NCBI GenBank assembly: GCA_025059775.1
Contig: JANXCW010000011.1
Location: forward strand, 1 to 64,000
Direction: 5' to 3'
Length of the DNA stretch: 64,000 nucleotides
Origin: Armatimonadota bacterium
GTDB taxonomy: Bacteria; Sysuimicrobiota; Sysuimicrobiia; Sysuimicrobiales; Sysuimicrobiaceae
Numbering within the stretch: position 1 is the first letter of the stretch; every line of letters starts with the position of its first letter. The notes under the pieces were generated by a model. The model was not told the DNA's origin. It ran no database searches and saw only the letters and a list, made by a program, of their open reading frames with translations. This document shows, piece after piece, positions 1 through 64,000 of this stretch. The translations under genes and the position numbers were made by a program.

Positions 1-1
1 C

Positions 2-505
2 CCCGAGGGGCTGAACCTGGAGGCGGTGCAGCGCCACAAGCGGCAGACTGGGAGCGTGGTGGACTTTCCCGGAGCCCGGAACGTGACCAATGCGGAGCTG
101 CTGGAGCTCCCCTGCGACATCCTGGTGCCCGCGGCCCTCGAAGGCCAGATCCACCGGGAGAACGCTCCCCGCATCCGGGCGCGGGTGGTGGTGGAGGGTG
201 CGAACGGTCCCACCACCCCAGAGGCGGACGACATCCTCCATAAGCGCGGGGTGTTGGTGGTGCCGGACATCGTGGCCAACGCGGGCGGCGTCATCGTCTC
301 GTACTTCGAGTGGGTGCAGGACCTGCAGTCGTTTTTCTGGGATGAAGCGGAAATCCACGGGCGGTTGGAGCGGATGCTGGTGCGCAGCTTCCACCAGGTG
401 GTGGAGGTGGCGAGGGCGAACCGCGTGGATCTGCGCACCGCGGCCCTCGTCCGGGCCATCCAGCGGGTCAGCGACGCGCTCCTGACCCTCGGGATCTATC
501 CGTAA
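2..505 (+). CDS. gdhA: Glu/Leu/Phe/Val dehydrogenase, C-terminal part (partial at window edge)
   Basis: The reading frame is open from base 2, so the gene begins outside the window. The visible 167 residues are the NAD(P)-binding and C-terminal part of a glutamate dehydrogenase-type enzyme, which interconverts glutamate and 2-oxoglutarate plus ammonia in the cytoplasm. Diagnostic stretches are VVEGANGPTTPEAD followed by PDIVANAGGVIVSYFEWVQ, both strongly conserved in the Glu/Leu/Phe/Val dehydrogenase family. The substrate pocket lies upstream, so glutamate rather than leucine or phenylalanine specificity is inferred from frequency in the family. The gene ends convergently with the dioxygenase at 540, with a perfect palindrome between them. 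Confidence 0.88.
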   Translation, partial: PEGLNLEAVQRHKRQTGSVVDFPGARNVTNAELLELPCDILVPAALEGQIHRENAPRIRARVVVEGANGPTTPEADDILHKRGVLVVPDIVANAGGVIVSYFEWVQDLQSFFWDEAEIHGRLERMLVRSFHQVVEVARANRVDLRTAALVRAIQRVSDALLTLGIYP

Positions 506-512
506 GCGGAGA

Positions 513-536
513 TGGGGAGGGGGTACCCCCTCCCCA
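513..536. terminator. Perfect 24-bp palindrome between convergent genes, likely bidirectional terminator
   Basis: The arms TGGGGAGGGGGT and ACCCCCTCCCCA abut directly and are perfectly complementary. The element lies 8 bases after the dehydrogenase stop and 4 bases before the end of the convergent dioxygenase gene. It has no clear T-tract, so intrinsic termination is inferred from position and stem strength only. Confidence 0.5.
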
Positions 537-539
537 CGC

Positions 540-1499
540 TCACGCCTCCACGGGCGGGGTACCGTAGGTGTAGAAGGTCTCCGGAAGACGCCCGCCGAAC
601 CAGATGGTGCTCTTCTCCAGGTCGCTCTCGTTCGCCACGTCCCACACCACCGTCTTCCAGTCCGGATCGAAGATCAGGTAACCGGTGTCCCCGAAGAGCT
701 CCACCCGGGTTCCCCCGGGCTCGAACACGTACATGAAGTATGCCTGGGTGGTCCCGTGCTTCCCAGGTCCCGCCTCGATGCGGATCCCGTAGTCCGAGCA
801 GAGGTCCGCCAGGTCGGAGAGATGCTGGGGGTACCCGTACCAGAAGGCCACGTGGTGGAACCGCCCCCGGCTGCCCGTGGCGTCCCGCATGAGCCCGATC
901 TCATGCACGAGGGGACTCACGCTGAGCCAGGCACCGACTTCCACGCCTCCCGCCCCGATCTTCTGTTCCCGGAGTTTGAATCCGAGCTGCTCCATCATGA
1001 ACCGGCGGTTGGGCGCGACCTCCGCGCACAGGCAGTTCACGTGGTCCAATCGACGCACGGGAATCCCGCGCAGGGGCCTGCGGGAGGGACGGCTCTTGAG
1101 GGGACTCCGCTTTGCCGGGGGGGCCTGGTAGTACGCCACTTCCCACAGGAGCTCCATCACGTGTCCGTCAGGGGTGGTGAACCGGTAAGCGGGGCCATGG
1201 CCCAGGTCTCCGTCATGCCAGCCCTGGCCCGCGCCGCAATGCTCGAGGATCTTCACCCGCCGCTCCAGAGCTTGCGGGGAGGCCGCCCGCCACGCGATGT
1301 GCCCCAACCCCGGCCTGGGGGCCTCCGTGATCTTGAGGGAGTGGTGGTAGAAATCCTCGTACCCCCGCAGGTACACGGATTGCCCTTCCCGGGTGGTCTC
1401 CTCCATCCCCAAAAGGTCGTGGAAGAACCAGTAGGTCTCCTCGGGTTTCGGAGTGTAGATCTCTACGTGGGCAAGCTGCACCACATCGAATCCATCCAT
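540..1499 (-). CDS. Extradiol ring-cleavage dioxygenase (VOC family, catechol 2,3-dioxygenase type)
   Basis: This 319-residue protein has two VOC/glyoxalase-fold domains (about 7-120 and 150-275), the standard architecture of type I extradiol dioxygenases. These use Fe(II) or Mn(II) and O2 to open catecholic rings next to the two hydroxyls. The metal triad is visible as H153 (RLDHVN), H215/H216 (RFHHVAFW) and E267 (RVELFGD), so the enzyme looks active. The ATG at 1499 follows an excellent Shine-Dalgarno AGGAGGTGA. A 26-bp palindrome about 80 bases upstream is probably its operator. The gene stands alone; a second extradiol enzyme at 38793 sits in an aromatic cluster. The substrate is unknown; 3,4-dihydroxyphenylacetate-type or alkylcatechol substrates are possible. 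Confidence 0.85.
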
Positions 1500-1577
1500 C
1501 CGATCTCACCTCCTGGAGGTGTGGGAATTCAGGGGGAACAGTACCGGACTTCCAGATCTCGGAGGATCCGGTGGGGG

Positions 1578-1603
1578 CCTGATTTTTGTCAACAAAAATC
1601 AGG
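1578..1603. promoter_or_regulatory. 26-bp near-perfect palindrome, candidate operator of the dioxygenase gene
   Basis: The arms CCTGATTTTTGT and ACAAAAATCAGG match over all 12 bp around a CA centre. The core TTGTCAACAA resembles the TTGTnnACAA-type sites bound by some GntR or MarR regulators. The element is AT-rich inside a very GC-rich region and lies just upstream of the minus-strand dioxygenase. The 2-base centre makes a transcription-terminating hairpin unlikely. No dedicated regulator gene is adjacent. Confidence 0.6.
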
Positions 1604-1639
1604 TGTAGACCCGATGCCCTCCTCTCGCCCCCATCTCCC

Positions 1640-2015
1640 TCATGCCCGGGCCAGGTGAGGCGTATGCGTGGATGCGTGGTCCCGGAGGGGACAGTAGCAG
1701 AGCCACAGTCTCTGTGCCCGCGCCCACTCCGCCCACACCTCCTCCCCCCGCCGGGCCCGCAGGGCCGCGGACTCGATCCAGCGGTCCTCCGGTCCTCCTA
1801 GGGCCGCCAGGTTGGTGAGAAGGGCGCATGGGAACTCCGGGCAGACCCCGCAGTGTGCCACCCCGGGCCCTGGCACAGGCGTACACCGGGCACAAATTGA
1901 CCAGGTTCGCCTCTCCCTAAGTCCCGCAGGTGGCCTCGAAGGCCTCGTACCATGCGCTCCCCGTCCAGTAGAGGCCGCACACGCCCGCATAGTCCTGGGG
2001 TTCGTGCTTCTCCAT
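1640..2015 (-). pseudogene. Broken DUF3795-type cysteine-rich protein
   Basis: The start at 2015 opens with MEKHEPQDYAGVCGLYW, resembling the Cys-Gly-Leu-Tyr start of DUF3795 proteins, small Cys-rich proteins of unknown function. An in-frame TAG follows about 100 bases later. Beyond it the typical CPVYACAR segment is in the first frame, while the next expected segment VAHCGVCPEFPC is in a different frame. At least one stop and one frameshift therefore separate recognisable family motifs. Either the gene is a pseudogene or the assembly is in error here. Transcription would run toward the dioxygenase gene. No function can be assigned. Confidence 0.6.
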
Positions 2016-2058
2016 GGCACCCACCTCCGCCTCTAGGCTGGTCCCGGAATCCTCGGAC

Positions 2059-2085
2059 CGGAATCGGGCGGATACCCGATTTCCG
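2059..2085 (+). repeat. Imperfect inverted repeat upstream of the receiver gene
   Basis: The arms CGGAATCGGG and CCCGATTTCCG pair with a single bulged base around a 6-base loop. The hairpin lies in the divergent gap between the broken DUF3795 gene and the stand-alone receiver gene, about 33 bases before the latter's ATG. It could be an operator or a 5' UTR structure. No T-tract follows. Confidence 0.35.
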
Positions 2086-2118
2086 CCGAAGCAACCGGGG
2101 GGCTACGGTGGGAGCGAG

Positions 2119-2487
2119 ATGAGGAAGACACGCGTGGCGGTGGTGGACCGGGCTCCCCTTGTCCGGGAAGCGATCCGGGCGGTGCTGGCGGAGCATGCTC
2201 AGGTGGTCCTGCAGACCGATTCCCTGGAAGACCTCCTGAGTTGGGAGGGGGAGGTGGATGTGGTGGTGGCGGACTTCGGGGTGTGCAGCGGCCCCCACCG
2301 CGGAAGCCTGCAGGACCTGCGGCGGAGGTGGCCTCGAGTACGGCTGGTGGTGGCCACGGCGGGGGACGAGGGGCCCTATGCGGAGGCCGCCCGGGCCCTG
2401 GCCGCGGATGCCTGGGTGCCGAAGCACCGGCTCGGGGCCCTGCTTCCCGGACTCCTGGAGCGCCTGGTGGCGGCTACGGCTCGATGA
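2119..2487 (+). CDS. Stand-alone receiver-domain protein (CheY-like)
   Basis: The 122-residue product is a single response-regulator receiver domain with no output domain. Recognisable positions are D10 with the usual second acidic residue replaced by R11 (VVDRAP), the phospho-acceptor candidate D52 (VVVADFG), T80 and K102 (WVPKH). The incomplete acidic pair suggests weak Mg2+ binding or phosphorylation-independent signalling. The ATG at 2119 follows GGGAGCGAG. It converges on, and overlaps by 14 bases, the LuxR-type regulator, hinting at a common signalling role, but no sensor kinase is in the window. Confidence 0.65.
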   Translation: MRKTRVAVVDRAPLVREAIRAVLAEHAQVVLQTDSLEDLLSWEGEVDVVVADFGVCSGPHRGSLQDLRRRWPRVRLVVATAGDEGPYAEAARALAADAWVPKHRLGALLPGLLERLVAATAR

Positions 2488-3133
2488 GCCCCTTGCGGAT
2501 GGCGAACCGCACCAGCTCCGCCCGATCGTGGAGGTTGAGTTTCTCCATGATGTGGGCTCGGTGGGTCTGCACGGTTTTCACGCTGATCACGAGGCGCTGG
2601 GCGATTTCCTGATTGGTGAGCCCCTCCGCGATGAGCGCGAGGATCTCTTTCTCCCGGGGTGTGAGGGCATCGAGGGAAGCATCGTCCTCCTGGTGTCGGG
2701 CCCGTTCCAGGTAGTCCCGGACCACCAGCTTCGCCACAGAAGGATACAGGAACACCTCTCCCCGAGCCGCGGCCCGCACCGCGGCCACCAGATCCTCCGC
2801 CGCGGCCCGCTTGAGCACGTACCCCGCTCCTCCCGCCTTCAGCATCTGGAAGACGTAGTTCTCCTCCTCGTGCATGGTCAACCCCAGCACCTGTACGGAG
2901 GGCGTCTCCTCCCGGATCCGGCGGGTGGCCTCGATGCCGTTCAGGTCGGGCATGCTGATGTCCATGAGCACCACGTCCGGCTGCATCCTCCGGGTCAGCT
3001 CCACCGCCTCCCGCCCGGTGCTGGCCTCCCCCACCACCTCGATGTCCTCCTGGGCCGCGAGGATCATGCGGATGCCCTCCCGGACGATCCCGTGGTCGTC
3101 CGCGATGAGGACACGAATTCTCTGCTGCGGCAT
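2474..3133 (-). CDS. NarL/DegU-type response regulator (receiver + LuxR helix-turn-helix)
   Basis: The protein has 219 residues. A receiver domain (about 6-125) carries the acidic pair ADD at 11-13, phospho-acceptor D58 (VLMDIS) and the usual K in the YVLKRAA segment. The C-terminal LuxR DNA-binding domain (about 155-215) contains LTPREKEILALIAEG and VKTVQTHRAHIMEKL. Such proteins activate transcription after phosphorylation by a partner histidine kinase, which is not in this window. The ATG at 3133 follows GGGAGGATGGGC. The divergently transcribed neighbour is porGDAB, a plausible but unproven target. Confidence 0.9.
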   Translation of the reverse strand: MPQQRIRVLIADDHGIVREGIRMILAAQEDIEVVGEASTGREAVELTRRMQPDVVLMDISMPDLNGIEATRRIREETPSVQVLGLTMHEEENYVFQMLKAGGAGYVLKRAAAEDLVAAVRAAARGEVFLYPSVAKLVVRDYLERARHQEDDASLDALTPREKEILALIAEGLTNQEIAQRLVISVKTVQTHRAHIMEKLNLHDRAELVRFAIRKGLIEP

Positions 3134-3153
3134 GGATGCCCATCCTCCCGGTT

Positions 3154-3187
3154 CGATTTTTCTTTTTTATTTTATCTCCTTTCAAAA
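3154..3187. promoter_or_regulatory. AT-rich island between the response regulator and porGDAB
   Basis: A T-rich run (A-rich on the minus strand) of about 34 bases stands out sharply in the GC-rich background, in the divergent gap between the two transcription units. Read on the minus strand it contains AAAGGAGATAAAAT. It may hold the regulator's promoter, or act as an UP-like element. No confident -35/-10 pair was found. Confidence 0.3.
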
Positions 3188-3261
3188 CCCGACCCCATCG
3201 GTCCTGCATCCGATCGCGCAGGGCGCCGGAGGACGCCACACTGGGGCTGAGGGAAGCCGAG

Positions 3262-3864
3262 ATGGTCAAGACCTTTCCGATCCGAAATATCCGATGGCAC
3301 GGGCGGGGCGGATTCGGGGCCAAGACCGCGGCCCTGCTCCTGGCGGAGGCGGTGATCGAGGCCGGAGGGTACGCCCAGGCCTCCCCGGAGTTCGGACCGG
3401 AGCGCCGGGGTGCTCCGGTCCAGGCCTACACCCGTGTCAGCCCGTACCCCATCCGCCGTCGGGGACCCATAGAGGAGCCAGACGTGGTGGTGGTGTTGGA
3501 TCACCGGCTTCTTGCGGTGCCTGATGTGCTGCGGGGGATCCGGCCAAGCACGTGGGTGGTGGTCAACGCTCCCCGACCTGTGCGGGCACCGGGTGTGCCC
3601 GTGGACCAGGTGGTGACCGTGGACGCCTCAGGAATCGCTCAGCGTGTTTTGGGACGGGATCTGCCCAACATCGCCGTGCTGGCCGTGGTAGCGGTGGAGT
3701 TGGTCGGCCTTCCCGCGGAGGCGTTCTGCCGGTGGCTCAGGGAGCGGCTGCGTCGGGAGTTCCCGGAGGAGGTGACCCAGGCCAACGTGCAGGTCGCCCG
3801 GGAGGCCATGGAGGAGGGAAGGAAGTGGCGAATCGCTGGCAGGTCCTTGACCGCGGCCCTGTGA
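3262..3864 (+). CDS. porG: 2-oxoacid:ferredoxin oxidoreductase gamma subunit
   Basis: The 200-residue product matches the gamma subunit of four-subunit pyruvate/2-oxoacid:ferredoxin oxidoreductases, which decarboxylate a 2-oxoacid to acyl-CoA and pass electrons to ferredoxin. The family hallmark near the N-terminus is IRWHGRGGFGAKTAALLLAE, followed by the GAPVQAYTRVS region. Length fits the family (about 180-200). The ATG at 3262 was chosen because it places the motif about a dozen residues in, as in relatives. It is the first gene of porG-porD-porA-porB and overlaps porD by 40 bases. Whether the substrate is pyruvate, 2-oxoisovalerate or 2-oxoglutarate cannot be told. Confidence 0.88.
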   Translation: MVKTFPIRNIRWHGRGGFGAKTAALLLAEAVIEAGGYAQASPEFGPERRGAPVQAYTRVSPYPIRRRGPIEEPDVVVVLDHRLLAVPDVLRGIRPSTWVVVNAPRPVRAPGVPVDQVVTVDASGIAQRVLGRDLPNIAVLAVVAVELVGLPAEAFCRWLRERLRREFPEEVTQANVQVAREAMEEGRKWRIAGRSLTAAL

Positions 3865-4109
3865 TCCCGGGCGGGAGCAGCGTCGCCTACCGTACTGGCG
3901 ATTGGCGGCAGCTGCGGCCCGTGCTGGATCTCCCGCGGTGCGTGCACTGCCTGTTCTGCTGGCTGTATTGCCCGGATTCGGCGATCCTCGTGCGCGATGG
4001 GCAGGTGGTGGGCGTCGCCTACGACCACTGCAAGGGGTGCGGGATCTGCGCAGCCGTATGCCCGCCGAGGGCAAATGCCATCCGCATGGTCCCGGAGGGA
4101 GCGCCGTGA
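3825..4109 (+). CDS. porD: 2-oxoacid:ferredoxin oxidoreductase delta subunit (2x[4Fe-4S] ferredoxin)
   Basis: The product has 94 residues and two [4Fe-4S] motifs, CVHCLFCWLYCP and CKGCGICAAVCPP, the signature of the delta subunit that wires the catalytic core to external ferredoxin. The GTG at 3825 was chosen because it follows a strong Shine-Dalgarno GGAGGAGGGAAGG inside the end of porG; longer readings would run through porG in another frame. The stop overlaps the GTG start of porA, indicating translational coupling. Confidence 0.85.
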   Translation: MANRWQVLDRGPVIPGGSSVAYRTGDWRQLRPVLDLPRCVHCLFCWLYCPDSAILVRDGQVVGVAYDHCKGCGICAAVCPPRANAIRMVPEGAP

Positions 4110-5284
4110 GAACCGTGGCGGCCCGTCGCATGGCCCTGGTGGGCAACGAGGCGGTAGCCCTGGCGTGGAGGCAGATCCGACCCCACGTGGTGGCCGCCTA
4201 CCCTATCACGCCCTCCACCCAGATTATGGAGCGCTTCAGCCAGTATGTGGCCGAGGGAGAGGTGGATACGGAGTTCCTCCCCGTGGAGAGCGAACATTCC
4301 GCCCTCTCGGCATGCGTCGGGGCTGCGGCCGCGGGAGCCCGGGTTCTCACCGCCACCAGCAGCCAGGGCCTTGCCCTCATGCACGAGGTCCTGTACATCG
4401 CAAGCGGCCTGCGGCTCCCCATCGTGATGAACGTGGGCACCCGGGCGCTCTCCGCACCCATCAACATCCATGGGGATCATTCGGACGTCATGGGAGCTCG
4501 GGATGCGGGCTGGATCCAGCTGTTCGCCCGCAGCGTGCAGGAGGCCTACGACAGGACCATCCTCGCCGTGCGGGTGGCGGAGCGGGCCAGGCTCCCGGTG
4601 ATGGTGTGCCTGGACGGGTTTACCCTGACCCACAGCCTGGAGCCCGTGGAGGTGTACCCGGACGAGGCGGTGCAGGCATTCCTGGGCGAGGGGCCGCAGG
4701 GCGGCTACTCCCTCCTAGGGGAAGAACCGATTACGGTAGGCCCCCTTGCCCTTCCGGATTCCTACATGGAGTTCCGGAGGGCCCTGGCCGAGGCGCATGC
4801 GCGGGCCCTTCGGATTCTGGAGGAGGAAACGGAGGCCTTCGGGGCCCACTTCGGCCGCCGTCTTCCGGCCCTCATGGAGCCCTTCGAGATGGAGGACGCG
4901 GAGGTGGCCGTGGTGATCCTGGGGGCGTACGCGGACGTGGTGGAGGAGGCGGTGCGGCGGTGGCGGGAGCGCGGCGAGCGGCTCGGGATGGTGCGGCTCG
5001 TGGTTTTCCGGCCCTTCCCCACGGAGGAGCTCCGGAAGGCCCTGGCTCGTGCCCCGGAGGTGGTGGTGCTGGAGCGGGCAGACACCCTGAGCGGGCTGGG
5101 AGGTCCCCTGGGGGTCGAGGTCCGGGCGGCGCTGTACGACCTGGCGGACCGGCCGCGGGTGACGGACGGGATCTTCGGCCTGGGCGGTCGGGAGCTGCGC
5201 GACCGGGAGCTGGATGCGTTCCTGCGCGACGGCCCCCGGGGTGGCGTGATCTACCTGGGAGTGGAGGAACCCCCATGTCCTTGA
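4106..5284 (+). CDS. porA: 2-oxoacid:ferredoxin oxidoreductase alpha subunit
   Basis: This 392-residue subunit carries the family signature AAYPITPSTQIMERF near the N-terminus, the TPP pyrimidine-ring half-site region, and a C-terminal transketolase-like domain. It pairs with PorB to form the thiamine-pyrophosphate active site. The GTG at 4106 overlaps the porD stop (GTGA) and follows CGGAGGGA. Length agrees with alpha subunits of the four-subunit class (380-400). porB starts 10 bases before its end, in a different frame. Confidence 0.9.
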   Translation: MRTVAARRMALVGNEAVALAWRQIRPHVVAAYPITPSTQIMERFSQYVAEGEVDTEFLPVESEHSALSACVGAAAAGARVLTATSSQGLALMHEVLYIASGLRLPIVMNVGTRALSAPINIHGDHSDVMGARDAGWIQLFARSVQEAYDRTILAVRVAERARLPVMVCLDGFTLTHSLEPVEVYPDEAVQAFLGEGPQGGYSLLGEEPITVGPLALPDSYMEFRRALAEAHARALRILEEETEAFGAHFGRRLPALMEPFEMEDAEVAVVILGAYADVVEEAVRRWRERGERLGMVRLVVFRPFPTEELRKALARAPEVVVLERADTLSGLGGPLGVEVRAALYDLADRPRVTDGIFGLGGRELRDRELDAFLRDGPRGGVIYLGVEEPPCP

Positions 5285-6195
5285 ACCTGCGTGAGCTGTC
5301 GCAGCGGACCCAGGGCTTGGCACCGGGACACCGGGCCTGTGCGGGCTGTGGGTTCCCGGTGGTGGTGCGGCTGCTCCTGGCGGTGGCGCGGAGGCCCCTC
5401 GTGGTGGTGAACGCCACCGGCTGCATGGAGGTGGTGACCACCATCTACCCGTACTCCGCCTGGCCGGTGCCCTACCTGCACAACGCCTTCGAGAACGCAG
5501 CCGCCACCGCGAGCGGCGTGGAGGCGGCCATCAAGGCCCTGCGGCGGCGCGGGCAGCTGCGGGAGGAGCCCAAGGTGGTGGCCATCGGCGGCGACGGGGG
5601 GACTTACGACATCGGGCTGCAGAGCCTGTCGGGAGCCCTGGAGAGGGGGCACGACTTCCTGTACATCTGCTACAACAACGAGGCGTACATGAACACCGGC
5701 ATCCAGCGCTCCAGCGCCACCCCTCAGGGTGCCCGGACCACCACCACGCCCGTGGGCCGGGTGCAGCGGGGGAAGCTGCAGCCCCGGAAGGACCTGACGG
5801 AGATCGTGGTGGCCCACGGGATCCCGTACGCGGCGCAGGCCAGCATCAGCCACTGGGCGGACCTGGCCCGCAAGCTACAGAAGGCCCTGGAGGTCTGTGG
5901 CCCCAGCTTCGTGAACGTGCTCACGCCCTGCCAGCCGGGTTGGGACTACCCGCCGGAGAAAACGGTGGAGGTGGCGCGGCTCGCGGTGGAAAGCCGCTAC
6001 TGGCCGCTGTACGAGGTCGAGCAGGGCCGGTACCGGATCACCTACGTGCCCCGGGAGCCCGTGCCCGTGCGGGCGTTCCTGGAAACACAGGGGCGGTTCC
6101 GCCACTTGGTGGCGGACGACGCTGCGGTGGCGGAAGTGCAACGGTGGGTGGAGGCGAACTGGCAGCGTCTGCAGGCGAAGGCGCGCCCGCACTGA
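5275..6195 (+). CDS. porB: 2-oxoacid:ferredoxin oxidoreductase beta subunit
   Basis: This 306-residue TPP-binding subunit has the cluster-ligand Cys pair CAGCGFP near residue 24 and further Cys in NATGCMEV. The TPP/Mg2+ motif GDGGTYDIGLQSLSGALERG ends in the conserved YNNEAYMNTGIQRS. All catalytic landmarks are intact, so the porGDAB complex should be functional. That contrasts with the decayed molybdoenzyme operon starting about 450 bases downstream. No clear terminator was found after the stop. Confidence 0.92.
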   Translation: MSLNLRELSQRTQGLAPGHRACAGCGFPVVVRLLLAVARRPLVVVNATGCMEVVTTIYPYSAWPVPYLHNAFENAAATASGVEAAIKALRRRGQLREEPKVVAIGGDGGTYDIGLQSLSGALERGHDFLYICYNNEAYMNTGIQRSSATPQGARTTTTPVGRVQRGKLQPRKDLTEIVVAHGIPYAAQASISHWADLARKLQKALEVCGPSFVNVLTPCQPGWDYPPEKTVEVARLAVESRYWPLYEVEQGRYRITYVPREPVPVRAFLETQGRFRHLVADDAAVAEVQRWVEANWQRLQAKARPH

Positions 6196-6228
6196 GCTCG
6201 CCCGAGGTCGAGCCGGGCGCACGGGAGT

Positions 6229-6495
6229 TCAGGTACGGGCCAGGGCCCCGGCCAGCCGCCACAGGTCGGTGACGGTGCGGTCGGGCGTGGGCCCCAGGGG
6301 GTTCAGGACGGCTCCCGATCGGTTCACCCACAAGGCGCGTAGGCCGAACACCTTGGAGCCCACCACGTCGAAGGAGTTGTTGGAGGATAAAAATCCCACG
6401 ACGGAGGGATCCAGGCCGAGCCTGCGGGCAGTGGCTCGTAGACCGTGGGATCGGGCTTGTACGCCTGCACCGCGTGGGCATTTAGAGGGTACTGA
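6229..6495 (-). pseudogene. C-terminal remnant of a type II haloacid dehalogenase-like HAD hydrolase
   Basis: The minus strand encodes the end of an L-2-haloacid dehalogenase-type protein: NAHAVQAYKPDPTVYE in one frame, then LGLDPSVVGFLSSNNSFDV and FGLRALWVNRSG in another. These are the motif 3-4 regions of the family, joined by a frameshift near 6430. The N-terminal half with the nucleophile DxD region is missing. The remnant stops about 150 bases before the molybdoenzyme gene, so an old deletion or rearrangement at this border is likely. Confidence 0.75.
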
Positions 6496-6645
6496 GCGGA
6501 CGCAAAGGATCTGCACGGTCGGAGCGACTCCGGCGGCGAGCGGAGACAACAGTTGGCTGTCGGCCTGATTGTGGACCGGCGGCTGTCCCCTAAATACTGG
6601 CCTCCAGAAGAAAGGGATCTCCAAAGGGCCGTTCCGAGGTGGAGG

Positions 6646-9170
6646 ATGAAGGTCAGCCGCCGGGCGTTTTTGCGTGTTTCCGCCGCGACCAGCGGGGCCC
6701 TGCTCGCCAGGCACTTCCTGTTCGGGGAGCTGGAGACGCTGAGGGCTGCCCAGGTACCCGCGGCGCAGCCTGCGGAGGAGTAGGTCCCCACCACCTGCTG
6801 AATCGGAAAGCAGGACTGCGGGGTGCTTGCACGGCGGATCAACGGAAGAGTCGTCAAGCTCAAAGGAAACCCAGCCCACCCCCGCAACCGGGGCACCCTG
6901 TGCCCGAAGGGGGTGGCGCAGATCACCGCCCTGTACGACCCCACCCGCATAAAGACTCCCTTGATCCGCACAAACGACAAGGGTGTCCCGGGTCAGTGGC
7001 GCCGTGCCACGTGGGACGAGGCCCTCCGGCTTGTGGCGGCGCGAATCCAGGAGGTGCGGGCGAAGAACCCGAAGCTCGTACTGTGGCAGAAGGGACGCGG
7101 CAAGGCGCCCGCCTTCTACGACAACGCCTTCGTGAAGGCTGTGGGGGCGACGCGGCTTGGCCATGGAGCCTTCTGTTCGGATGCGGGCTACCGCGCCTGC
7201 GAATACACCGTGGGCATCAGCGGCGTGCTGCACCCGGACTTCCGCCACACCCGGTACGTGTTGGCGTGGGGGTGGAACCTCACGAACGCGGGCGGAAACC
7301 AGCTGTGCTGGATCACCTGGCCCCAGCAGCTCCTGCAGGCGCGGGAGCGCGGGTGCAAGGTGGTCCTCATCGACCCGCGCCGGCGGGGGGAGGGCCCTTC
7401 GTGAGCGAGTGGCTGCCCATCCAGCCGGGGACCGACCTCGCCCTGGCCCTGGCGCTCTGTGTCCGGTACACGAACGCCCCCTTCCTGGTGCAGGAGGACG
7501 GGTTCTTGCTCCGCCGGAACGGCAAGGAGCAGGTGTGGGACCGGAAGTCCAACGCTCCCAAGCCCTACGACGCGGCGGACGTGGAGCCGGCCCTGGAGGG
7601 CGAGTTCGTGGTGGAGGACAGGAAGGTCAGACCCGCTTTCCAGGTCTTCAGGGAGCACGTGGCGCCGTACACCCCGCAGTGGACGGCGGAGGTGTGCGGC
7701 GTACCCGCGGAGCAGATCCAGCGCGTGGCCCGAGAGTTGGCGGAGTATGCCCACATCGATGCCACGCTGGTGGTGGACGGGGTGCGGGTTCCGTACCGGC
7801 CTGTGGCCATCATGGCCTACCACATGGCCCAGCAGGAACTCGGGTTTCAGGCAATCCGGGCGATGACCCTGGTCATGATGCTGCTGGGCGCGGTGGGGGC
7901 CGCGGGCGGCCAGCGGTTCGACATCGGCCCGTGGAAGGTGCACGGGAACTTCGAGAAGCCGGACCGCATCGAGATCAAAGACCCTCCGTATGACTTCACC
8001 CTGAAGGACTCGAAGTTCTTCCCCATCAACTCGGGCAGCCCGGCGGTGGTGGCGAAGGTCATGCAGAACCCGGAGAAGTACGGCGTCAAGGAGGTGCCGG
8101 AGATCCTGATCCTGCACATGACCAACCCCGTCCGGGCGTACGGGTCCGCACCGGACATCCGTGAGGCGTACAAGAAGTTCAAGTTCGTGGTGGCCATCGA
8201 CCCGTGGCTCTCGGCGACCGCGGACCTGTTTGCGGACGTCGTGCTGCCTGCGGCCACGCTGGAAAAGTACGAGGGCCCGTATTCTGCCAGTGACCAGTAC
8301 GTGGACGCGGTGGCCCTGCGGGTGCCCGTGATGCCGCCCCTGTTTGAGGGCCGCGGGGAGATCGAGATCTACCTGGACCTGTGCGAGAAACTGGGCGTGT
8401 TGTACGGAAAGGGGGGCTATCTCGACCAGCTGAACGACGCCCTCAAGCTCAAGGACCCGTACAAGTTGCCTCTGGACCGGAAGCCCACCGTGCGGGAGAT
8501 CTTCGACCGGTGGGCGAGGTCGGAGGGGATCCCGGAAGGCGTGGCGTACTTCGAGAAGCACGGCATCCGGCCGAAGGGGGTGGTAAAGCCCAGCCAGCTC
8601 TATGGCTACGCCATGGATCCTCCCTTTGGCGGAGTGCGCCACCGCTTCTACGGGGAGTCGTTGCTGCGCTATCGCAACACCATGCGGGCGAAAGGGGCAG
8701 ACGAGATCTACTGGCGGGACTACACGTCGTTTCCGACGTGGCGGAAGCCGACCATGGAGAACTCGCCGCCCGACTACGATCTGTACCTGGTGAGCTACAA
8801 GCTCATCGAGCACAAGCAGTCTCGGTCCGCTCAGCTGCCTTTGCTGTCGGAGCTGGCGCGGCAGGCATGGCTGGAGATCAACCCCGCCACCGCCCGGGCC
8901 AAGGGGATCCGGGACGGGGACGAGGTGTGGGTGGAGTTCCACAATGCCCTCACGGGCGAGACCCGTCGGGTGAAGGCGGTGGCCCGGTACCGGGAGGGGA
9001 TCCGGCCCGACACCGTGGGGATGCCCCACCACTTCGGAAGCGCAGCGCGCCACCCGTGGACGGACAGGAACGGCCCCAGTCCCAGCGAGCTGTACTTCAC
9101 CGGCGAAGGCTATGTCGCGAACACCGCGGACCAGTCCTTCCACGTGAAGGTCCGGGTGTACCGGGCGTAG
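6646..9170 (+). pseudogene. Molybdopterin (Mo-bis-PGD) oxidoreductase catalytic subunit, Tat-exported, disrupted
   Basis: The frame opens with a Tat signal (SRRAFLRVSAATSGALL), so the enzyme was destined for the outer face of the membrane. It continues as a DMSO-reductase-family catalytic subunit of about 840 residues: the cluster region VPTTC..IGKQDCG, then RGTLCPKG, LVLWQKGRG, the central Mo-cofactor domains, and the C-terminal MoCo-binding domain (LEINPATARAKG). Two in-frame stops interrupt it, TAG at 6781 and TGA at 6799. Both fall where relatives as I recall them have Trp. A frameshift in the G6 run at 7385-7390 breaks it again. Partners downstream (FeS, NrfD, TorD) imply a quinone-coupled complex of the Psr/Phs/tetrathionate-reductase style. 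The substrate is unknown. It is almost certainly non-functional as written. Confidence 0.82.
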
Positions 9171-9185
9171 CGGCGGAGGTGGCGG

Positions 9186-9805
9186 ATGGCCAAATACGCC
9201 ATGGTGATCGACCTGAATCGGTGCATGAGGTGCCGGGCGTGCATGGAGGCGTGCAAGGTGGAGAACAACACGCCCACCGCCCACTTCTGGATGTACGTCT
9301 TCCGGTTCGAAGAGGGCGAGTACCCCAACACCCACGTGTGGTTCCTGCCGCGACCCTGCATGCACTGCGACAACGCCCCGTGCGTGAAGGTGTGCCCGGT
9401 GGGGGCGCGGTGCAAGCGGGAAGACGGGCTTGTGGCCACGGACTGGGACCGGTGCATCGGCTGCCGCTATTGCGAGGTGACCTGCCCGTACGGGGTGAAC
9501 TTCTTCAACTGGAAGGGCCCCAGGAAGGACGCGTACCTGGACTGGAGCGACGGGGAGCTGCGGTCCAGGGTGGACGGAAACTCGCCGCCTTACCGCAACC
9601 CGGACCTGGACCGTCCGTACGGGAAGGAGCGGCGGAGGATCGCGGGGGAGGGCGGCAGAGAGGTGTCATCCTCCTGTTCGGTGACCTGGAGGATCCCAAG
9701 AGCGAGGTGTCCCAGGTGCTGAAGCGGAAGCCCTCCTTCCGGCTGCTGGAGGAGTTGGGCACGCGGCCGCGGGTGTACTACGTGGGCGGGCACCCGCCGC
9801 ACTGA
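9186..9805 (+). pseudogene. 4Fe-4S ferredoxin subunit of the molybdoenzyme, with internal deletion and frameshift
   Basis: The first 155 residues are a DmsB/PsrB-like electron-transfer subunit: CMRCRACMEACKVEN, CMHCDNAPCVKVCPVGA and CIGCRYCEVTCPYGVNF. Near 9655 the frame changes and the C-terminal LLFGDLEDPKSEVSQVL follows in another frame. The segment between, which in relatives holds the fourth cluster motif (CxxC plus CP), is absent. A deletion plus frameshift, not merely a base-call error, is therefore indicated. The ATG at 9186 follows GCGGAGGTGGCGG, 15 bases after the catalytic gene. Confidence 0.8.
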
Positions 9806-9846
9806 AAGTCCAAGCCCGTGGAAGAAGTGATCGCGAGGGATGAGCC

Positions 9847-11115
9847 ATGACGGCCCGCACGGAAACCCTGCCCTACGGAGTCGGACGGTTCACGGCAGGC
9901 TGGTGGCTGCTGCTCGCCGTGCTGGCGGCGGTGGTGGGCTGGGGCGTCTACGCCTACTCCCGCCAGCTGGCGGAGGGGCTGGCGGTGACCGGGCTCCGGG
10001 ACATCGGCAGCATGGCGGGTGCCGCCTGGGGGCTGTACATCGCCTTCGACATCTACTTCGTGGGCGTGAGCTTCGCGGGGATCAGCACCGCAGCGTTGAT
10101 CCGGCCGCTGCGCCTGGAGCACCTCAAGCCCGTCTCCCGGATGGCGGAGCTGCTGACGGTGATCTCCTTGATCCTGGCCGCCTGCAGCGTCCTGCCGGAC
10201 CTGGGCCTGCCCGTGCGGGGGATCGTGAACCTGTTCCGCTACGCGCGGCCTCAATCCCCCTTCTTCGGGACGTTCACCCTGGTGGTGGCCGGCTACCTCT
10301 TCGCGAGCCTGGTGTACTTCTACCTGGACGGGCGGCGGGACGCGGCCTTGCTGGCCCGGGTGCCGGGCCCGCTGCAGGGGTTTTACCGGGCGTGGGCCGC
10401 GGGCTACCGGGACACCCCGGAGGAGCGGGTGCGGCACCACCGGGCGAGCCTGTGGCTGGCCATCGCCTCCCTGGATGGGATGCTGCTTGTACTGGTGCTG
10501 GCGTACCTCTACTTCATGGCGGCGGAGCTGCTCACCATGATCTACGCCCCGCCCGAGGTGGAGGCGCGGGTCACGTGGGCGCTCTTGCGGGGGGAGTACG
10601 CATGGCTGTACTGGAGCTCCGCAGGATTTCTGGTCCTGGCGGCGGCTGCCCTGGCGGTGGGATGGATGCGGGAGCTGTTCGGCCTGCGGCTGCCGGCGTT
10701 CCGCCCGTGGGCGGCCTGGGTGGTTGCGCTCGTCCTCGGGAGCATCTTCCTCGTCGGGGTGGTCGGGGGCAACTTCCTGCGCCGTGGCCGGGGGCAACTT
10801 CCTGCGCCTGGCCGGGTGGATGGCGGCGCTGGCGACGTTGCTCGTCCTGGTCCTCCTGCCTCTGTGCAACCGGAGCTGGGTCGCAAGCGGGGTGGTGAGT
10901 GGGGTGCTGGTGAACCTGGCGGCGGTGGGCAAGCGGCTGCTCATCGTGGTCCCCTCCCAGACCCACGGCACGCTCCTCCCATACCCCGCGGGGAGCTACG
11001 CGCCCACCTGGGTGGAGTACAGCGTCGTCCTTGGCTGTTCGCCCTAGGGACCCTGCTGTATGCGCTGTTCACGAGGGTGTTCCCCATCATGGAACTGCCA
11101 GGAGAGGAGGGATAG
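9847..11115 (+). pseudogene. NrfD/PsrC-like membrane subunit with an out-of-frame internal segment
   Basis: This is a polytopic membrane protein of the NrfD/PsrC family, the quinone-reacting anchor of molybdoenzyme complexes. Residues 1 to about 310 read normally, with hydrophobic helices and the family-like GAAWGLYIAFDIYFVGVSFA. A 25-bp tandem duplication at 10764-10813 then shifts the frame. The proper sequence (FLRLAGWMAALATLLVLVLL and onward) continues in another frame until about 11035, where a missing base restores the original frame (LFALGTLLYALFTRVFPIMEL). The reading frame thus stays open but about 82 residues are replaced by Arg/Gly/Pro-rich sequence, removing at least two membrane helices. 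Confidence 0.8.
10764..10813. repeat. 25-bp tandem duplication inside the nrfD-like gene
   Basis: Two copies of a 25-base unit start at 10764 and 10789. Their first 20 bases (CGGGGGCAACTTCCTGCGCC) are identical and the last 5 differ. Because 25 is not a multiple of three, the duplication causes a +1 frameshift. The protein-level repeat is visible as GGNFLR in both frames. Polymerase slippage or a short-repeat recombination event is the likely origin. Confidence 0.8.
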
Positions 11116-11118
11116 GCC

Positions 11119-11334
11119 ATGCGGACGGGGCTCACGGTGGCGCTGGTAGTGGCGGGGTTTTCGCTCCAGATCGTGAGCTACTTCTTCCTCGCGGCACCCT
11201 TGGGGCTCCCCACAAGCCCTGCGTACAGCGACCCCAGGCTGCCGTTCGCGCCGGCCCTGTTCATCCTGGGCGTGATGTTGGTGTTCCTGGCGGCGGTGGT
11301 GTATGAACTGTTGCCGGAGCGTACGAACCCGTGA
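11119..11334 (+). CDS. Small two-helix membrane protein in the molybdoenzyme operon
   Basis: This 71-residue protein has two predicted transmembrane helices (about 6-26 and 45-64), separated by a short loop with GLPTSPAYSDPRLPF. It starts 4 bases after the nrfD-like gene and overlaps the TorD-like gene (GTGA), so it was part of the operon. I do not recognise the family; a small accessory or anchor subunit is plausible. It carries no visible defect, unlike its neighbours. Confidence 0.6.
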   Translation: MRTGLTVALVVAGFSLQIVSYFFLAAPLGLPTSPAYSDPRLPFAPALFILGVMLVFLAAVVYELLPERTNP

Positions 11335-11971
11335 GCGGCCTTGCGTCGACCCGGCACCTCGCGTACCGGTTCTTCAGCCTCGCGTTCTTGTACCCGGACC
11401 CCGTCCGGCTGGCGCGACTGCGGGCGGTGGGGCGGGCCCTGGCGGCAGACAGGGTCATGGGCCGCTTGGCCTTCTTCCCCCTGTGGCGGTCAAGCTGGGA
11501 CCGGCTCCGCCGGAAGCCCGCAGAGGAACTGGAAGACCTGTACCTGCAGGTCTTCGACCTGACGGGGCGGCCGGGGGCTGTGCCCTTTGCGAGTCCGCCT
11601 ACCGGGGTGGCCCCTGGCAGACGGCGGGGTTGTTGGAGGAGTACCGCAGGCTGGGGCTTGAGCCCGGCGGCCCGGAACCTGCAGACCATCTGTCCGTGGA
11701 GCTGGAGTACCTGGCGGCGCTCGTCAGCAGGGAGGCCGCAGCGTGGGAGGCGGGAGCAGAAGGAGTCGTGGAGATCCGGGCGCAGGAGCGCCGGTTCCTG
11801 CAGACGCACCCGGGCCGCTGGGTGCCGGAGCTGGTGGCGTGTATACGCCAACACCACCCCGAGGGCGTGTACGCGGCGGCCGCGGAGGCGCTGGAGTCGT
11901 TTGTCCAGCACGAGGCAGACCTGACCGCTGTGCTGCTACGGGATCCTGAGAAGGCGGGGCTGGGACGCTGA
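11331..11971 (+). pseudogene. TorD/DmsD-like molybdoenzyme maturation chaperone, frameshifted
   Basis: The product is an all-helical TorD-family chaperone, which binds the Tat signal and apo-form of the catalytic subunit during cofactor loading. The N-terminal half (LASTRHLAYRFFSLAFLYPD, then ELEDLYLQVFDLTGRPG) is in one frame. From about 11577 the expected CESAYRG segment, WQTAGLLEEYRRLGL and LSVELEYLAALV continue in another frame to 11971. The break coincides with a G5 run, so a one-base slippage or assembly error explains it. The gene starts with GTG overlapping the previous stop. Confidence 0.75.
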
Positions 11972-13351
11972 TGAGGACGGGAGAGGGTGGACAGGTCCTC
12001 CTCCGATCCCACCCCGCGGACCGGGGCGTCCTGGCGCTGTGCGGTGGCCGGAGGCTCCCGGAAGACGTCCGGGTCGCCTTGCGGAATGCGGGCAGGGATC
12101 CTGAAGCCTTCTTCGTTTTGGATCCGTGGTCCGCGCAAGCCCCTGACGTGGCCGCGGAACGTGCCCGGCTGTTGATCCGGGGGGCTCTGGCCAGAGTTCG
12201 GGCTTGGCCCGGGGCGGCGCCGGCCAACCTAGCTCCTTACGTGCCGGAGCGGCTCAGCCGCCGCACGCTCCTCCGTTTCCCGCCGCTGGCGTACCGGGTC
12301 GTTCCGCGGGTGGAGCGGGAGCGGTGCCGGGCACCGGACGGCTGTGTGAGCAAAGTTGCCCTGTGGACGCCCTCCGAGTTGCCGAGGGAATGGTGTGGCT
12401 GGATCGGACGAAGTGTACGGCGTGCTCGGCGTGCGTGGACGCCTGTCCCCACGAGGCGGTGGTGTTTCCGGGGTACACAGGGGAGGAAGTGGCCGCGCAC
12501 GTGGAGGCCCTGCTGGACCCCACCGTGGGACCTCGGGGCCGGAGGGGAATCGCCTATGTGTGTGAGGGAGCCTCCTGGGACCCGTCCTGGCATCCCGCGT
12601 GGCTCCCCGTTTCCGTGGCATGCGTGAACTGGATCCCCTCGTCCTGGATCCTCGCGCCCCTCCTGCGGGGCGCGGCATGTGTGGCGGTGGCGCCGTGCAC
12701 CTGCGGGAGGGCGGAGGCAGCGGGCGGCTTGGTGGAACGCCGGCTGGACTTCTGCGAAGGCTACGTGCGCACGCTCGGCCTGGGGGAGACGCGCGTCCAC
12801 CGGGCGCCGCTCTCCGTGGCGCCGCCGGAGGAGCCCCTGCCACGGGGTGGTGACGAGGGGACGTTGTTCGGGACGGGTCCAGAGGTCGCTGCCGGGGTCC
12901 TTCAACGACTGGCGGAGGTGGCGGGGAGGTCCTCCGGTTCGAGCACCCCACCTCCCCCCTGTGGCTCGTAGAAATCGATCAGACCGCCTATACTGGGTGT
13001 GGGATGTGCGCCGCGCACTGCCCGACGGGCGTCCTCACGTTCGCCCAGGACGGCGAGGCGGTGCTCCGGTGGGATCCCGCCCGGTGTACGGGATGCGGGG
13101 GGTGCATTGCGACTTGCCCCGAGGTCGAGCGGGGAGCGATCCGTGTCCACCAAGCCGTGGACGTGGCGGAGCTCCTGCGCGGGATGCGGGGCGTGTATCG
13201 GGAGGAGCTGGTGCGCTGCTCGGCCTGTGGGGCACCCGTGGCGCCGCGGCGCATGCTGGAGCGGGTCATGGGGCTCCTCGGAGAGGAGGGCCGGGCATGG
13301 GAAGGCATCCTCTCGCGCTATTGCTCGGGCTGCAGGGCTCTCCGGGGGTGA
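11971..13351 (+). pseudogene. Multi-cluster 4Fe-4S protein with MvhD-like middle domain, twice frameshifted
   Basis: Three frames join into one roughly 460-residue protein. The first holds an N-terminal non-FeS part ending in ERCRAPDGC. The second holds CEQSCPVDALRV and CTACSACVDACPHEAV (two clusters), then a domain with YVCEGA, CVNWI and CTCGRAEAAGG that resembles the electron-transferring MvhD/HdrA-associated domain. The third holds CGMCAAHCPTGV and CTGCGGCIATCPEVE (two more clusters). The breaks fall near 12335 and 12930. It overlaps the TorD-like stop (TGATGA), marking it as the distal gene of the same operon, perhaps an electron-transfer protein to the cytoplasmic side. As read it cannot make a full-length product. 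Confidence 0.65.
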
Positions 13352-13355
13352 CGGA

Positions 13356-13829
13356 ATGAGGCGGAAAAGAGGAAGGAAGGTGGGCTGGGGAGTCCTGGCC
13401 CTGGGTGTGGCGGTCTCGGTAGGTTGGTGGGTGCTCGGGCGACCGGCGCAGGAGGGACCAACTCCGCAGTGGGTGCTTTACCAAAATCCGGGCTGCGGCT
13501 GCTGCGGGAAGTACGCGGACTACCTCCGCGGTCTCGGGTACGCGATCCGGGTGGTGCGCACCGCAGAGCTGCAGGCAGTGAAAGAGCGCTTGCGCGTCCC
13601 GCGCCAGCTGTGGAGCTGCCACACGGTGACGGTGGGGCGCTACTTCGTGGAGGGCCACGTTCCCGCACAGGCGGTGGAGGAGCTTTTGCGTCGGGCGCCG
13701 CCGTGGCTGGGGATCGCCCTCCCGGGCATGCCCTCCGGCTCGCCCGGAATGGACGGCCCGCGCCGGGCCCCGCTGGTGGTGTACGCGGTCACCCACCAGG
13801 GGACCTGGCGGGAGTTCGGCAGGTTCTGA
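13356..13829 (+). CDS. DUF411 family membrane-anchored protein
   Basis: The product has 157 residues: a basic start, one hydrophobic anchor (about 9-28), then a DUF411 domain beginning VLYQNPGCGCCGKYADYL. The motif CGCC and the later SCHTVTVGRYFVEGHVP are the family hallmarks. DUF411 proteins are often found with copper or other metal-handling genes, but a biochemical role is not established here. It starts 4 bases after the polyferredoxin remnant and appears intact. Its 3' end abuts a truncated dsbA-like gene on the other strand. Confidence 0.8.
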   Translation: MRRKRGRKVGWGVLALGVAVSVGWWVLGRPAQEGPTPQWVLYQNPGCGCCGKYADYLRGLGYAIRVVRTAELQAVKERLRVPRQLWSCHTVTVGRYFVEGHVPAQAVEELLRRAPPWLGIALPGMPSGSPGMDGPRRAPLVVYAVTHQGTWREFGRF

Positions 13830-13859
13830 CCAGACGGACCTGCTGACCGTTTCGCCGTG

Positions 13860-14192
13860 CGCCGACTGGCCACCCTGGAGCTCGGCGGCCTTGCACGCAC
13901 GGAGGCCCGGCATGGACCAGGGGTAGTCGAACGGGCGGGTAGCCATCAAGTCGGCGTTGATGCGGTGTGCGTCGTCGTTGCGGTTGGTGGCCCGCCAGTG
14001 CTCCAGGATCTCGCGCTTGCTGGCTTCCCGGGAGCCGAAGACGGCGACGATGGCGTCGGGCGTGGGCGCCAGGGCGAAGCACCGGCGCTCCACCACCACG
14101 TCCGGGTTGTTGGCGACCAGGGCGCGCACCCTGGGGGACAGGGCGTAGCACCAGGCACAGAGGACGTCGTGGAAGAACTCCAGGTGGATCAT
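13860..14192 (-). pseudogene. DsbA/FrnE-family thiol oxidoreductase, N-terminal stub
   Basis: From the ATG at 14192 the frame gives a DsbA-type thioredoxin fold start, MIHLEFFHDVLCAWCY, with the CxxC motif CAWC, and continues well to GLRACKAAELQGG. Homology then ends abruptly near 13860, where the rest of the domain, normally another 90-100 residues, is missing. The truncation point lies 30 bases from the end of the DUF411 gene, consistent with a deletion at this junction. The start overlaps the padR stop by 4 bases. Confidence 0.7.
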
Positions 14193-14665
14193 GGTCCCTG
14201 CCCCTCCAGGATTGCTTCCACTTCCCGCCGGGCCCGGGCGATGATCTCCCGAACCCGGCGCAGCTGCTCGGGCTGTGCTCGCCCCCAGAGTCCGGACCGC
14301 CGGAGCAGCAGAGCGAACTCCCACAGCTCCCGGTACGCGGGTGCCCAGTGACACCTCCAGGCGCCAAACCGCTCCTCGATGCCCTTTAGGAACTCCTTGC
14401 CCTGCTCCAGGAAGCGCCGCCCTTCTTCCGTGATGGTGTACACCCGCTTGCCCTGATGCTCCGCGGAAGTGACGTACCCCATGTCCTCCAGCATCTGGAG
14501 GGTGGGATATACAGCCCCCGGGCTTGGCGTGTAGAAGCCGCCGAAACGGTCCTGCAGGGCCCGGATCACGTCGTAGCCGTGCATGGGCCGGTCCTTGAGC
14601 ACGTCGAGGACGAGGTATTTGAGCGCGCCGCGGCCGAAGAACCGCTCCCGCACCGGACCCCCCAC
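14189..14665 (-). CDS. PadR-family transcriptional regulator
   Basis: The protein has 158 residues. The N-terminal winged helix carries the PadR pattern LKYLVLDVLKDRPMHGYDVI, the wing region FYTPSPGAVYPTLQMLEDMG and the KRVYTITEEGRRFL segment, followed by a helical dimerisation tail. PadR proteins repress by binding near their own promoter and respond to small molecules such as phenolics or drugs. The downstream gene in its operon is the truncated dsbA stub, so its present target is unclear. Confidence 0.88.
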   Translation of the reverse strand: MGGPVRERFFGRGALKYLVLDVLKDRPMHGYDVIRALQDRFGGFYTPSPGAVYPTLQMLEDMGYVTSAEHQGKRVYTITEEGRRFLEQGKEFLKGIEERFGAWRCHWAPAYRELWEFALLLRRSGLWGRAQPEQLRRVREIIARARREVEAILEGQGP

Positions 14666-14947
14666 GGTCGCCAGAACATCCCGAACCTCCTTAAGACTAT
14701 CTCGTTATATCGATTCGTTCTGCTACACCCAGACGAACGCCCAGTCCAGGCCTACCGTGACCGGAGCGGAAGGCAGGGCCACCGATCCTGGGAGATCCCC
14801 ACAAAGGCTGAGGGGTATCGTGGCGCCGCTTCCGATATATGCGCAAGGTTCGTGAACACCAGGTCTGCAGAGATCCGGCAGGAAACCGCAGAATGCAGCG
14901 TGCGCCGCGGCCAGGTAAGGCGGGAGTCGCTCCGGACAGGCCTCTCT
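14666..14947. other. Gene-free stretch upstream of padR
   Basis: I find no convincing gene in these 282 bases. Just upstream of padR the sequence CGTTATATCGATTCG is AT-rich and partly palindromic, and a second TCCGATATATGCGC lies at about 14828. PadR operators are often TATATCGATATA-like, so these could be autoregulatory sites, but neither is a clean dyad. Confidence 0.3.
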
Positions 14948-15025
14948 TGGTGCCCCGGACGGGATTCGAACCCGTGTTGCCGGCTTGAAAGACCGGAGTC
15001 CTGGGCCTGGCTAGACGACCGGGGC
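14948..15025 (-). tRNA. tRNA-Glu (anticodon UUC)
   Basis: Read on the minus strand, the sequence folds into a cloverleaf. The 7-bp acceptor stem GCCCCGG/CCGGGGC is followed by A73 and an encoded CCA (14948-14950). The T-arm loop contains GGTTCGAATCC. The 7-base anticodon loop CTTTCAA, flanked by CCGGT/GCCGG, gives anticodon TTC for glutamate. The D-arm region is GTCTAGCCAGGCC. It stands alone between padR and coxG. Confidence 0.95.
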
Positions 15026-15087
15026 GCGCCGGAGCCAGTATACCACGTCCGCATCCGACCCTGCGGCCGAGCACCCGAATGCCCCCG

Positions 15088-15146
15088 TATGATAGGGTTT
15101 TGCGGAGGAGCCGGAGAAAAGCTCCGGAAATCGGTTCCTCCGCAAA
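15088..15146 (+). promoter_or_regulatory. Candidate promoter -10 and nested hairpin leader before coxG
   Basis: TATGAT at 15088-15093 is a good -10 match. About 6 bases on begins a nested hairpin. The outer arms are TTTGCGGAGGA (15099-15109) and TCCTCCGCAAA (15136-15146), 11 bp and perfect. The inner arms are CCGGAG (15111-15116) and CTCCGG (15122-15127). No T-tract follows, so it is a structured 5' UTR or operator rather than a terminator. The coxG ribosome site lies 15 bases beyond. Confidence 0.45.
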
Positions 15147-15169
15147 TCCACAGAGCTTTGGAGGGAACG

Positions 15170-15607
15170 ATGAAAGTGGAGGGAACACAGGTCCTACACG
15201 CACCCCGGGAGCAGGTGTGGAAGCTGCTGGATGATCCGCAGGCCCTGGCATCCTGCACGCCGGGGCTTCAGGAGCTGCGGCCGTTGGGGCCGGACGAGTT
15301 CGAGGCCACCCTGTCCATCGGCATCGCGGCGGTGCGGGGGACGTACAAGGGGAAGCTGCGCATTACGGAGCGCACCCCACCGGATCGGTATGCGGTCCAG
15401 GTGGAAGGGAGCGGAGCGCCCGGGTTCGTGCGCGCCACGGGTCAGCTGGAACTGGTGGACCGGGGGACGGAGACGGAGGTGCGCTGGTCGGGGGACGTGC
15501 AGGTGGGAGGAGCCCTTACCATTGGGAGCCGCATGATCCCCGGCATCGCCCGGATGCTGGCAGCCCAGTTCTTCGAGTGCCTGGACCGGAAGCTCGCTTC
15601 CGGATGA
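15170..15607 (+). CDS. CoxG-like SRPBCC protein (carbon monoxide dehydrogenase subunit G family)
   Basis: The 145-residue protein has a single SRPBCC/START-like fold of the CoxG family: MKVEGTQVLHAPREQVWKLL at the start, then ASCTPGLQELRPLG and the conserved ATGQLELVDRG region. In CO dehydrogenase operons CoxG helps membrane anchoring, but solitary family members are common and of unknown role. It is short relative to CoxG proteins with a C-terminal hydrophobic tail, which is absent here. The ATG at 15170 follows GGAGGGAACG. No coxLMS genes are in the window. Confidence 0.75.
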   Translation: MKVEGTQVLHAPREQVWKLLDDPQALASCTPGLQELRPLGPDEFEATLSIGIAAVRGTYKGKLRITERTPPDRYAVQVEGSGAPGFVRATGQLELVDRGTETEVRWSGDVQVGGALTIGSRMIPGIARMLAAQFFECLDRKLASG

Positions 15608-15654
15608 GGGCCCGGGTGGCACGTCGGGAAGGCGGGACGTAGAATGGGGGCGGC

Positions 15655-16602
15655 TTGAACGAACCGCTCCTGCTGGTCGTTAATCCGTACGCGGGCCGCG
15701 CTTCGGATCTGCTGCCCGCGGTGATCCGTGCCCTGCGGGCCCGGGGAGTGACGCACGAAGTGCGGTACGCCACGGGCTTTGAAGGATTTGCGTCCCTGGC
15801 AGCGGATGCGGCGGACGCGGGCTTCCGCGCGGTGGTGGCGGTGGGCGGGGACGGGACGGTGAACGGGGTCGCAAACGGCATCATGCGGGCCGGCTCCCGT
15901 ATCCCCATGGGGATCGTCCCCGCGGGGACCGCGAACGAGTTCGCCCGTGCCCTGCCCATCCCGCGGAGTGTGAGCAGGGCGGCCGCGGTGCTGGCGGAGG
16001 GGGTGGCGGGCGAGGTGGACATCGCACGGGTGAACGATCGGTACTTCCTGAACCTCTTCGGGTTCGGGTTCGACGCCCGGGTGGCTGCGGGCGCGCACCG
16101 CCTCCGGGATCGGGTGCTGCTGCGGGGACGCGCGGTGTACTACCTCGCCACCCTGCTGGAGATCGCGGCGAGCCGGGAGCCCTTGGAGGTAGAGGTCCGT
16201 ACGGAACGGGATGCCTTTCAGGGCAGGGTTCTGTTCGTGGCGGGCGTGAACGGCCGGATGTACGGGGAGCGGGTGCCGTCCCTGCCCTCCCCCAGCCTCC
16301 GGGACGGTCTGCTGGATCTCTACGTGGTGCGGGACATGCGGCGGATCCGGTCCATCAACGTGGCGTTGAAGATGATCCGTCGCACCCCCATCCCCGAGAT
16401 TCTCATCCAGCGGGCCCGAGAGGTCACGCTCCTGGCGGAGCGGCCTGTGGAGGCCCACGTGGATGGGAACCTCCTAGGCACCTTCACCCAGGTGCACGCC
16501 CGGGTGGTCCCGCGGGGCATCCGGGTCCTGTTCCCCCCGGGTGCCCTGCCCTGGCGGGGGATAGGTTCGGGGGTGGAGGGAGCCCTGACCCGCCGGGGAT
16601 GA
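15655..16602 (+). CDS. Diacylglycerol/sphingosine-kinase-like lipid kinase
   Basis: This 315-residue member of the DAGK-catalytic/NAD-kinase-like superfamily has the N-terminal NPYAGRASD loop, nucleotide-binding VAVGGDGTVNGVANGI, PAGTANEFARALP, and the C-terminal VDGNLLG segment typical of YegS/DgkB-type enzymes. It would phosphorylate diacylglycerol or a related lipid at the membrane. A TTG start at 15655 gives MNEPLLLVVNPYAG, the expected N-terminus. It overlaps the next gene (ATGA) and begins a lipid/envelope operon with the glycosyltransferase, MFS and deacetylase genes. Confidence 0.85.
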   Translation: MNEPLLLVVNPYAGRASDLLPAVIRALRARGVTHEVRYATGFEGFASLAADAADAGFRAVVAVGGDGTVNGVANGIMRAGSRIPMGIVPAGTANEFARALPIPRSVSRAAAVLAEGVAGEVDIARVNDRYFLNLFGFGFDARVAAGAHRLRDRVLLRGRAVYYLATLLEIAASREPLEVEVRTERDAFQGRVLFVAGVNGRMYGERVPSLPSPSLRDGLLDLYVVRDMRRIRSINVALKMIRRTPIPEILIQRAREVTLLAERPVEAHVDGNLLGTFTQVHARVVPRGIRVLFPPGALPWRGIGSGVEGALTRRG

Positions 16603-17750
16603 GGTCGGAAGGCCACGCCGGCCCCCGGATCCTCGTCCTCTCCGCCACCTACGGCGGAGGGCACCAGCGGGTGGCGGAAGCCCTCCGGTCCGCGTGGACG
16701 GAGCTCCTGCCCACCGTCCAGGTGGAGATCGTGGACTTCTTCGAGGCGTTCGTAAACCCCGCCCTCAACCGCATGGTGCGCTCCCTGTACGTCACCAGCG
16801 TGCGGCACGCGCCCTCGGTGTGGGGGGCTTTCTACTACGCCACCGGCAACATTCGGCCGGACTCCCTTACCCAGCGGCTCATCAACCGGCTCGGCAAGCA
16901 CCGCTTCGCTCGTTACCTTCAGAGCGTCCGCCCGGATCTGTTGGTGCACGTGCACCCCACGCCCGCGGGGGTGACCTCCGATCTCAAGGCGGAGGGGAAG
17001 GTGCGTCAGCCCTCCGCGGTGGTGCTCACGGACTACGCCATCCACGCCCAATGGATCCACCCGCACGTGGACCGCTACTGCGTTCCCTCGGAGGCGGTCC
17101 GGGCAGGCCTAGTGGACCGCGGGGTTCCCGCGGATCGGATCTTCATCACGGGCATCCCCATCGCCCGGGAGTTCACCCTCCCACTGGACCGGCGGGAGGT
17201 GGCCCCGCGCCTGGGCCTGGATCCACACCGGACCACGGTCCTCGTGATGGCGGGGGCCTATGCCATGCTGGGTGGGATCCTGGAGGTGTACCGGGTGATC
17301 CTGAGCCTTCCGCACCGGGTGCAGGCGGTCTTCCTCTGCGGCCGGGACGAGGGACTTGTGGAGCGGCTGCGGCGTCGGAGCCGTCGGCGGCCGGAGGTGC
17401 GGGTGGAGGGATATGTGACCAACGTGGCAGAGTGGATGACGTGTGCGGATCTCCTCGTCACCAAGGCGGGTGGGGCGACGGTGTCCGAGGCCCTCGCGAA
17501 GGCCCTCCCCATGGTGATCTACCGACCGATCCCGGGGCAGGAGGAGTGGAATACCCGGATGCTGGTGGCAGCCGGGGCAGCCCGGATCGCCCGGAACCCG
17601 GGGGAACTCGCGCGGCTCCTCTCTACCCTCCTCGGGGATCCCGGGGAGCTGGATCGGATGCGGCGGGCTGCCCAGAAGGCGGCCCAGCCGAACGCGGCCC
17701 GGGAGGCGGCCCAGCGGATCCTGGAGCTCCTGCCCGGAGGACTCCCGTGA
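16599..17750 (+). CDS. Processive diacylglycerol/MGDG-synthase-type glycosyltransferase (YkoN/UgtP-like)
   Basis: This 383-residue GT28-type enzyme has the N-terminal acceptor domain signature SATYGGGHQRVAEALRSAW and a mid-protein ITGIPIAREF. The C-terminal UDP-sugar site is VTKAGGATVSEALAKALP with PIPGQEEWN. Relatives transfer glucose or galactose from UDP-sugars to diacylglycerol, forming membrane glycolipids. It overlaps the lipid kinase and the MFS gene by 4 bases each, implying a coupled operon. Sugar and acceptor identity are inferred only from family. Confidence 0.87.
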   Translation: MRSEGHAGPRILVLSATYGGGHQRVAEALRSAWTELLPTVQVEIVDFFEAFVNPALNRMVRSLYVTSVRHAPSVWGAFYYATGNIRPDSLTQRLINRLGKHRFARYLQSVRPDLLVHVHPTPAGVTSDLKAEGKVRQPSAVVLTDYAIHAQWIHPHVDRYCVPSEAVRAGLVDRGVPADRIFITGIPIAREFTLPLDRREVAPRLGLDPHRTTVLVMAGAYAMLGGILEVYRVILSLPHRVQAVFLCGRDEGLVERLRRRSRRRPEVRVEGYVTNVAEWMTCADLLVTKAGGATVSEALAKALPMVIYRPIPGQEEWNTRMLVAAGAARIARNPGELARLLSTLLGDPGELDRMRRAAQKAAQPNAAREAAQRILELLPGGLP

Positions 17751-18955
17751 GGCCTCCCCGGAGGGTCGGCCCGCACGCGCTCCTCATCGGTCTTTTTGAG
17801 TGCGCCCGGGGAGCCCTCCTCTTCACCCTGCTCCCCAACCACCTGCGGTTCGGCGTGGGGCACCAGATGTCCGTGGTGGGTCTCGCTCTGTCTGCGTACT
17901 CCTTCACGGAGCTCGCGGCGAAGATCCCCTCGGGGTGGGTCATCGACCGGCAGGGGCGACGCTTACCCCTCCTCGTGGGGCTGGCCCTCTCGAGCCTCGC
18001 GGTGGCTCTCCTGGGCAGGGTCCAGGAGACATGGACCATCCTCCTCTCCGCGGCCCTGGGAGGGCTGGGGGCTTCTCCCGTCTGGCCTTCCGTAGTCTCG
18101 GGCGTCGCGGAAGCGGCCCGGGACGGGGAGCGGGGGAGCGCCATGGGAGCGGTGCTCACGGGCTGGATGGTAGGGACTGGGGTGGGAGTGGTGGGTGCCA
18201 ACTTCCTCCTGGAACTGGGAACGCCCGTGGCCTTCGGCTTCGTGCTCGCCTGCCTCGCCCTGACGTTCGCCTTCGCGCCCGCGGCCACGGCGGATGCTGT
18301 GCCCGTAGAAGGCGGGCGACTTCCGGAGCTCGCCCGGGAGTCGGAGATTCCCTTGCTCCGACTGTGGCCCCTCGTGGGGGGGATGTTCCTGCAGACCGCC
18401 GCGGTGGGCATGCTGCTGCCGGTGCTCTCCCCCTACGCCCGGGAAGTGCTGCGTCTCTCGCCTTTCTGGATCGGGGTCCTCTTGGTGGTAGGGCCAGGCC
18501 TTACCGTGCTCCTTCTGGTCCCCCTCGGACGGATGATGGACCGCCTGGGCCGGATGGAGGTCCTCCCCCTCAGCCTGGGGATCGGAGCGGTGGTTCTCTT
18601 TGCGCTCCCAGCTCTCCGGGCACCGTGGCTGGTGGCGGTCGCGGTAGCCCTCCTCGGGCTCGCCTATGCCACCCTGCTGCCTGCCTGGAACGCGCTCCTG
18701 ATGGACCTGCTTCCCAGGCGCCGTCGGGCCACGGGGCTGGGACTCGCCATGGCCCTGGAAGGCCTGGGGGTGGCCGTGGGGACTGGGACGGGCGGGGTGC
18801 TCTGGGACACGTGGGGTCCCGCACAACCCTTCCACGTGGCCGCGGTGGTGCTGGCTTGGGTAGCCGTGGGCTACCTCACCCTGCTGCCGAGGGTGGTGGA
18901 GGAGGCCAACTCCCGAGGGTCCTCCCTCCGACCCCGCCGGACGCCTGAGGGGTGA
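17747..18955 (+). CDS. Major facilitator superfamily transporter
   Basis: This 402-residue membrane protein has about 12 hydrophobic helices arranged in two six-helix halves. It carries the MFS loop 2-3 motif GWVIDRQGRRLPLL and a related GRMMDRLGRMEVLPL in the second half. The GTG at 17747 overlaps the previous stop and follows CCCGGAGG. Its place between a glycolipid glycosyltransferase and a polysaccharide deacetylase suggests export or flipping of an envelope component, but drug or sugar efflux is equally possible. Confidence 0.85.
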   Translation: MRPPRRVGPHALLIGLFECARGALLFTLLPNHLRFGVGHQMSVVGLALSAYSFTELAAKIPSGWVIDRQGRRLPLLVGLALSSLAVALLGRVQETWTILLSAALGGLGASPVWPSVVSGVAEAARDGERGSAMGAVLTGWMVGTGVGVVGANFLLELGTPVAFGFVLACLALTFAFAPAATADAVPVEGGRLPELARESEIPLLRLWPLVGGMFLQTAAVGMLLPVLSPYAREVLRLSPFWIGVLLVVGPGLTVLLLVPLGRMMDRLGRMEVLPLSLGIGAVVLFALPALRAPWLVAVAVALLGLAYATLLPAWNALLMDLLPRRRRATGLGLAMALEGLGVAVGTGTGGVLWDTWGPAQPFHVAAVVLAWVAVGYLTLLPRVVEEANSRGSSLRPRRTPEG

Positions 18956-19635
18956 ACCCCTGGATCCCTGCACTCCTCGGCTTCGGCCTCGCCTACACCG
19001 CGGGCGCCCATGTCCTCTCGCGGCTTTGGGGAGGGATCCGGAAGGGTCCGCCCATCCCCCAGGTGGCCCTCACCTTTGATGACGGCCCCCACCCGGTCTA
19101 TACCCCTCGGATCCTGGAGGTCTTGGCGGAGCATGGAGCCGGGGCTACCTTCTTCCTCATCGGGCGCCACGCGGAGGAGAACCCTGAGCTCGTGCGCCGG
19201 ATCGTCGCAGAAGGGCACACCCTGGGGAGCCACACCTACGCGCACCGCCACCTGTGGCACCTGGATCCGTGGGCGACCCGGGAGGAGATCCTGCGGGGCC
19301 ACCGGGCGGTGGAGGCGATCTCGGGGGAGTCCCTGCGCTTCTTCCGACCGCCCTGGGGGGCGATGAATCTCGCGGCGCTCGCGGTCTGCTCGTGGGAGGG
19401 CTTAGTGCCCGTGCTGTGGAGCGTGCGGGCGGAGGGCTATCGGTGGCGCCCTTCGTGGGAGGAGATGGCGCAGGTGGTGGTCCAGCGTGCCCATCCAGGT
19501 GCCATCGTGAACCTGCACGATCGCGGCGGGTTCCCGGATACCCCGGAGCGGGTGCTGCGGGCGCTCCCCCGAATCCTCGCGGGACTGCGGGCGCGGGGTC
19601 TACGTCCCGTGACGCTCGCTGCCCTCCTCGGATGA
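18952..19635 (+). CDS. Polysaccharide deacetylase (NodB domain, carbohydrate esterase 4)
   Basis: The product has 227 residues, with a short N-terminal hydrophobic segment (signal anchor, about 3-20), then the NodB domain. The catalytic base and metal Asp are in ALTFDDGPHP, the metal His pair in LGSHTYAHRHLWHL, RFFRPPWG is motif 3, and NLHDRG near the end holds motif 5. It should remove N-acetyl groups from cell-wall or surface glycans outside the membrane. The GTG overlaps the MFS stop. Its 3' end overlaps the convergent YkoP-like gene by 36 bases. Confidence 0.9.
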   Translation: MNPWIPALLGFGLAYTAGAHVLSRLWGGIRKGPPIPQVALTFDDGPHPVYTPRILEVLAEHGAGATFFLIGRHAEENPELVRRIVAEGHTLGSHTYAHRHLWHLDPWATREEILRGHRAVEAISGESLRFFRPPWGAMNLAALAVCSWEGLVPVLWSVRAEGYRWRPSWEEMAQVVVQRAHPGAIVNLHDRGGFPDTPERVLRALPRILAGLRARGLRPVTLAALLG

Positions 19636-20193
19636 TGCGCCGTAGCGAGCGAAGAGGGTGCGGGAGGACATCCACGCCTCTCGGGGCTCCCGGAACCGCT
19701 CACGGCCTGAAGTTCGGCAGGGCCCCTGCGGGTGGGAATACCACAGGAGGAACTTCAGCCAGAAGTTCACCCCGAAGCGGGTGAGGGGGTTGCGGATGCG
19801 GTGAACCTCGAAGCCCAACCGCTCGCTCCCCTTCCAGTACAGGGTCACCGCCCGCACCGCCACCACGGGGAGCTCCGGGTGCTCCCGCAGGTACCGGACC
19901 ACCAGGCGCAGACCTTCGGCCATCCCCCGACCGAACAGCAGCCCCATGCGCCGGGGATCCGGGGTGATCTCGTGGTAGGCGATCAGCTTCAGGCTGTCCA
20001 CGTGGATCTCCCCCACCAGATCCCCCGGCCGGACCACGGTGCCGTCCTGCAGCCGGACCACGTCTCCCCGGTGACGGCGCAGTTCCAGGCGCACGAAGCT
20101 GTGGGGCGCCAGCTCCACCAAGCCGTGGCGCCGAGCCCACCACCGCTCGTACCGGGAGAAGATGGAGAGCGGGAGGATCCGGCGCAGGAGCAC
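19600..20193 (-). CDS. YkoP-like conserved protein
   Basis: The product has 197 residues. Recognisable features are the C-terminal half with LTRFGVNFWLKFLLWYSHPQG and the central PGDLVGEIHVDSLKLIAYHE, which resemble Bacillus YkoP and related proteins encoded beside YkoN-type glycosyltransferases. No catalytic motif or signal peptide is evident. The N-terminal LRRILPLSIFSRYERWW is amphipathic and basic and could contact membrane. Association with lipid glycosylation is inferred from the neighbouring operon. The function is unknown. Confidence 0.6.
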   Translation of the reverse strand: MLLRRILPLSIFSRYERWWARRHGLVELAPHSFVRLELRRHRGDVVRLQDGTVVRPGDLVGEIHVDSLKLIAYHEITPDPRRMGLLFGRGMAEGLRLVVRYLREHPELPVVAVRAVTLYWKGSERLGFEVHRIRNPLTRFGVNFWLKFLLWYSHPQGPCRTSGRERFREPREAWMSSRTLFARYGASSEEGSERHGT

Positions 20194-21375
20194 CTAAAGG
20201 GCGCCCTCCGCCCGGAGGCGTGCGATCTCTTCTGGCAGATATCCCACTTCCCGGAGCACCGCCTCCGTGTGCTCGCCCAACCGCGGCGGGGGCATGTGCA
20301 CCTCCCCGGGAGTCTCCGAGAGCTTCACCGGTATCCCGGTCACGGTCACCTCTCCCGCGGTGGGGTGGGGCAGGGTGACCTTCATCTGTCGGTGAAGGGT
20401 CTGAGGATCCTGGAACACCTCGGAGATGGCGTAAATGGGGCCGTTGGGGACCCCAGCCCGGTCTAGGAGTTCCCGCCACTGCGCGGTGGTCCGTTCCCGG
20501 AAACGGGCCTCCAACAAGGGGATGAGCGCGGAGCGATGGCGTACCCGATCCGCGTTCGTGCGAAACCGGGGATCCTCCCGGAGTTCCGGGGCCACCACCG
20601 CGCAGAACCGTTCCCAGATGCTTTCGCTCCCGACCGCGACGTTCAGGTATCCGTCCCGGGTGCGGAAAGCCTGGTAGGGAACCAGGTTGGGATGGGCGGA
20701 ACCCATGCGCTGGGGGTTCTGGCCCGTGGCGAAGTAGTTGGCCGCGGCGTAGGCGAGCCAGGCCACCTGTCCGTCGAGCAGCGCCGCGTCCACGTGTTGC
20801 CCCCTCCCCGTGCGCTCCCGAGCCCAGAGGGCCGCGAGGATGCCGTAGGCGGCGAACATCCCTGCCGCGATGTCCGCCACCGCCACGCCCACCTTGACGG
20901 GTGGACCCTCCTCCTCCCCCGTGATCCCCATGATCCCCCCCATCCCCTGGAGGATGAGGTCGTAGGCGGGCTTTTCGCGGTATGGACCGTCCTGCCCGAA
21001 CCCCGAGATGGAGCAGTACACCAGGCGCGGATACCGCTCGTGCAGCGTGCGGTAGCCGAGGCCTAGCCGATCCATCACCCCGGGCCGGAAGTTCTCCACC
21101 AGCACGTCCGCCCGAGCGAGCAGCCGGTGCAGGACCTCAAGCCCTTTCGGGTGCTTGAGGTTGATGGTCACGGACTCCTTGTTGCGGTTCACACTGAGGA
21201 AGTAGGCGCTCTCCCCGCCCAGGAACGGCGGTCCCCACCCGCGGGTGTCGTCCCCGCCCTCGGGGGACTCGATCTTCACCACCCGGGCCCCGAAGTCCGC
21301 CAGCATCATGGTGCAGTACGGGCCTGCGAGAGCCCGGGTGAGGTCTACCACGAGGATCCCTTCCAGCGGCCGCAT
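20194..21375 (-). CDS. CaiB/BaiF family CoA-transferase (class III)
   Basis: The protein has 393 residues. It starts MRPLEGILVVDLTRALAGPY, the standard opening of class III CoA-transferases, and contains GADVVKIE-like ARVVKIESPEGGDDTRGWGP, the nucleophile region with Asp in KPAYDLILQGMGG, and GRGQHVDAALLDGQVAW. These enzymes move CoA between acyl acids through aspartyl-CoA anhydride intermediates. The acyl substrate is not predictable. The ATG at 21375 fits family N-termini. TATCCT lies 7 bases upstream of it, which could serve as a -10 for a leaderless or near-leaderless message. Confidence 0.9.
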   Translation of the reverse strand: MRPLEGILVVDLTRALAGPYCTMMLADFGARVVKIESPEGGDDTRGWGPPFLGGESAYFLSVNRNKESVTINLKHPKGLEVLHRLLARADVLVENFRPGVMDRLGLGYRTLHERYPRLVYCSISGFGQDGPYREKPAYDLILQGMGGIMGITGEEEGPPVKVGVAVADIAAGMFAAYGILAALWARERTGRGQHVDAALLDGQVAWLAYAAANYFATGQNPQRMGSAHPNLVPYQAFRTRDGYLNVAVGSESIWERFCAVVAPELREDPRFRTNADRVRHRSALIPLLEARFRERTTAQWRELLDRAGVPNGPIYAISEVFQDPQTLHRQMKVTLPHPTAGEVTVTGIPVKLSETPGEVHMPPPRLGEHTEAVLREVGYLPEEIARLRAEGAL

Positions 21376-21419
21376 CACCAGCAGGATACACGATCCAGAC
21401 CGTCTCCTCCTGCGGCAGA

Positions 21420-21968
21420 ATGGGAAGTCGGAGGGACATGGTGGAAGCGGGAATTCCACCCAGGCGGATCCGCATCGGGGTCGTGGGGGAGCGTGAGACC
21501 ACGCCGCGGCTGTGGCAGGCAGCGCAGACCGTGGGGCGGGAGATCGCGCGGCGGGGCGGGATCCTGATCTGCGGGGGCATGGGTGGGGTGATGGAGGCCG
21601 CCTCGAAGGGTGCTCGGGAGGCAGGCGGCGTGGTGGTGGGAATCCTGCCCACGGACTCGGAGCGCGGGGCAAACCCCTACCTCACCATTCCCATCCCCAC
21701 CGGCATGGGGGAGGGACGCAACGTGCTGGTGGTACGGGCCTCCCAGGCCCTCATCGCCATCGGCGGGTGGTACGGGACCCTGGTGGAGATCGCGTACGCC
21801 CTGGCCCTAAAGGTCCCCGTGGTGGGGCTCCACACGTGGCGGATCGAGCGACCTGGGCTGGAGCATGATCCCATCCTGCGAGCAGGTGATCCCGTGGAGG
21901 CGGTGGAGATGGCCTGGTGCGCGGCGGTCGGAGGGCGTTCCGACGGGTTCCGGCTCCCGCCCGGTTGA
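21420..21968 (+). CDS. LOG-like/TIGR00725-type Rossmann protein
   Basis: The product has about 182 residues, with a single SLOG/LOG-like Rossmann domain: RIGVVGERETTP, ILICGGMGGVMEAASKGARE (phosphate-binding GGxxGxM region), VVVGILPTD and IAIGGWYGTLVEIAYAL in place of the PGGxGTxxE motif. LOG-family members hydrolyse nucleotide monophosphates or bind nucleotides, but the replacement of PGGxGTxEE by IGGWYGTLVE makes activity uncertain. The start may be 21420, 21438 or the GTG at 21441; the Shine-Dalgarno-like CGGAGGG favours the later ones. Confidence 0.65.
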   Translation: MGSRRDMVEAGIPPRRIRIGVVGERETTPRLWQAAQTVGREIARRGGILICGGMGGVMEAASKGAREAGGVVVGILPTDSERGANPYLTIPIPTGMGEGRNVLVVRASQALIAIGGWYGTLVEIAYALALKVPVVGLHTWRIERPGLEHDPILRAGDPVEAVEMAWCAAVGGRSDGFRLPPG

Positions 21969-21992
21969 CGGCCTGTGCTATGCTAACGGTAA

Positions 21993-22270
21993 ACCCGAGG
22001 ACCGGGACGAGTAGGCCGGTCAAGGCACCTGAAGAGAGCCGCGAAAGGTGGGAGGCGGTGGTTGCCTGCCGGCGGAATGGACCCGCGAGGGGCGGCCCGA
22101 ACGACCCATACGGTCCAGTAGGCGCCGACGGGAGTCCTGCCCCGTGAGCTGAGCAGGCGGGATCGGCGGGATCGGCCTGTCCCGAGAGGGCCGCCGGGCT
22201 TTCCGGCGGAAGGCGGGTGGCACCGCGGGAGAACCCCTCCCGTCCCAGCGGACGGGAGGGGTTTTGTTTT
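21993..22270 (+). promoter_or_regulatory. T-box riboswitch, tryptophan specifier (UGG)
   Basis: The leader of the tyrA-trp operon carries canonical T-box elements. Stem I has the AGTA loop-E strand (22010-22013), AGAGAGCC, and the opposing GAA followed by TGG at 22078-22080, which I read as the Trp specifier. The T-box bulge sequence GGGTGGCACCGCGG (22215-22228) pairs with uncharged tRNA CCA. A strong terminator follows. When uncharged tRNA-Trp accumulates, the antiterminator forms and the operon is transcribed. A TATGCT at 21979 may be the promoter -10, though its -35 is weak (TTGACG at 21965 is too close). Confidence 0.9.
22232..22270 (+). terminator. Intrinsic terminator of the T-box leader
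   Basis: The arms AACCCCTCCCGTC (22232-22244) and GACGGGAGGGGTT (22251-22263) form a 13-bp stem with a 6-base loop, followed by TTTGTTTT. The 5' arm is adjacent to the T-box sequence that forms the alternative antiterminator. Confidence 0.92.
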
Positions 22271-22290
22271 GCGGCAGAGGGCAGAAGACC

Positions 22291-23133
22291 GTGCGGTTCC
22301 AGATGGCGGCCATTGTAGGCACCGGCCTCATCGGCGGGGCCCTGGGGATGGCCCTGCGCCAGCAGGGGTGCGCGCAGACGGTGCTGGGCATCGACCGGGA
22401 TCCGCGGATCGCCCGGCGGGCCGTGGAGCGGGGAGCCGTGGACGTGGCCAGCACGGATCTCCGCCGCCTCGCGGAGGCGGAGATCGTCTTCCTGGCGGTT
22501 CCCCCGGAGCATGTGGTGGGGGTGGCGCGTGCGGCTCTCAGCTACCTGTGTCCTCACACCATCCTCACGGACACCGCGAGCGTGAAGGCTCCCATCGTCT
22601 CCGCTCTGGAGCGCATCGCGCCGCCGGTGCGGTTCGTGGGAGGGCATCCCATGGCGGGCAGCGAGGGGCGGGGGATTGAGGCCGCGGATCCCGGGTTCCT
22701 CCGGGACCGGCCGTACATCGTGACCCCCACGGGGTTCACGGATCGGGAGGCGGTCCACCGCTTGGTGGGCTTAGCCCGGGAGATCGGAATGCGGCCCGTG
22801 GTGATGCAGCCGGAAGTCCACGACCGGCTTGTGGCCCTCAACAGCCACCTCCCCTACCTGATGGCGTGCGCGGTGGTCCTGGCCGCCGCAGGAGAGCCCG
22901 AGTCCCTCGGGGTGGGCGGTCCAGCCTTCGGAGAACTGGCCCGGGTAGCGAGCAGTCCCCCGAGTCTGTGGGCCCAGATCCTCCGCCTGAACCGGGAGGA
23001 GATCCGACGGGCCCTGCAAGACCTGCGCGGGATCCTGGATCAGGTGGAACGCCGCCTGGAGGAGGACGAGCTCGAGGAGTTCTTGGAGCGGGCTCAGAAC
23101 GCAGCCATGCGCGCACGGGAGCAGAGACCATGA
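22291..23133 (+). CDS. tyrA: Prephenate dehydrogenase
   Basis: This is a 280-residue NAD-dependent prephenate dehydrogenase of the tyrosine pathway. It has the Rossmann start MAAIVGTGLIGGALGMALRQ, FLAVPPEHV, ILTDTASVK and the active-site stretch FVGGHPMAGSEGRGIEAAD, with the conserved HPMAGSE. A C-terminal ACT domain is absent, as in many short TyrA proteins. GTG at 22291 is preceded by GCAGAGGG; ATG at 22303 is the alternative. It is the first gene after the Trp T-box and overlaps trpE by 4 bases, so tyrosine synthesis is placed under tryptophan control. Confidence 0.9.
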   Translation: MRFQMAAIVGTGLIGGALGMALRQQGCAQTVLGIDRDPRIARRAVERGAVDVASTDLRRLAEAEIVFLAVPPEHVVGVARAALSYLCPHTILTDTASVKAPIVSALERIAPPVRFVGGHPMAGSEGRGIEAADPGFLRDRPYIVTPTGFTDREAVHRLVGLAREIGMRPVVMQPEVHDRLVALNSHLPYLMACAVVLAAAGEPESLGVGGPAFGELARVASSPPSLWAQILRLNREEIRRALQDLRGILDQVERRLEEDELEEFLERAQNAAMRAREQRP

Positions 23134-24608
23134 GGACCCTGGAGATCACCCCCGGACCCGTGGGATTCGAGGCGATGCTGCGGGAGGGGAACCTCGTGCC
23201 GGTCTCCTGCGAGCTCCTGGCGGACCTCGAGACGCCCATCTCCGCCTTCCTCAAGCTGCGGGACCTTCCGGACGCCTTTCTCCTGGAGAGCGTGGAGGGC
23301 GGGGAGCGGCTTGCCCGCTACTCCTTTTTGGGCGCCTGCCCGAAGCTCGTGCTCACCTACGATGGCCGGGTGGTGCACTGTTCGGACGGCCGTACCCTCC
23401 CGGGGCCCTTTCTTCCCGCGGCCCGGGAGGTCCTCCGGCCGTACCGCCAAGTCCCTGTCCCCGGACTTCCCCGGTTTACGGGAGGGCTCGTGGGCTACCT
23501 GGGCTACGACCTCGTGCGGGACTGGGAACGGCTTCCCCACCGTCCCCCGGACGACCTCGGCCTTCCCACATGCCGTATGGGGCTGTTTGACACCGTGGTG
23601 GTCTTCGATCACGTGCGGCGACGCATCCGGATCCTCGCCAACGCCTTCGCGGAGGAGGGGGCGAAGGCCGCCTACCGGTCCGCCCGGGAGCGTATAGAGG
23701 AGATCCTGGAGCGGCTGCGCCGCCCGGTTCCCGTATCCTTCTCGGACTCGGAGCCACGGCCGGCACCGGAGGCCCGGTCCAACATGACCCCGGAGGCGTT
23801 TGTGGAAAAAGTGGCGCGGGGCCTTGCGTACATCCGCGCGGGCGACATCTTCCAGGTCATCCTCTCCCAGCGGTTCGCGCTCCCCGTGCCGGGCCTGGAT
23901 CCCTTCCTCCTGTACCGGGCGGCCCGGGCCATCAACCCCTCGCCCTTCCTGTTCTACCTGGACTTCCCGACCGGGCAGCTGGCGGGCTCCTCCCCGGAGC
24001 TCCTGGTGCGGCTGGGGGGAGATCGGGTGATGATGCGGCCCATCGCGGGGACCCGGCCCCGGGGCCGCACGCAGGAGGAGGACGAGGCGCTGGAGGCCGA
24101 CCTGCGGGGAAGCGAGAAGGAACGCGCGGAGCACGTGATGCTGGTGGACCTGACCCGCAACGACCTGGGACGCATCAGCCGCTACGGCACCGTGCGCACC
24201 ACGGAGCTCATGGTGGTGGAGCGGTACTCCCACGTGATGCACCTGGTGAGCACCGTCCAAGGTATCCTGCAGCCGGGCCGCGACGCCCTGGACGTGCTGC
24301 AGGCGGTCTTCCCGCACGGCACCGTGTCCGGGGCCCCCAAGGTGCGGGCCATGGAGATCATCGACGAACTGGAGCCCGTGGCCCGGGGGCCGTACGCGGG
24401 CGCGGTGGGCTACGTGGCCTTCTCGGGCGCCCTGGACACCTGCATCACCATCCGGACCCTGGTGGTACGGGACGGAGTGGCCTACGTGCAGGCCGGCGCG
24501 GGCATCGTGGCGGACTCGGATCCGGAGACAGAGTACCGGGAGTGCGTGAGCAAGGCCGAGGCCCTGGTGCGGGCGGTGGAGATGGCGTGCACGGGAGGCG
24601 TGGGATGA
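23130..24608 (+). CDS. trpE: Anthranilate synthase component I
   Basis: This 492-residue chorismate-utilising enzyme aminates chorismate to anthranilate using ammonia from TrpG. The N-terminal domain has the tryptophan-binding LLESVEGGERLARYSFLG, so feedback inhibition should be intact. The C-terminal chorismate-binding domain shows QVILSQRF, GSSPELLVRL, PIAGTRPRG, DLTRNDLGR, FPHGTVSGAPKVRAM and YAGAVGY. Overlapping starts and stops (ATGA) on both sides couple it to tyrA and trpG. Confidence 0.97.
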   Translation: MRTLEITPGPVGFEAMLREGNLVPVSCELLADLETPISAFLKLRDLPDAFLLESVEGGERLARYSFLGACPKLVLTYDGRVVHCSDGRTLPGPFLPAAREVLRPYRQVPVPGLPRFTGGLVGYLGYDLVRDWERLPHRPPDDLGLPTCRMGLFDTVVVFDHVRRRIRILANAFAEEGAKAAYRSARERIEEILERLRRPVPVSFSDSEPRPAPEARSNMTPEAFVEKVARGLAYIRAGDIFQVILSQRFALPVPGLDPFLLYRAARAINPSPFLFYLDFPTGQLAGSSPELLVRLGGDRVMMRPIAGTRPRGRTQEEDEALEADLRGSEKERAEHVMLVDLTRNDLGRISRYGTVRTTELMVVERYSHVMHLVSTVQGILQPGRDALDVLQAVFPHGTVSGAPKVRAMEIIDELEPVARGPYAGAVGYVAFSGALDTCITIRTLVVRDGVAYVQAGAGIVADSDPETEYRECVSKAEALVRAVEMACTGGVG

Positions 24609-25219
24609 TCCTGGTGGTGGACAACTACGACTCCTTCGCCTACAACCTCGTGCAGTACCTGGGCGAGCTCGGGGCGGAGGTGACGGTCTACCGGAACGAC
24701 GCCATCTCCGTGGGGGAGATCGCACGCTTGCAGCCTGAAGCCATCGTGATCTCTCCCGGGCCCTGCACCCCCAACGAGGCGGGCGTCAGCAACGACGTGC
24801 TGCGGGAGCTGTCCGATCGGATCCCGGTCCTTGGGGTGTGCCTGGGGCATCAGTGCATCGGGCAGTGCTTTGGCGGGCGGGTGGGACTCGCCCCGCAGCC
24901 CGTGCACGGCAAGACCTCCCGCATCGTGCACGACGGCCGCACCATCTTCCGGGGCCTGCCCTCGCCCTTCGTGGCAACCCGCTACCACTCCCTGGTGGTG
25001 TACGAGGAGGGTCTGCCGGACGTGCTGGAGGTCAGCGCCCGGAACGAGGAGGGCCTCGTGATGGGACTGCGGCACCGCCACCGGCCGGTGGAGGGCGTGC
25101 AGTTCCATCCCGAATCCATCCTCACGGAGCACGGCAAGGCGCTGCTGGGTAACTTCCTGAGCCTTGTGCGCGACTGGCACCGCACGGGCAAATGGGGCGT
25201 GCCGGAGGGAGGAGGATGA
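24605..25219 (+). CDS. trpG: Anthranilate synthase component II (glutamine amidotransferase)
   Basis: This 204-residue class I glutamine amidotransferase has the nucleophile motif [14 protein letters not shown] (Cys in GVCLGHQ), the triad His/Glu in [14 protein letters not shown], and an early [21 protein letters not shown]. It supplies ammonia to TrpE. It may also serve PabB, as no separate pabA is in the window. ATGA overlap with trpE and 4-base overlap with trpD. Confidence 0.95.
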
Positions 25220-26241
25220 TCCAGGAGGCGATTCGGAAGACGGTGGAGGGCATCTCCCTCTCCGCGGAGGAAGCGGAGCGGGTCATGGGCGAGATCATGG
25301 ACGGTGAGGCCACCCCGGCCCAGATCGCGGCCCTGGTGGTGGCCCTGCGCATGAAGGGCGAGACGGTGGAGGAGATGAGCGGCTTCGCTCGGGCCATGCG
25401 GGTGCGAGCGCAGCGCATCACGCCGCGTGTCTCCGTCCTGGTGGACACCTGCGGTACGGGCGGGGACGGGGCCCACACCTTCAACATCTCCACCACCACG
25501 GCCTTCGTGGTGGCGGGCTGCGGGGTGGCGGTGGCCAAGCACGGGAACCGCGCGGTCAGCAGCGCCTGCGGGAGCGCGGACGTCCTGGAGGCCCTGGGGC
25601 TTCCCCCGGATGCGGAGCCCGCGCGGGTGCAGGAGGCCATCGAACGGATCGGCCTCGGGTTCCTCTTCGCGCCCCGGTTCCACCCTGCCATGCGGCACGC
25701 GGTGGGGCCACGGCGGGAGATCGGAATCCGCACCATCTTCAACGTTCTGGGCCCCCTTACCAACCCCGCGGGTGCCCGGCGGCAGGTGATCGGGGTGTAC
25801 GATCCGCGGCTTGTGGAGCCCGTTGCCCTCGTGGCCCGGGAGCTCGGGACGGAGCACGCGTACGTGGTGCACGGGGACGGCCTGGACGAGCTCACCACCA
25901 CGGGTCCCACGTGGGTGGCGGAGGTACGGGACGGGCACGTGCGCACCTTCCAGCTAGAGCCAGAGGAGGTGGGGCTCCCTCGGGCATCACGGGAGGCCCT
26001 CCGGGGCGGTGACGCCCGGCACAACGCGCGGCTGGTGGAGCGCGTCCTACAGGGGGAGCGAGGGCCCTGCCGGGACGTGGTGCTGCTGAACGCGGCCGCG
26101 GCGCTGGTGGCCGCGGGGGCCGCGGAGGACCTGCGGGAGGGAATCCTCCGGGCCGGAGAGGCCATCGATTCCGGGGCGGCACAGGCGAAGCTGGAGGCCC
26201 TGCGGGCGTACTTCGGGGCTCAGGCCGGAGCTGCGGGATGA
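25216..26241 (+). CDS. trpD: Anthranilate phosphoribosyltransferase
   Basis: This 341-residue enzyme joins anthranilate to PRPP. Signature motifs are [17 protein letters not shown] (the PRPP-binding GTGGD), [20 protein letters not shown], and [20 protein letters not shown] with [10 protein letters not shown]. The ATG at 25216 follows GGAGGGAGG; the upstream extension inside trpG is not expected. The stop overlaps trpC. Confidence 0.96.
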
Positions 26242-27020
26242 GCATCCTCCAGGAGATCGTGCGGCACAAGCGGCGGGAGCTCGCACAGGCACAGGCCGCC
26301 TGCCCCGAGGCAGAGATGAGGGCCCGGGCCCTCTCCGCCCCCCCTCCCCGGGACTTCGCCGCGGCGCTGCGCGGGCGGGGAATCGCGGTGATTGCGGAGC
26401 TGAAGGCCGCCTCGCCCTCCGCGGGCGTGATCCGGCAGGAGCTGGATCCCGCGGCCCTGGCCCGGGCGTATGCGGCGGGCGGCGCGGATGCCCTCTCCGT
26501 CCTCACGGATCGCCGGTATTTCCGGGGGGATCCGGAGCATCTGCGAATCGCCCGAGCGGTCAGCGGGCTTCCCGTGCTCCGGAAGGACTTCACCCTGGAG
26601 CGCTACCACGTGGTCGAGGCACGGGCCGTGGGCGCGGATGCGGTGCTGCTCATCGCCGGCATCCTGGACTTGAGGCAGCTTCGGGAGCTCCGGGAGCTCG
26701 CGGAGGAGTTGGGGATGACGGCGGTGGTGGAGGTGCACACGGAGGAGGAGGTGGAGCGCGCCCTGCACAGCGGAGCCCGCATCATCGGGATCAACAACCG
26801 CGACCTCCGCACCTTCCGGGTGGACCTGGAGACCACCTTCCGGCTTCGGCCCCGGATCCCGGAGGGGATCCTGGTGGTGAGCGAGAGCGGCATCGAGCAC
26901 CCCGAGCAGGTCCGCGCCCTGCAGGCCGTGGGGGTGGACGCGGTTCTGGTGGGCACCGCCCTGGCAGCTGCCGCGGATCCCGAAGCGAAGCTGCGGGCGC
27001 TGCGTCCGGGACACGTCTAA
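26238..27020 (+). CDS. trpC: Indole-3-glycerol-phosphate synthase
   Basis: A 260-residue (beta/alpha)8-barrel enzyme converts CdRP to indole-3-glycerol phosphate. It contains [11 protein letters not shown] (catalytic Lys loop), [21 protein letters not shown] with the second catalytic Lys, [15 protein letters not shown] and VSESGI. It is a stand-alone TrpC, not fused to TrpF, which is encoded two genes on. ATGA overlap with trpD. Confidence 0.95.
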
Positions 27021-27038
27021 GGAAGAGGGGGGATGGAG

Positions 27039-28082
27039 ATGGCCCAGCAGGTGCAAACGGTGGCGCGCGGGCGGCCTGATGCCGTACCGCGTCAGACGGT
27101 GCGGGTGTTCTCCGGGATTCAGCCCACGGGGCTGGTGCACATCGGGAACTACGTGGGGGCCATCCGGCAGTGGGTGGAGCTGCAGGCCCAGTACGAGTCG
27201 TACTTCTGCATCGTGGATCTCCACGCCATCACCGTACCGTACGAGCCGGAGGAGATGCAGCGCCGGATCCTGGAGGCAGCCGCGGCCAACATCGCGGCAG
27301 GGATCGATCCGGAGCGGTCCGTGCTGTTCGTACAGTCCCACGTGCACCAGCACTGTGAGCTCATGTGGCTCCTCACCACCCTCACCCCCGTGGGGCAGCT
27401 GGAGCGGATGACCCAGTACAAGGAAAAGGCCCGGCGGGCCCGGCACGGGGTGATGGCGGGGCTCCTGAACTACCCCGTGCTCCAGGCCGCGGACGTGCTC
27501 CTCTATAAGGCCAATCTCGTGCCCGTGGGCGAGGATCAGCTGCAGCACATCGAGCTCATGCGGGATCTCGCGGAGCGGTTCAACCGGCAGTTCGGGGAGA
27601 CGTTCCCGCTCCCAGAAGCCCGCCTCACCAAGGGCGCCCGGATCATGGCCCTCAACGACCCTACGAAGAAGATGAGCAAGAGCATCCCTGGAAGTTACAT
27701 CGCGCTTGCGGACGATCCGGAGGAGATCCGGCGCAAGGTGCGGGCCGCGGTGACGGATCCGGGCCCGCCCGCGCCAGGCGCCCGGCTGGAGGAGGCAAGC
27801 CCCGGGGTTCAGAACCTCTTCACCCTGCTGGAGGTCTTCGGCCCCGAGCACTATCCCCGCTTCCGGGAGACGTACGAATCCGGTACCATCCGCTACAGCG
27901 AGCTCAAGCAGGTCCTGGCGGAGGCCATCGTCGAGCGGCTGGATCCCATCCGCCGGCGCTACCGTGAACTCCTGAGCCGCCCCGGGGAGCTGTACGAGGT
28001 CTTAGTGGAGGGTGCCCGGCGGGCCCGTCCCGTGGCGGAGGCCACCATGGCGGAAGTCTACCGGAAGATGGGGCTGCGATGA
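27039..28082 (+). CDS. trpS: Tryptophanyl-tRNA synthetase
   Basis: This class I synthetase of about 347 residues has the HIGH-type motif [18 protein letters not shown] and KMSKS in [18 protein letters not shown]. It charges tRNA-Trp. Its placement inside a trp biosynthetic operon behind a Trp T-box means that uncharged tRNA-Trp raises both the supply of Trp and its charging enzyme. ATG at 27039 is preferred over 27033 because the purine-rich GAGGGGGGATGGAG then sits at normal spacing. The stop overlaps trpF (ATGA). Confidence 0.95.
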
Positions 28083-28720
28083 CGCGGGTGAAGATCTGCG
28101 GGATTCGAACGGTGGAGGAGGCGTGGGCCGCCGCGGAGGCCGGGGCGGACGCGGTGGGGTTCGTGTTCTGGCCCCGCAGCCGCCGGTACGTGTCCCCCGA
28201 GGTAGCGGCTCACGTGGCCCAAGCCCTTCCGCCCTTCGTGGCGCGGGTGGGGGTGTTCGTGAACGAGCCCCCAGAGCGGGTGGAGGAGATCGCCGCATAC
28301 GTGGGTCTGGACGCGGTGCAGCTCCACGGGGACGAGCCGCCGGAGGTGTGTGCCCGTCTCCGGCGGAGGGTCATCAAGGCCATCCGGGTCCGCGACGGGA
28401 GGAGCCTGGAGGTTGCGGCGGACTATCCAGTGAGTGCGCTCCTCCTGGACACATACGACCCCGAGACCTACGGAGGGACGGGCAGGACCTTCGACTGGTC
28501 CCTGGTGGAGGCCGCGCGCTTCCTGAACCGTCCCCTCCTCCTCTCCGGCGGCCTCACTCCCGAGAACGTGGCCGAGGCCATCCGGCGGGTGCGACCGTAC
28601 GGGGTGGATGCGAGCAGCGGCGTGGAGACGGAGGGACGCAAGGACCCGGAGAAGATCCGCGCGTTCGTGGCCGCGGTTCGGCGAGCGGACGCGGAGGGGG
28701 CGCAGACATGGAGACCGTAA
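28079..28720 (+). CDS. trpF: Phosphoribosylanthranilate isomerase
   Basis: A 213-residue TIM barrel begins [15 protein letters not shown] (catalytic Cys in KICGI), with [36 protein letters not shown] (catalytic Asp), [11 protein letters not shown] and [10 protein letters not shown]. It performs the Amadori isomerisation of PRA. It overlaps trpB by 13 bases. Confidence 0.95.
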
Positions 28721-29910
28721 CGCTTCCGGATGTCCGGGGACGGTTCGGGCCCTTCGGCGGCCGGTATGTGCCGGAGACCCTGATCCCTGCCCTCCTGGAG
28801 CTGGAAGCCGCCTACGAGGCGCTGCGGCAGGATCCGGAGTTCCGGGGGGAGCTGGAGGGGCTCCTGCGGGCGTACTGCGGCCGGCCCACACCCCTGTACT
28901 TCGCCCGCAGGCTCTCGGAGCAGCTGGGCGGCGCCCGCATCTATCTCAAGCGGGAGGATCTCCTGCACACGGGGGCCCACAAGATCAACAATGCCCTGGG
29001 GCAGGCCCTGCTTGCGAAGCGCATGGGCAAGATGCGGGTGATCGCGGAGACGGGCGCGGGACAGCACGGAGTGGCCGTGGCGACCGCCGCGGCCATGCTG
29101 GGCTTGCGGTGCGAGGTGTACATGGGGCGGGAGGACGTGGAGCGGCAGGCCCTCAACGTGTACCGGATGGAGCTCTTGGGAGCCCGGGTGATCCCCGTGG
29201 ACAGCGGCACCCGTACCCTCAAGGACGCCATCAACGAGGCGTTGCGGGACTGGGTCACGAACGTGCGCACCACCTTCTACGTGATCGGGTCCGTGGTCGG
29301 GCCGCACCCCTACCCCCGGATGGTGCGGGACTTCCAGTCCGTGATCGGCAAAGAAGCCCGGGAGCAGATCCTGGAGCGGGAGGGAAGGTTGCCGGACGCG
29401 GTGGTAGCCTGTGTGGGCGGCGGAAGCAACGCCATGGGCCTGTTCTGGGCCTTCCTGGCGGACCCATCCGTGCGGCTCATCGGGGTGGAGGCGGGAGGGC
29501 AGGGAATCCCCACCGGGCGGCACGCGGCAAGCCTGGTGGCGGGAAGCCCCGGGGTGCTGCACGGGGCGTACACATATGTGCTACAGGATGAGGCCGGGCA
29601 GGTGCTCGGCACCCATTCCATCTCCGCGGGTCTGGACTACCCCGGCGTGGGGCCTGAGCACGCGTATCTGAAGGAATCGGGACGGGCTACCTATGTGGCG
29701 GTCACGGACGAGGAGGCGCTGGAGGCCTTCCACCTCCTGGCCCGTACGGAGGGAATCCTGCCGGCCCTGGAGCCCGCCCACGCCATCGCGTACCTGAGGT
29801 ACCTCGCCCCGCAGCTGGGCGAGCACGGTGTGGTCGTGGTGGGTCTCTCAGGTCGGGGGGACAAGGACGTGGAGGTGGTGCGCCGGTACACGCGCCATGA
29901 GCCGGTTTAG
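28708..29910 (+). CDS. trpB: Tryptophan synthase beta chain
   Basis: This 400-residue PLP enzyme condenses indole with serine. It has the PLP lysine in [23 protein letters not shown], the phosphate loop [10 protein letters not shown] and [13 protein letters not shown]. The N-terminus [15 protein letters not shown] and the length are those of TrpB1, the partner of TrpA. The ATG at 28708 lies inside the end of trpF. The stop overlaps trpA by 14 bases. Confidence 0.97.
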
Positions 29911-30691
29911 CGCGCTCTTTCAGAGGCTGCGGAGGGAGGGCCGGGCCGCCCTCATGCCCTTCCTCGAGGTCGGGGACCCAGATCTGCAGACCCTGGAACG
30001 TCTGATTCCGGCCGTGGTGGAGGCCGGGGCGGACGCCCTGGAACTCGGGGTACCGTTTTCCGACCCCATCGCGGACGGCCCCACCATGCAGCGGGCCGCC
30101 TACCGGGCCCTGCAGCGGGGCGTGCGGCTCCAGGAGGTCCTGGAACTGGTGCGTCGGGTGCGGCGGGCGGTGGACGTGCCCATCGCCGTGATGTCCTACG
30201 CAAACCCCCTCTACCGATACGGGATCGAACGGTTCACCGGGGAGGCCCGGGAGGTGGGGGTGGACGGCCTCATTGCCGCGGACATCCCCGCGGACGAGGG
30301 AGAACCCCTCATCCGGGCCGCGCGTCCGGTGGGCCTTGAGACCATCTTCCTCGTGGCGCCCACCAGCACCGAGGCGCGGCTGCGCACCGTGGCCGCGGCC
30401 ACCACGGGGTTTCTGTACTGCGTCTCGGTTACCGGGGTGACGGGGGCCCGGGAGCAGCTCAGTGAGGAGGCGGAGGAGCTGGTGCGTCGGGTGCGGAGGG
30501 TGACGGATCTGCCCGCGGTGGTGGGATTCGGCATCGCCACGCCCGAGCATGCGCGGGCCGCGGCCCGGTTCAGCGACGGGGTCATCGTGGCGAGCGCCCT
30601 GTATCAAGTGCTGGAGACGGCCCGGGACCCCGTCGCGGCCGCGGTGGACTTCCTGCGCCCCTTCGCCCAAGCCCTCCGCTCAGGCCCCTGA
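29897..30691 (+). CDS. trpA: Tryptophan synthase alpha chain
   Basis: This 264-residue TIM barrel cleaves indole-3-glycerol phosphate. The catalytic Glu and Asp are in [53 protein letters not shown] and [14 protein letters not shown] are all present. It is the last gene of the nine-gene T-box operon. No strong terminator follows before the convergent OsmC gene. Confidence 0.96.
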
Positions 30692-30754
30692 TCCCTCCAG
30701 CCGCCAGCGTACCGAAACATCTGGGGTCGCGACCGCGACCGTGCCGTAGAGGGG

Positions 30755-31132
30755 TCAGCGGCGTTGGAAGGCCTCCACCAGGGTCTCCGCCTGCGCCGCG
30801 GAGACTCCGGAGAGCACGAGATCCAGCCGCACCGCGTTGAACACCGTGAGATCCTGCCGCACGGGCGCGGAGCGGTCCACGGTCCCCGTGATGTGCGCCT
30901 GAACCCGGGGTGCGGGAAAGCCGAACTCCCGGGCCAGGACCTCCACCAGCTCCACCGCGCAGGTGGCCACCCCGGCCAGGAACAGCTCTGCTGGCGTGAT
31001 CTCCTCCCCGGGGCACCCGTTCTGCACGGGCCCGTCCACCACGAGGTGGTGGTTGCGGGCGGAGCAGACCACCCGGCCGAAGATCCCGCTGGATCGGGCG
31101 GCGGCCTCGTAGATCCGTACCCCCTGTGCCAT
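30755..31132 (-). CDS. OsmC-family peroxide-reducing protein
   Basis: The 125-residue OsmC/Ohr-fold protein has the characteristic ITPAELFLAGVATCAVELVEVLA helix holding the resolving-type Cys. The peroxidatic Cys is expected in the VQNGCPGEEI segment. OsmC proteins reduce organic hydroperoxides. It sits 10 bases downstream of the AhpD-like gene, so the two form an oxidative-stress operon. The protein is at the short end for the family. Confidence 0.82.
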   Translation of the reverse strand: MAQGVRIYEAAARSSGIFGRVVCSARNHHLVVDGPVQNGCPGEEITPAELFLAGVATCAVELVEVLAREFGFPAPRVQAHITGTVDRSAPVRQDLTVFNAVRLDLVLSGVSAAQAETLVEAFQRR

Positions 31133-31142
31133 CGCCCTCGCC

Positions 31143-31730
31143 TCACCGACCGAGATAGTGGTACTCGGGGTTGGGGATCCAGCCCAGAGCGTTCGCCAAC
31201 CGGTTGGTGAAGTTGAACATGGCGGCCACCTGGGCGATGTCCAGGATGTCCTCGTCGGACCACCCGGCCCGTCGCAGGGTTTCCACGTCCTCCTCGATCA
31301 TCCCGTACGGCTCCACGGTCAGCTTCACCGCGAAGTCCAGCATAGCCCGCTCCTTTGGCTCCACGGGCGCATGCCGGTAGTTCGTGAGGAGGTAGTCCAC
31401 CAGGATGGGATCCTCCGTGAGCATCCGCAGGGCCGCCCCGTGGGAGATCATGCAGTAGTGGCAACGGTTTACGGCACTCACCACCACCGCGATCATCTCC
31501 CGCTGGATCCTGGAAAGGCCAGAGGGGCCCCGCATGAGGTACTCATAGTAGGACCACCACCGCAGCAGGTGTTCAGGCCGCAGGGCGAGGAACCGAAAGA
31601 CGTTGGGCACAAAGCCCAGCCGCTCCACCGCCGGAGCCGCGGCGGCGTTCACCTCAGGGGGCAGCTTCTCGGGGAAGCGCAGCCAGCTCAGGCGTTCATA
31701 TAACCGTTCCCGCTCCTTCGGACGCTCCAT
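31143..31730 (-). CDS. AhpD-like/peroxidase-related alkylhydroperoxidase (carboxymuconolactone decarboxylase fold)
   Basis: This 195-residue all-helical protein has the redox CxxC-like active site in VNRCHYCMISHGAALR (Cys-x2-Cys followed by His), the signature of AhpD and uncharacterised peroxidase-related enzymes. The downstream half includes LLTNYRHAPVEPKERAMLDFAVKL. It probably reduces peroxides together with the OsmC protein. The ATG at 31730 follows a near-perfect AGGAGGTGA; a longer N-terminus without that site is unlikely. Confidence 0.85.
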   Translation of the reverse strand: MERPKERERLYERLSWLRFPEKLPPEVNAAAAPAVERLGFVPNVFRFLALRPEHLLRWWSYYEYLMRGPSGLSRIQREMIAVVVSAVNRCHYCMISHGAALRMLTEDPILVDYLLTNYRHAPVEPKERAMLDFAVKLTVEPYGMIEEDVETLRRAGWSDEDILDIAQVAAMFNFTNRLANALGWIPNPEYHYLGR

Positions 31731-31863
31731 CCCCTCACCTCCTGGGGATACGTTCGGGGCCCCTCGGGAGGAATCCTCGGAATCTCCGGAACGGCTGGAG
31801 AAAGCCGCGGGGATGGTTTGGATCCCTCCCCGCGGCACCGGAATAGAGCTCCTGGAGCTGACC

Positions 31864-32751
31864 TCAACTCGCCGCGAGCTTCTTCGCGAGCGCTGCCAGT
31901 TCCTCAGGGCTCAAGCCCGGGGCGAACTCCTCCGGCAACGGCGGCAGCACCGGCACCGGACCTCCCGGAGGCGGCCCGTCCACCACCACGAGGTCGCCGT
32001 CGCCCGTGGGCGCAGGACCACGCCAGATGCGGGCGATGTCCCGGTAGTCCTCCGGGCTGAAGCGGTACAGGGTGCGGTGCACGCCCGCCTGCTCGTACTT
32101 CCGGGCCTCCGGAAACTTCGCGTTGGGGATGTTGGGGATGGGCAGGAGCTTCGTGAGATCCACGCCCGTGAGGGTCTCCACCGCCTTCCCGTAGGCGGTG
32201 GCGTGTACCCCTCCCCGGACCAGAAGGTATCCGATCATCTCCCGGGCCACGGGATTGCGGGTCATCTCGTAAACCCGGATCTTATGGAGCCGCGCCCCGC
32301 ACTCCAGGAAGAAGTTGTGCAGCAGATCCAGCACCAGGTTGCCGCTGTTGAATACGTAGTCCCCATGCCAGAACGCGCCCATGGACCCCCCCACGAAGGC
32401 GGTCTGGGCCGTGCTGATGAAGTGGTAGGTGGAACGCACGTCCTTGCCGGGCTCCAGAGGCGCATCCACGGGATCCTTGGCCTGGGTGGTGCCCGTGAGC
32501 AGGAGGTTGATGGTGGCGGAGACCAGCTCGATGTGGCCCAGCTCCTCCGTGGCGATGTTGGCGATGAGGTCCCGGTAGGGCTTGAGCTGGTCGTGCCCGC
32601 GGAAGTTGAAGGACTGGTAGGTGTAGTTCATGAGGGTGGACATCTCCCCGAACCGTCCGCCCAGCAGGTCCTGCACCGCGGCCGCGGCGTTGGGATCCGG
32701 CTCCCTGGGCGCCGGGAGCTCGATCTGCAGCCGGTCAATCCGGAGGTACAT
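31864..32751 (-). CDS. Manganese (non-heme) catalase
   Basis: This 295-residue ferritin-like four-helix protein decomposes H2O2 with a dimanganese centre. Ligand-bearing segments are seen in LLGGRFGEMSTLMNYTYQS (first Glu), ATEELGHIELV (Glu and His) and, in the second pair, the HGDYVF/ECGARLHKIRV/NPVAREMIGYLLVRGGVH region. Length and the C-terminal PLPEEFAPGLSPEEL tail match bacterial Mn-catalases. It lies beside OsmC/AhpD genes and opposite the AraC regulator that might control it. Confidence 0.92.
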   Translation of the reverse strand: MYLRIDRLQIELPAPREPDPNAAAAVQDLLGGRFGEMSTLMNYTYQSFNFRGHDQLKPYRDLIANIATEELGHIELVSATINLLLTGTTQAKDPVDAPLEPGKDVRSTYHFISTAQTAFVGGSMGAFWHGDYVFNSGNLVLDLLHNFFLECGARLHKIRVYEMTRNPVAREMIGYLLVRGGVHATAYGKAVETLTGVDLTKLLPIPNIPNAKFPEARKYEQAGVHRTLYRFSPEDYRDIARIWRGPAPTGDGDLVVVDGPPPGGPVPVLPPLPEEFAPGLSPEELAALAKKLAAS

Positions 32752-32892
32752 GGCTCCTCCCTCCTCTTGGCTTGGCGTCCGGTCTTAGTGTGCGGGAGAG
32801 GGGGGCCGGGGCGAAGGGCGCCGCCGACCCAAAGAGTGCCCGAACCGATCCACCCCCTCGCCCCAAGCGGCCGCGTGGGGCATCCTAGGGGT

Positions 32893-33768
32893 GTGCAGGC
32901 GGTGATCCCGGACGGGAGGCCCGAGCTTCCGCCCTACCCGCCCGCGGGGGGACTCGCGGCGTTGGGTTGGGTGTGGGATCACGTGCAGATCGAGCTCGTG
33001 GGGGGGAGGGTGTATGCGGGGGGATCCGGGTGGTCTCTGGAGCACCGCACGATACCCAACGCGCTCGCGGTGCTGGTCCTGGAGGGCAGGAGCCGGTGGT
33101 GGATCGGGGACAGAACCCTGACCGCGGGCCCGGGCGATCTCCTGCTCGTTCCGGAGGGAATCCCGCATGCCGCGGAAGCGCCTGCCGCCTCCGTACACCT
33201 ACTCTCTGTTCACTTCACCGCCCGGGTCCTGGGGGCCCACTGCCTGCTCCTGGTGTTGGGGTTTCCCCCGCTCTTGGAGGGTGGGGGGTACGTCGAATCC
33301 GTGCGGGAGCTCGTGCGGCTGTCCACCCACCGCCCCGCGGGCTGGCGACAGCGGGGCCGGGCCCTGGTGACGGAGTTGCTCCTCCGGACGGTGCACGAGC
33401 ACCCCGGGGCGTTCCAGCCCCTGGAGGTGCAGGAAGTCCGGGCCTTGCGGCTGCTGTGCCCCGCATTCCAGCTCCTGGAGGCCTCCGAAGGGCGAGTGCG
33501 GGTGGAGGAGCTGGCCAAAGCCGCGGCGTGCTCGCCCACGCACCTCCGCCGGCTCTTCCGCGCGGGCCTCGGGATGTCCCCCAAGCAGTATCTCCTGCAG
33601 CGCCGGCTGCAGCGGGCCGCGGAGTTGTTGCGCACCACGGACCACACGGTGCAACAGGTGGCGGAGCGGTGCGGGTTTGAGAGCCTCTCCCACTTCCACC
33701 GGTGCTTTCGGGCTAAGTTCGGATGCACGCCCCGGACGTTTCGGACTCGGATGGCGCAGCCCCCGTGA
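32893..33768 (+). CDS. AraC-family transcriptional regulator with cupin sensor domain
   Basis: The product has about 291 residues. The N-terminal half is a cupin-like ligand domain (LVLEGRSRWWIGDRTLTAGPGDLLLVPEGIPH). The C-terminal AraC domain with two helix-turn-helix motifs spans VEELAKAAACSPTHLRRLFRAG and VQQVAERCGFESLSHFHRCFRAKFG. GTG at 32893 is chosen after CTAGGGGT; GTG at 32902 is the alternative. It is divergent from the Mn-catalase gene, 141 bases apart, which is the natural candidate target. The inducer is unknown. Confidence 0.88.
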   Translation: MQAVIPDGRPELPPYPPAGGLAALGWVWDHVQIELVGGRVYAGGSGWSLEHRTIPNALAVLVLEGRSRWWIGDRTLTAGPGDLLLVPEGIPHAAEAPAASVHLLSVHFTARVLGAHCLLLVLGFPPLLEGGGYVESVRELVRLSTHRPAGWRQRGRALVTELLLRTVHEHPGAFQPLEVQEVRALRLLCPAFQLLEASEGRVRVEELAKAAACSPTHLRRLFRAGLGMSPKQYLLQRRLQRAAELLRTTDHTVQQVAERCGFESLSHFHRCFRAKFGCTPRTFRTRMAQPP

Positions 33769-33773
33769 GGGGG

Positions 33774-34913
33774 TTAGCTCCGGGCCGCGGCGCCGCTCCT
33801 GCGGAACCGGTCCAGGGTGAAGGGCCGGGCGATCTCGGGGAGCTCCCCATGGAGGAGGTAGTGGGAGATGACCTCCGCGGTAATTGGGGCGAGCAGGATC
33901 CCGTTGCGGTAGTGACCCGTAGCCAGCACCAGTCCCTCCACCTCCGTGGGACCCAGGATGGGTGCGTCGTCCCGGCTGCCGGGCCGGAACCCCACCCACA
34001 TATCCGCGATGGGCAGCTCCTCGATTCCAGGAAGCACCTCCCACGCTCCCCGCAGGAGCTGCAGGATCCCCCCCGCGGTGAGGCTGCTATCGAAGCCCTT
34101 CTCCTCCACCGTGGCGCCCACCAGCAGCCGGCCATCCCGCCGGGGCACCAGGTACGCCTCCGGTCCCCACACCACGTGTCGGAGCAGGGGCGCCTCCCGA
34201 GGCATCTGCAGGGCCAGCATCTGGCCTTTGACGGGCCGCACGGGAGGGCGGGCGGCATCCGGCAGGCCCGGGATGGTGGCGGACCAGGCTCCTGCCGCGA
34301 GGACCACCCGGGAGGCCGGTAGGAAGGTGTGCGGCAGGCGGACGCCCAGAACCCGACCTTGGTCCACCACCACGCGGGTCACCTCCGTGTTCTCCCGCAG
34401 CCGGCCTCCCGCCTGCTGGAAGGCCCTCCTCAGGGCTTGCGCAACCTTCACGTTGTCCACCTGGTGGTCGAGAGGGCTCCGGATCGCGGCCGCGATCCGG
34501 TGGGAGAGGTAGGGCTCCAGGCACCGGGTCTCCTCCCCGGACAGCCACTCCGTGGGAAGCCCCAGGCGCTTGTGGAATTCGTAGAGGAACCGCAGCCGCT
34601 CCACGTCGTCCCGGTTCAGGGCCACGAGGAGCGTCCCCTCGTCCCGGTAGTCCACTTCTAGCCCGCTTGCCGCCTCCAGTTCCCGGGCGAACGCCGCCCA
34701 CCGGTCCCGGCTTGCGCGCAGCAGCGGGAGCATCCACTCCTCCCCCGGCTCCGCCTCCACGTACGGCGCCAGCATGCCCGCCGCAGCCCAGGTGGCCCCA
34801 AGACCCGCCTGCCCCTTTTCCAGGATGGTCACGGAGCAGCCTGCCCGGGCCAGGTACCAGCCGATGCTGAGCCCGCAGATCCCGCCGCCCACGATCACCA
34901 CGTCCTCGGACAC
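33774..34913 (-). CDS. thiO: Glycine oxidase-like FAD amine oxidase
   Basis: This 379-residue FAD-dependent oxidoreductase of the DAO family has the dinucleotide fold VVIVGGGICGLSIGWYLA, the linker GLGATWAAAGMLAPYVEAE, and C-terminal GFRPGSRDDAPILGPT with ATGHYRNGILLAPIT, all matching ThiO. Glycine oxidase makes the imine for the thiazole of thiamine. The GTG at 34913 lies 2 bases after ribH, so it belongs to the FMN-riboswitch operon. No thiG or thiS is adjacent, so a role as a general amino-acid oxidase remains possible. Confidence 0.85.
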   Translation of the reverse strand: MSEDVVIVGGGICGLSIGWYLARAGCSVTILEKGQAGLGATWAAAGMLAPYVEAEPGEEWMLPLLRASRDRWAAFARELEAASGLEVDYRDEGTLLVALNRDDVERLRFLYEFHKRLGLPTEWLSGEETRCLEPYLSHRIAAAIRSPLDHQVDNVKVAQALRRAFQQAGGRLRENTEVTRVVVDQGRVLGVRLPHTFLPASRVVLAAGAWSATIPGLPDAARPPVRPVKGQMLALQMPREAPLLRHVVWGPEAYLVPRRDGRLLVGATVEEKGFDSSLTAGGILQLLRGAWEVLPGIEELPIADMWVGFRPGSRDDAPILGPTEVEGLVLATGHYRNGILLAPITAEVISHYLLHGELPEIARPFTLDRFRRSGAAARS

Positions 34914-34915
34914 AC

Positions 34916-35389
34916 CTAACCCTCGGCCTTCGGGAGCGCGCGCAGCAGATTGGCCATCTCCAGGGCGGCTAGGGCCGCGTCCCGGCCGCGGTTCCCGGCC
35001 TTGGTGCCCGCCCGCTCCAGGGCCTGCTCCAGGGTATCCGTGGTGAGAATCCCGTAGATCACGGGCACGCCGGTGCTGAGCGCTGCCTGGGCCACGCCCG
35101 CGGCGCTTTGGCCCGCCACGTACTCGAAGTGCGGGGTTGCCCCCCGGATCACGGCCCCGAGGCAGACCACCGCGTGGTACCGGCCGCTTCGGGCGAGGTA
35201 CAGGGCCGCAAGCGGAATCTCAAACGCCCCCGGGACCCAGGCCACGTCCACCTCCTCTACCCCGTGCCGGCGGAGGGTGTCCAGCGCTCCAGCGAGGAGC
35301 AGGCGGGTGACGGCCTCGTTGAATCGGCTCACCACCACACCCACCCGCACGCCTCGCCCGTCCAGGTGTCCCTCAAACGTCTGTCCCAA
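34916..35389 (-). CDS. ribH: 6,7-dimethyl-8-ribityllumazine synthase
   Basis: The 157-residue product has the lumazine synthase hallmarks [56 protein letters not shown] with catalytic His, and [20 protein letters not shown]. It condenses DHBP with the ribityl pyrimidine and assembles into an icosahedral or pentameric shell. Its start overlaps the end of ribBA by 17 bases. Confidence 0.97.
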
Positions 35390-36605
35390 GGAGCTCCTCC
35401 ACGCCCTCCAGCAGGTGGCCCAGCCGGGTTTGCTTGACGCGCAGGTACGGGAGGTTCTCCGGGCGCACGCCCGCTACTAGCGGCACGCGTTCCGCCACCT
35501 CGACCCCGCCCCGCTGCACCGCCTCCACTTTCGCGGGGTTGTTGGTCAGAAGCCGCACGCGCCGGATGCCCAGCAGCCGCAGGATCTGGGCTCCCACCAG
35601 GTGGTCCCGGGCATCTGGTGGGAAGCCCAGGGCCAGGTTCGCTTCCACGGTGTCGTGCCCCAGATCCTGCAACGCGTAGGCCCGCACCTTGTTCCGCAGG
35701 CCGATCCCCCGACCCTCCTGCCGGAGGTACACCACCACGCCCCGGCGGGCGGCGACGACGCGCTCCAGGGCGGTTGCCAGCTGCGCGCCGCAGTCGCACC
35801 GCCAGGACCCGAACACGTCCCCCGTGGTGCACTCGGAGTGCAGTCGCACGAGCACCGGTTCCGGACCGCAGACCTCTCCCAGCACCAGGGCGAGGTGCGT
35901 CTGGTCTGTATACCGGTGGGCGAAGGCCACCAGGCGCCAGATCACCCCATACGCGGGCAGGGAGGTCTCCGCCACGGGCTCCACCACGCACTCCCGCTCC
36001 AGCCGCCACCGCACCAGATCCGCCACCCGCAGCAGCCTCAATCCGTGGCGCGTGCAGAGCTCCAGGAGGTCGGGCGTACGCGCCATGCGGCCGTCCGGGG
36101 CCAGGATCTCGCAGATGGCGGCCACGGGCGGTAGCCCCGCAAGCCGCACCAGCTCCACCGCGGCCTCCGTATGTCCGGGGCGCTCCAGGACCCCACCCTC
36201 CCTGGCCACGAGGGGAAACACGTGGCCGGGTCGATCCAGGTCTTCCGGGCGGGTGGCGGGGTCCGCCAGGACCCGTAGGGTGGTGGCTCGGTCGTAGGCG
36301 GAGATCCCCGTGGTGACCCCCCGGCGGGCGCTCACGGAGACCGTGAAGGCGGTGCCGAACTTGCTGGTGTTCTCGGCGGTCATGGGCGTGAGGTGGAGGG
36401 CCCGGGCCCGCTCCCGGGTGAGGGGCGCACACAGCAATCCTCGGCCTTCCCGCAGCATGAAGTTCACGGCCTGCGGGGTGGCGTGGGAGGCGGCGAGCAC
36501 CAAATCCCCCTCGTTTTCCCGGTCCTCGTCGTCCACCATCACCACGAGTTCTCCCCGCCTGATGCGCTCCGCGGCCTCCTCCACCGAGATCCAGGGTGCG
36601 GTCAT
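35373..36605 (-). CDS. ribBA: Bifunctional DHBP synthase / GTP cyclohydrolase II
   Basis: This 410-residue protein has two enzymes. The N-terminal RibB makes 3,4-dihydroxy-2-butanone 4-phosphate ([51 protein letters not shown]). The C-terminal RibA opens GTP, with zinc-site Cys in [21 protein letters not shown] and [21 protein letters not shown]. Both active sites look complete. It overlaps ribE by 4 bases and ribH by 17. Confidence 0.97.
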
Positions 36606-37192
36606 GCCGTCTTCCTCCACCCGCTCACCAGCCGTTCCACGTACTTGGCCAGGATATCTGCCTCCAGATTCACGGGATCCCCGGGGCGACGCTCTCCCAG
36701 GGTGGTGTGACGCAGGGTGTACGGGATGAGGCACACGGAGAAGCGCTCCCCTTCCACCCCCGCCACCGTGAGGCTCACCCCGTCCACCGCCACGGATCCC
36801 CGAGGCACTAGATAACGGACCACCTCCGGCGGGGCGCTGATCTCCATCCACGCGAATTCCCCATCCGGCCTTAGGGCCACCACCCGTCCCACCCCGTCCA
36901 CGTGTCCCTGCACGAAGTGCCCACCCACTCTTCCCGCGGCCGGCACAGGCCGCTCCAGGTTCACCCGGTCTCCAGGCAGCCGCAGGCCCAAGGCGGTGCG
37001 GTGCAGGGTGGCGGGGCTCAGATCTGCGGCGAACTCCGCGTGCCGGAGGGCCACCACCGTGAGGCACACCCCGTCCACCGCGATGCTGGAGCCCACCCCG
37101 AGGTCTTCGGTGATCCGCTCTGTCCGGATCCACAGGCGGTTTTCCGCCCGTTCCGTAATGCGGCCTACCTCCTCCACGATCCCCGTGAACAT
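36602..37192 (-). CDS. ribE: Riboflavin synthase alpha chain
   Basis: The 196-residue product has two tandem lumazine-binding domains, starting MFTGIVEEVGRI. Repeat motifs are GSSIAVDGVCLTVV and GSVAVDGVSLTVAG, with GHFVQGHVDGVG between them. It dismutates lumazine to riboflavin. The ATG overlaps the last base of the ribD stop (TGATG) and its end overlaps ribBA, showing tight operon packing. Confidence 0.97.
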   Translation of the reverse strand: MFTGIVEEVGRITERAENRLWIRTERITEDLGVGSSIAVDGVCLTVVALRHAEFAADLSPATLHRTALGLRLPGDRVNLERPVPAAGRVGGHFVQGHVDGVGRVVALRPDGEFAWMEISAPPEVVRYLVPRGSVAVDGVSLTVAGVEGERFSVCLIPYTLRHTTLGERRPGDPVNLEADILAKYVERLVSGWRKTA

Positions 37193-38328
37193 CACCGCAC
37201 CCGCTGCAGCCCTGCGACTTCCGCCCGCACGGGAAGGGCTCCGCGGAGCTCTCCTTCTACACACAGATCGGATCCCACGGTCCGTACGGTGAGGTTTTGA
37301 ACCGGCAGCGCCTGCGCGATCTCCGCCACCCCGAGTCCTCCAACCGGGCCGGGAGCCGCATGCCCGCCTACCAGGAGGGGCGCGATGAAGGCCACGATGC
37401 GGTCTGCCAGTCCAGCTTCCAGCACCGCGGCAACCAGGGTGCTGCCCCCCTCCACCAGCACGCTCAGCACCCCTCGCTCCCCGAGCCGCCGGAAGAGGTC
37501 CCGCAGCGAGACCCGTCCAGCCTCTTCCGTGCACACCCACACCTCCGCTCCGGCCCGCCGGAGGACGTTTAGGCGCTCGGGATGCGCTGAGCGGGTCGTG
37601 GCGACAACCACCGGGGAACTTCCCTCCCGGAGCATGCGGGCATCGGACATCATGCGCAGGCGACTGTCGGCCACCACCCGCAGGGGATCCCGACCCCCGG
37701 GGATTCGGCACGTGAGGGCGGGATCGTCGTACAGCACGGTTCCAATGCCCACCAGCACCGCGTCGTGCACATCGCGCAGGCGGTGGGCTTCCTCTCGGGC
37801 CTGCGGGCCGGTGATCCAGCGGGAGGAGCCCGTGCGGGTGGCGATGCGGCCGTCCAAGGACATGGCCCACTTCACGGTCACGAGCGGAAGCCCCGTGGTG
37901 CGGTGCTTGAGGTACGGGGCGTTGAGCCGGCGGGCCTCCTCCTCCAGCACGCCCACCTCCACTTCCAAGCCGGCCGCGCGCAGTCGCGAAATGCCTTTCC
38001 CCCGCACCCGGGGATCCGGATCCTCGTGGGCCACCACCACCCGCGCGATGCCCGTGGCCAGGATGGCCTCCGTGCAGGGAGGGGTCCGGCCGTGGTGGTC
38101 GCAGGGCTCCAGATTCACGTACAGGGTGGCTCCCCGGGCGAGGGGGCCTGCGGCTCGGAGGGCCACCACCTCCGCATGCGGCTCTCCCGGTGCGGCGTGG
38201 TGCCCGCAGCCCACCTCCTGCCCCTCTCGGACCACCACCGCGCCCACAAGGGGATTCGGGCTTGTGCGGCCCTCCGCGGAGCGGGCCAGCGCAAGAGCTC
38301 GTCGCATCCAGTGGGCATCGTCCAACAT
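37192..38328 (-). CDS. ribD: Bifunctional riboflavin deaminase/reductase
   Basis: This 378-residue protein has an N-terminal deaminase domain, with zinc ligands in GEPHAEVVAL and NLEPCDHHGRTPPCTEAI and TSPNPLVGAVVV at the start. The C-terminal reductase domain has VTVKWAMSLDGRIATRTGSSRWITG, RDPLRVVADS and SVLVEGGSTLVAAVL. It catalyses steps 2 and 3 of riboflavin synthesis. It is the first gene after the FMN riboswitch. Confidence 0.96.
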   Translation of the reverse strand: MLDDAHWMRRALALARSAEGRTSPNPLVGAVVVREGQEVGCGHHAAPGEPHAEVVALRAAGPLARGATLYVNLEPCDHHGRTPPCTEAILATGIARVVVAHEDPDPRVRGKGISRLRAAGLEVEVGVLEEEARRLNAPYLKHRTTGLPLVTVKWAMSLDGRIATRTGSSRWITGPQAREEAHRLRDVHDAVLVGIGTVLYDDPALTCRIPGGRDPLRVVADSRLRMMSDARMLREGSSPVVVATTRSAHPERLNVLRRAGAEVWVCTEEAGRVSLRDLFRRLGERGVLSVLVEGGSTLVAAVLEAGLADRIVAFIAPLLVGGHAAPGPVGGLGVAEIAQALPVQNLTVRTVGSDLCVEGELRGALPVRAEVAGLQRVR

Positions 38329-38331
38329 AAA

Positions 38332-38357
38332 CGCCCGAAGGAGTGGACCTCCGGGCG
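38332..38357 (-). promoter_or_regulatory. Hairpin covering the ribD translation start region
   Basis: On the minus strand CGCCCG (38357-38352) pairs with CGGGCG (38337-38332), leaving GAGGTCCACTCCTT inside the loop region, where GGAG and CTCC can extend the stem. The element ends 3 bases before the ribD ATG and contains the only GGAGG-like ribosome site. It is a candidate translational expression platform for the FMN riboswitch. Confidence 0.5.
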
Positions 38358-38402
38358 CAGGGGGAACCGGCAGGAAAACAGCAGAATCCCGGTTTTGCCC
38401 GA

Positions 38403-38574
38403 CCTTCTCCCATCCGGACTGTACCGTCGGCCCCGGACTCACCGCCCCTGCGGCTCACCGGCGTCCACCGCGCCTCAGACCGTGCACGGGTCGCGGGCTT
38501 ACGTCCCTCTGGACGCTCACCGCCGGTCGGGAATCGCCGGCACTGCGGCCGGCTCACCCTGCCCCGAAGGTCGC
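38403..38574 (-). promoter_or_regulatory. FMN riboswitch (RFN element)
   Basis: On the minus strand the conserved RFN blocks appear in order: CTTCGGGGCAGGGTGA, ATTCCCGACCGGCGGTGA, GTCCAGAGGGACGTAAGCCC, GCCGGTGAGC, GTCCGGGGCCGACGGTACAG and TCCGGATGGGAGAAGG. FMN binding lowers expression of the downstream rib operon. The P2 arm carries an inserted GC-rich hairpin (GCCGGCCGCAGTGCCGGC) between the usual blocks. About 75 bases separate it from ribD, with no T-tract terminator, favouring translational control. Confidence 0.95.
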
Positions 38575-38590
38575 ATCTCGGTTTACTGCT

Positions 38591-38620
38591 ACTGTACTGC
38601 TGCTCTGGGGCTCCCTGCAA
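38591..38620 (-). promoter_or_regulatory. Candidate promoter of the rib operon
   Basis: On the minus strand TTGCAG (-35, 38620-38615) and TACAGT (-10, 38596-38591) are separated by 18 bases, placing the start site just upstream of the RFN element. It is divergent from the candidate promoter of the aromatic cluster. Confidence 0.5.
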
Positions 38621-38701
38621 GGGGATTCTGGCAACATCCCGCTGGGGCCTGGGGAGATCCATCCCATGCGCGGCTCCGGGCGGTGGCCGCGCCGGCTTTG
38701 C

Positions 38702-38730
38702 TTGACTTTTGTGCACCCTCCTGCTTCCAT
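38702..38730 (+). promoter_or_regulatory. Candidate promoter of the aromatic cluster
   Basis: TTGACT (38702-38707) and TTCCAT (38725-38730) are separated by 17 bases, about 60 bases upstream of the dioxygenase start. The -35 is good and the -10 weak, as expected for a regulated promoter. Confidence 0.4.
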
Positions 38731-38792
38731 GGGGGAAGGGGCGGGAGGGGAGCCCCACATCGGCAAGGATTCTCCCGGGTAAGGAGCCACGC

Positions 38793-39731
38793 ATGATCGT
38801 CCGGATCGCCCACGTGGAGCTGCGGGTGACGGATCTGGAGCTGGCCCGGCGTTTTTACGTGGAGGTCTTGGGTTTTTCAGAAGCGCTGCGGACCGGGGAC
38901 GGCCTCCATCTGCGAGCATCGGAGGAATTCGATCTATGGTCGCTCCGGCTGACTCCGGCATCCGCTCCGGGTCTTGGCCATTGTGCGTTCCGGGTTTCCG
39001 CTCCTGCGTACCTGGACGAGCTCGAAACGCTCCACAGATCCCTGGGCTTGCCGGCTCGCCGGGTGCCCGCGGGGCAGGAGCCCGGGCAGGGGGAGGCGTT
39101 GCGGGTCCTTACCCCGGAGGGGTATCCCGTAGAGTTCGTGCACGGGATGGAGGAGATCCCCCTGTACGATGCCCGGGGTAGGCCGCGGCTCCCGACCCGG
39201 CACCTCGACTACCCGCCGGGCTCCCGTCCCCTCCGCATTGACCACATCCACCTGCGGACCACGGATCCGGGAGCGCATCTCTCCTACTGGGAGCAGACCC
39301 TGGGGTTCCGGGCCTTCGCCTATGTGGTCTCCGGGGAGCGGATTCGGAGCGCCTTCCTGCGCCGGCGGCCCGCAACCCACGACGTGGCCCTGGCCACCGG
39401 GAATGGCACCGGTCTCCATCATGTGGCCTACTACGTTGCCGACTGGAACGACTTGGCGTACTTCGCCAATCGCCTCAGCCGGTTTGGCATGTCGGAGCAG
39501 ATTGAACTGGGCCCCACCAGACACAATTTAAGCAACGCCTTCTGCATGTACATCCGGGACCCCAGCGGGAACCGCCTGGAGCTGTTCAGCGGGGATTATC
39601 AGCGCGATCTGGACCGGGAGCCCATTCGGTGGGAAGAGGAGGATTACCGTTCTCGGGGATGGAACGCGTGGAACACGTACATGCCGGCATCGCTAGCGGA
39701 ATGTACGGATATACACGGCCCATGGCCTTAG
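38793..39731 (+). CDS. Extradiol ring-cleavage dioxygenase (3,4-dihydroxyphenylacetate 2,3-dioxygenase-like)
   Basis: The 312-residue product has two VOC domains. Metal ligands are H151 (RIDHIHLRTTD), H209/H210 (GLHHVAYYV) and E263 (NRLELFSGD). The C-terminal tail with WNAWNTY resembles HpaD-type enzymes. It would cleave a catechol meta to give a semialdehyde. The ATG at 38793 follows AAGGAG. It is 15 bases from the O-demethylase-like gene, suggesting that demethylation of a methoxylated aromatic feeds this ring cleavage. It differs clearly in sequence from the dioxygenase at 540. Confidence 0.88.
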   Translation: MIVRIAHVELRVTDLELARRFYVEVLGFSEALRTGDGLHLRASEEFDLWSLRLTPASAPGLGHCAFRVSAPAYLDELETLHRSLGLPARRVPAGQEPGQGEALRVLTPEGYPVEFVHGMEEIPLYDARGRPRLPTRHLDYPPGSRPLRIDHIHLRTTDPGAHLSYWEQTLGFRAFAYVVSGERIRSAFLRRRPATHDVALATGNGTGLHHVAYYVADWNDLAYFANRLSRFGMSEQIELGPTRHNLSNAFCMYIRDPSGNRLELFSGDYQRDLDREPIRWEEEDYRSRGWNAWNTYMPASLAECTDIHGPWP

Positions 39732-39746
39732 CGGGAGGCAGTAAGA

Positions 39747-41162
39747 ATGCACCAGGGAAGGAGGAGTCTGGAGGATCTCCTGCGGGAGAACGGCTATGAT
39801 GTGGTGTCCTTCCTGCGGAACAACAATCCCGCGGCGAGGGTGGGCTCCACCTTCGGTGAGTTCTCCCGGGTACCCGCACAGATCTCCGGGTGGTTTGAGG
39901 AGACCAGATCATGGCGCGGAACGGTCGCGCTGTTCGATCAATCGCACCACATGACGAACCTCTTTCTCAAGGGGCCAGATGCGCTGCACCTGCTCCGCAC
40001 GCTGGGAGTGAACACCTTCCGGAACTTTGTGCCGGGTCGGGCAAAGCAGTTCCTGGTCTGCAACCATGAAGGGTATGTGATCCGGGACGCGGTGCTGTTC
40101 TACCTGGAGGAGAACTCCTTCCTGCTCGTGGCAAGGCCTCCCGCCCTGAACTGGGTGCAGTACCATGCGGAGACGGGGGGCTACCGTGTGACGGTAGAGC
40201 GGGATGAGCGGAGTGCCTTCAACCCCTCCGGCCAGAGAAGACTGTATCGTTATCAGCTGCAAGGACCCCATGCTCCGGCGCTGCTGGAGAAGCTCCATGG
40301 AGGTCCCCTGCCGGAGATCCCCTTCTTCCATTTCGCAAGGATCCGGATTGGAAAGCAGAGCGCGTGGGCCCTGCACCACGGCATGGCGGGGGTCGCGGGA
40401 ATGGAGATCTTCGGCCCCTGGGAGGAGGCGGAGGAGGTGAAGGAGACCATCCGGGAGGCGGGAAGGGAGTTCGGATTACAGGAGGCGGGACACCGAGCCT
40501 ATCTGGTGAGCATCGTGGAAACCGGGTGGGTGCCCCTTCCGGTTCCGGCCATCTACACGGGGGACCGGTTGCGTCCGTACCGGGAGTGGCTGCCCGGGGA
40601 CAGCCTCGAGGCCACGGGAAGCCTGGGAGGGAGTTTGGACTCCTCGAGGATAGAGGACTATTACCTCACCCCTTGGGATCTGGGCTACGGGCACCTGGTG
40701 AAATTCGACCACGATTTCATCGGCAGGGAGGCCCTGATGGAGAAGGCAAAGGATCCCCGGCGCAGGAAGGTGACCCTGGTCTGGCATAAGGAGGACGTTC
40801 TTCAGAAGATCTTCAGGCCGCTCTTTGAGGGAGGACCGAGAGGGAGGTTCATCGACCTGCCGCTGGTGGGATATGCCACGTGGCACTACGACAAGGTGCT
40901 GAGCAGGGATGGAAGATGGATTGGAATCTCATCCTTTGGGGCATACAGCGCAAACGAGCACGCGGTGCTGACCGTAGGTGTGGTGGACCGGGAGTTCGCG
41001 GAGCCGGGGACGGAGGTGGTGGTGGTGTGGGGAGAGAGAAAGGCGGGGGATACGGAGGATCCGGAGGTCCCGGTGGAGATCCGGGCCACGGTAGGGCCGG
41101 TGCCGTTCTCGGAGGCCGCGAGGAGGTACCGGGCCTCCGTGGGAGCCCGCCCGGTATTGTAG
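39747..41162 (+). CDS. LigM/DesA-like tetrahydrofolate-dependent aromatic O-demethylase (GcvT fold)
   Basis: The product has 471 residues. It starts with a short N-terminal segment, then a GcvT/aminomethyltransferase fold. Segments closely resemble Sphingobium LigM: ALFDQSHHMTNLFLKG (candidate catalytic His 67/68), NWVQYHAETGGYRV, WALHHGMAGVAGMEIFGP, PAIYTGDRLRPYREWLP (Tyr270) and LVKFDHDFIGREAL. LigM and DesA move the methyl of vanillate or syringate to tetrahydrofolate, yielding a catechol. Context with an extradiol dioxygenase supports an aromatic role. Other GcvT-fold methyltransferases such as DmdA are possible but less similar. All motifs are intact. Confidence 0.8.
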   Translation: MHQGRRSLEDLLRENGYDVVSFLRNNNPAARVGSTFGEFSRVPAQISGWFEETRSWRGTVALFDQSHHMTNLFLKGPDALHLLRTLGVNTFRNFVPGRAKQFLVCNHEGYVIRDAVLFYLEENSFLLVARPPALNWVQYHAETGGYRVTVERDERSAFNPSGQRRLYRYQLQGPHAPALLEKLHGGPLPEIPFFHFARIRIGKQSAWALHHGMAGVAGMEIFGPWEEAEEVKETIREAGREFGLQEAGHRAYLVSIVETGWVPLPVPAIYTGDRLRPYREWLPGDSLEATGSLGGSLDSSRIEDYYLTPWDLGYGHLVKFDHDFIGREALMEKAKDPRRRKVTLVWHKEDVLQKIFRPLFEGGPRGRFIDLPLVGYATWHYDKVLSRDGRWIGISSFGAYSANEHAVLTVGVVDREFAEPGTEVVVVWGERKAGDTEDPEVPVEIRATVGPVPFSEAARRYRASVGARPVL

Positions 41163-41193
41163 GAGAGCCTACAGGGGAAGGGGGCGTGCGGAG

Positions 41194-42732
41194 ATGTGGC
41201 AGAAGCCGGCGGCGGTAGGGATCGGTTTGTTGGTGGTGTGCCTGGTGGGGCTCGTGGGTCCGAGGGGAACGGCGGCGGGTCCTGCTGCGGAAATCCCACG
41301 AGGGGGTACGCTCCGGCTGGGGGATGAGCTCCCGGAAGGGCTGTTCGGAATCCCCTGGAGGAGGGCACCGAGGAGCACGGTGCCCGCGGTGCCGGCCTTC
41401 GAGACACCGCTCTGGGTGGACGTACGGGGAAGAGCCCATCCCCATCTCGCGGAGCGGTGGAGCATCGGACCGGATCGCAGATCCGTCACCCTCGTGCTTC
41501 GGAGAGGCGTCCGATTCCACGACGGGACCCTGCTGAATGCGCAAGCGCTTCAGTGGAATCTGCAGAAACAGATAGAGACCCGGCGGGCACCGGACATCGT
41601 GAAGGCCGTGGAGGCCCGCGGCCCCTTCGAGGTGGTCGTCCACCTGGAGCGGTGGGCCAACGGCTTGCTGTTGTGGGTGGGGGGATTGGGGGCAACGGAC
41701 GTGGTATCGCCCAGCTACGTCCTGAGGGTCGGAGAGGATCAGGCGGACGAGCGACCCGTGGGGACCGGCCCATTTCGGGTAACCCGGTATGACCCCAAGG
41801 CCTTTGCGGAATATGTGCGGTTTGAACGGTATTGGGATCCAGGCAAGCCCTATCTGGACCGTCTGGAGCTGCGGTTCTTCGCGGACATGCAGACCATGAA
41901 GGCGGCCCTGCTCGCACGCCAGTTGGATGTGGGAGGATTCAACGATCCCGCGGTCATCGCGGAGCTGCGGCGGAGCCGGGAACTGCGAGAGATCTCCGGG
42001 CTGCACACGCTCAACTGGGCGCTGTGGCCGGACAGTGCCAACGCGGACTCGCCCCTGGCGGATCGGAGGGTGCGGGAAGCGGTTTCCCTGGCCGTGGACC
42101 GGAACGCGCTCGCGATGGGAGTGGGGTATGGGGTCTTCCGGCCTTGGGCCCAGATCGCGCACCCGGGGCACTCGGCGGCATTGGAGGCCGGTGCGCCGAT
42201 CCGGTTTGATCCGGACCGGGCCCGGCGGCTGCTGGCGGAGGCGGGATACGGGAGCGGGTTCCGGACGAGGATCATCTCGGAAGCGGTCTCCCGGGACATC
42301 GCGGTGGCTGTACAGGGGTACCTGCGGGGCGTAGGGATCGAGGCAGAGGTGGAGATCGTGGACAGGGCGCGGATGGCGGACTATCAGCGCAGGGGATGGA
42401 GGGGGTTCATCCTGCATCCCATGCCGTACGTTCCGAACTTTAATAGCTGGCTGGAATTCTTCTTCATCCGGCACCCCCTGGGGCAGGTCAGCTTGAAGCG
42501 GCCGGAGCGGCTCATGGAGCTGTGGGAAGCTTCGAGGGCCACCGTCAACGAGGACCGGAATGTTACGCGGCAGCTACACCGGTACCTGTTGGAGGAGATC
42601 ATGGTGATTCCCCTGCTCACCGGACCGCAGAAGGTCTATTTCGCCTGGCCGTATGTGCGGAACACGTACCTCCTACAGGGGGCTACCTGGCCGAGGTGGA
42701 AGCCCGCGGAGGCCTGGATTGCTCGGCAGTAA
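41194..42732 (+). CDS. ABC transporter solute-binding protein, family 5 (DppA/OppA type)
   Basis: This 512-residue exported protein has an N-terminal signal sequence (hydrophobic core about 8-26). Family 5 landmarks are the start GGTLRLGDELPEG, HPHLAERWSIGPDRRSVTLVLRRGVRFHDG, RPVGTGPFRVTRY and SPLADRRVREAVSLAVDR. No lipobox Cys follows the signal, so it may be soluble outside the membrane. No permease or ATPase gene is nearby, so it is an orphan receptor. Lying 31 bases after the O-demethylase gene, it may bind an aromatic ligand or peptide for a transporter encoded elsewhere. Confidence 0.87.
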   Translation: MWQKPAAVGIGLLVVCLVGLVGPRGTAAGPAAEIPRGGTLRLGDELPEGLFGIPWRRAPRSTVPAVPAFETPLWVDVRGRAHPHLAERWSIGPDRRSVTLVLRRGVRFHDGTLLNAQALQWNLQKQIETRRAPDIVKAVEARGPFEVVVHLERWANGLLLWVGGLGATDVVSPSYVLRVGEDQADERPVGTGPFRVTRYDPKAFAEYVRFERYWDPGKPYLDRLELRFFADMQTMKAALLARQLDVGGFNDPAVIAELRRSRELREISGLHTLNWALWPDSANADSPLADRRVREAVSLAVDRNALAMGVGYGVFRPWAQIAHPGHSAALEAGAPIRFDPDRARRLLAEAGYGSGFRTRIISEAVSRDIAVAVQGYLRGVGIEAEVEIVDRARMADYQRRGWRGFILHPMPYVPNFNSWLEFFFIRHPLGQVSLKRPERLMELWEASRATVNEDRNVTRQLHRYLLEEIMVIPLLTGPQKVYFAWPYVRNTYLLQGATWPRWKPAEAWIARQ

Positions 42733-42763
42733 GGCCGGGGGCCGGAGGTCCGGGAAGCCACGG

Positions 42764-42793
42764 TTGACGGGGGGAGAGGCTTCCGGATAGGGT
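42764..42793 (+). promoter_or_regulatory. Candidate promoter of nadA-nadC
   Basis: TTGACG (42764-42769) and TAGGGT (42788-42793) are separated by 18 bases, just upstream of nadA. The start codon lies about 18 bases beyond, with GCGGAGGG as the ribosome site. Confidence 0.45.
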
Positions 42794-42811
42794 GGGGAGC
42801 GGAGGGAAACC

Positions 42812-43792
42812 GTGTCGGTGGCCGCGGTGAGGGACCGGGAGCTGGAAAGCGAGATCCGCGGGCTGGTGGAGGAGATCCAGCGGCTGCGGCGGGAGCGGAA
42901 TGCCGTGATCCTGGCGCACAACTACCAGATCCCGGAGATCCAGGACCTCGCGGACTTTGTGGGCGATTCCCTGGGGCTCGCGCAGGCCGCGGCCCGGACC
43001 ACCGCGGATGTGATCGTCTTCTGCGGGGTCCACTTCATGGCGGAGACGGCCGCCATCCTCTGCCCCGACAGGACCGTTCTGCTGCCGGATCTGGAGGCGG
43101 GCTGTTCGCTCGCGGCCACCATCACCGCAGAACAGGTGCGGGCCTGGAAGCGGGAGCATCCGGGAGCCGTGGTGGTGGCATACGTGAACACCAGCGCGGA
43201 GGTGAAGGCGGAGAGCGACTACTGCTGTACCTCCACCAATGCGGTCCGGGTGGTTTCCTCCATCCCCGAGGATCGGGAGATCCTATTCCTGCCGGATTTC
43301 TTCCTCGGCAGCTACGTGGCCCGGGTCACCGGCCGCCGGATGCACCTGTGGATGGGGGAGTGCCACGTGCACGCGGGGTTCCGACCGGAGGACGTGGCGG
43401 AGTTGCAGCAGGCCCACCCCGATGCGGAGCTTTTGATTCACCCTGAGTGCGGGTGCGTGAGCGCCTGCATGTACTTCCTGGCCTCCGGGCATCTCCCCCA
43501 GGACCGTACGCACATCCTCTCCACGGAGGGAATGGTCCGCCGGGCGCGGTCCAGTCCCGCCCAGACCTTCCTGGTGGCCACGGAGACGGGGATCCTGCAC
43601 CGCATGCGCAAGGAGGCGCCCGGGAAGACCTTCCTCCCCGTGCGGGAGGACGCCATCTGCCAGTACATGAAGAGGATCACCCTCGACAAGCTCCACCGGT
43701 CCCTCCGGGAGGGCATCTACGAGGTGCGGGTAGATCCGGAGATCGCGGCCCGGGCTCGGAGGGCCATCGAGCGGATGCTGGCCCTGAGCTGA
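42812..43792 (+). CDS. nadA: Quinolinate synthase
   Basis: This 326-residue [4Fe-4S] enzyme condenses iminoaspartate with dihydroxyacetone phosphate in NAD synthesis. Motifs are AVILAHNYQIPEIQDLADFVGDS, IVFCGVHFMAETAAIL (first cluster Cys), LEAGCSLA, YVNTSAEVKAESDYCCTSTNA, LPDFFLG, HPECGCVSAC (cluster Cys) and QYMKRITLDKL. All needed residues appear present. nadC follows after 11 bases. The usual partner nadB is absent from the window. Confidence 0.96.
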   Translation: MSVAAVRDRELESEIRGLVEEIQRLRRERNAVILAHNYQIPEIQDLADFVGDSLGLAQAAARTTADVIVFCGVHFMAETAAILCPDRTVLLPDLEAGCSLAATITAEQVRAWKREHPGAVVVAYVNTSAEVKAESDYCCTSTNAVRVVSSIPEDREILFLPDFFLGSYVARVTGRRMHLWMGECHVHAGFRPEDVAELQQAHPDAELLIHPECGCVSACMYFLASGHLPQDRTHILSTEGMVRRARSSPAQTFLVATETGILHRMRKEAPGKTFLPVREDAICQYMKRITLDKLHRSLREGIYEVRVDPEIAARARRAIERMLALS

Positions 43793-43803
43793 GGAGGCAG
43801 GGG

Positions 43804-44649
43804 GTGCTCTTTCCCCCGGCGCTTGTGCGCATCGTGACCGCGGCCCTGGAGGAGGACCTGCCCTGGGGGGATCTCACCACGGAGTCCCTCTTCCCCACAG
43901 CCCTGCAGGTCCGGGGGGAGGTGGTGGCGAGGAGGCCGGGGGTGATCGCGGGGCTCCCGGTCCTGGAGGCGGTCTTCCGGCGGCTGGACCCGGAGGTACG
44001 GATTGCCGTGCGGTGCGCGGAGGGTTCGGAGGTGGAGCCGGGACAGGCGGTGGCGGTGGTGGAGGGCGATGGCCGGGCGATCCTCGCGGGAGAACGGGTG
44101 GCTCTCAACTTCCTCAGCCGGATGAGCGGCATCGCCACCCTCACCCGACGGTACGTGCAGGCCATCGCCGGTCTCCCCTGCCGCATCGTGGACACCCGCA
44201 AGACCACGCCGGGCCTCCGGATCCTGGAGAAGTACGCGGTGCGGGTGGGAGGTGGAGCGAACCACCGGTTTGGATTGAGCGATGGGGTGCTCGTGAAGGA
44301 CAACCACTGGAGCCTCCTGCGGCGGGAGGGTATCTCCCTCCAGGAGGCCCTGGCAGCCATCCGGGCCCGGGTCCCGCACGGGGTGCGGATCCAGGTGGAG
44401 GTGGCGGACCTCGGGCAGATAGAGGAGGCCCTGCGGGCCGGAGCGGATGCCCTGCTGCTCGACAACATGGACCTGGAGACCCTGCGGAGGGCGGTGATCC
44501 TCTGCCGGGGCCGCGCCCTCACGGAGGCCTCCGGCGGCATCACCCTGGAGAACGTGCGGGCCGTGGCGGAAACCGGAGTGGACCTGATCTCCGTAGGCGC
44601 CCTCACGCACTCCGCGCCCGCCCTGGACCTCAGCCTGGAGATCCTCTAG
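43804..44649 (+). CDS. nadC: Nicotinate-nucleotide pyrophosphorylase (carboxylating)
   Basis: This 281-residue quinolinate phosphoribosyltransferase has LEEDLPWGDLTTESLF at the start, LNFLSRMSGIATLT, RIVDTRKTTPGLRILEKYAVRVGGGANHRFGLSDGVLVKDNH, QVEVADLGQIEEAL, LLLDNMDLETL and EASGGITLENV. The GTG at 43804 follows GAGGAGGCAGGGG. It converges with nrdB, 5 bases apart. Confidence 0.96.
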   Translation: MLFPPALVRIVTAALEEDLPWGDLTTESLFPTALQVRGEVVARRPGVIAGLPVLEAVFRRLDPEVRIAVRCAEGSEVEPGQAVAVVEGDGRAILAGERVALNFLSRMSGIATLTRRYVQAIAGLPCRIVDTRKTTPGLRILEKYAVRVGGGANHRFGLSDGVLVKDNHWSLLRREGISLQEALAAIRARVPHGVRIQVEVADLGQIEEALRAGADALLLDNMDLETLRRAVILCRGRALTEASGGITLENVRAVAETGVDLISVGALTHSAPALDLSLEIL

Positions 44650-44654
44650 CCTTC

Positions 44655-45641
44655 CTAACGGTTCCGGTCCGCGGCCACTTCATAGTGGATGTTCTTGGCC
44701 TCGAAGAAGTTCACGATCTCGGGCACGTCCACCTCCGTGGCCATCCAGGGAGCCGGATTGGGCGTATGGAAGTGCGCGCCCAGTCCCAGCTCCTCCAGCC
44801 GTCGGTCCGTGACGTACTCCACGTAACCGTTCAACACTTCCGCGCTCACCCCGAGGAGGGGCTGAGGAAGCAGGGTGCGGTGATAGGCCCGCTCCAGCTC
44901 CACCGCCTGCAGGATCAGGGCTTTAAGCTCCCGACCGAGCTGTGGGGTCAGGAGATCCGGATCCTGGCCGAGGAGCTCGGTGATGAGGTGGATGCCGAAG
45001 CTCAGGTGCAGGCTCTCGTCCTTCAGGGTCCAGTCCACGATGGTAGCGAGCCCCCGCAGGAGGTTGCGGCGGCGGAAGGTATAGGCGAACAGGAACCCGC
45101 CGTAGAAGAACACGCCCTCCAGGATCACGTAGTAGCCTACCAGGTTGCGCAGGAACCGTCGGCGGTCTTCGACCCGGGCCATGTCCAGAGGCTCCAGCAT
45201 GGGTCGGGCAAGCTCCGTGAGGAACACCTCCTTGGCCTGGACCGAGGGCTCATCCCGGTGCAGTCGGAACACCCTTTCGCGGTCCACGGGCAGGGTCTTC
45301 AGCACGTACTCGAAGGCCATGGTGTGGTTGGCCTCCTCCCAGATCTGGCGGGCGAGGTACAGCCGCACCTCCGGAGCGGTCACGTGCCGGTAGATGGAGA
45401 GCGCCAGGTTGTGGGTCACCAGGGACTCCATGGGGTTGAAGAACCCCAACAGGACCTCCACGGCCCGCTTCTCCTCCCCGCTCAGACGCAGCTCCCAGTC
45501 CCGGACGTCGTCCGCAAGCGGCACCTCTTCCGGGAACCAGGTGTTACGCTTGCCCTGCTGGGCGTGGGCGTAGGCCCAGGGGTAGCGGAGGGGGAAGAGC
45601 TGGATGGGCTCGAGGGGATCGCCTCCCAGTAAACGCCGCAT
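44655..45641 (-). CDS. nrdB: Ribonucleotide reductase class I, R2 (beta) subunit with Phe in place of the radical Tyr (class Ic type)
   Basis: This 328-residue ferritin-like metallo-oxidase subunit supplies the oxidant for NrdA. Dimetal ligands read E72 (NPMESL), E103 and H106 (EEANHTMAF), E175 (LEGVFFYGGF), and E209 and H212 (KDESLHLSF). The position of the radical tyrosine (E-x2-H-x3-Y in class Ia) is F110. The first ligand is Glu rather than Asp. Both substitutions are the class Ic (Chlamydia-type, Mn/Fe) pattern. The second ATG, at 45641, is chosen because AGGAGGTG lies just before it. It follows nrdA by 15 bases and ends in the canonical-like FEAKNIHYEV region. Confidence 0.92.
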   Translation of the reverse strand: MRRLLGGDPLEPIQLFPLRYPWAYAHAQQGKRNTWFPEEVPLADDVRDWELRLSGEEKRAVEVLLGFFNPMESLVTHNLALSIYRHVTAPEVRLYLARQIWEEANHTMAFEYVLKTLPVDRERVFRLHRDEPSVQAKEVFLTELARPMLEPLDMARVEDRRRFLRNLVGYYVILEGVFFYGGFLFAYTFRRRNLLRGLATIVDWTLKDESLHLSFGIHLITELLGQDPDLLTPQLGRELKALILQAVELERAYHRTLLPQPLLGVSAEVLNGYVEYVTDRRLEELGLGAHFHTPNPAPWMATEVDVPEIVNFFEAKNIHYEVAADRNR

Positions 45642-45656
45642 GGGGCACCTCCTCAT

Positions 45657-47999
45657 CTAGGAACTGCAGGAGTCGCAGTGCACCTCACAGGTGGCGGCCT
45701 CCGCGGGCACCTCCAGGTTCCACTGGAGCCTGCGGCGGGCCTTGTTCACGGGGACGGTGCTGGGTTCCGCGAACATACGGGGGGCCATGAACAGGTAGTA
45801 GGTGCTCTTGAGCCCTGCCCTCCACGCCTCCAGGTAGACCCGCTCCAGGGTCTCGAGACGTCGATCCTGGAGGTACAGGTTGCGGGAGATCCCCTGATCC
45901 ACCCATTTCTGGGCCACCGCCGCCACCCGGATGTACGCCTCGGGGGGGATCCGGTAGGCGGTGCGGTGCACTTCCCGAATGGCCTGCGGGATCTCCGCGA
46001 TCTCCTCCAGGTCCCCCCGTGCCTCAAGGATGCGCGTCCGCACCCGATCCCAGAGCCCCAGCTCCTGCAGCTGTTCGACGAGCACCCGGTTGAACTCCAG
46101 GAACTTGCCCGAGAGGGTAGAGCGGGCGAAGACGTTGGCGTAGTAGGGATCAATACCGGGGGTAGTGCCTGCCAGCAGGCTGATGGTGGCGGTGGGTGCG
46201 AGGGCCATCACGGTGCCGTTGCGCATCCCGCGCCGCACCCGTTCCCGGAGCCGCTCCCAGTCCAGCCGGGCCGACCGGTCCACCCGGACCTCCCCCCGGA
46301 GCCGCGCGAGCTCCTCGAGGGTGTCCAGGGGCACCTGACCTCGGGCCCAGCGGCTCTCCGCGAAGGAAGGGAAGGGGCCCCGCTCCTGGGCCAGCTCGCA
46401 GCTGGCCGCGATGGCCTCGTAGCTGATGCGCTCCACCACCGCATCCGTGAAGGCCACCGCAGCCTCCTCCCCGTAGCGCATGCCCAGGCGCGCGAAGGCC
46501 TCCGCGAGTCCCATGAGTCCTAGGCCCACGGGGCGGTGGCGGAGGTTCCCTGCCCGGGCTCTCTCGGTGGGGTAGAAGTTCAGGTCGATGACGTTGTCCA
46601 ATCCCCGCATGGCAAGCCGCACCGTGCGCGCGAGCTTGCCCTCGTCTACCCCGTTCCGGGTGAGGTGGCGGGCGAGGTTGATGCTGGCGAGGTTGCACAC
46701 CGCCATCTCCTCCGGGGAGGTGGGGAGATGCACTTCGGTACACAGGTTGCTGGAGTGGATCACCCCGGCCAGCATGCTGCGGGCGTTGCTGGCGTCCTTG
46801 AAGGCGATCCAGGGGTGCGCGGTTTCCTGCAGGGCCGCGAGGATCTCCCGGAAGAGCCCCCGGGCGCTCTCCACCCGCCAGGCCCGCTCGGGGAGCCGTC
46901 CGCTCTGCGCGTCCGCGATCCTGCGGCGGTAGGCCTCCCGGAAGGCCTCGCCCCATCGCTCCGAGAGTTCCGGGGTGTAGAGGGGATCGAAGAGGTACCA
47001 CGGCTCGTCCCGCTCCACCCGCTCCAGGAACTCGTCGGGGATCCACAGGGCGGTGTTGAGGCTGGGCGCCCGCAGATACGGGTCTCCCGCGTTGCGCTTG
47101 AGGTCCAGGAAGGAGCGGATCTCCAGGTGCCAGGGCTCCAGGTAGACCGCCAGGGTCCCGCGGCGCCTTCCGCCCTGGTTGATGGCCTTGATGAGGGCGT
47201 CGAAGAGGTGCACGAAGGGCACGATCCCAGAACTGGTGCCGTTGATGCCCCGCACGGGGGAGCCCACGGCCCGCAGCTTCGTCACGGAGGTGCCGATCCC
47301 GCCCGCGTACTTCGCGATCCGCCCGAACTCCACGCAGGACTGCAGGATGTGGTCCATGCCGTCGAAGACGTCCGACACGTAGCAGCTGCTGAGCTGGTGG
47401 TGGGGAGTTCCCGCGTTGAAGAGGGTGGGGGTACTGGGGAGGTAGTCGAGCCGGCTCATGGCCTCGTAGAAGCGCAGGGCCCACGCTTCAGGCTGGGCTT
47501 CCAGGAGGCTCAGGCCCATGGCGACCCGCAGGAACAGGTACTGCGGGAGCTCGAGGACCGCCCGGGTGTCCGGATCCCGAACCAGGTACCGGTCCGCGAG
47601 GGTATACAGGCCCACCAGGGGCAGGAGTTCGTCCCGCTCCGGGCAGAGGGCCGCAGCGAGCCGCCCGAGATCCAGCCGCAGCAGCCGCGCATCCAGGACC
47701 CCGATCTTCACCCCACGCCGAACGTAGGAGACAAATCCGGCCCTGTAGGTCTGCGGATCGGGCTCCGGGGTTTTGAGCACCTCCCGATACAGGAGCCGCA
47801 GGAAGAGACGACGGCCGAGCCGCTCGTAGGCGGGGTCCTCATGTACCCGGGCCTGCGCGGCTACCAGGGCCGTCTGTTCCCACCCCGCGGCACCGGTGCC
47901 CCGGAGGGCAGGGTCCTGTAGAAGACCCTCGAGGAGACGCTGGGCTCGGGGAAGGCCGTGGGTGACCTGTCCGAGCTGGGAGAGGATGGCAGCGCGCAT
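45657..47999 (-). CDS. nrdA: Ribonucleotide reductase class I, R1 (alpha) subunit
   Basis: The 780-residue catalytic subunit reduces ribonucleoside diphosphates. Active-site elements are SSCYVSDV and MAVCNLASINL (the redox Cys pair), NLCTEVHLP (N-x-C-x-E with the thiyl Cys and Glu), KSTYYLFMAP (radical-transfer Tyr pair) and a C-terminal CEVHCDSC tail for re-reduction. The N-terminus lacks an evident ATP-cone, so overall dATP inhibition may be missing. The ATG at 47999 follows GGAGGTG. It sits behind a cobalamin riboswitch, a consensus promoter and two NrdR boxes. Confidence 0.95.
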   Translation of the reverse strand: MRAAILSQLGQVTHGLPRAQRLLEGLLQDPALRGTGAAGWEQTALVAAQARVHEDPAYERLGRRLFLRLLYREVLKTPEPDPQTYRAGFVSYVRRGVKIGVLDARLLRLDLGRLAAALCPERDELLPLVGLYTLADRYLVRDPDTRAVLELPQYLFLRVAMGLSLLEAQPEAWALRFYEAMSRLDYLPSTPTLFNAGTPHHQLSSCYVSDVFDGMDHILQSCVEFGRIAKYAGGIGTSVTKLRAVGSPVRGINGTSSGIVPFVHLFDALIKAINQGGRRRGTLAVYLEPWHLEIRSFLDLKRNAGDPYLRAPSLNTALWIPDEFLERVERDEPWYLFDPLYTPELSERWGEAFREAYRRRIADAQSGRLPERAWRVESARGLFREILAALQETAHPWIAFKDASNARSMLAGVIHSSNLCTEVHLPTSPEEMAVCNLASINLARHLTRNGVDEGKLARTVRLAMRGLDNVIDLNFYPTERARAGNLRHRPVGLGLMGLAEAFARLGMRYGEEAAVAFTDAVVERISYEAIAASCELAQERGPFPSFAESRWARGQVPLDTLEELARLRGEVRVDRSARLDWERLRERVRRGMRNGTVMALAPTATISLLAGTTPGIDPYYANVFARSTLSGKFLEFNRVLVEQLQELGLWDRVRTRILEARGDLEEIAEIPQAIREVHRTAYRIPPEAYIRVAAVAQKWVDQGISRNLYLQDRRLETLERVYLEAWRAGLKSTYYLFMAPRMFAEPSTVPVNKARRRLQWNLEVPAEAATCEVHCDSCSS

Positions 48000-48022
48000 C
48001 GGACACCTCCGTCCGAACCGGT

Positions 48023-48115
48023 GTGGGAATCCGCGGCGCCGCCGGAACGGACGAAGACACCCCGCTCGCGCAACTCCCGCTTCGCCCCACTCCACGAGGG
48101 CACCGCGGATTCCAC
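48023..48115 (-). promoter_or_regulatory. Long stem between cobalamin riboswitch and nrdA, likely expression platform
   Basis: On the minus strand the segment at 48115-48099 (GTGGAATCCGCGGTGCC) is complementary to 48040-48023 (GGCGCCGCGGATTCCCAC). The stem is about 17 bp with one bulge and G-U pairing, around a loop near 58 bases. It begins at the 3' edge of the riboswitch and ends about 12 bases before the nrdA ribosome site, an arrangement suited to ligand-dependent translation control. No T-tract is present. Confidence 0.5.
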
Positions 48116-48268
48116 CTGCCGGCAGGTCTTCGGACTCGGGTTCCTCTGGGGAGGGCACCTTCCCAGGCCACAGGCCCAGTGGCTCGTCCGCCCTATCCAT
48201 CCCCCTCACCGCGGCGGGCCCGTCCCGGACTCGCACCCCCAAGGGCGCTGCACCGGCGTTCCCTTTTA
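48116..48268 (-). promoter_or_regulatory. Cobalamin (adenosylcobalamin) riboswitch
   Basis: The minus strand shows the class's conserved blocks in order: AAAGGGAACGCCGGTG, GTGCGAGTCCGGGACGGGCC with CGCCGCGGTGAG, GAGCCACTGG, CTGGGAAGG and the B12-box GAGTCCGAAGACCTGCC. It lies in the nrdAB 5' leader. B12 binding should shut off this B12-independent reductase, as known for Streptomyces nrdAB. That implies a B12-dependent class II enzyme elsewhere in the genome. Confidence 0.92.
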
Positions 48269-48289
48269 ACCCCCGAAGGGGACCGGCAG

Positions 48290-48305
48290 GCTCTATATTT
48301 TGTAT
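48290..48305. promoter_or_regulatory. NrdR box, proximal
   Basis: The core CTATATTTTG (48293-48302) matches 9 of 10 positions of the NrdR core CwATATATwG. Its centre is 32 bp, three helical turns, from the second box, the usual spacing for NrdR pairs. It lies around the predicted transcription start, so NrdR binding would block initiation. Confidence 0.72.
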
Positions 48306-48314
48306 TCGAACAGA

Positions 48315-48343
48315 ACATTAGTGCCTACATATAGCGGTGTCAA
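48315..48343 (-). promoter_or_regulatory. Promoter of nrdAB (sigma70 type)
   Basis: On the minus strand TTGACA (48343-48338) and TAATGT (48320-48315) are separated by exactly 17 bases. This is the best housekeeping-type promoter seen in the window. Transcription would start near 48308, about 40 bases before the riboswitch. Confidence 0.8.
48322..48337. promoter_or_regulatory. NrdR box, distal
   Basis: The core CTACATATAG (48325-48334) matches 9 of 10 positions of the NrdR consensus core. It fills the spacer between the -35 and -10 of the nrd promoter. Together with the proximal box it forms a standard NrdR operator pair. Confidence 0.72.
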
Positions 48344-48398
48344 GTAGGGAGGGGGTTTTTGGAATCTCCTGACCGATGCGGCGCGGGGGATTTCCGAG

Positions 48399-48404
48399 GA
48401 TAAT
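48399..48404 (+). promoter_or_regulatory. Candidate -10 box immediately before the ctaAB start
   Basis: GATAAT ends 6 bases before the GTG at 48411, so transcription would begin at or near the start codon, giving a leaderless message. The -35 region is poor. Confidence 0.35.
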
Positions 48405-48410
48405 GGAAGC

Positions 48411-50030
48411 GTGACGAGGGTTCAGCGACTCAGCGTAAGCGCCCTGGGTGTGGCGGTGCTGGTGGCGGTTCTGGGCGCGATCCTGCTGGAGGTCCCCAGG
48501 TCCTGCACGGGCTGGCCTCTTTGCGGGGGGCGGGTGCTGCCGCCTGCCGGGGGGTTGGAGCTGGTGGAGTGGATTCACCGGCTTCTGGCCGCCCACCTTG
48601 TCCTGCTCGGGCTCATCCTGTGGTGGGTCACCCGGAGGGAATCCCGCGTGCTCCAAGGCCTCTTCTTTGCAACCTTCCTGGTGGTCCTCGTGGAGGCGGG
48701 AGTAGGTGCCCGGATCGCGCTGGGGGGGAGTTCGGGGTCCTGGAGTACGGTGCATCGCGTCCTGGGCATGGGTGCCGTATTCCTGCTCGGGGTTGCCTGC
48801 GTGGCCGCGTTCGCGTCGTCCCCATCGGGGTGGGACCCCAGGAGTGGCGGGCCCGTGGCCGTCCTGGGGCTGGGAGTTCTGGGACTCGCGGCGGGGGTGG
48901 ACAGCAGGGTAGTGGGGGTGTGTGCGATCCTCATCGGGCTCGCCCTGCGCGGGAGGTTCGCCGGTTCCGCGGTGGGATTGTTGGGAAGCGGTGTGGCCGC
49001 TCTGGGAGCGGGGCTTGTGGGAGCCCATGCGTTGGGAATGCCGGGATTGCGGACGGCGGCGGTGGGCGCGGTGGCCAGCATCGGCGTGGTGGGGGCCCTG
49101 GGGGTGGCCGCGGGGATGAGCGGGTTCGGTCTGGGGACTTCTGCGCGCCGGGAGGGCACCGGGGAGGTTCGGGCGTATCTCGAACTCAGCAAACCCCGGA
49201 TCGTGGTGCTGTTGCTCGTGACCACGGCCTGTGCCACGTTCGCGGCCGCGGGGAGGGATCTGCCGTGGGAGGTGCTGTTGGCCACGGTGGTGGGAGGGGC
49301 GCTTAGTGCCGCGGGTGCGAACGCCCTCAACCAGGTCCTGGACCGGGACGTGGACGCGGTGATGGACCGTACGAGGCACCGCCCCCTCGTGACCGGGCGG
49401 GTGGACGTTCCGAACGCACTGGCATTCGGCGTGTTGCTGGGGCTTGCGTCCTTCGGGGTGCTGGCGGTCTCCGTGAACCTCCTGGCGGCCACGTTGGCCG
49501 CCCTCGGCTACCTCTTCTACGTGCTGGTGTACTCCGTGTGGCTGAAGCGCAGCACGGACCAGAACATCGTGATCGGGGGCGCGGCGGGGGCCCTTCCGCC
49601 CCTCGTGGGGTGGGCCGCGGTGACGGATCGGGTGGACCTCCTCGCGCTGGGGATGTTCCTGGTGGTGTTCCTGTGGACGCCGCCCCACTTCTGGGCCCTG
49701 GCCTTGGTGCGGAGGGAGGACTACGCCCGGGCGGGGATCCCCATGCTGCCCGTGGTACGGGGGGAGGCCCGGACCCGGCGGGAGATCCTCGTATATACCG
49801 CGCTCCTGGTGGCCGCCACCCTGGGGATGGCGGGTCTGGGCGCCACGGGACCGCTGTACGGAGCCTCCGCGTCCCTGCTGGGCTTGCTCCTGCTGCGCGG
49901 TGCGTGGCGGCTGTATCGGCAGAGAACCCCGCAGGCCGCCTGGTCCCTGTTCAGGTTCAGCAACGCCTACTTGGCTCTGCTGTTCACGGCCCTGGTGGTG
50001 GACCGGATCCTTTTCCCGAACGTCGGTTAG
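48411..50030 (+). CDS. Fusion of a CtaA-like (heme A synthase) domain and CtaB/CyoE heme O synthase
   Basis: The product has 539 residues. Residues 1-240 form about seven hydrophobic helices of a CtaA/Cox15-like domain, with SCTGWPLCGG, VEWIHRLLAAH and STVHRVLGM. These are the Cys and His motifs of the N-terminal half. The second half of the CtaA domain has lost the equivalent HxxH/HR pattern. From about residue 250 it is CtaB: YLELSKPRIVVLLLVTT, NALNQVLDRDVDAVMDRTRHRPL (NxxxDxxxD farnesyl-diphosphate site) and WTPPHFWALALVRREDYA. It makes heme O and probably heme A for terminal oxidases. A similar CtaA-CtaB fusion is known in Thermus. The GTG start is 6 bases after GATAAT. Confidence 0.85.
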   Translation: MTRVQRLSVSALGVAVLVAVLGAILLEVPRSCTGWPLCGGRVLPPAGGLELVEWIHRLLAAHLVLLGLILWWVTRRESRVLQGLFFATFLVVLVEAGVGARIALGGSSGSWSTVHRVLGMGAVFLLGVACVAAFASSPSGWDPRSGGPVAVLGLGVLGLAAGVDSRVVGVCAILIGLALRGRFAGSAVGLLGSGVAALGAGLVGAHALGMPGLRTAAVGAVASIGVVGALGVAAGMSGFGLGTSARREGTGEVRAYLELSKPRIVVLLLVTTACATFAAAGRDLPWEVLLATVVGGALSAAGANALNQVLDRDVDAVMDRTRHRPLVTGRVDVPNALAFGVLLGLASFGVLAVSVNLLAATLAALGYLFYVLVYSVWLKRSTDQNIVIGGAAGALPPLVGWAAVTDRVDLLALGMFLVVFLWTPPHFWALALVRREDYARAGIPMLPVVRGEARTRREILVYTALLVAATLGMAGLGATGPLYGASASLLGLLLLRGAWRLYRQRTPQAAWSLFRFSNAYLALLFTALVVDRILFPNVG

Positions 50031-50656
50031 CCCGCACGGCCCCCGTGGAAGGCATCCCACAGTCGGGATGCGGTTTGCGCATCCGCGGCCAGGTGGTCGG
50101 GGCAGTCCAGGCGGAGGTGTGGGATGCCGAAGGGTGCGTCCACGAAGGCGCAGTGGTGCGGCCGGTCAGGATCCGGGTGTGCGAAGGGCCGGAAGTACAT
50201 GCAGCTCAGGCACATGCGGGAAGGGGGGATCTCCCCTCGCTCCTGCAGCGTTCGGATCACCTTCAACAGAACCTGTAGCAGCGCCGCCTGCTCCTGGGAG
50301 GAGAGACCCTCCACCACCTTTGCCAGGAAGTCCGGCCAGAGGGCAGCGCGGTGGGCCACCCGCCGGCCCGCGTCCGTGAGCCGGACTTCCCGGGCCCTGC
50401 GGTCTTGCGGACCGTGCCGCTTGCGCACCAAGCCCTTCCGGACGAGGGCGTCTACCGCGTCGCTGGCGGTGGGCGGTTTTACGGCCAGGACCCGTGCGAT
50501 CTCCAGGACCCGCACGCCCTGGGGATCCCGGCTCAGGAGGTAGGCAAGGATCTGGGCCTGGGTGGGGGTGAGGGCGTGTGGGTAGGCATGCTCCCAGGCC
50601 TGGTGGCGGAGTGCGAGGGCGATCTTCACAAGCCCCTGCACCACCTTTTGGGCCAC
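50027..50656 (-). CDS. MarR-family regulator with C-terminal four-Cys motif
   Basis: The product has 209 residues. The winged helix of the MarR family spans about 20-140 (LTPTQAQILAYLL, VLEIARVLAVKPPTASDAVDALVRKGLV, DRRAREVRLTDAGRRV). A tail then reads C-x2-C-x16-C-x15-C (MCLSC, HHC, LDC), a plausible zinc or iron-sulfur site that could sense redox, metal or NO. GTG at 50656 follows GGAGGAGGAAGGG; the ATG at about 50730 is out of frame. It overlaps the convergent heme synthase fusion by 4 bases and faces the membrane-protein gene at 50749. Confidence 0.75.
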   Translation of the reverse strand: MAQKVVQGLVKIALALRHQAWEHAYPHALTPTQAQILAYLLSRDPQGVRVLEIARVLAVKPPTASDAVDALVRKGLVRKRHGPQDRRAREVRLTDAGRRVAHRAALWPDFLAKVVEGLSSQEQAALLQVLLKVIRTLQERGEIPPSRMCLSCMYFRPFAHPDPDRPHHCAFVDAPFGIPHLRLDCPDHLAADAQTASRLWDAFHGGRAG

Positions 50657-50748
50657 CCGCCCTTCCTCCTCCGCGAAAGGCTCCGACCGTGAACGGTTTC
50701 CCAGGGGTCTGGTCCCTCCTTCCGTTCCATGGTAACTCGCCCGCGGGC

Positions 50749-52017
50749 CTAGCCCCGCACAGCCGCGGCCATCCAGGAGACGCCCATCAACAGGGCATAC
50801 ACCACGGTTCCCGCAAAGAAGATCCATCCGCCCGCGGCGGCGAGGACCGGAGATCCCACCAGCACCCCGATTCCCGCGAGGCCGCTTCCGCCCACACTCA
50901 GGGCAAACGCCAGAACCCCTTCCCAGGGAAAATAGGGCGCCGAAAGCCGGGGAATCTCCTCTGCCCTCATCCCTCTCGCGTACCGGTAGTGCCACATGAG
51001 GAAAGGAGTCACCTTATACAGCTGCCCCATGATGGCCCAGCTCACCCACCCGGCGAGGACCGCAAGCCCGGACGCGGATGCGAGCCGGACTCCCTCCACC
51101 CGTACCCAGCCCACCCCCCACCCGGCCACCAAAGTCCCCAGCGCCGCGGTCTGGGCGGCGATAGCCCACCAGTGCCAGTTGGTGAGATCCGGGGCCCGCT
51201 GCCGGGCTTTGCGCAAAAAGCATATCAGGTCCCGGGCGTATGCCCATCCTCCAACGCCGCAGAGGATCGCGGCAACCCGTGCAAAGCCCACCTCCGCCCT
51301 CCAGGCGGCGACGGCTAGGAGTGCCACGGAGGTGTTCAGGAGCGCGAGGAGCCACCGAAGCGCACCATCCCCATCGAGCCGCACCCCGGTGAATCGGGGC
51401 AGCAGGTAGTACGAAACACTCACCACCAGCTGCCCGAACCATCCCACCATTCCCACGGCCGCGTGCACGCCCACCCCGGCCCACAGCAGCAGGGCCGGCG
51501 CGAATGGGAACCGCCAGTTCAGGGCCATAAGCCCCCCCCACGTGACCGTGAGGAGCAGCGCGAGCAGAGAGAGGAGCACGCCGACGAGGGGACGCAGCCA
51601 CCGGCGCCGGCGGGGCACCATGCGCAGGAGCAAGGCCAAGAAGAGCCCCACGCCGGCCCATGAAATCACGCCGCCCGCCGCTACCCACCCCGCGTCCCAA
51701 CGGAGGAATCCGGAGATCAGGAGGAGGAGGCCGAGACAGGTGACCGCGAACTGCACAAGGGCCGCGGATCCTGGGCGCTGGGAGATCCCCAGCATGGCGG
51801 GGAACATCTGGTGGAGGGCACCCATGGCGGTGAGGGTACCCCAGCCTAGGGTCCCTAGGTGGTTTGCAGCCAGGACGGGCCAGCCGCGGGGGGAGGTGGT
51901 GGCCAGGGCGGGCGCCACCCACGCCACCGCGGCCCCGAATAGAGGGAGCAACAGGACGGCGGTGGCCAGGAAGGGTACGGCGAAGGACATCCCGGGGAGC
52001 ACCGCCAGCCGACGCAT
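50749..52017 (-). CDS. Polytopic membrane protein, heme-copper oxidase subunit I-like / NnrS-like
   Basis: The 422-residue protein has about 12 hydrophobic helices. Repeated His are placed as in heme-binding membrane proteins: AANHLGTLGWGTLTAMGALHQMF, GVGVHAAVGMVGWFGQL, NWHWWAI and TPFLMWHYRYA. The pattern recalls stand-alone CcoN-like or NnrS-like proteins, but the full set of heme-copper oxidase ligands cannot be assigned. It is the last gene of a cytochrome c maturation operon, next to a heme A/O synthase, so a heme-related function is likely but unproven. Confidence 0.55.
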   Translation of the reverse strand: MRRLAVLPGMSFAVPFLATAVLLLPLFGAAVAWVAPALATTSPRGWPVLAANHLGTLGWGTLTAMGALHQMFPAMLGISQRPGSAALVQFAVTCLGLLLLISGFLRWDAGWVAAGGVISWAGVGLFLALLLRMVPRRRRWLRPLVGVLLSLLALLLTVTWGGLMALNWRFPFAPALLLWAGVGVHAAVGMVGWFGQLVVSVSYYLLPRFTGVRLDGDGALRWLLALLNTSVALLAVAAWRAEVGFARVAAILCGVGGWAYARDLICFLRKARQRAPDLTNWHWWAIAAQTAALGTLVAGWGVGWVRVEGVRLASASGLAVLAGWVSWAIMGQLYKVTPFLMWHYRYARGMRAEEIPRLSAPYFPWEGVLAFALSVGGSGLAGIGVLVGSPVLAAAGGWIFFAGTVVYALLMGVSWMAAAVRG

Positions 52018-52023
52018 GGCCCG

Positions 52024-52974
52024 CTACGCCCGGACGGAAACCCTTCGGATCCACGGAAGGGCCGCGGCGCTCACCCCGATGAGAACCAGGAAGCCCACCA
52101 CGAGTCCGGGAAGGGTCCGGGAGGGAGCCACAAGCCCCAAGACCTCCACCACCACCACGCTCCCCGCGGGGATCTTCTCTCCCCAGACGCGCACCACCCT
52201 TCTGCCCTGCACGGTGCGTGCTTCCCGTCCGGGGAGGGCCTCGCTGCGGATGGCCAGGGGCTCAGGAGCGAACACATCCATGGCTACCACCGGAAGCGTG
52301 ACCGGAAGGGTGAAGAAGATCCGTCCGGTGCGGTGGGGCACACGATAGGAGAGGACGATCTCCCGGGGGCCAGGGGTGACCGGGAGGGAGTCCACGAGCG
52401 CCCCACGGGCGTCCACCCCCACCGGTGCCATGCCCTGCCATACGGAGATCTCCTGGGCGCCGGGGGGGAGCGGAAGCCGCACGGTTCCCTCCTCCCCCAC
52501 GTAGGTGCGTGGGGCCCGGTTCATGAGCACCACCACTTCCCGGATTTCCAGCACCCCTCTGGCAACCGGCTCCAGCAGGAGCGCGCGCCGCAGGAGCACG
52601 AGATTCCGGGGATCCCGGGTGGTCTCGTACACCCGCACGGTGACCTTTAGGCTCTTTTTCCCCCCGGAGGCCATGGGGCCTTCGGTGTAGACCACGCCCC
52701 GGTAGAAGGCCTGCACCGCATATGCCCGGAAGGAGGGGTCCATCCACACCGCGAAGCGCCCCGCGGTGTCCGTGCGGGCGGCCCGCTCCTGCGGATTGCG
52801 CCCTCCGGACATCCCCAGCACCCGGATCTCTACCCCCCCCATGGGCCGGCCCGTCTCCCCGTGCACCACCCGGCCCGTGATCACGAGGGGCTCGGAGGCA
52901 CGTGAGGCGCCCGGGAGAAGTCCCGGCGCGCAGACCAGCGCGAGCACAAGCGCCCTACGCAGTGTCCTCCTCAT
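52024..52974 (-). CDS. Exported membrane-anchored protein with carboxypeptidase-regulatory-like/CNA-B domain
   Basis: The protein has 316 residues. A signal peptide (MRRTLRRALVLALVCAPG) precedes a beta-rich domain beginning LVITGRVVHGETGRPMGGVEIRV with TDTAGRFAVWMD, the pattern of CNA-B/carboxypeptidase regulatory-like folds. A second beta-rich part and a final transmembrane helix (TLPGLVVGFLVLIGVSAAAL) with a basic tail follow. It overlaps ccmH by 20 bases and so belongs to the ccm operon. It may be an assembly or copper/heme-handling factor facing the outside. I do not recognise a characterised homologue. Confidence 0.6.
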   Translation of the reverse strand: MRRTLRRALVLALVCAPGLLPGASRASEPLVITGRVVHGETGRPMGGVEIRVLGMSGGRNPQERAARTDTAGRFAVWMDPSFRAYAVQAFYRGVVYTEGPMASGGKKSLKVTVRVYETTRDPRNLVLLRRALLLEPVARGVLEIREVVVLMNRAPRTYVGEEGTVRLPLPPGAQEISVWQGMAPVGVDARGALVDSLPVTPGPREIVLSYRVPHRTGRIFFTLPVTLPVVAMDVFAPEPLAIRSEALPGREARTVQGRRVVRVWGEKIPAGSVVVVEVLGLVAPSRTLPGLVVGFLVLIGVSAAALPWIRRVSVRA

Positions 52975-53359
52975 CGGACGCGTCCGCCTCGGGAGGCGTT
53001 CCTGCCCTTCTGAACCGCGCCACCACGTACGCGGTCCCGCCCAGGATGGCCAGGGCGGGCGCCAGCCAGAGGAGGGATCCCAGCCCGCGGCGGGGGGGTT
53101 CTGCGAGGATCCCTTCTCCGTACCGCTCCACGAAGTACGCCAGGATCTCGTCTGGACGTTCTCCCCGCTCGAGTTTCTCCCGGATGGTGGCCCGCATCTG
53201 GGCAGCCAGCTCCGAGGTGGATTCTGCCACGGTGCGGCCCGCGCACACGGGACACAGGAGCCGGCTCGCCACCTCCCGTACCCGGTCGTCCAGACTCTCC
53301 GGGAAGGCGATTCCCGTGAGGAGCAGCACGAGCACCACGGCGATCCCTCTCCCGAGCAT
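52955..53359 (-). CDS. ccmH: Cytochrome c maturation protein CcmH/CycL-like
   Basis: This 134-residue exported protein has an N-terminal signal anchor, the redox CxxC in ASRLLCPVCAGRTVAEST, a helical domain with MRATIREKLERGERPDEILAYFVERYGEGIL, then a C-terminal membrane helix. CcmH reduces apocytochrome CxxCH cysteines for heme attachment. The motif is LLCPVC rather than the common LRCxxCQ. It directly follows ccmF. Confidence 0.9.
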   Translation of the reverse strand: MLGRGIAVVLVLLLTGIAFPESLDDRVREVASRLLCPVCAGRTVAESTSELAAQMRATIREKLERGERPDEILAYFVERYGEGILAEPPRRGLGSLLWLAPALAILGGTAYVVARFRRAGTPPEADASDEEDTA

Positions 53360-53363
53360 CCCT

Positions 53364-55415
53364 TCACGCCCTCTTCCGTCGGGGCCGATCCGGCCACGCG
53401 TTGATCCCGATCCCCACTAGGAACAGGATTCCTCCCGCCCAGATCCACCGCACCATGGGGTTCACCCACGCCCGGAGGGTGGCGCGTCCGGTGGGCTCGA
53501 AGGCCTCCAGGACCACGTACAGGTCCTCCCGGAAGGTGGAGCGGATGGCGGGGCGGCTGGTGGGTTGGTCCCAGCGGGGATAGTAAAGCCGGAGGGGGCG
53601 CAGCGCCATGGTGCGCGCGCCCTCCCGGATCTCCAGCTCCGCCCAGGTGCGCTGCACACCCGGGCCTTCCTCGGACTCCAGCCCCCGATAGGCGATCTCG
53701 TACCGCCCGAGGCGGAATCCCTCCCCAGGCCTCACGGTAGCCTCCCGCTCCCGGACGTAGGCGTGGCTACCGACGATCCCCACCGCCATCATCAGGACCG
53801 CCAGGTGAACCAGGTACCCGCTCACCCGCCGGCGCTGGTCCCGGAAGAAGCGCCAGAGGGCCACCGGGTAGGGGGCCCTGTGGTGCATCCTGACCGCGGT
53901 CCCCCGGTGGAATTCCTGCAGGGTGGCCGCGGCTGCAAACGCCACCGCCGCCAGGGCCGCCACCACGCCCGGCCGCCGCAGCAGCACCCCCGCCGCGATC
54001 CCCGCCGCGAGCAGGGCCGCGAGGGGAAACCGAAACCGCATCAGGGTCTTTTGGGTCGCCCGCCGCCACGGGAGAAGGGTGGCGATCCCCATGAGGAGCA
54101 GCAGAGCGACGCCGATGGGCCCGCTCACCCGCCGGAAGTAGGGCGGTCCCACGAACACCTGGGCTCCCCGCACGGCTTCGCTGAGTACGGGAAAGAGGGT
54201 GCCCAGCAGCACCGCGAAGGCGAAGCCCAGGAACAGCACGTTGTTGAACAGGAACGCCCCTTCCCGGGAGGCGAGGGAGATCGTCACCACCCGGTCCCGC
54301 AGCCGATCCCACCTCCACGCGGTAAGCCCGAAGGATGCGCCCAGCACGCCACCCAAGTAGACGAGAAAAGGGGGTGCGATCTCGGACTGCGCGAAGGTGT
54401 GCACGGAGGCCACGAGCCCCGTGCGGGTGAGGAAGGTGCCGAGTTGCGCGAGGGCGAAGGTGAGGATCACCAGGACCGTGTTCCACGCGGCGAAGATCCC
54501 TGCCCGCTCCTGGATCAAGGCGGAGTGAAGGTAGGCGGTCCCCACGAGCCAGGGGACCAGGGATGCATTCTCCACGGGATCCCACCCCCAGTACCCGCCC
54601 CATCCCAACACCCGGTACGCCCACCACCCGCCCGCCAGGATCCCCGCGCTGAGGGCTGTCCAGGCAAACAGGGTCCAGCCTCGGGTGGCCACGACCCATT
54701 CCCGGTCCAGGCGTCCCGTGAGGAGGGCCGCCATGGCGAAGGCGTAGGGGACCGAGAACCCTACGAAGCCCAGGTACAGCAGCGGGGGGTGTACCACCAT
54801 CCCGGGATCCAGCAGGAGCGGGTTGAGGCCACGGCCGTCCGGAGGTGGGACCTCGAAGACGCGAAACGGATTTTCGAAGACAGCGACCAGCACGAGGAAG
54901 AACGTGAGCACCGCCGCCAGGACGGCCACCGCGTAGGGCACCAGGGATGGGTCCGTACGGCGGTGGCGAAGCTGCGCGAGGGCCGTAAACACGCTCAGCA
55001 TCCAGGTCCAGAACAGCAGCGATCCTGCCTGCCCGCCCCACAGGCCGCTCAGCCGGTACAGGAGCGGGGTGTCGAGGCTGCTGTTGCGGGCCACGTAGAC
55101 CAGGGTGAAGTCGTGCGCGAGGAGCGCCATGAGAAGGGCCATCAGGGCCACGGAGAGGAAGAGGGCGGGCGTGAGGGCCGCGTAAAGGCCGCTGGCGAGC
55201 CATGCAGGAGAGGCGCGCCGCAGGCCGTAGGTCAGGGCTCCGATCGCGTAGAGGGTAGAGGCGAGGGCGATCCACAGGGAGGCCGCTCCCACCAGGGCAA
55301 GGCCCTCCCCCCGAAGGCCCCAGAGGGCCATCGCGAGGCCCGCACCCATCAAAGCGGCCGCACCTACCCCCGCCCACCGCCGGCCCGCGGGCGGTGCGGC
55401 CGCGATCGTTTCCAT
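53364..55415 (-). CDS. ccmF: Cytochrome c heme lyase subunit CcmF
   Basis: This 683-residue membrane protein has about 14-15 helices. The WWD-type heme-binding domain reads GGYWGWDPVENASLVPWLVGTAYLH. Conserved His occur in RNSSLDTPLLYRLSGLWGGQAGSLLFW, VVHPPLLYLGFVG and ASVHTFAQSEIAPPFLVYLGG. It ligates heme to apocytochrome c on the outer face with CcmH. No ccmE (heme chaperone) or ccmABCD is in the window, though they could lie elsewhere. It heads the minus-strand operon ccmF-ccmH-CNA-B-like-membrane protein. Confidence 0.95.
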   Translation of the reverse strand: METIAAAPPAGRRWAGVGAAALMGAGLAMALWGLRGEGLALVGAASLWIALASTLYAIGALTYGLRRASPAWLASGLYAALTPALFLSVALMALLMALLAHDFTLVYVARNSSLDTPLLYRLSGLWGGQAGSLLFWTWMLSVFTALAQLRHRRTDPSLVPYAVAVLAAVLTFFLVLVAVFENPFRVFEVPPPDGRGLNPLLLDPGMVVHPPLLYLGFVGFSVPYAFAMAALLTGRLDREWVVATRGWTLFAWTALSAGILAGGWWAYRVLGWGGYWGWDPVENASLVPWLVGTAYLHSALIQERAGIFAAWNTVLVILTFALAQLGTFLTRTGLVASVHTFAQSEIAPPFLVYLGGVLGASFGLTAWRWDRLRDRVVTISLASREGAFLFNNVLFLGFAFAVLLGTLFPVLSEAVRGAQVFVGPPYFRRVSGPIGVALLLLMGIATLLPWRRATQKTLMRFRFPLAALLAAGIAAGVLLRRPGVVAALAAVAFAAAATLQEFHRGTAVRMHHRAPYPVALWRFFRDQRRRVSGYLVHLAVLMMAVGIVGSHAYVREREATVRPGEGFRLGRYEIAYRGLESEEGPGVQRTWAELEIREGARTMALRPLRLYYPRWDQPTSRPAIRSTFREDLYVVLEAFEPTGRATLRAWVNPMVRWIWAGGILFLVGIGINAWPDRPRRKRA

Positions 55416-55477
55416 GTGCTCCTCCCGCGCTTCCCGGAGTCAGCCCTATTATGGCACGGCCGCGCGGGAGGCCGACG

Positions 55478-55912
55478 TTACCGTGCTTCCGCGATGAGGC
55501 GCAGGAGTTCCGCTACCCCTCTTGCCGCGTTCTTCCGCTGAGCGAGATCCCGGCTGCGGAGGCCCTTGACCGCGAGCTCGTCCGCGGCCTCCGCCACCAG
55601 GATCCAGCTCATGCCCGCCCGATCGGCGCGTAGGTCTACGAGGATCCCCTGCCCCTCACACACGTGCCCCCAGGCCCGGTTGAAGTTGCGGCCTCGGGGC
55701 CCCTCGAGGCAGTTCAGGGCGTGTCCCAGGTGTTGCTCCACATAGCTCATGGAATCCCCGCCCGCGGCAAACCCCGCATGGGTGGCCGCGGTTCGGGCCT
55801 GGACCTTCCAGGCCGGTTCCCCGCCTCCCGCGGGCTGCTGCTCGTGGTAGGAGGCGGAGGCCGCGGCTGCAAGCCCCACCACCGCGAGGACGGCCACCAC
55901 GATCCTGCGCAT
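55478..55912 (-). CDS. Secreted protein of unknown function with two conserved-looking Cys
   Basis: This 144-residue protein has a signal peptide (MRRIVVAVLAVVGLAAAASA). The mature part holds HLGHALNCLEGPRGRNFNRAW and HVCEGQGILVDLRA, where two Cys flanked by His and Gly-rich turns may form a disulfide or bind metal. No CxxCH heme site is present. ATG at 55912 is chosen because GGGAGGTGCGG precedes it; an earlier in-frame ATG at 55945 would add a charged stretch before the signal. No family name is recognised. Confidence 0.65.
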   Translation of the reverse strand: MRRIVVAVLAVVGLAAAASASYHEQQPAGGGEPAWKVQARTAATHAGFAAGGDSMSYVEQHLGHALNCLEGPRGRNFNRAWGHVCEGQGILVDLRADRAGMSWILVAEAADELAVKGLRSRDLAQRKNAARGVAELLRLIAEAR

Positions 55913-55960
55913 GTTCCGCACCTCCCTTCGGATTTCGTGGATCATCCTGGGAGGGGAGGT

Positions 55961-56591
55961 TCACGGATCTGTCACAGGCCCCGGGCCACCATTCCCGCAC
56001 AGCGTCTCCAGGGTGAAGGGAACCGCAGCCGCGGTTTGGAGGACCTGCCGCCACGGGAAGAAGGACCAGGGCGGCTCCGGAAGCCGCCCCGCACCGCAGG
56101 AGCATCACCGCGCCTCCGCTCAAAGCCAGCAGCGCCAGCTCGTGCACCCCCAGCAGGTTGAGGCCAAGACTTAGGAGGGCAAATGGGGCGGTGAGCCCGT
56201 CTTTGAGGGCGGTGCGGCCCAGACCCCACAGGGCTGAGGCCAGGATGGCCACCATCACGGGCTTGGCCCCGCAGAAGGCCATGCCCGCTTCCGGAAGCAA
56301 TCCAAACCGTACGTACGCCCAGGCCAGGGCAAGCACGATGAGGGAAGCGGGCAGGATGAAGCTGAGGCCTGTCGCCACAAGCCCCAGATATCCCGCCCGG
56401 GCGTACCCGATGTGGATGGCCATCTCCGTGGAGTTGGGGCCGGGGATGAGGTGGGTGGCGCCGAGCAGATCCAGAAACTCCTGGTCCGTCATCCACCGCC
56501 AGCGGTGTACCACCTCCTCCCGCATCAGGGCGATGTGCACCGCGGGTCCGCCGAAGGCGGTGGCCCCCAGGCGCAGGAAAAGGAGCACCAC
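55961..56591 (-). pseudogene. Truncated chromate transporter (ChrA N-terminal domain)
   Basis: From the ATG at 56591 about 185 residues match the first ChrA domain: LGATAFGGPAVHIALMREEVV, FLDLLGATHLIPGPNSTEMAIHIGY and GAKPVMVAILASALWGLGRTALKD. After LVLLPVAAG the frame shifts: the plausible continuation AAAVPFTLETL is in another frame and ends at 55961. The second ChrA domain of full-length (about 400-residue) transporters is missing. In the first frame the reading continues into the neighbouring gene without homology. Likely a decayed long-chain chrA, though a short single-domain form cannot be excluded. Confidence 0.65.
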
Positions 56592-56676
56592 CGCTCGAAG
56601 GTCGCTGGACCTGCGGGGCTGCCCATGGCCTCAGCTTGGGGCAAACCGGGCGCCTCCCGCAACCGGGGCGGCGCGT

Positions 56677-57879
56677 TCAGCCTACCCGGAGGACGAGGGC
56701 AGCGGCGCTGTCACCGGCCGCGCAGCCGGAGAACAGGCCGTATCCTCCGCCCGCGAGCACCAGCTCCTCGATGAGCTCCATGACGAGCCGCATGCCCGTG
56801 GGTGCCTGCGGATGTCCGTACACCAGGGAGCTGCCGTAGTTGTTGAAAGCCTCCGGCGGGATCTCCAGGGCCTTCGCGAAGTACAGGTCGTTGACCGCGA
56901 AGGGGTTGTGGGTCTTGAGAGCCCGCAGGTCCGGGATTTTCAGATCGGCCACGGCGAGGGCTCGCCTCGCTGCCTCCGCGGTGGCTTCGGGCATGTACCC
57001 TTTTCGCACGCGGGCCTGGGCGAAGGCCACGAGCCGCACCGGAATCCCGGGGTTCCGGCTGAGCACCGCGGCCCGCTCCTCGGTGGCCACGATCATCCCG
57101 CAGTTCCCGTCCGCGGGGTGGGTCTGGGTCCCATAGGTTACCGTCCCCTCCGGGAGCACGGGGGCTAGGCGGGCGAGGCCTTCCGCAGTGGTGGGGTGCA
57201 CGCCCTCGTCCCCCGTCACCGTGGCAAGCGGCTTTCGTCCCGAGGGATCCAGCACCTCGATGGGAGTCACCAGGTAGCGCCGCTGGAAAGCGGCAGCGTC
57301 CGCGAGGGCGTCCTGATACTGCGCATACCGGAGCAGGGTGAGCTCCTCCTGGGCCTTGCGGGTGAACCCGTTCTCTCGGGCCACCCGCTCCGCGGTCTCG
57401 ATCTGGGCATTGCGCGCGTAGGGATCCAGGAAGAAGTTGTCCCAGACCCAGTTCTCGCTCTCCCCTGTCCCCCCCGGGCCCAGGGGGTTCGGATAGTAGA
57501 CGTGGGGCCCGTTGCTGGTGCGGTCGCAGGTGATGGTCAGGATGGCTTGGGCTCCGCCCACCTCGATCTCCGCGGCCGCGTCCGCCATGACCCGCGCCGC
57601 GGTGGCGCAGGCTTGGCTGAGGGTGGGGCCCGTCAGGAGCTCGGCCCCTAACAGCCCCGCGAGCCACGGAGCTCCGAAGAAGGCATGCTTGGCCGGCACG
57701 GTCATCCCGAGCCGGAGTCCGTCGAAGGCCGTGGGCGGGATTCCCCGTTCGCCCAGAGCCCGCCGGGCGATCTCCGCGGCGAACAGGATGGGGTGGAGGT
57801 GGGCGAAGCTACCCTGCCACCGCACGAAGGGGGTAGACCAGTAGCCGCCGTACGGGATGAACACCCGGTGGAACCGCAC
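56677..57879 (-). CDS. Thiolase-family acyl transferase
   Basis: The 400-residue protein has the thiolase fold. The nucleophilic Cys is in LSQACATAARVMADAAAEI, the region DRTSNGPHVYYPNP is a family-specific insertion, THNPFAVNDLYFAKAL replaces the usual NEAFA, and YGSSLVYGHPQAPTGMRL and GLFSGCAAGDSAA carry the active-site His and second Cys. It is probably a degradative or CoA-ester thiolase for an unusual acyl chain. It is 38 bases downstream of the damaged acyl-CoA synthetase gene. It appears intact. Confidence 0.82.
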   Translation of the reverse strand: MRFHRVFIPYGGYWSTPFVRWQGSFAHLHPILFAAEIARRALGERGIPPTAFDGLRLGMTVPAKHAFFGAPWLAGLLGAELLTGPTLSQACATAARVMADAAAEIEVGGAQAILTITCDRTSNGPHVYYPNPLGPGGTGESENWVWDNFFLDPYARNAQIETAERVARENGFTRKAQEELTLLRYAQYQDALADAAAFQRRYLVTPIEVLDPSGRKPLATVTGDEGVHPTTAEGLARLAPVLPEGTVTYGTQTHPADGNCGMIVATEERAAVLSRNPGIPVRLVAFAQARVRKGYMPEATAEAARRALAVADLKIPDLRALKTHNPFAVNDLYFAKALEIPPEAFNNYGSSLVYGHPQAPTGMRLVMELIEELVLAGGGYGLFSGCAAGDSAAALVLRVG

Positions 57880-57916
57880 GATCTTCCCTCCCTCACGGGG
57901 CTTTCGTGGTCTGCTC

Positions 57917-59478
57917 CTACTTCAGGCGCTCCTCCTCCCGGAGCTCCCGGCGGAGCAGCTTGCCTACCTTGGACTTCGGCAGCATGTCGCGGAACTCCAT
58001 GTAGTCCGGCACCTCGTAGGGTGCCAACCGTTCCCAGCACCACCGCAGGAGCTCGTACGCGGAGATCCCCCGCAGATCCTCCTTGAGGACCACGAAGGCC
58101 TTGATCCGTTCCCCCGTCTCTGCGTCCGGCACGCCCACCGCGCATGCGGCGATCACCGTAGGGTGCTCCTGGAGCACGGACTCCACCCGGGCAGGTGCCA
58201 CCCGGTAGCCCTGCTTCTTGATGAGGTCTGCGGACCGGTCCACGGAGTAGAGCCACCCGTCCGCATCCCGGCGCAGGATGTCCCCGGTTCGGTACCACAC
58301 GCGTCCTTCGTGCACGAGAAGGCCCGCTGGGTCTCCTCGGGCCTGTTCCAGTAGGCGGTAGGAAGGTTCGGGCCGGATACGAGGAGCTCCCCGGGCTCGC
58401 CCGGGGAGCACGGCCGTAGGGTCTCGGGATCTACGATCCGCACCTCCCTCCCTCGCACCACCTGCCCCACGGTTCCTTCCGGGAACGGCGGTCCCGCAGG
58501 GGTCATGGAAATGGCCCCGCACGCCTCTGTGGCTCCGTAGCCCTGATGGATCTCCAGACCGAACCGCGTCTTCCACCGCCGGGCCAGCTCCGGGGGGAGG
58601 GCGTCGCCCGCGGAGAAGCAGTAGCGGAGGGAGCGTAGGTCGTATGCGTCCAGCCGGGGGTGCTCCAGGATGGTCCGGTACAGGGTGGGGGTACCGAAGA
58701 GGGTGGTGACCCGGTACCGCTGGATGTGATCCAGGAAGGCGTCCCAGTTCATCCGCGGCAGCAACACGAGGGTCTCCCCAGCCAAAAGCGCCCCGAGGCC
58801 CTGGGCTTGGCCCAGGATGTGGTACAAGGGAGCCCCCTGGATGACCGTGTCCGACCCCAGGGGGACGGCCCCGAGGGTTCCTCCCGTGTACAGCAACTCG
58901 CACAGTCCCTCCGGCCCCTCTACGCCTTCGGATGGCCTGCCCGGCCTCCGGGACCGGGTGGGGCCCGCTAGGATCTCCTGGAAGGTGAACACCGACCCAG
59001 CTAGCCGCACCCGGCCCGTGGGCAACCGGTCGAGGGCTTTCCCCACCGCCCGCTTCCACCACGGGAGGAGGTCTCCGATCCCGGTCACCACCACGCACCG
59101 GAGATCGACCTCCTGCTGAACCCGGGCCGCATACCCGAACAGGGTATCCGCGCAGAACAACACCGAGGCGCCCGCGTCCTGCGCCACGTACGCCACATCC
59201 CGCGGCCCGTACTGCGGGGAGACGGGAACCGCCACCACGCCCCGCCGCCGGAGGGCGAGCCAGGTTACCACCCATTGGGGGCAGTGCGGCATGTACAGCA
59301 GGACACGCTCTCCGGCCTCCACCCCCAGGCGCTCCAGCCCCCGGGTCAGGCGGTCCACCAGGTCCTCCAGATCCCGGAACCGGTATCGCTCTCCCAGGTA
59401 CACCATGGCGGTGTGCCCCGCCCGGTCCCGGGCCACTTTCCGGAAGGTCTCGTCCAATTCCGATACGTCTTCGGGCAT
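57917..59478 (-). pseudogene. Acyl-CoA synthetase (AMP-forming), deletion and frameshift
   Basis: The sequence encodes an ANL-superfamily ligase of about 500 residues: SELDETFRKVARDRAGHTAMV at the start, HQGYGATEACGAISMTP (A5), WYRTGDILRRDADGW (A7), KKQGYRVAPARVE (A8) and SKVGKLLRRELREEE (A10 Lys). Two defects are seen. Near 58870 the AMP-binding P-loop reads LLYTGGTLGAVPLGSDT and jumps to the PLYHILG motif, with the PKG and TH residues and about 25 residues missing. Near 58320 a single-base loss shifts the frame after RPEETQRAF. Catalysis is therefore very doubtful. It lies 5 bases after livF. Confidence 0.75.
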
Positions 59479-59483
59479 CGCTC

Positions 59484-60239
59484 TCACCGCCGTCCGCCGG
59501 CTCCGAAGTACGCACTGAGCACTTCCGGACGGCCGAGGAGTTCCTCCCGGGTTCCGGAGAACACGAGGGCACCGCTTTCGAGCACATATCCCCGATCCAC
59601 CACCGGGAGGATGGCCCGCGCATACTGCTCTGCCACCAGCACGGAGAGGCCCTGCCGCCGGATGTCTCCGATGACCCGGACGATCTCCTCCTGGAGGGCC
59701 GGGCTCAGACCCAGGAGGGGCTCGTCCAACAGCAGCCACCGGGGCCGGGCCACCAGGGCCATGCCAATGGCCACCATCTGCTGTTCCCCGCCGCTGAGCA
59801 TGCCCGCGGGCTTCTGCCACAGCCTCCGCAGCGGAGGCATCAACGTACAGGCGAAGGCGACGCCCTCCTCCACCTCCCGGGCCGGCCGGAGGTACCCGCC
59901 TACTCGGAGATTCTCCCCCACCGTGAGGTCGCGGAACACCGCATGGCGTTCCCGGCACAGAACGAGGCCCCTTCGCACCCGAGGGGGGACCTCCCACTCC
60001 GTGATGTCCAGTCCATCCAGGCGCACTGTGCCCAGGACCGTGACTCGGATTCCGCCCCGTCGCTGCTCCCGGCGCCCGTACATGAGGGTCAGGCCCGCCA
60101 CGGTGTTCAGTAGGGTCGTCTTCCCCGCCCCGTTGGATCCAAAAACTCCCACCACCTCCCCCGGGCGGACTTCCAGGCTTACCTCGTTGAGCCCCGGGGC
60201 GTTCTCGTAAAAGACCACGAGGCGCTGGACCTCAAGCAG
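59484..60239 (-). CDS. livF: Branched-chain amino acid-type ABC transporter ATP-binding protein
   Basis: This ABC ATPase of about 251 residues has Walker A FGSNGAGKTTLL, signature MLSGGEQQMVAIGMAL, Walker B RWLLLDEPLLGLSPAL and the LivF-typical C-terminal AYFGAGG. A CTG codon at 60239 is proposed as the start. It sits 8 bases after a perfect AAGGAGGT and restores the family N-terminus (LLEVQRLVVFYENAPGLNEV). The next standard codon is GTG at 60218. It overlaps livG. The substrate is unknown, but neighbouring acyl-CoA genes suggest an aromatic or branched acid. Confidence 0.82.
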   Translation of the reverse strand: MLEVQRLVVFYENAPGLNEVSLEVRPGEVVGVFGSNGAGKTTLLNTVAGLTLMYGRREQRRGGIRVTVLGTVRLDGLDITEWEVPPRVRRGLVLCRERHAVFRDLTVGENLRVGGYLRPAREVEEGVAFACTLMPPLRRLWQKPAGMLSGGEQQMVAIGMALVARPRWLLLDEPLLGLSPALQEEIVRVIGDIRRQGLSVLVAEQYARAILPVVDRGYVLESGALVFSGTREELLGRPEVLSAYFGAGGRR

Positions 60240-60990
60240 GAGCTGCCACCTCCTTCCCCAGGTAGGCTCTTCGAACCTCCTCGTGCGCCATGACCTCCGT
60301 GGGAGATCCTTCCGCGATCTTCCGGCCGAAGTCGAGGACCACGACCCTTCCGACCACCTGGAACGGCTCCACGAGCCCGTGCTCCACGAGGACCAGGGAG
60401 CGTCCTTCCTCCCTGAGCCGGATCAGGACAGGGATGAGGCTACCAGCTTCCGCGGGGCTCATGCCGGAGAACAGCTCGTCGAGCAGCAGGAGTTCCGGAT
60501 CCAGTGCAAGGCAGCGCGCCAGCTCGAGCCGTTTCAGGTATCCGTGCGGGAGCTCCGCTGCAGGTTTGTACACCGCCGCCGCGTCCCGCTCGAATCCCAC
60601 CTCCTCCAGAAGATCCAGGGCTACTTCCTCCCGGCGTCCGTATCCGCTTCCCAGCCGTCCCCGGGCTCTTGCGGAGCAAAGCGGGATCACCACGTTCTTG
60701 AAGGCGGGCAGGTGGTAAAAGGGACGGGGCGTCTGGAAGCTGCGCACGATCCCCAGGCGCACGCGGTCTTCGGGGGAAAGCCAGGTGATGTCGCGGCCCC
60801 GGTAGAGAATCCGCCCCCTCTCGGGCCGCACGAAACCGGTGATGAGGTTGATGAGGGTCGTCTTGCCGGATCCGTTGGGCCCGATGATTCCCAGGGCCTC
60901 GCCGGGCTGCACCTCCAGGCTCACCCCGTCCACAGCCCGGACTCCGCCGAAGGTCTTGCTAAGGCCCTCCGCGATCAGCACGTGCTCCAT
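60232..60990 (-). CDS. livG: Branched-chain amino acid-type ABC transporter ATP-binding protein
   Basis: This 252-residue ABC ATPase has Walker A IGPNGSGKTTLINLITGF, a signature region LPHGYLKRLELARCLAL (variant of the LSYGxQRxLEIARAL motif of LivG), Walker B PELLLLDELFSGMSP and the LivG-style VRLGIVRSFQTPRPF. ATG at 60990 gives the usual start EHVLIAEGLSKTFGGV. It is 7 bases downstream of the truncated livM, so the transporter as encoded here lacks a complete permease. Confidence 0.87.
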   Translation of the reverse strand: MEHVLIAEGLSKTFGGVRAVDGVSLEVQPGEALGIIGPNGSGKTTLINLITGFVRPERGRILYRGRDITWLSPEDRVRLGIVRSFQTPRPFYHLPAFKNVVIPLCSARARGRLGSGYGRREEVALDLLEEVGFERDAAAVYKPAAELPHGYLKRLELARCLALDPELLLLDELFSGMSPAEAGSLIPVLIRLREEGRSLVLVEHGLVEPFQVVGRVVVLDFGRKIAEGSPTEVMAHEEVRRAYLGKEVAAPA

Positions 60991-60997
60991 GGAGCCT

Positions 60998-61543
60998 TCA
61001 GACAGATACCCACCGTTCGAACTGGTGATATCGCCTGCGCGCCAGGGCGAAAAGCCCCTCCGGCACCCCCACGAGGGCCACCACGAGCACCGTGCAGTAG
61101 GCCACCACCCGCAGGGTGCCGAACGCACGCAGCACTTCCGAGAGGGGGACCAGGAGCGCGGCCCCTACCGCTGCCCCCGCGAGGACCTCCGATCCACCCA
61201 ACACCGCGGAAGTCAGGGGCAGCACGGAGTACTCCAGGGAGAAGGCGGACATGCCCACCACGTGGTAATGGGTGGCCAGCACCCCTCCCGCGAATGCGGC
61301 CGGAAGCGCTCCCACCACCAGAGCGAGGAATTTCCACCGTCCTACGGGAATCCCTGAGGCTCTAACTCCCACGTCGTTGTCCCGGATGGCCCGGAGGACA
61401 AGCCCATGGTCGCTGTCCAGGTTCGCGGCGAAATACTCGCTCTGCAGACCCATGCGGAAGAGGTACCGGTACTTGCTCGGGTCGCTGGCAACGCGCTGCT
61501 CAAACAGCGGTGTCATGGCTATGGTGACGATGTAGGGCGAGCC
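60998..61543 (-). pseudogene. livM: Branched-chain ABC permease LivM, C-terminal remnant
   Basis: Only the C-terminal half of a LivM permease remains: LRAIRDNDVGVRASGIPVGRWKFLAL, the EAA-like loop typical of the family, then three to four helices ending LVGVPEGLFAL. An ATG occurs at 61516, but the same frame is open back to a TAG near 61541 (SPYIVTIA before it). Full LivM is about 300-350 residues, here about 180. livH and the binding protein are absent upstream, where the sequence changes to unrelated noncoding DNA and the divergent M50 gene. A deletion has probably removed the 5' part of the liv operon. Confidence 0.7.
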
Positions 61544-61669
61544 CTACCCTCACGTCAATCCGCCGTTTGCACTAGAGCTCAGCGCGGTTTCCAGCGCGCC
61601 GCTCGCAGGAGGTGGAGCGCTCCGGGACCCGTTGCGCGCCAGGATCGAAAGTGGTTTGCTAGGCGCGGG

Positions 61670-62275
61670 ATGCTCGGGCTGGAGCTTTCCCACCTCCTTG
61701 CCACCGCGCTGGCGCTGCTGGTGGCGGCCACCGCGCACGAGTACGCCCACGCCTACGTGGCCGTGCGCCTGGGGGATCCTACTCCCAGGCGCCTGGGCCG
61801 CCTCACCCTCAACCCCCTCGCTCACCTGGATCCCTGGGGAACCCTCCTCCTGTTGCTCGCAGGGTTCGGGTGGGCGAAGCCCGTACCCGTGAACCCTGCC
61901 TACTTTCCCGATCCCAGACGGGGGATGCTGCTCGTGGCCGCGGCAGGTCCCGCGGCCAACCTGATCCTGCTGATGGCCCTCGGGGCCCTCGCCCGCACGG
62001 GCATCCTTCCGGAGTTGGGGGGGCTTGGGGCCCTGTGGCTTCGCCTGCTCTACGTGAACGCGGTGCTGGCGGTCTTCAACCTCCTCCCCGTGCCCCCTCT
62101 GGACGGTTCCCGCATCCTGTGGGCGTTCCTTCGGGGCGAGGGGGAAACACTCTACCTACGCCTCCAGCCCTATGGCCCCCTGGTCCTCCTCGGGCTTTTG
62201 CTCCTGGGGTGGCTCGATCCTGTGATCCGGGCGCCCGTCCTCTGGCTCGTCCGCTGGGCCGCGGGCGGGGGGTGA
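61670..62275 (+). CDS. Site-2 protease family zinc metalloprotease (M50)
   Basis: This 201-residue integral membrane protease has the zinc motif HEYAHAYVAVRLGD (HExxH) in the first helix region, then RRLGRLTLNPLAHLDPWG, GWAKPVPVNPAYF and the second-site NLLPVPPLDGSRIL with the ligand Asp. It is the short YwhC/Rip-like form lacking PDZ and CBS domains. It cleaves transmembrane segments of unknown targets. Confidence 0.9.
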   Translation: MLGLELSHLLATALALLVAATAHEYAHAYVAVRLGDPTPRRLGRLTLNPLAHLDPWGTLLLLLAGFGWAKPVPVNPAYFPDPRRGMLLVAAAGPAANLILLMALGALARTGILPELGGLGALWLRLLYVNAVLAVFNLLPVPPLDGSRILWAFLRGEGETLYLRLQPYGPLVLLGLLLLGWLDPVIRAPVLWLVRWAAGGG

Positions 62276-62276
62276 T

Positions 62277-63170
62277 CTAGGTCAGCCAAGCGAGAAGCGC
62301 GGTGAGGGTGGCGAAGCTCCCCAGGGTGGTGGCCACCACCACGCCCGCCACGAACCCAGGGTCGCACCGGAACTCCGAGGCGTACAGGAACGCGTTCACC
62401 GCGGAGGGCATGGCTGCCTGCAGGATGACCACCCGGCGGGCGAGGCCTTCCAGACCTACGAGGTGCGCAAGGCCCGTGGCGAGGAGCGGGGAGGCCACCA
62501 GGCGCAGGAGCACCACGAGGCCTAGCGGCCGGGACCACCGGAGGGTGCGGGGATGCGCCAGCTGAAGGCCGAGGGTGACGAGGAGGAGAGGGATAGCCCC
62601 CGCCGCGAGCAGGCGCACGGCCCGCTGGACGGGTTCTGGAGGGGTCCAGCGGAGGAGCAGGGCCAGGAGGGCCGCGGTGGCCGCGTACACCACGGGGAGC
62701 TCCAGCACGCTCCGGAGGGCGCGGCGCACCTCCCCGTCCGCTCCCCAGGCGGCCACGAGGCTTCCCAGGAACGTCCCCACCGTCCCCGTGGTGACGAACA
62801 CCAGGAGGGCCAAGCGCAGTCCCTCTTCCCCGAAGGCCAGGAGATTCAGGGGCAGGCCGTAGTTGCCCGCGTTGTACATCACCACGGGCAGCAGGAAGGC
62901 GCCCGTTTGTGGCCGGTCCAGCTTCAGGAAGCGGGCGGCGATCAGCCCGGCGAACAGGAGGCCGAGGAAGTGGAGGAGCACGGTCAGAAAGAGGGGAAAG
63001 GCGTGCGCCGCCAGGGAGCTGCTGCGCAGGAGGGAGTCGAAGACCAGGGCTGGGCTGAAGAGGTACATGGACACCGCGGAAAGGGATCGGACGTCTACGG
63101 GCCGACGCCGGCCGAGCCAGGCACCGAGACCCGTGAGCAGGGCCACGGGGAGCACCACCTGGAACAGCAT
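62277..63170 (-). CDS. AEC-family transporter (auxin efflux carrier superfamily)
   Basis: This 297-residue membrane protein has about 10 helices. It includes the family's broken-helix region MYNAGNYGLPLNLLAFGEEGL and the C-terminal LQAAMPSAVNAFLYASEFRCDPGFVAGVVVATTLGS, both typical of AEC/malate-permease proteins. The substrate (an organic acid or amino acid) is unknown. It converges with the M50 protease gene, one base apart, and follows speD after 9 bases. Confidence 0.88.
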   Translation of the reverse strand: MLFQVVLPVALLTGLGAWLGRRRPVDVRSLSAVSMYLFSPALVFDSLLRSSSLAAHAFPLFLTVLLHFLGLLFAGLIAARFLKLDRPQTGAFLLPVVMYNAGNYGLPLNLLAFGEEGLRLALLVFVTTGTVGTFLGSLVAAWGADGEVRRALRSVLELPVVYAATAALLALLLRWTPPEPVQRAVRLLAAGAIPLLLVTLGLQLAHPRTLRWSRPLGLVVLLRLVASPLLATGLAHLVGLEGLARRVVILQAAMPSAVNAFLYASEFRCDPGFVAGVVVATTLGSFATLTALLAWLT

Positions 63171-63179
63171 GAGGCTGCG

Positions 63180-63689
63180 TTACGGGGAGGCCGGGGCGTT
63201 CGCAGGGGGGCGCCGCTTGCGCCTCCGGATGCGGGATTTCTCCCTCGAGGAGCCGTTGCCCGGTTGCGGCAGCTCCTCCTCCCAGGTGACGATGCTGTGG
63301 AAGTACACGTGATCCCCCTCATCAAGCCCGCGGGTGACCTCTGTGATGTGCACGTTCTTGGCCCCGAACTCCCGCAGGGCGTACTTCACCGCCTCCTCGG
63401 GCTGAGCCGTATCCCCACAGGTGAAGATGTCCAGGGCCACGTACCCCACCTCCGGCCAGGTGTGGACGGAGAGGTGGGACTCTGAGATGACCACCACCCC
63501 GCTCACGCCCGTGGGCGTGAACCGGTGGAAGGAGATGGCCCAGATCTGTACCCGGGCCACCTGGGCCGCCCGGGTGAGGATCTGCTCCACCCGTTCCACC
63601 CGGCTGATGACCTCGGGATCGCAGCCGGAGGCCTCCACGATGTAGTGGTGCCCCACGGTGTCCACCACGGGCGTTCCTCCCCTGTCCAC
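63180..63689 (-). CDS. speD: S-adenosylmethionine decarboxylase proenzyme with basic C-terminal tail
   Basis: This 169-residue prokaryotic-type AdoMetDC self-cleaves at the Glu-Ser in VVISESHLSVHTWPEVGY to create a pyruvoyl cofactor. The catalytic ALDIFTCGDTAQPEEAV follows. It makes decarboxylated AdoMet for spermidine synthesis. The usual bacterial enzyme is about 120-130 residues. Here a 40-residue Arg/Lys/Pro-rich tail (REKSRIRRRKRRPP) is added. No speE is in the window. Confidence 0.93.
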   Translation of the reverse strand: MDRGGTPVVDTVGHHYIVEASGCDPEVISRVERVEQILTRAAQVARVQIWAISFHRFTPTGVSGVVVISESHLSVHTWPEVGYVALDIFTCGDTAQPEEAVKYALREFGAKNVHITEVTRGLDEGDHVYFHSIVTWEEELPQPGNGSSREKSRIRRRKRRPPANAPASP

Positions 63690-64000
63690 GGGTTCCCTCC
63701 TTCACCGGTCGTGGGTCCGTCCCGGTCTCAACCCCCTCACCTGAGCCCTTTCGGCTCCCAAACACAGAGAACCCCAGGTGCCCGCGCACCCAGGGGAATC
63801 CAGGATCGAAGCACCCCGCATGCGACACAAGCTGCGGGGCGCCCTCACCGCGAACATGCTACGGAATGGGAGGAGGGAGGGTCAAGCCCTTGCCCGGTCC
63901 GTTCATCCCGGATCGCCCGCAGGAATGTGCAGTCCCCGCGCCAAGATCTATCCACCGGGTTTGGCAACGTCCTTGCTCCGGTAGAAGGGACGCCATGCTC
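63690..64000. other. Gene-free stretch at the window end
   Basis: No gene is supported in these 311 bases. They must hold the speD promoter, but no clear -35/-10 pair was found. An imperfect inverted repeat lies around 63768-63796. The last 7 bases read ATGCTC-like after GTAGAAGGGACGCC and could be the start of a gene that lies outside the window. Confidence 0.4.

Follow-up and report, generated by a model that had tools for sequence, protein, structure and literature searches.

The question raised by this locus is why the genes for a class I ribonucleotide reductase should be placed behind a cobalamin riboswitch. In the window, the whole stretch of 64,000 nucleotides that was analysed, the Rfam cobalamin riboswitch model RF00174 was matched by cmscan over its full length (model positions 1-189 of 189; 99.6 bits, E 1.1e-23, gathering score 31.5 bits) at 48302-48104 of the minus strand, immediately 5' of nrdA and with nrdB next. 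This is the higher-scoring of the two cobalamin riboswitch matches in the 2.35-Mb genome, and it bears out the preliminary description, which had proposed a class I reductase behind such an element. The interval assigned there, 48023-48268, does contain riboswitch sequence and takes in the expression platform, but its boundaries are shifted, so that the aptamer (48104..48302, minus strand) lacks its first 34 nt there, including the 5' strand of P1 (48289-48282, pairing with 48123-48116). A chance match was ruled out by the E value of 1e-23 and by the conservation of the element before nrdA in relatives. We infer from its sequence that the aptamer would sense adenosylcobalamin and alter expression. 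A perfect 14-nt palindrome, ACCTGCCGGCAGGT (window 48127-48114), spans the B12 box and the 3' strand of P1, and pairing of two transcripts through it is conceivable.

Both downstream genes encode class I subunits according to Pfam and NCBIfam. The large subunit, encoded by nrdA (45657..47999, minus strand), is 780 aa long (TIGR02506, 652 bits; PF02867 and PF00317), and no ATP-cone was detected in it. The small-subunit gene nrdB (44655..45656, minus strand; PF00268; start ATG 45656 or 45641) begins right after nrdA, and the closest solved relative of its product is the class Ic R2 of Chlamydia trachomatis (PDB 1syy, E 7e-85). When aligned to this protein, to which it is related by sequence only, NrdB has a Phe (F115) at the position of the radical Tyr and a Glu (E77) as the first metal ligand, as in the chlamydial subunit. 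By this residue signature NrdB is class Ic. Thus, the likeness to Streptomyces nrdAB put forward earlier holds for the riboswitch layout, but not for the enzyme, which is class Ic by sequence here and class Ia in Streptomyces. The link between riboswitch and nrdA is not exclusive to class Ic, since among the relatives fetched cobalamin riboswitches were found before nrdA in operons with a Phe-type R2 (23 rows) and with a Tyr-type R2 (8 rows), one genome being counted twice.

Upstream of the aptamer, a putative nrdAB promoter was recognised from sequence, with a -35 element TTGACA (48338..48343, minus strand), kept in the related genomes G036, G037, G003 and G027, and a -10 element TAATGT (48315..48320, minus strand) at a distance of 17 bp. 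The NrdR boxes mentioned in the preliminary description are present on the same strand: box 1 (48322..48337; core CTATATGTAG at 48334-48325) lies between the -35 and -10 elements, and box 2 (48290..48305; core CAAAATATAG at 48302-48293), 32 bp from box 1, overlaps the 5' end of the aptamer match. The double-box pattern CWANATNTWG-N22-CWANATNTWG, derived from nrdA promoters in the window and in related genomes, has just two mismatch-free occurrences genome-wide, namely at the nrdAB promoter (48334-48293) and a short way upstream of nrdR-nrdJ1 (C2:199847-199888). It is the latter place that provides independent support, because the pattern came partly from the window itself. No further place was found in the genome at one or two mismatches, and genome-wide three-mismatch matches were no commoner than those of the reversed control. 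The genome encodes NrdR (TIGR00244, 193 bits), and its paired boxes at the reductase promoters are about three helix turns apart, the spacing bound by the NrdR tetramer of S. coelicolor (PMC9110341). The intergenic region that holds the nrdAB promoter is common to a divergent gene (48411-50030, plus strand) that by eye resembles a fusion of CtaA (heme A synthase) and CtaB (heme O synthase).

Straight 3' of the aptamer, a hairpin GCCC-UCGUGGAGUG-GGGC extended by UCCGC/GCGGA (48075..48109, minus strand; inner stem 48101-48098 x 48087-48084) is nearly invariant in four genomes and was taken as P13. Its loop L13 (GUGG) is by eye complementary to CCGC in L5 (about 48217-48213), 4 nt each, and an L5-L13 kissing loop is predicted from this complementarity. 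A kissing loop formed via the GGUGCAAAUCC loop was rejected, as sequence variation of this loop in Thermomicrobium is not accompanied by compensating changes in L13. The stem of about 17 bp described earlier at 48023-48115 also exists, in the form of 16 bp with one bulge (48114-48099 x 48040-48024; 48024..48114, minus strand), and at -35.7 kcal/mol its pairing was stronger than that in any of 1000 dinucleotide shuffles; of the relatives, G036 and G037 also gave a significant stem and G003 did not. Because their 5' strands overlap, P13 and this alternative stem are mutually exclusive. Enclosed by the alternative stem is an anti-Shine-Dalgarno segment, GUCUUCGUCCG (48048..48058, minus strand), complementary to 48015-48005, the Shine-Dalgarno segment CGGACGGAGGU (48005..48015, minus strand) with GGAGG at 48010-48006, 6 nt before the ATG at 47999.

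The pairing between leader and Shine-Dalgarno segment was significant in per-sequence shuffles for G003 (p<0.001), borderline for G037 (0.035) and G036 (0.09), and not significant for the window (0.30), these p-values not being independent, as the four genomes are related. When P13 or the alternative stem was enforced in constrained folds, the unpaired fraction of the Shine-Dalgarno segment was 0.39 vs 0.82 in the window and 0.05 vs 0.46, 0.00 vs 0.14 and 0.00 vs 0.91 in the other leaders, so that in every leader the ribosome site is more closed with P13 than with the alternative stem. The four leaders were also aligned with MAFFT, but the alignment slips out of register from P13 to the Shine-Dalgarno segment and was therefore not used to count pairs; support comes from the per-sequence shuffles and the constrained folds. 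These data suggest a mechanism in which, with ligand bound, P1 and the L5-L13 kissing loop would hold P13, leaving the anti-Shine-Dalgarno segment to pair with its target and turn translation off, whereas in the absence of ligand the 5' strand of P13 would pair with 48040-48024, trapping the anti-Shine-Dalgarno segment in the stem and leaving the ribosome site freer, the ON state. The alternative stem, earlier regarded as the probable expression platform, would thus be one half of it, and according to the folds it is probably not the repressing structure but an anti-sequestering ON-state pairing, through which the ribosome site stays open in the absence of B12.

On these models control at the translational level is likely, falling short of shown because the cost of opening the region from Shine-Dalgarno to start in the window differs by only 1 kcal/mol between P13 and the alternative stem. 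The riboswitch and its role could be unchanged and control be transcriptional, the long GC-rich leader leading to early termination (e.g., Rho-dependent) and the Shine-Dalgarno pairing being incidental. Indeed, the G027 leader carries an intrinsic terminator at the corresponding place, so platforms differ among relatives; most functional riboswitches in one survey of B. subtilis were transcriptional (PMC9600662), and in P. acnes (Propionibacterium acnes) much of the transcription of nrdAB stops ahead of the first gene (PMC3848588). Nevertheless, no U-tract follows any stem of the window leader, on which ground intrinsic termination at the 17-bp stem was rejected, and the pairing near the Shine-Dalgarno segment is conserved in relatives, making transcriptional control possible but somewhat unlikely.

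As predicted in the preliminary description, class II reductases are encoded elsewhere in the genome, where two NrdJ proteins scored 535.8 and 523.9 bits, over the curated cut-off of the model (399.95 bits). The solved structure nearest to each is the Thermotoga maritima B12-dependent reductase (1xje), and alignment with it revealed that the three active-site cysteines, in the CFVV, NPC, and CNLGS motifs, are retained in both. The gene nrdJ1 lies directly downstream of nrdR in an nrdR-nrdJ operon; at the second nrdJ (L005 1207-3669; G000:C2 near 70.3-72.7 kb) neither NrdR boxes nor a riboswitch were found. As for the B12 uptake or synthesis genes asked for earlier, a putative uptake gene was identified: the second cobalamin riboswitch precedes a gene for a BtuB-like TonB-dependent receptor, which scores below the equivalog cut-off, together with a TonB gene, and a PduO-type adenosyltransferase is present. 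Since the adenosyltransferase is encoded and CobS and CbiC, two marker families, were not found in this 99%-complete draft, B12 is probably imported, not synthesised, and then adenosylated.

The model that we hold with high confidence is the following. With ample adenosylcobalamin, the riboswitch would repress nrdAB, dNTPs being available from the two class II reductases; a shortage of B12 would bring on the class Ic-type NrdAB as a back-up. As a second layer, NrdR, encoded with nrdJ1, would repress both nrdAB and nrdR-nrdJ1 from the paired boxes over their promoters. The aptamer, the genes, the class II enzymes, the NrdR boxes, and the existence of competing pairings were computed, and we infer ligand binding, the direction of control, its translational level, and the back-up role.

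Class I ribonucleotide reductases require oxygen, and NrdAB could instead be the main enzyme under oxygen, with class II serving low-oxygen growth and the riboswitch only trimming NrdAB. The description of members of Sysuimicrobiota, the probable phylum, as facultative anaerobes (PMC11604079) agrees with this proposal. However, out of 43 genomes of the order, 38 matched the NrdJ model (32 over the cut-off) and only 5 carried close nrdAB relatives. Because most genomes have NrdJ and no close nrdAB, class II is the standing enzyme of the order, and a main role for NrdAB is quite unlikely; the back-up role remains the preferred reading.

In all five genomes with close nrdAB relatives the riboswitch precedes nrdA. 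In the NrdA tree, the window's clade comprises Bacillota MAGs and Thermomicrobium, and the riboswitch was found in 11 of 11 distinct clade members with readable upstream DNA, one (L016) being cut off. That the aptamer is a decayed remnant with switching lost, as the unformed outer P1 pairs of the model might indicate, is highly improbable given the full-length 99.6-bit match, the 8-bp P1, the near-consensus B12 box, and the retention of aptamer and P13 between genera. Across relatives the platform may be Shine-Dalgarno sequestration in most, and one clade member has a riboswitch with an intrinsic terminator instead. We tentatively propose, at less than even confidence, that the class Ic reductase and its riboswitch may have moved together between thermophile lineages as a back-up cassette for B12 shortage, the aptamer being kept and the platform changed. 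Riboswitch labels on the tree are incomplete outside the window's clade, because later scans added cases before nrdA in scattered Proteobacteria and Actinomycetota, one planctomycete, and one acidobacterium. In Aeromicrobium (L028 2614-2764, L030 2692-2840, minus strand), the riboswitch before nrdA and a second cobalamin riboswitch lie back to back.

Another genome of the window's family, G038, contains a class I reductase behind a short cobalamin riboswitch (L131 = G038:C22:107500-113000, minus strand; 34 bits, at 3640-3740), with NrdR-like boxes just 5' of it. This reductase is only distantly related: its R2 is 26% identical and of the Tyr type (motif HANAY), and the R2 gene precedes that for R1. 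The different, short riboswitch in front of it may point to repeated recruitment. A SAM riboswitch (L131 4006-4112, plus strand) lies near the cobalamin riboswitch and is divergent from it.

The two-layer nrdAB/nrdRJ architecture is already published for S. coelicolor and P. acnes; what is new is a class Ic-type case in an uncultured lineage. In S. coelicolor, which also has an nrdRJ operon, nrdABS is under a B12 riboswitch (Borovok et al., 2006, as cited in PMC4991794), and the nrdAB and nrdRJ promoters carry NrdR boxes (PMC9110341). As far as these cited accounts go, the likeness extends to the cobalamin riboswitch ahead of a class I operon, the NrdR boxes of both operons, and a class II enzyme encoded with nrdR, whereas the streptomycete has a class Ia enzyme and B12 synthesis, in contrast with the class Ic signature, the pair of nrdJ genes, and the probable import of B12 found here in a different lineage. 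P. acnes similarly has a cobalamin riboswitch and an NrdR box before nrdAB and paired boxes at nrdRJ, but differs in expressing B12 synthesis genes and in having nrdDG, an anaerobic third reductase that is likewise under a cobalamin riboswitch (PMC3848588). Within a partial coverage of the literature, no paper was found describing the riboswitch and NrdR architecture of nrdAB for class Ic.

The HRbin32 leader is identical to that of G037, and the Centralia_MAG_233 leader to that of G027, so each pair appears to be one and the same genome. HRBIN32 has been placed in phylum CSP1-3, with 44 GTDB genomes (PMC11974145), now named Sysuimicrobiota (PMC11604079), and this is therefore the most likely phylum of the window. 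The findings extend the two-layer control of DNA-precursor synthesis known from Streptomyces to this HRbin32-related lineage and to a class Ic enzyme, a type working without a tyrosyl radical, and they predict that these bacteria rely on imported B12 and hedge against losing it.
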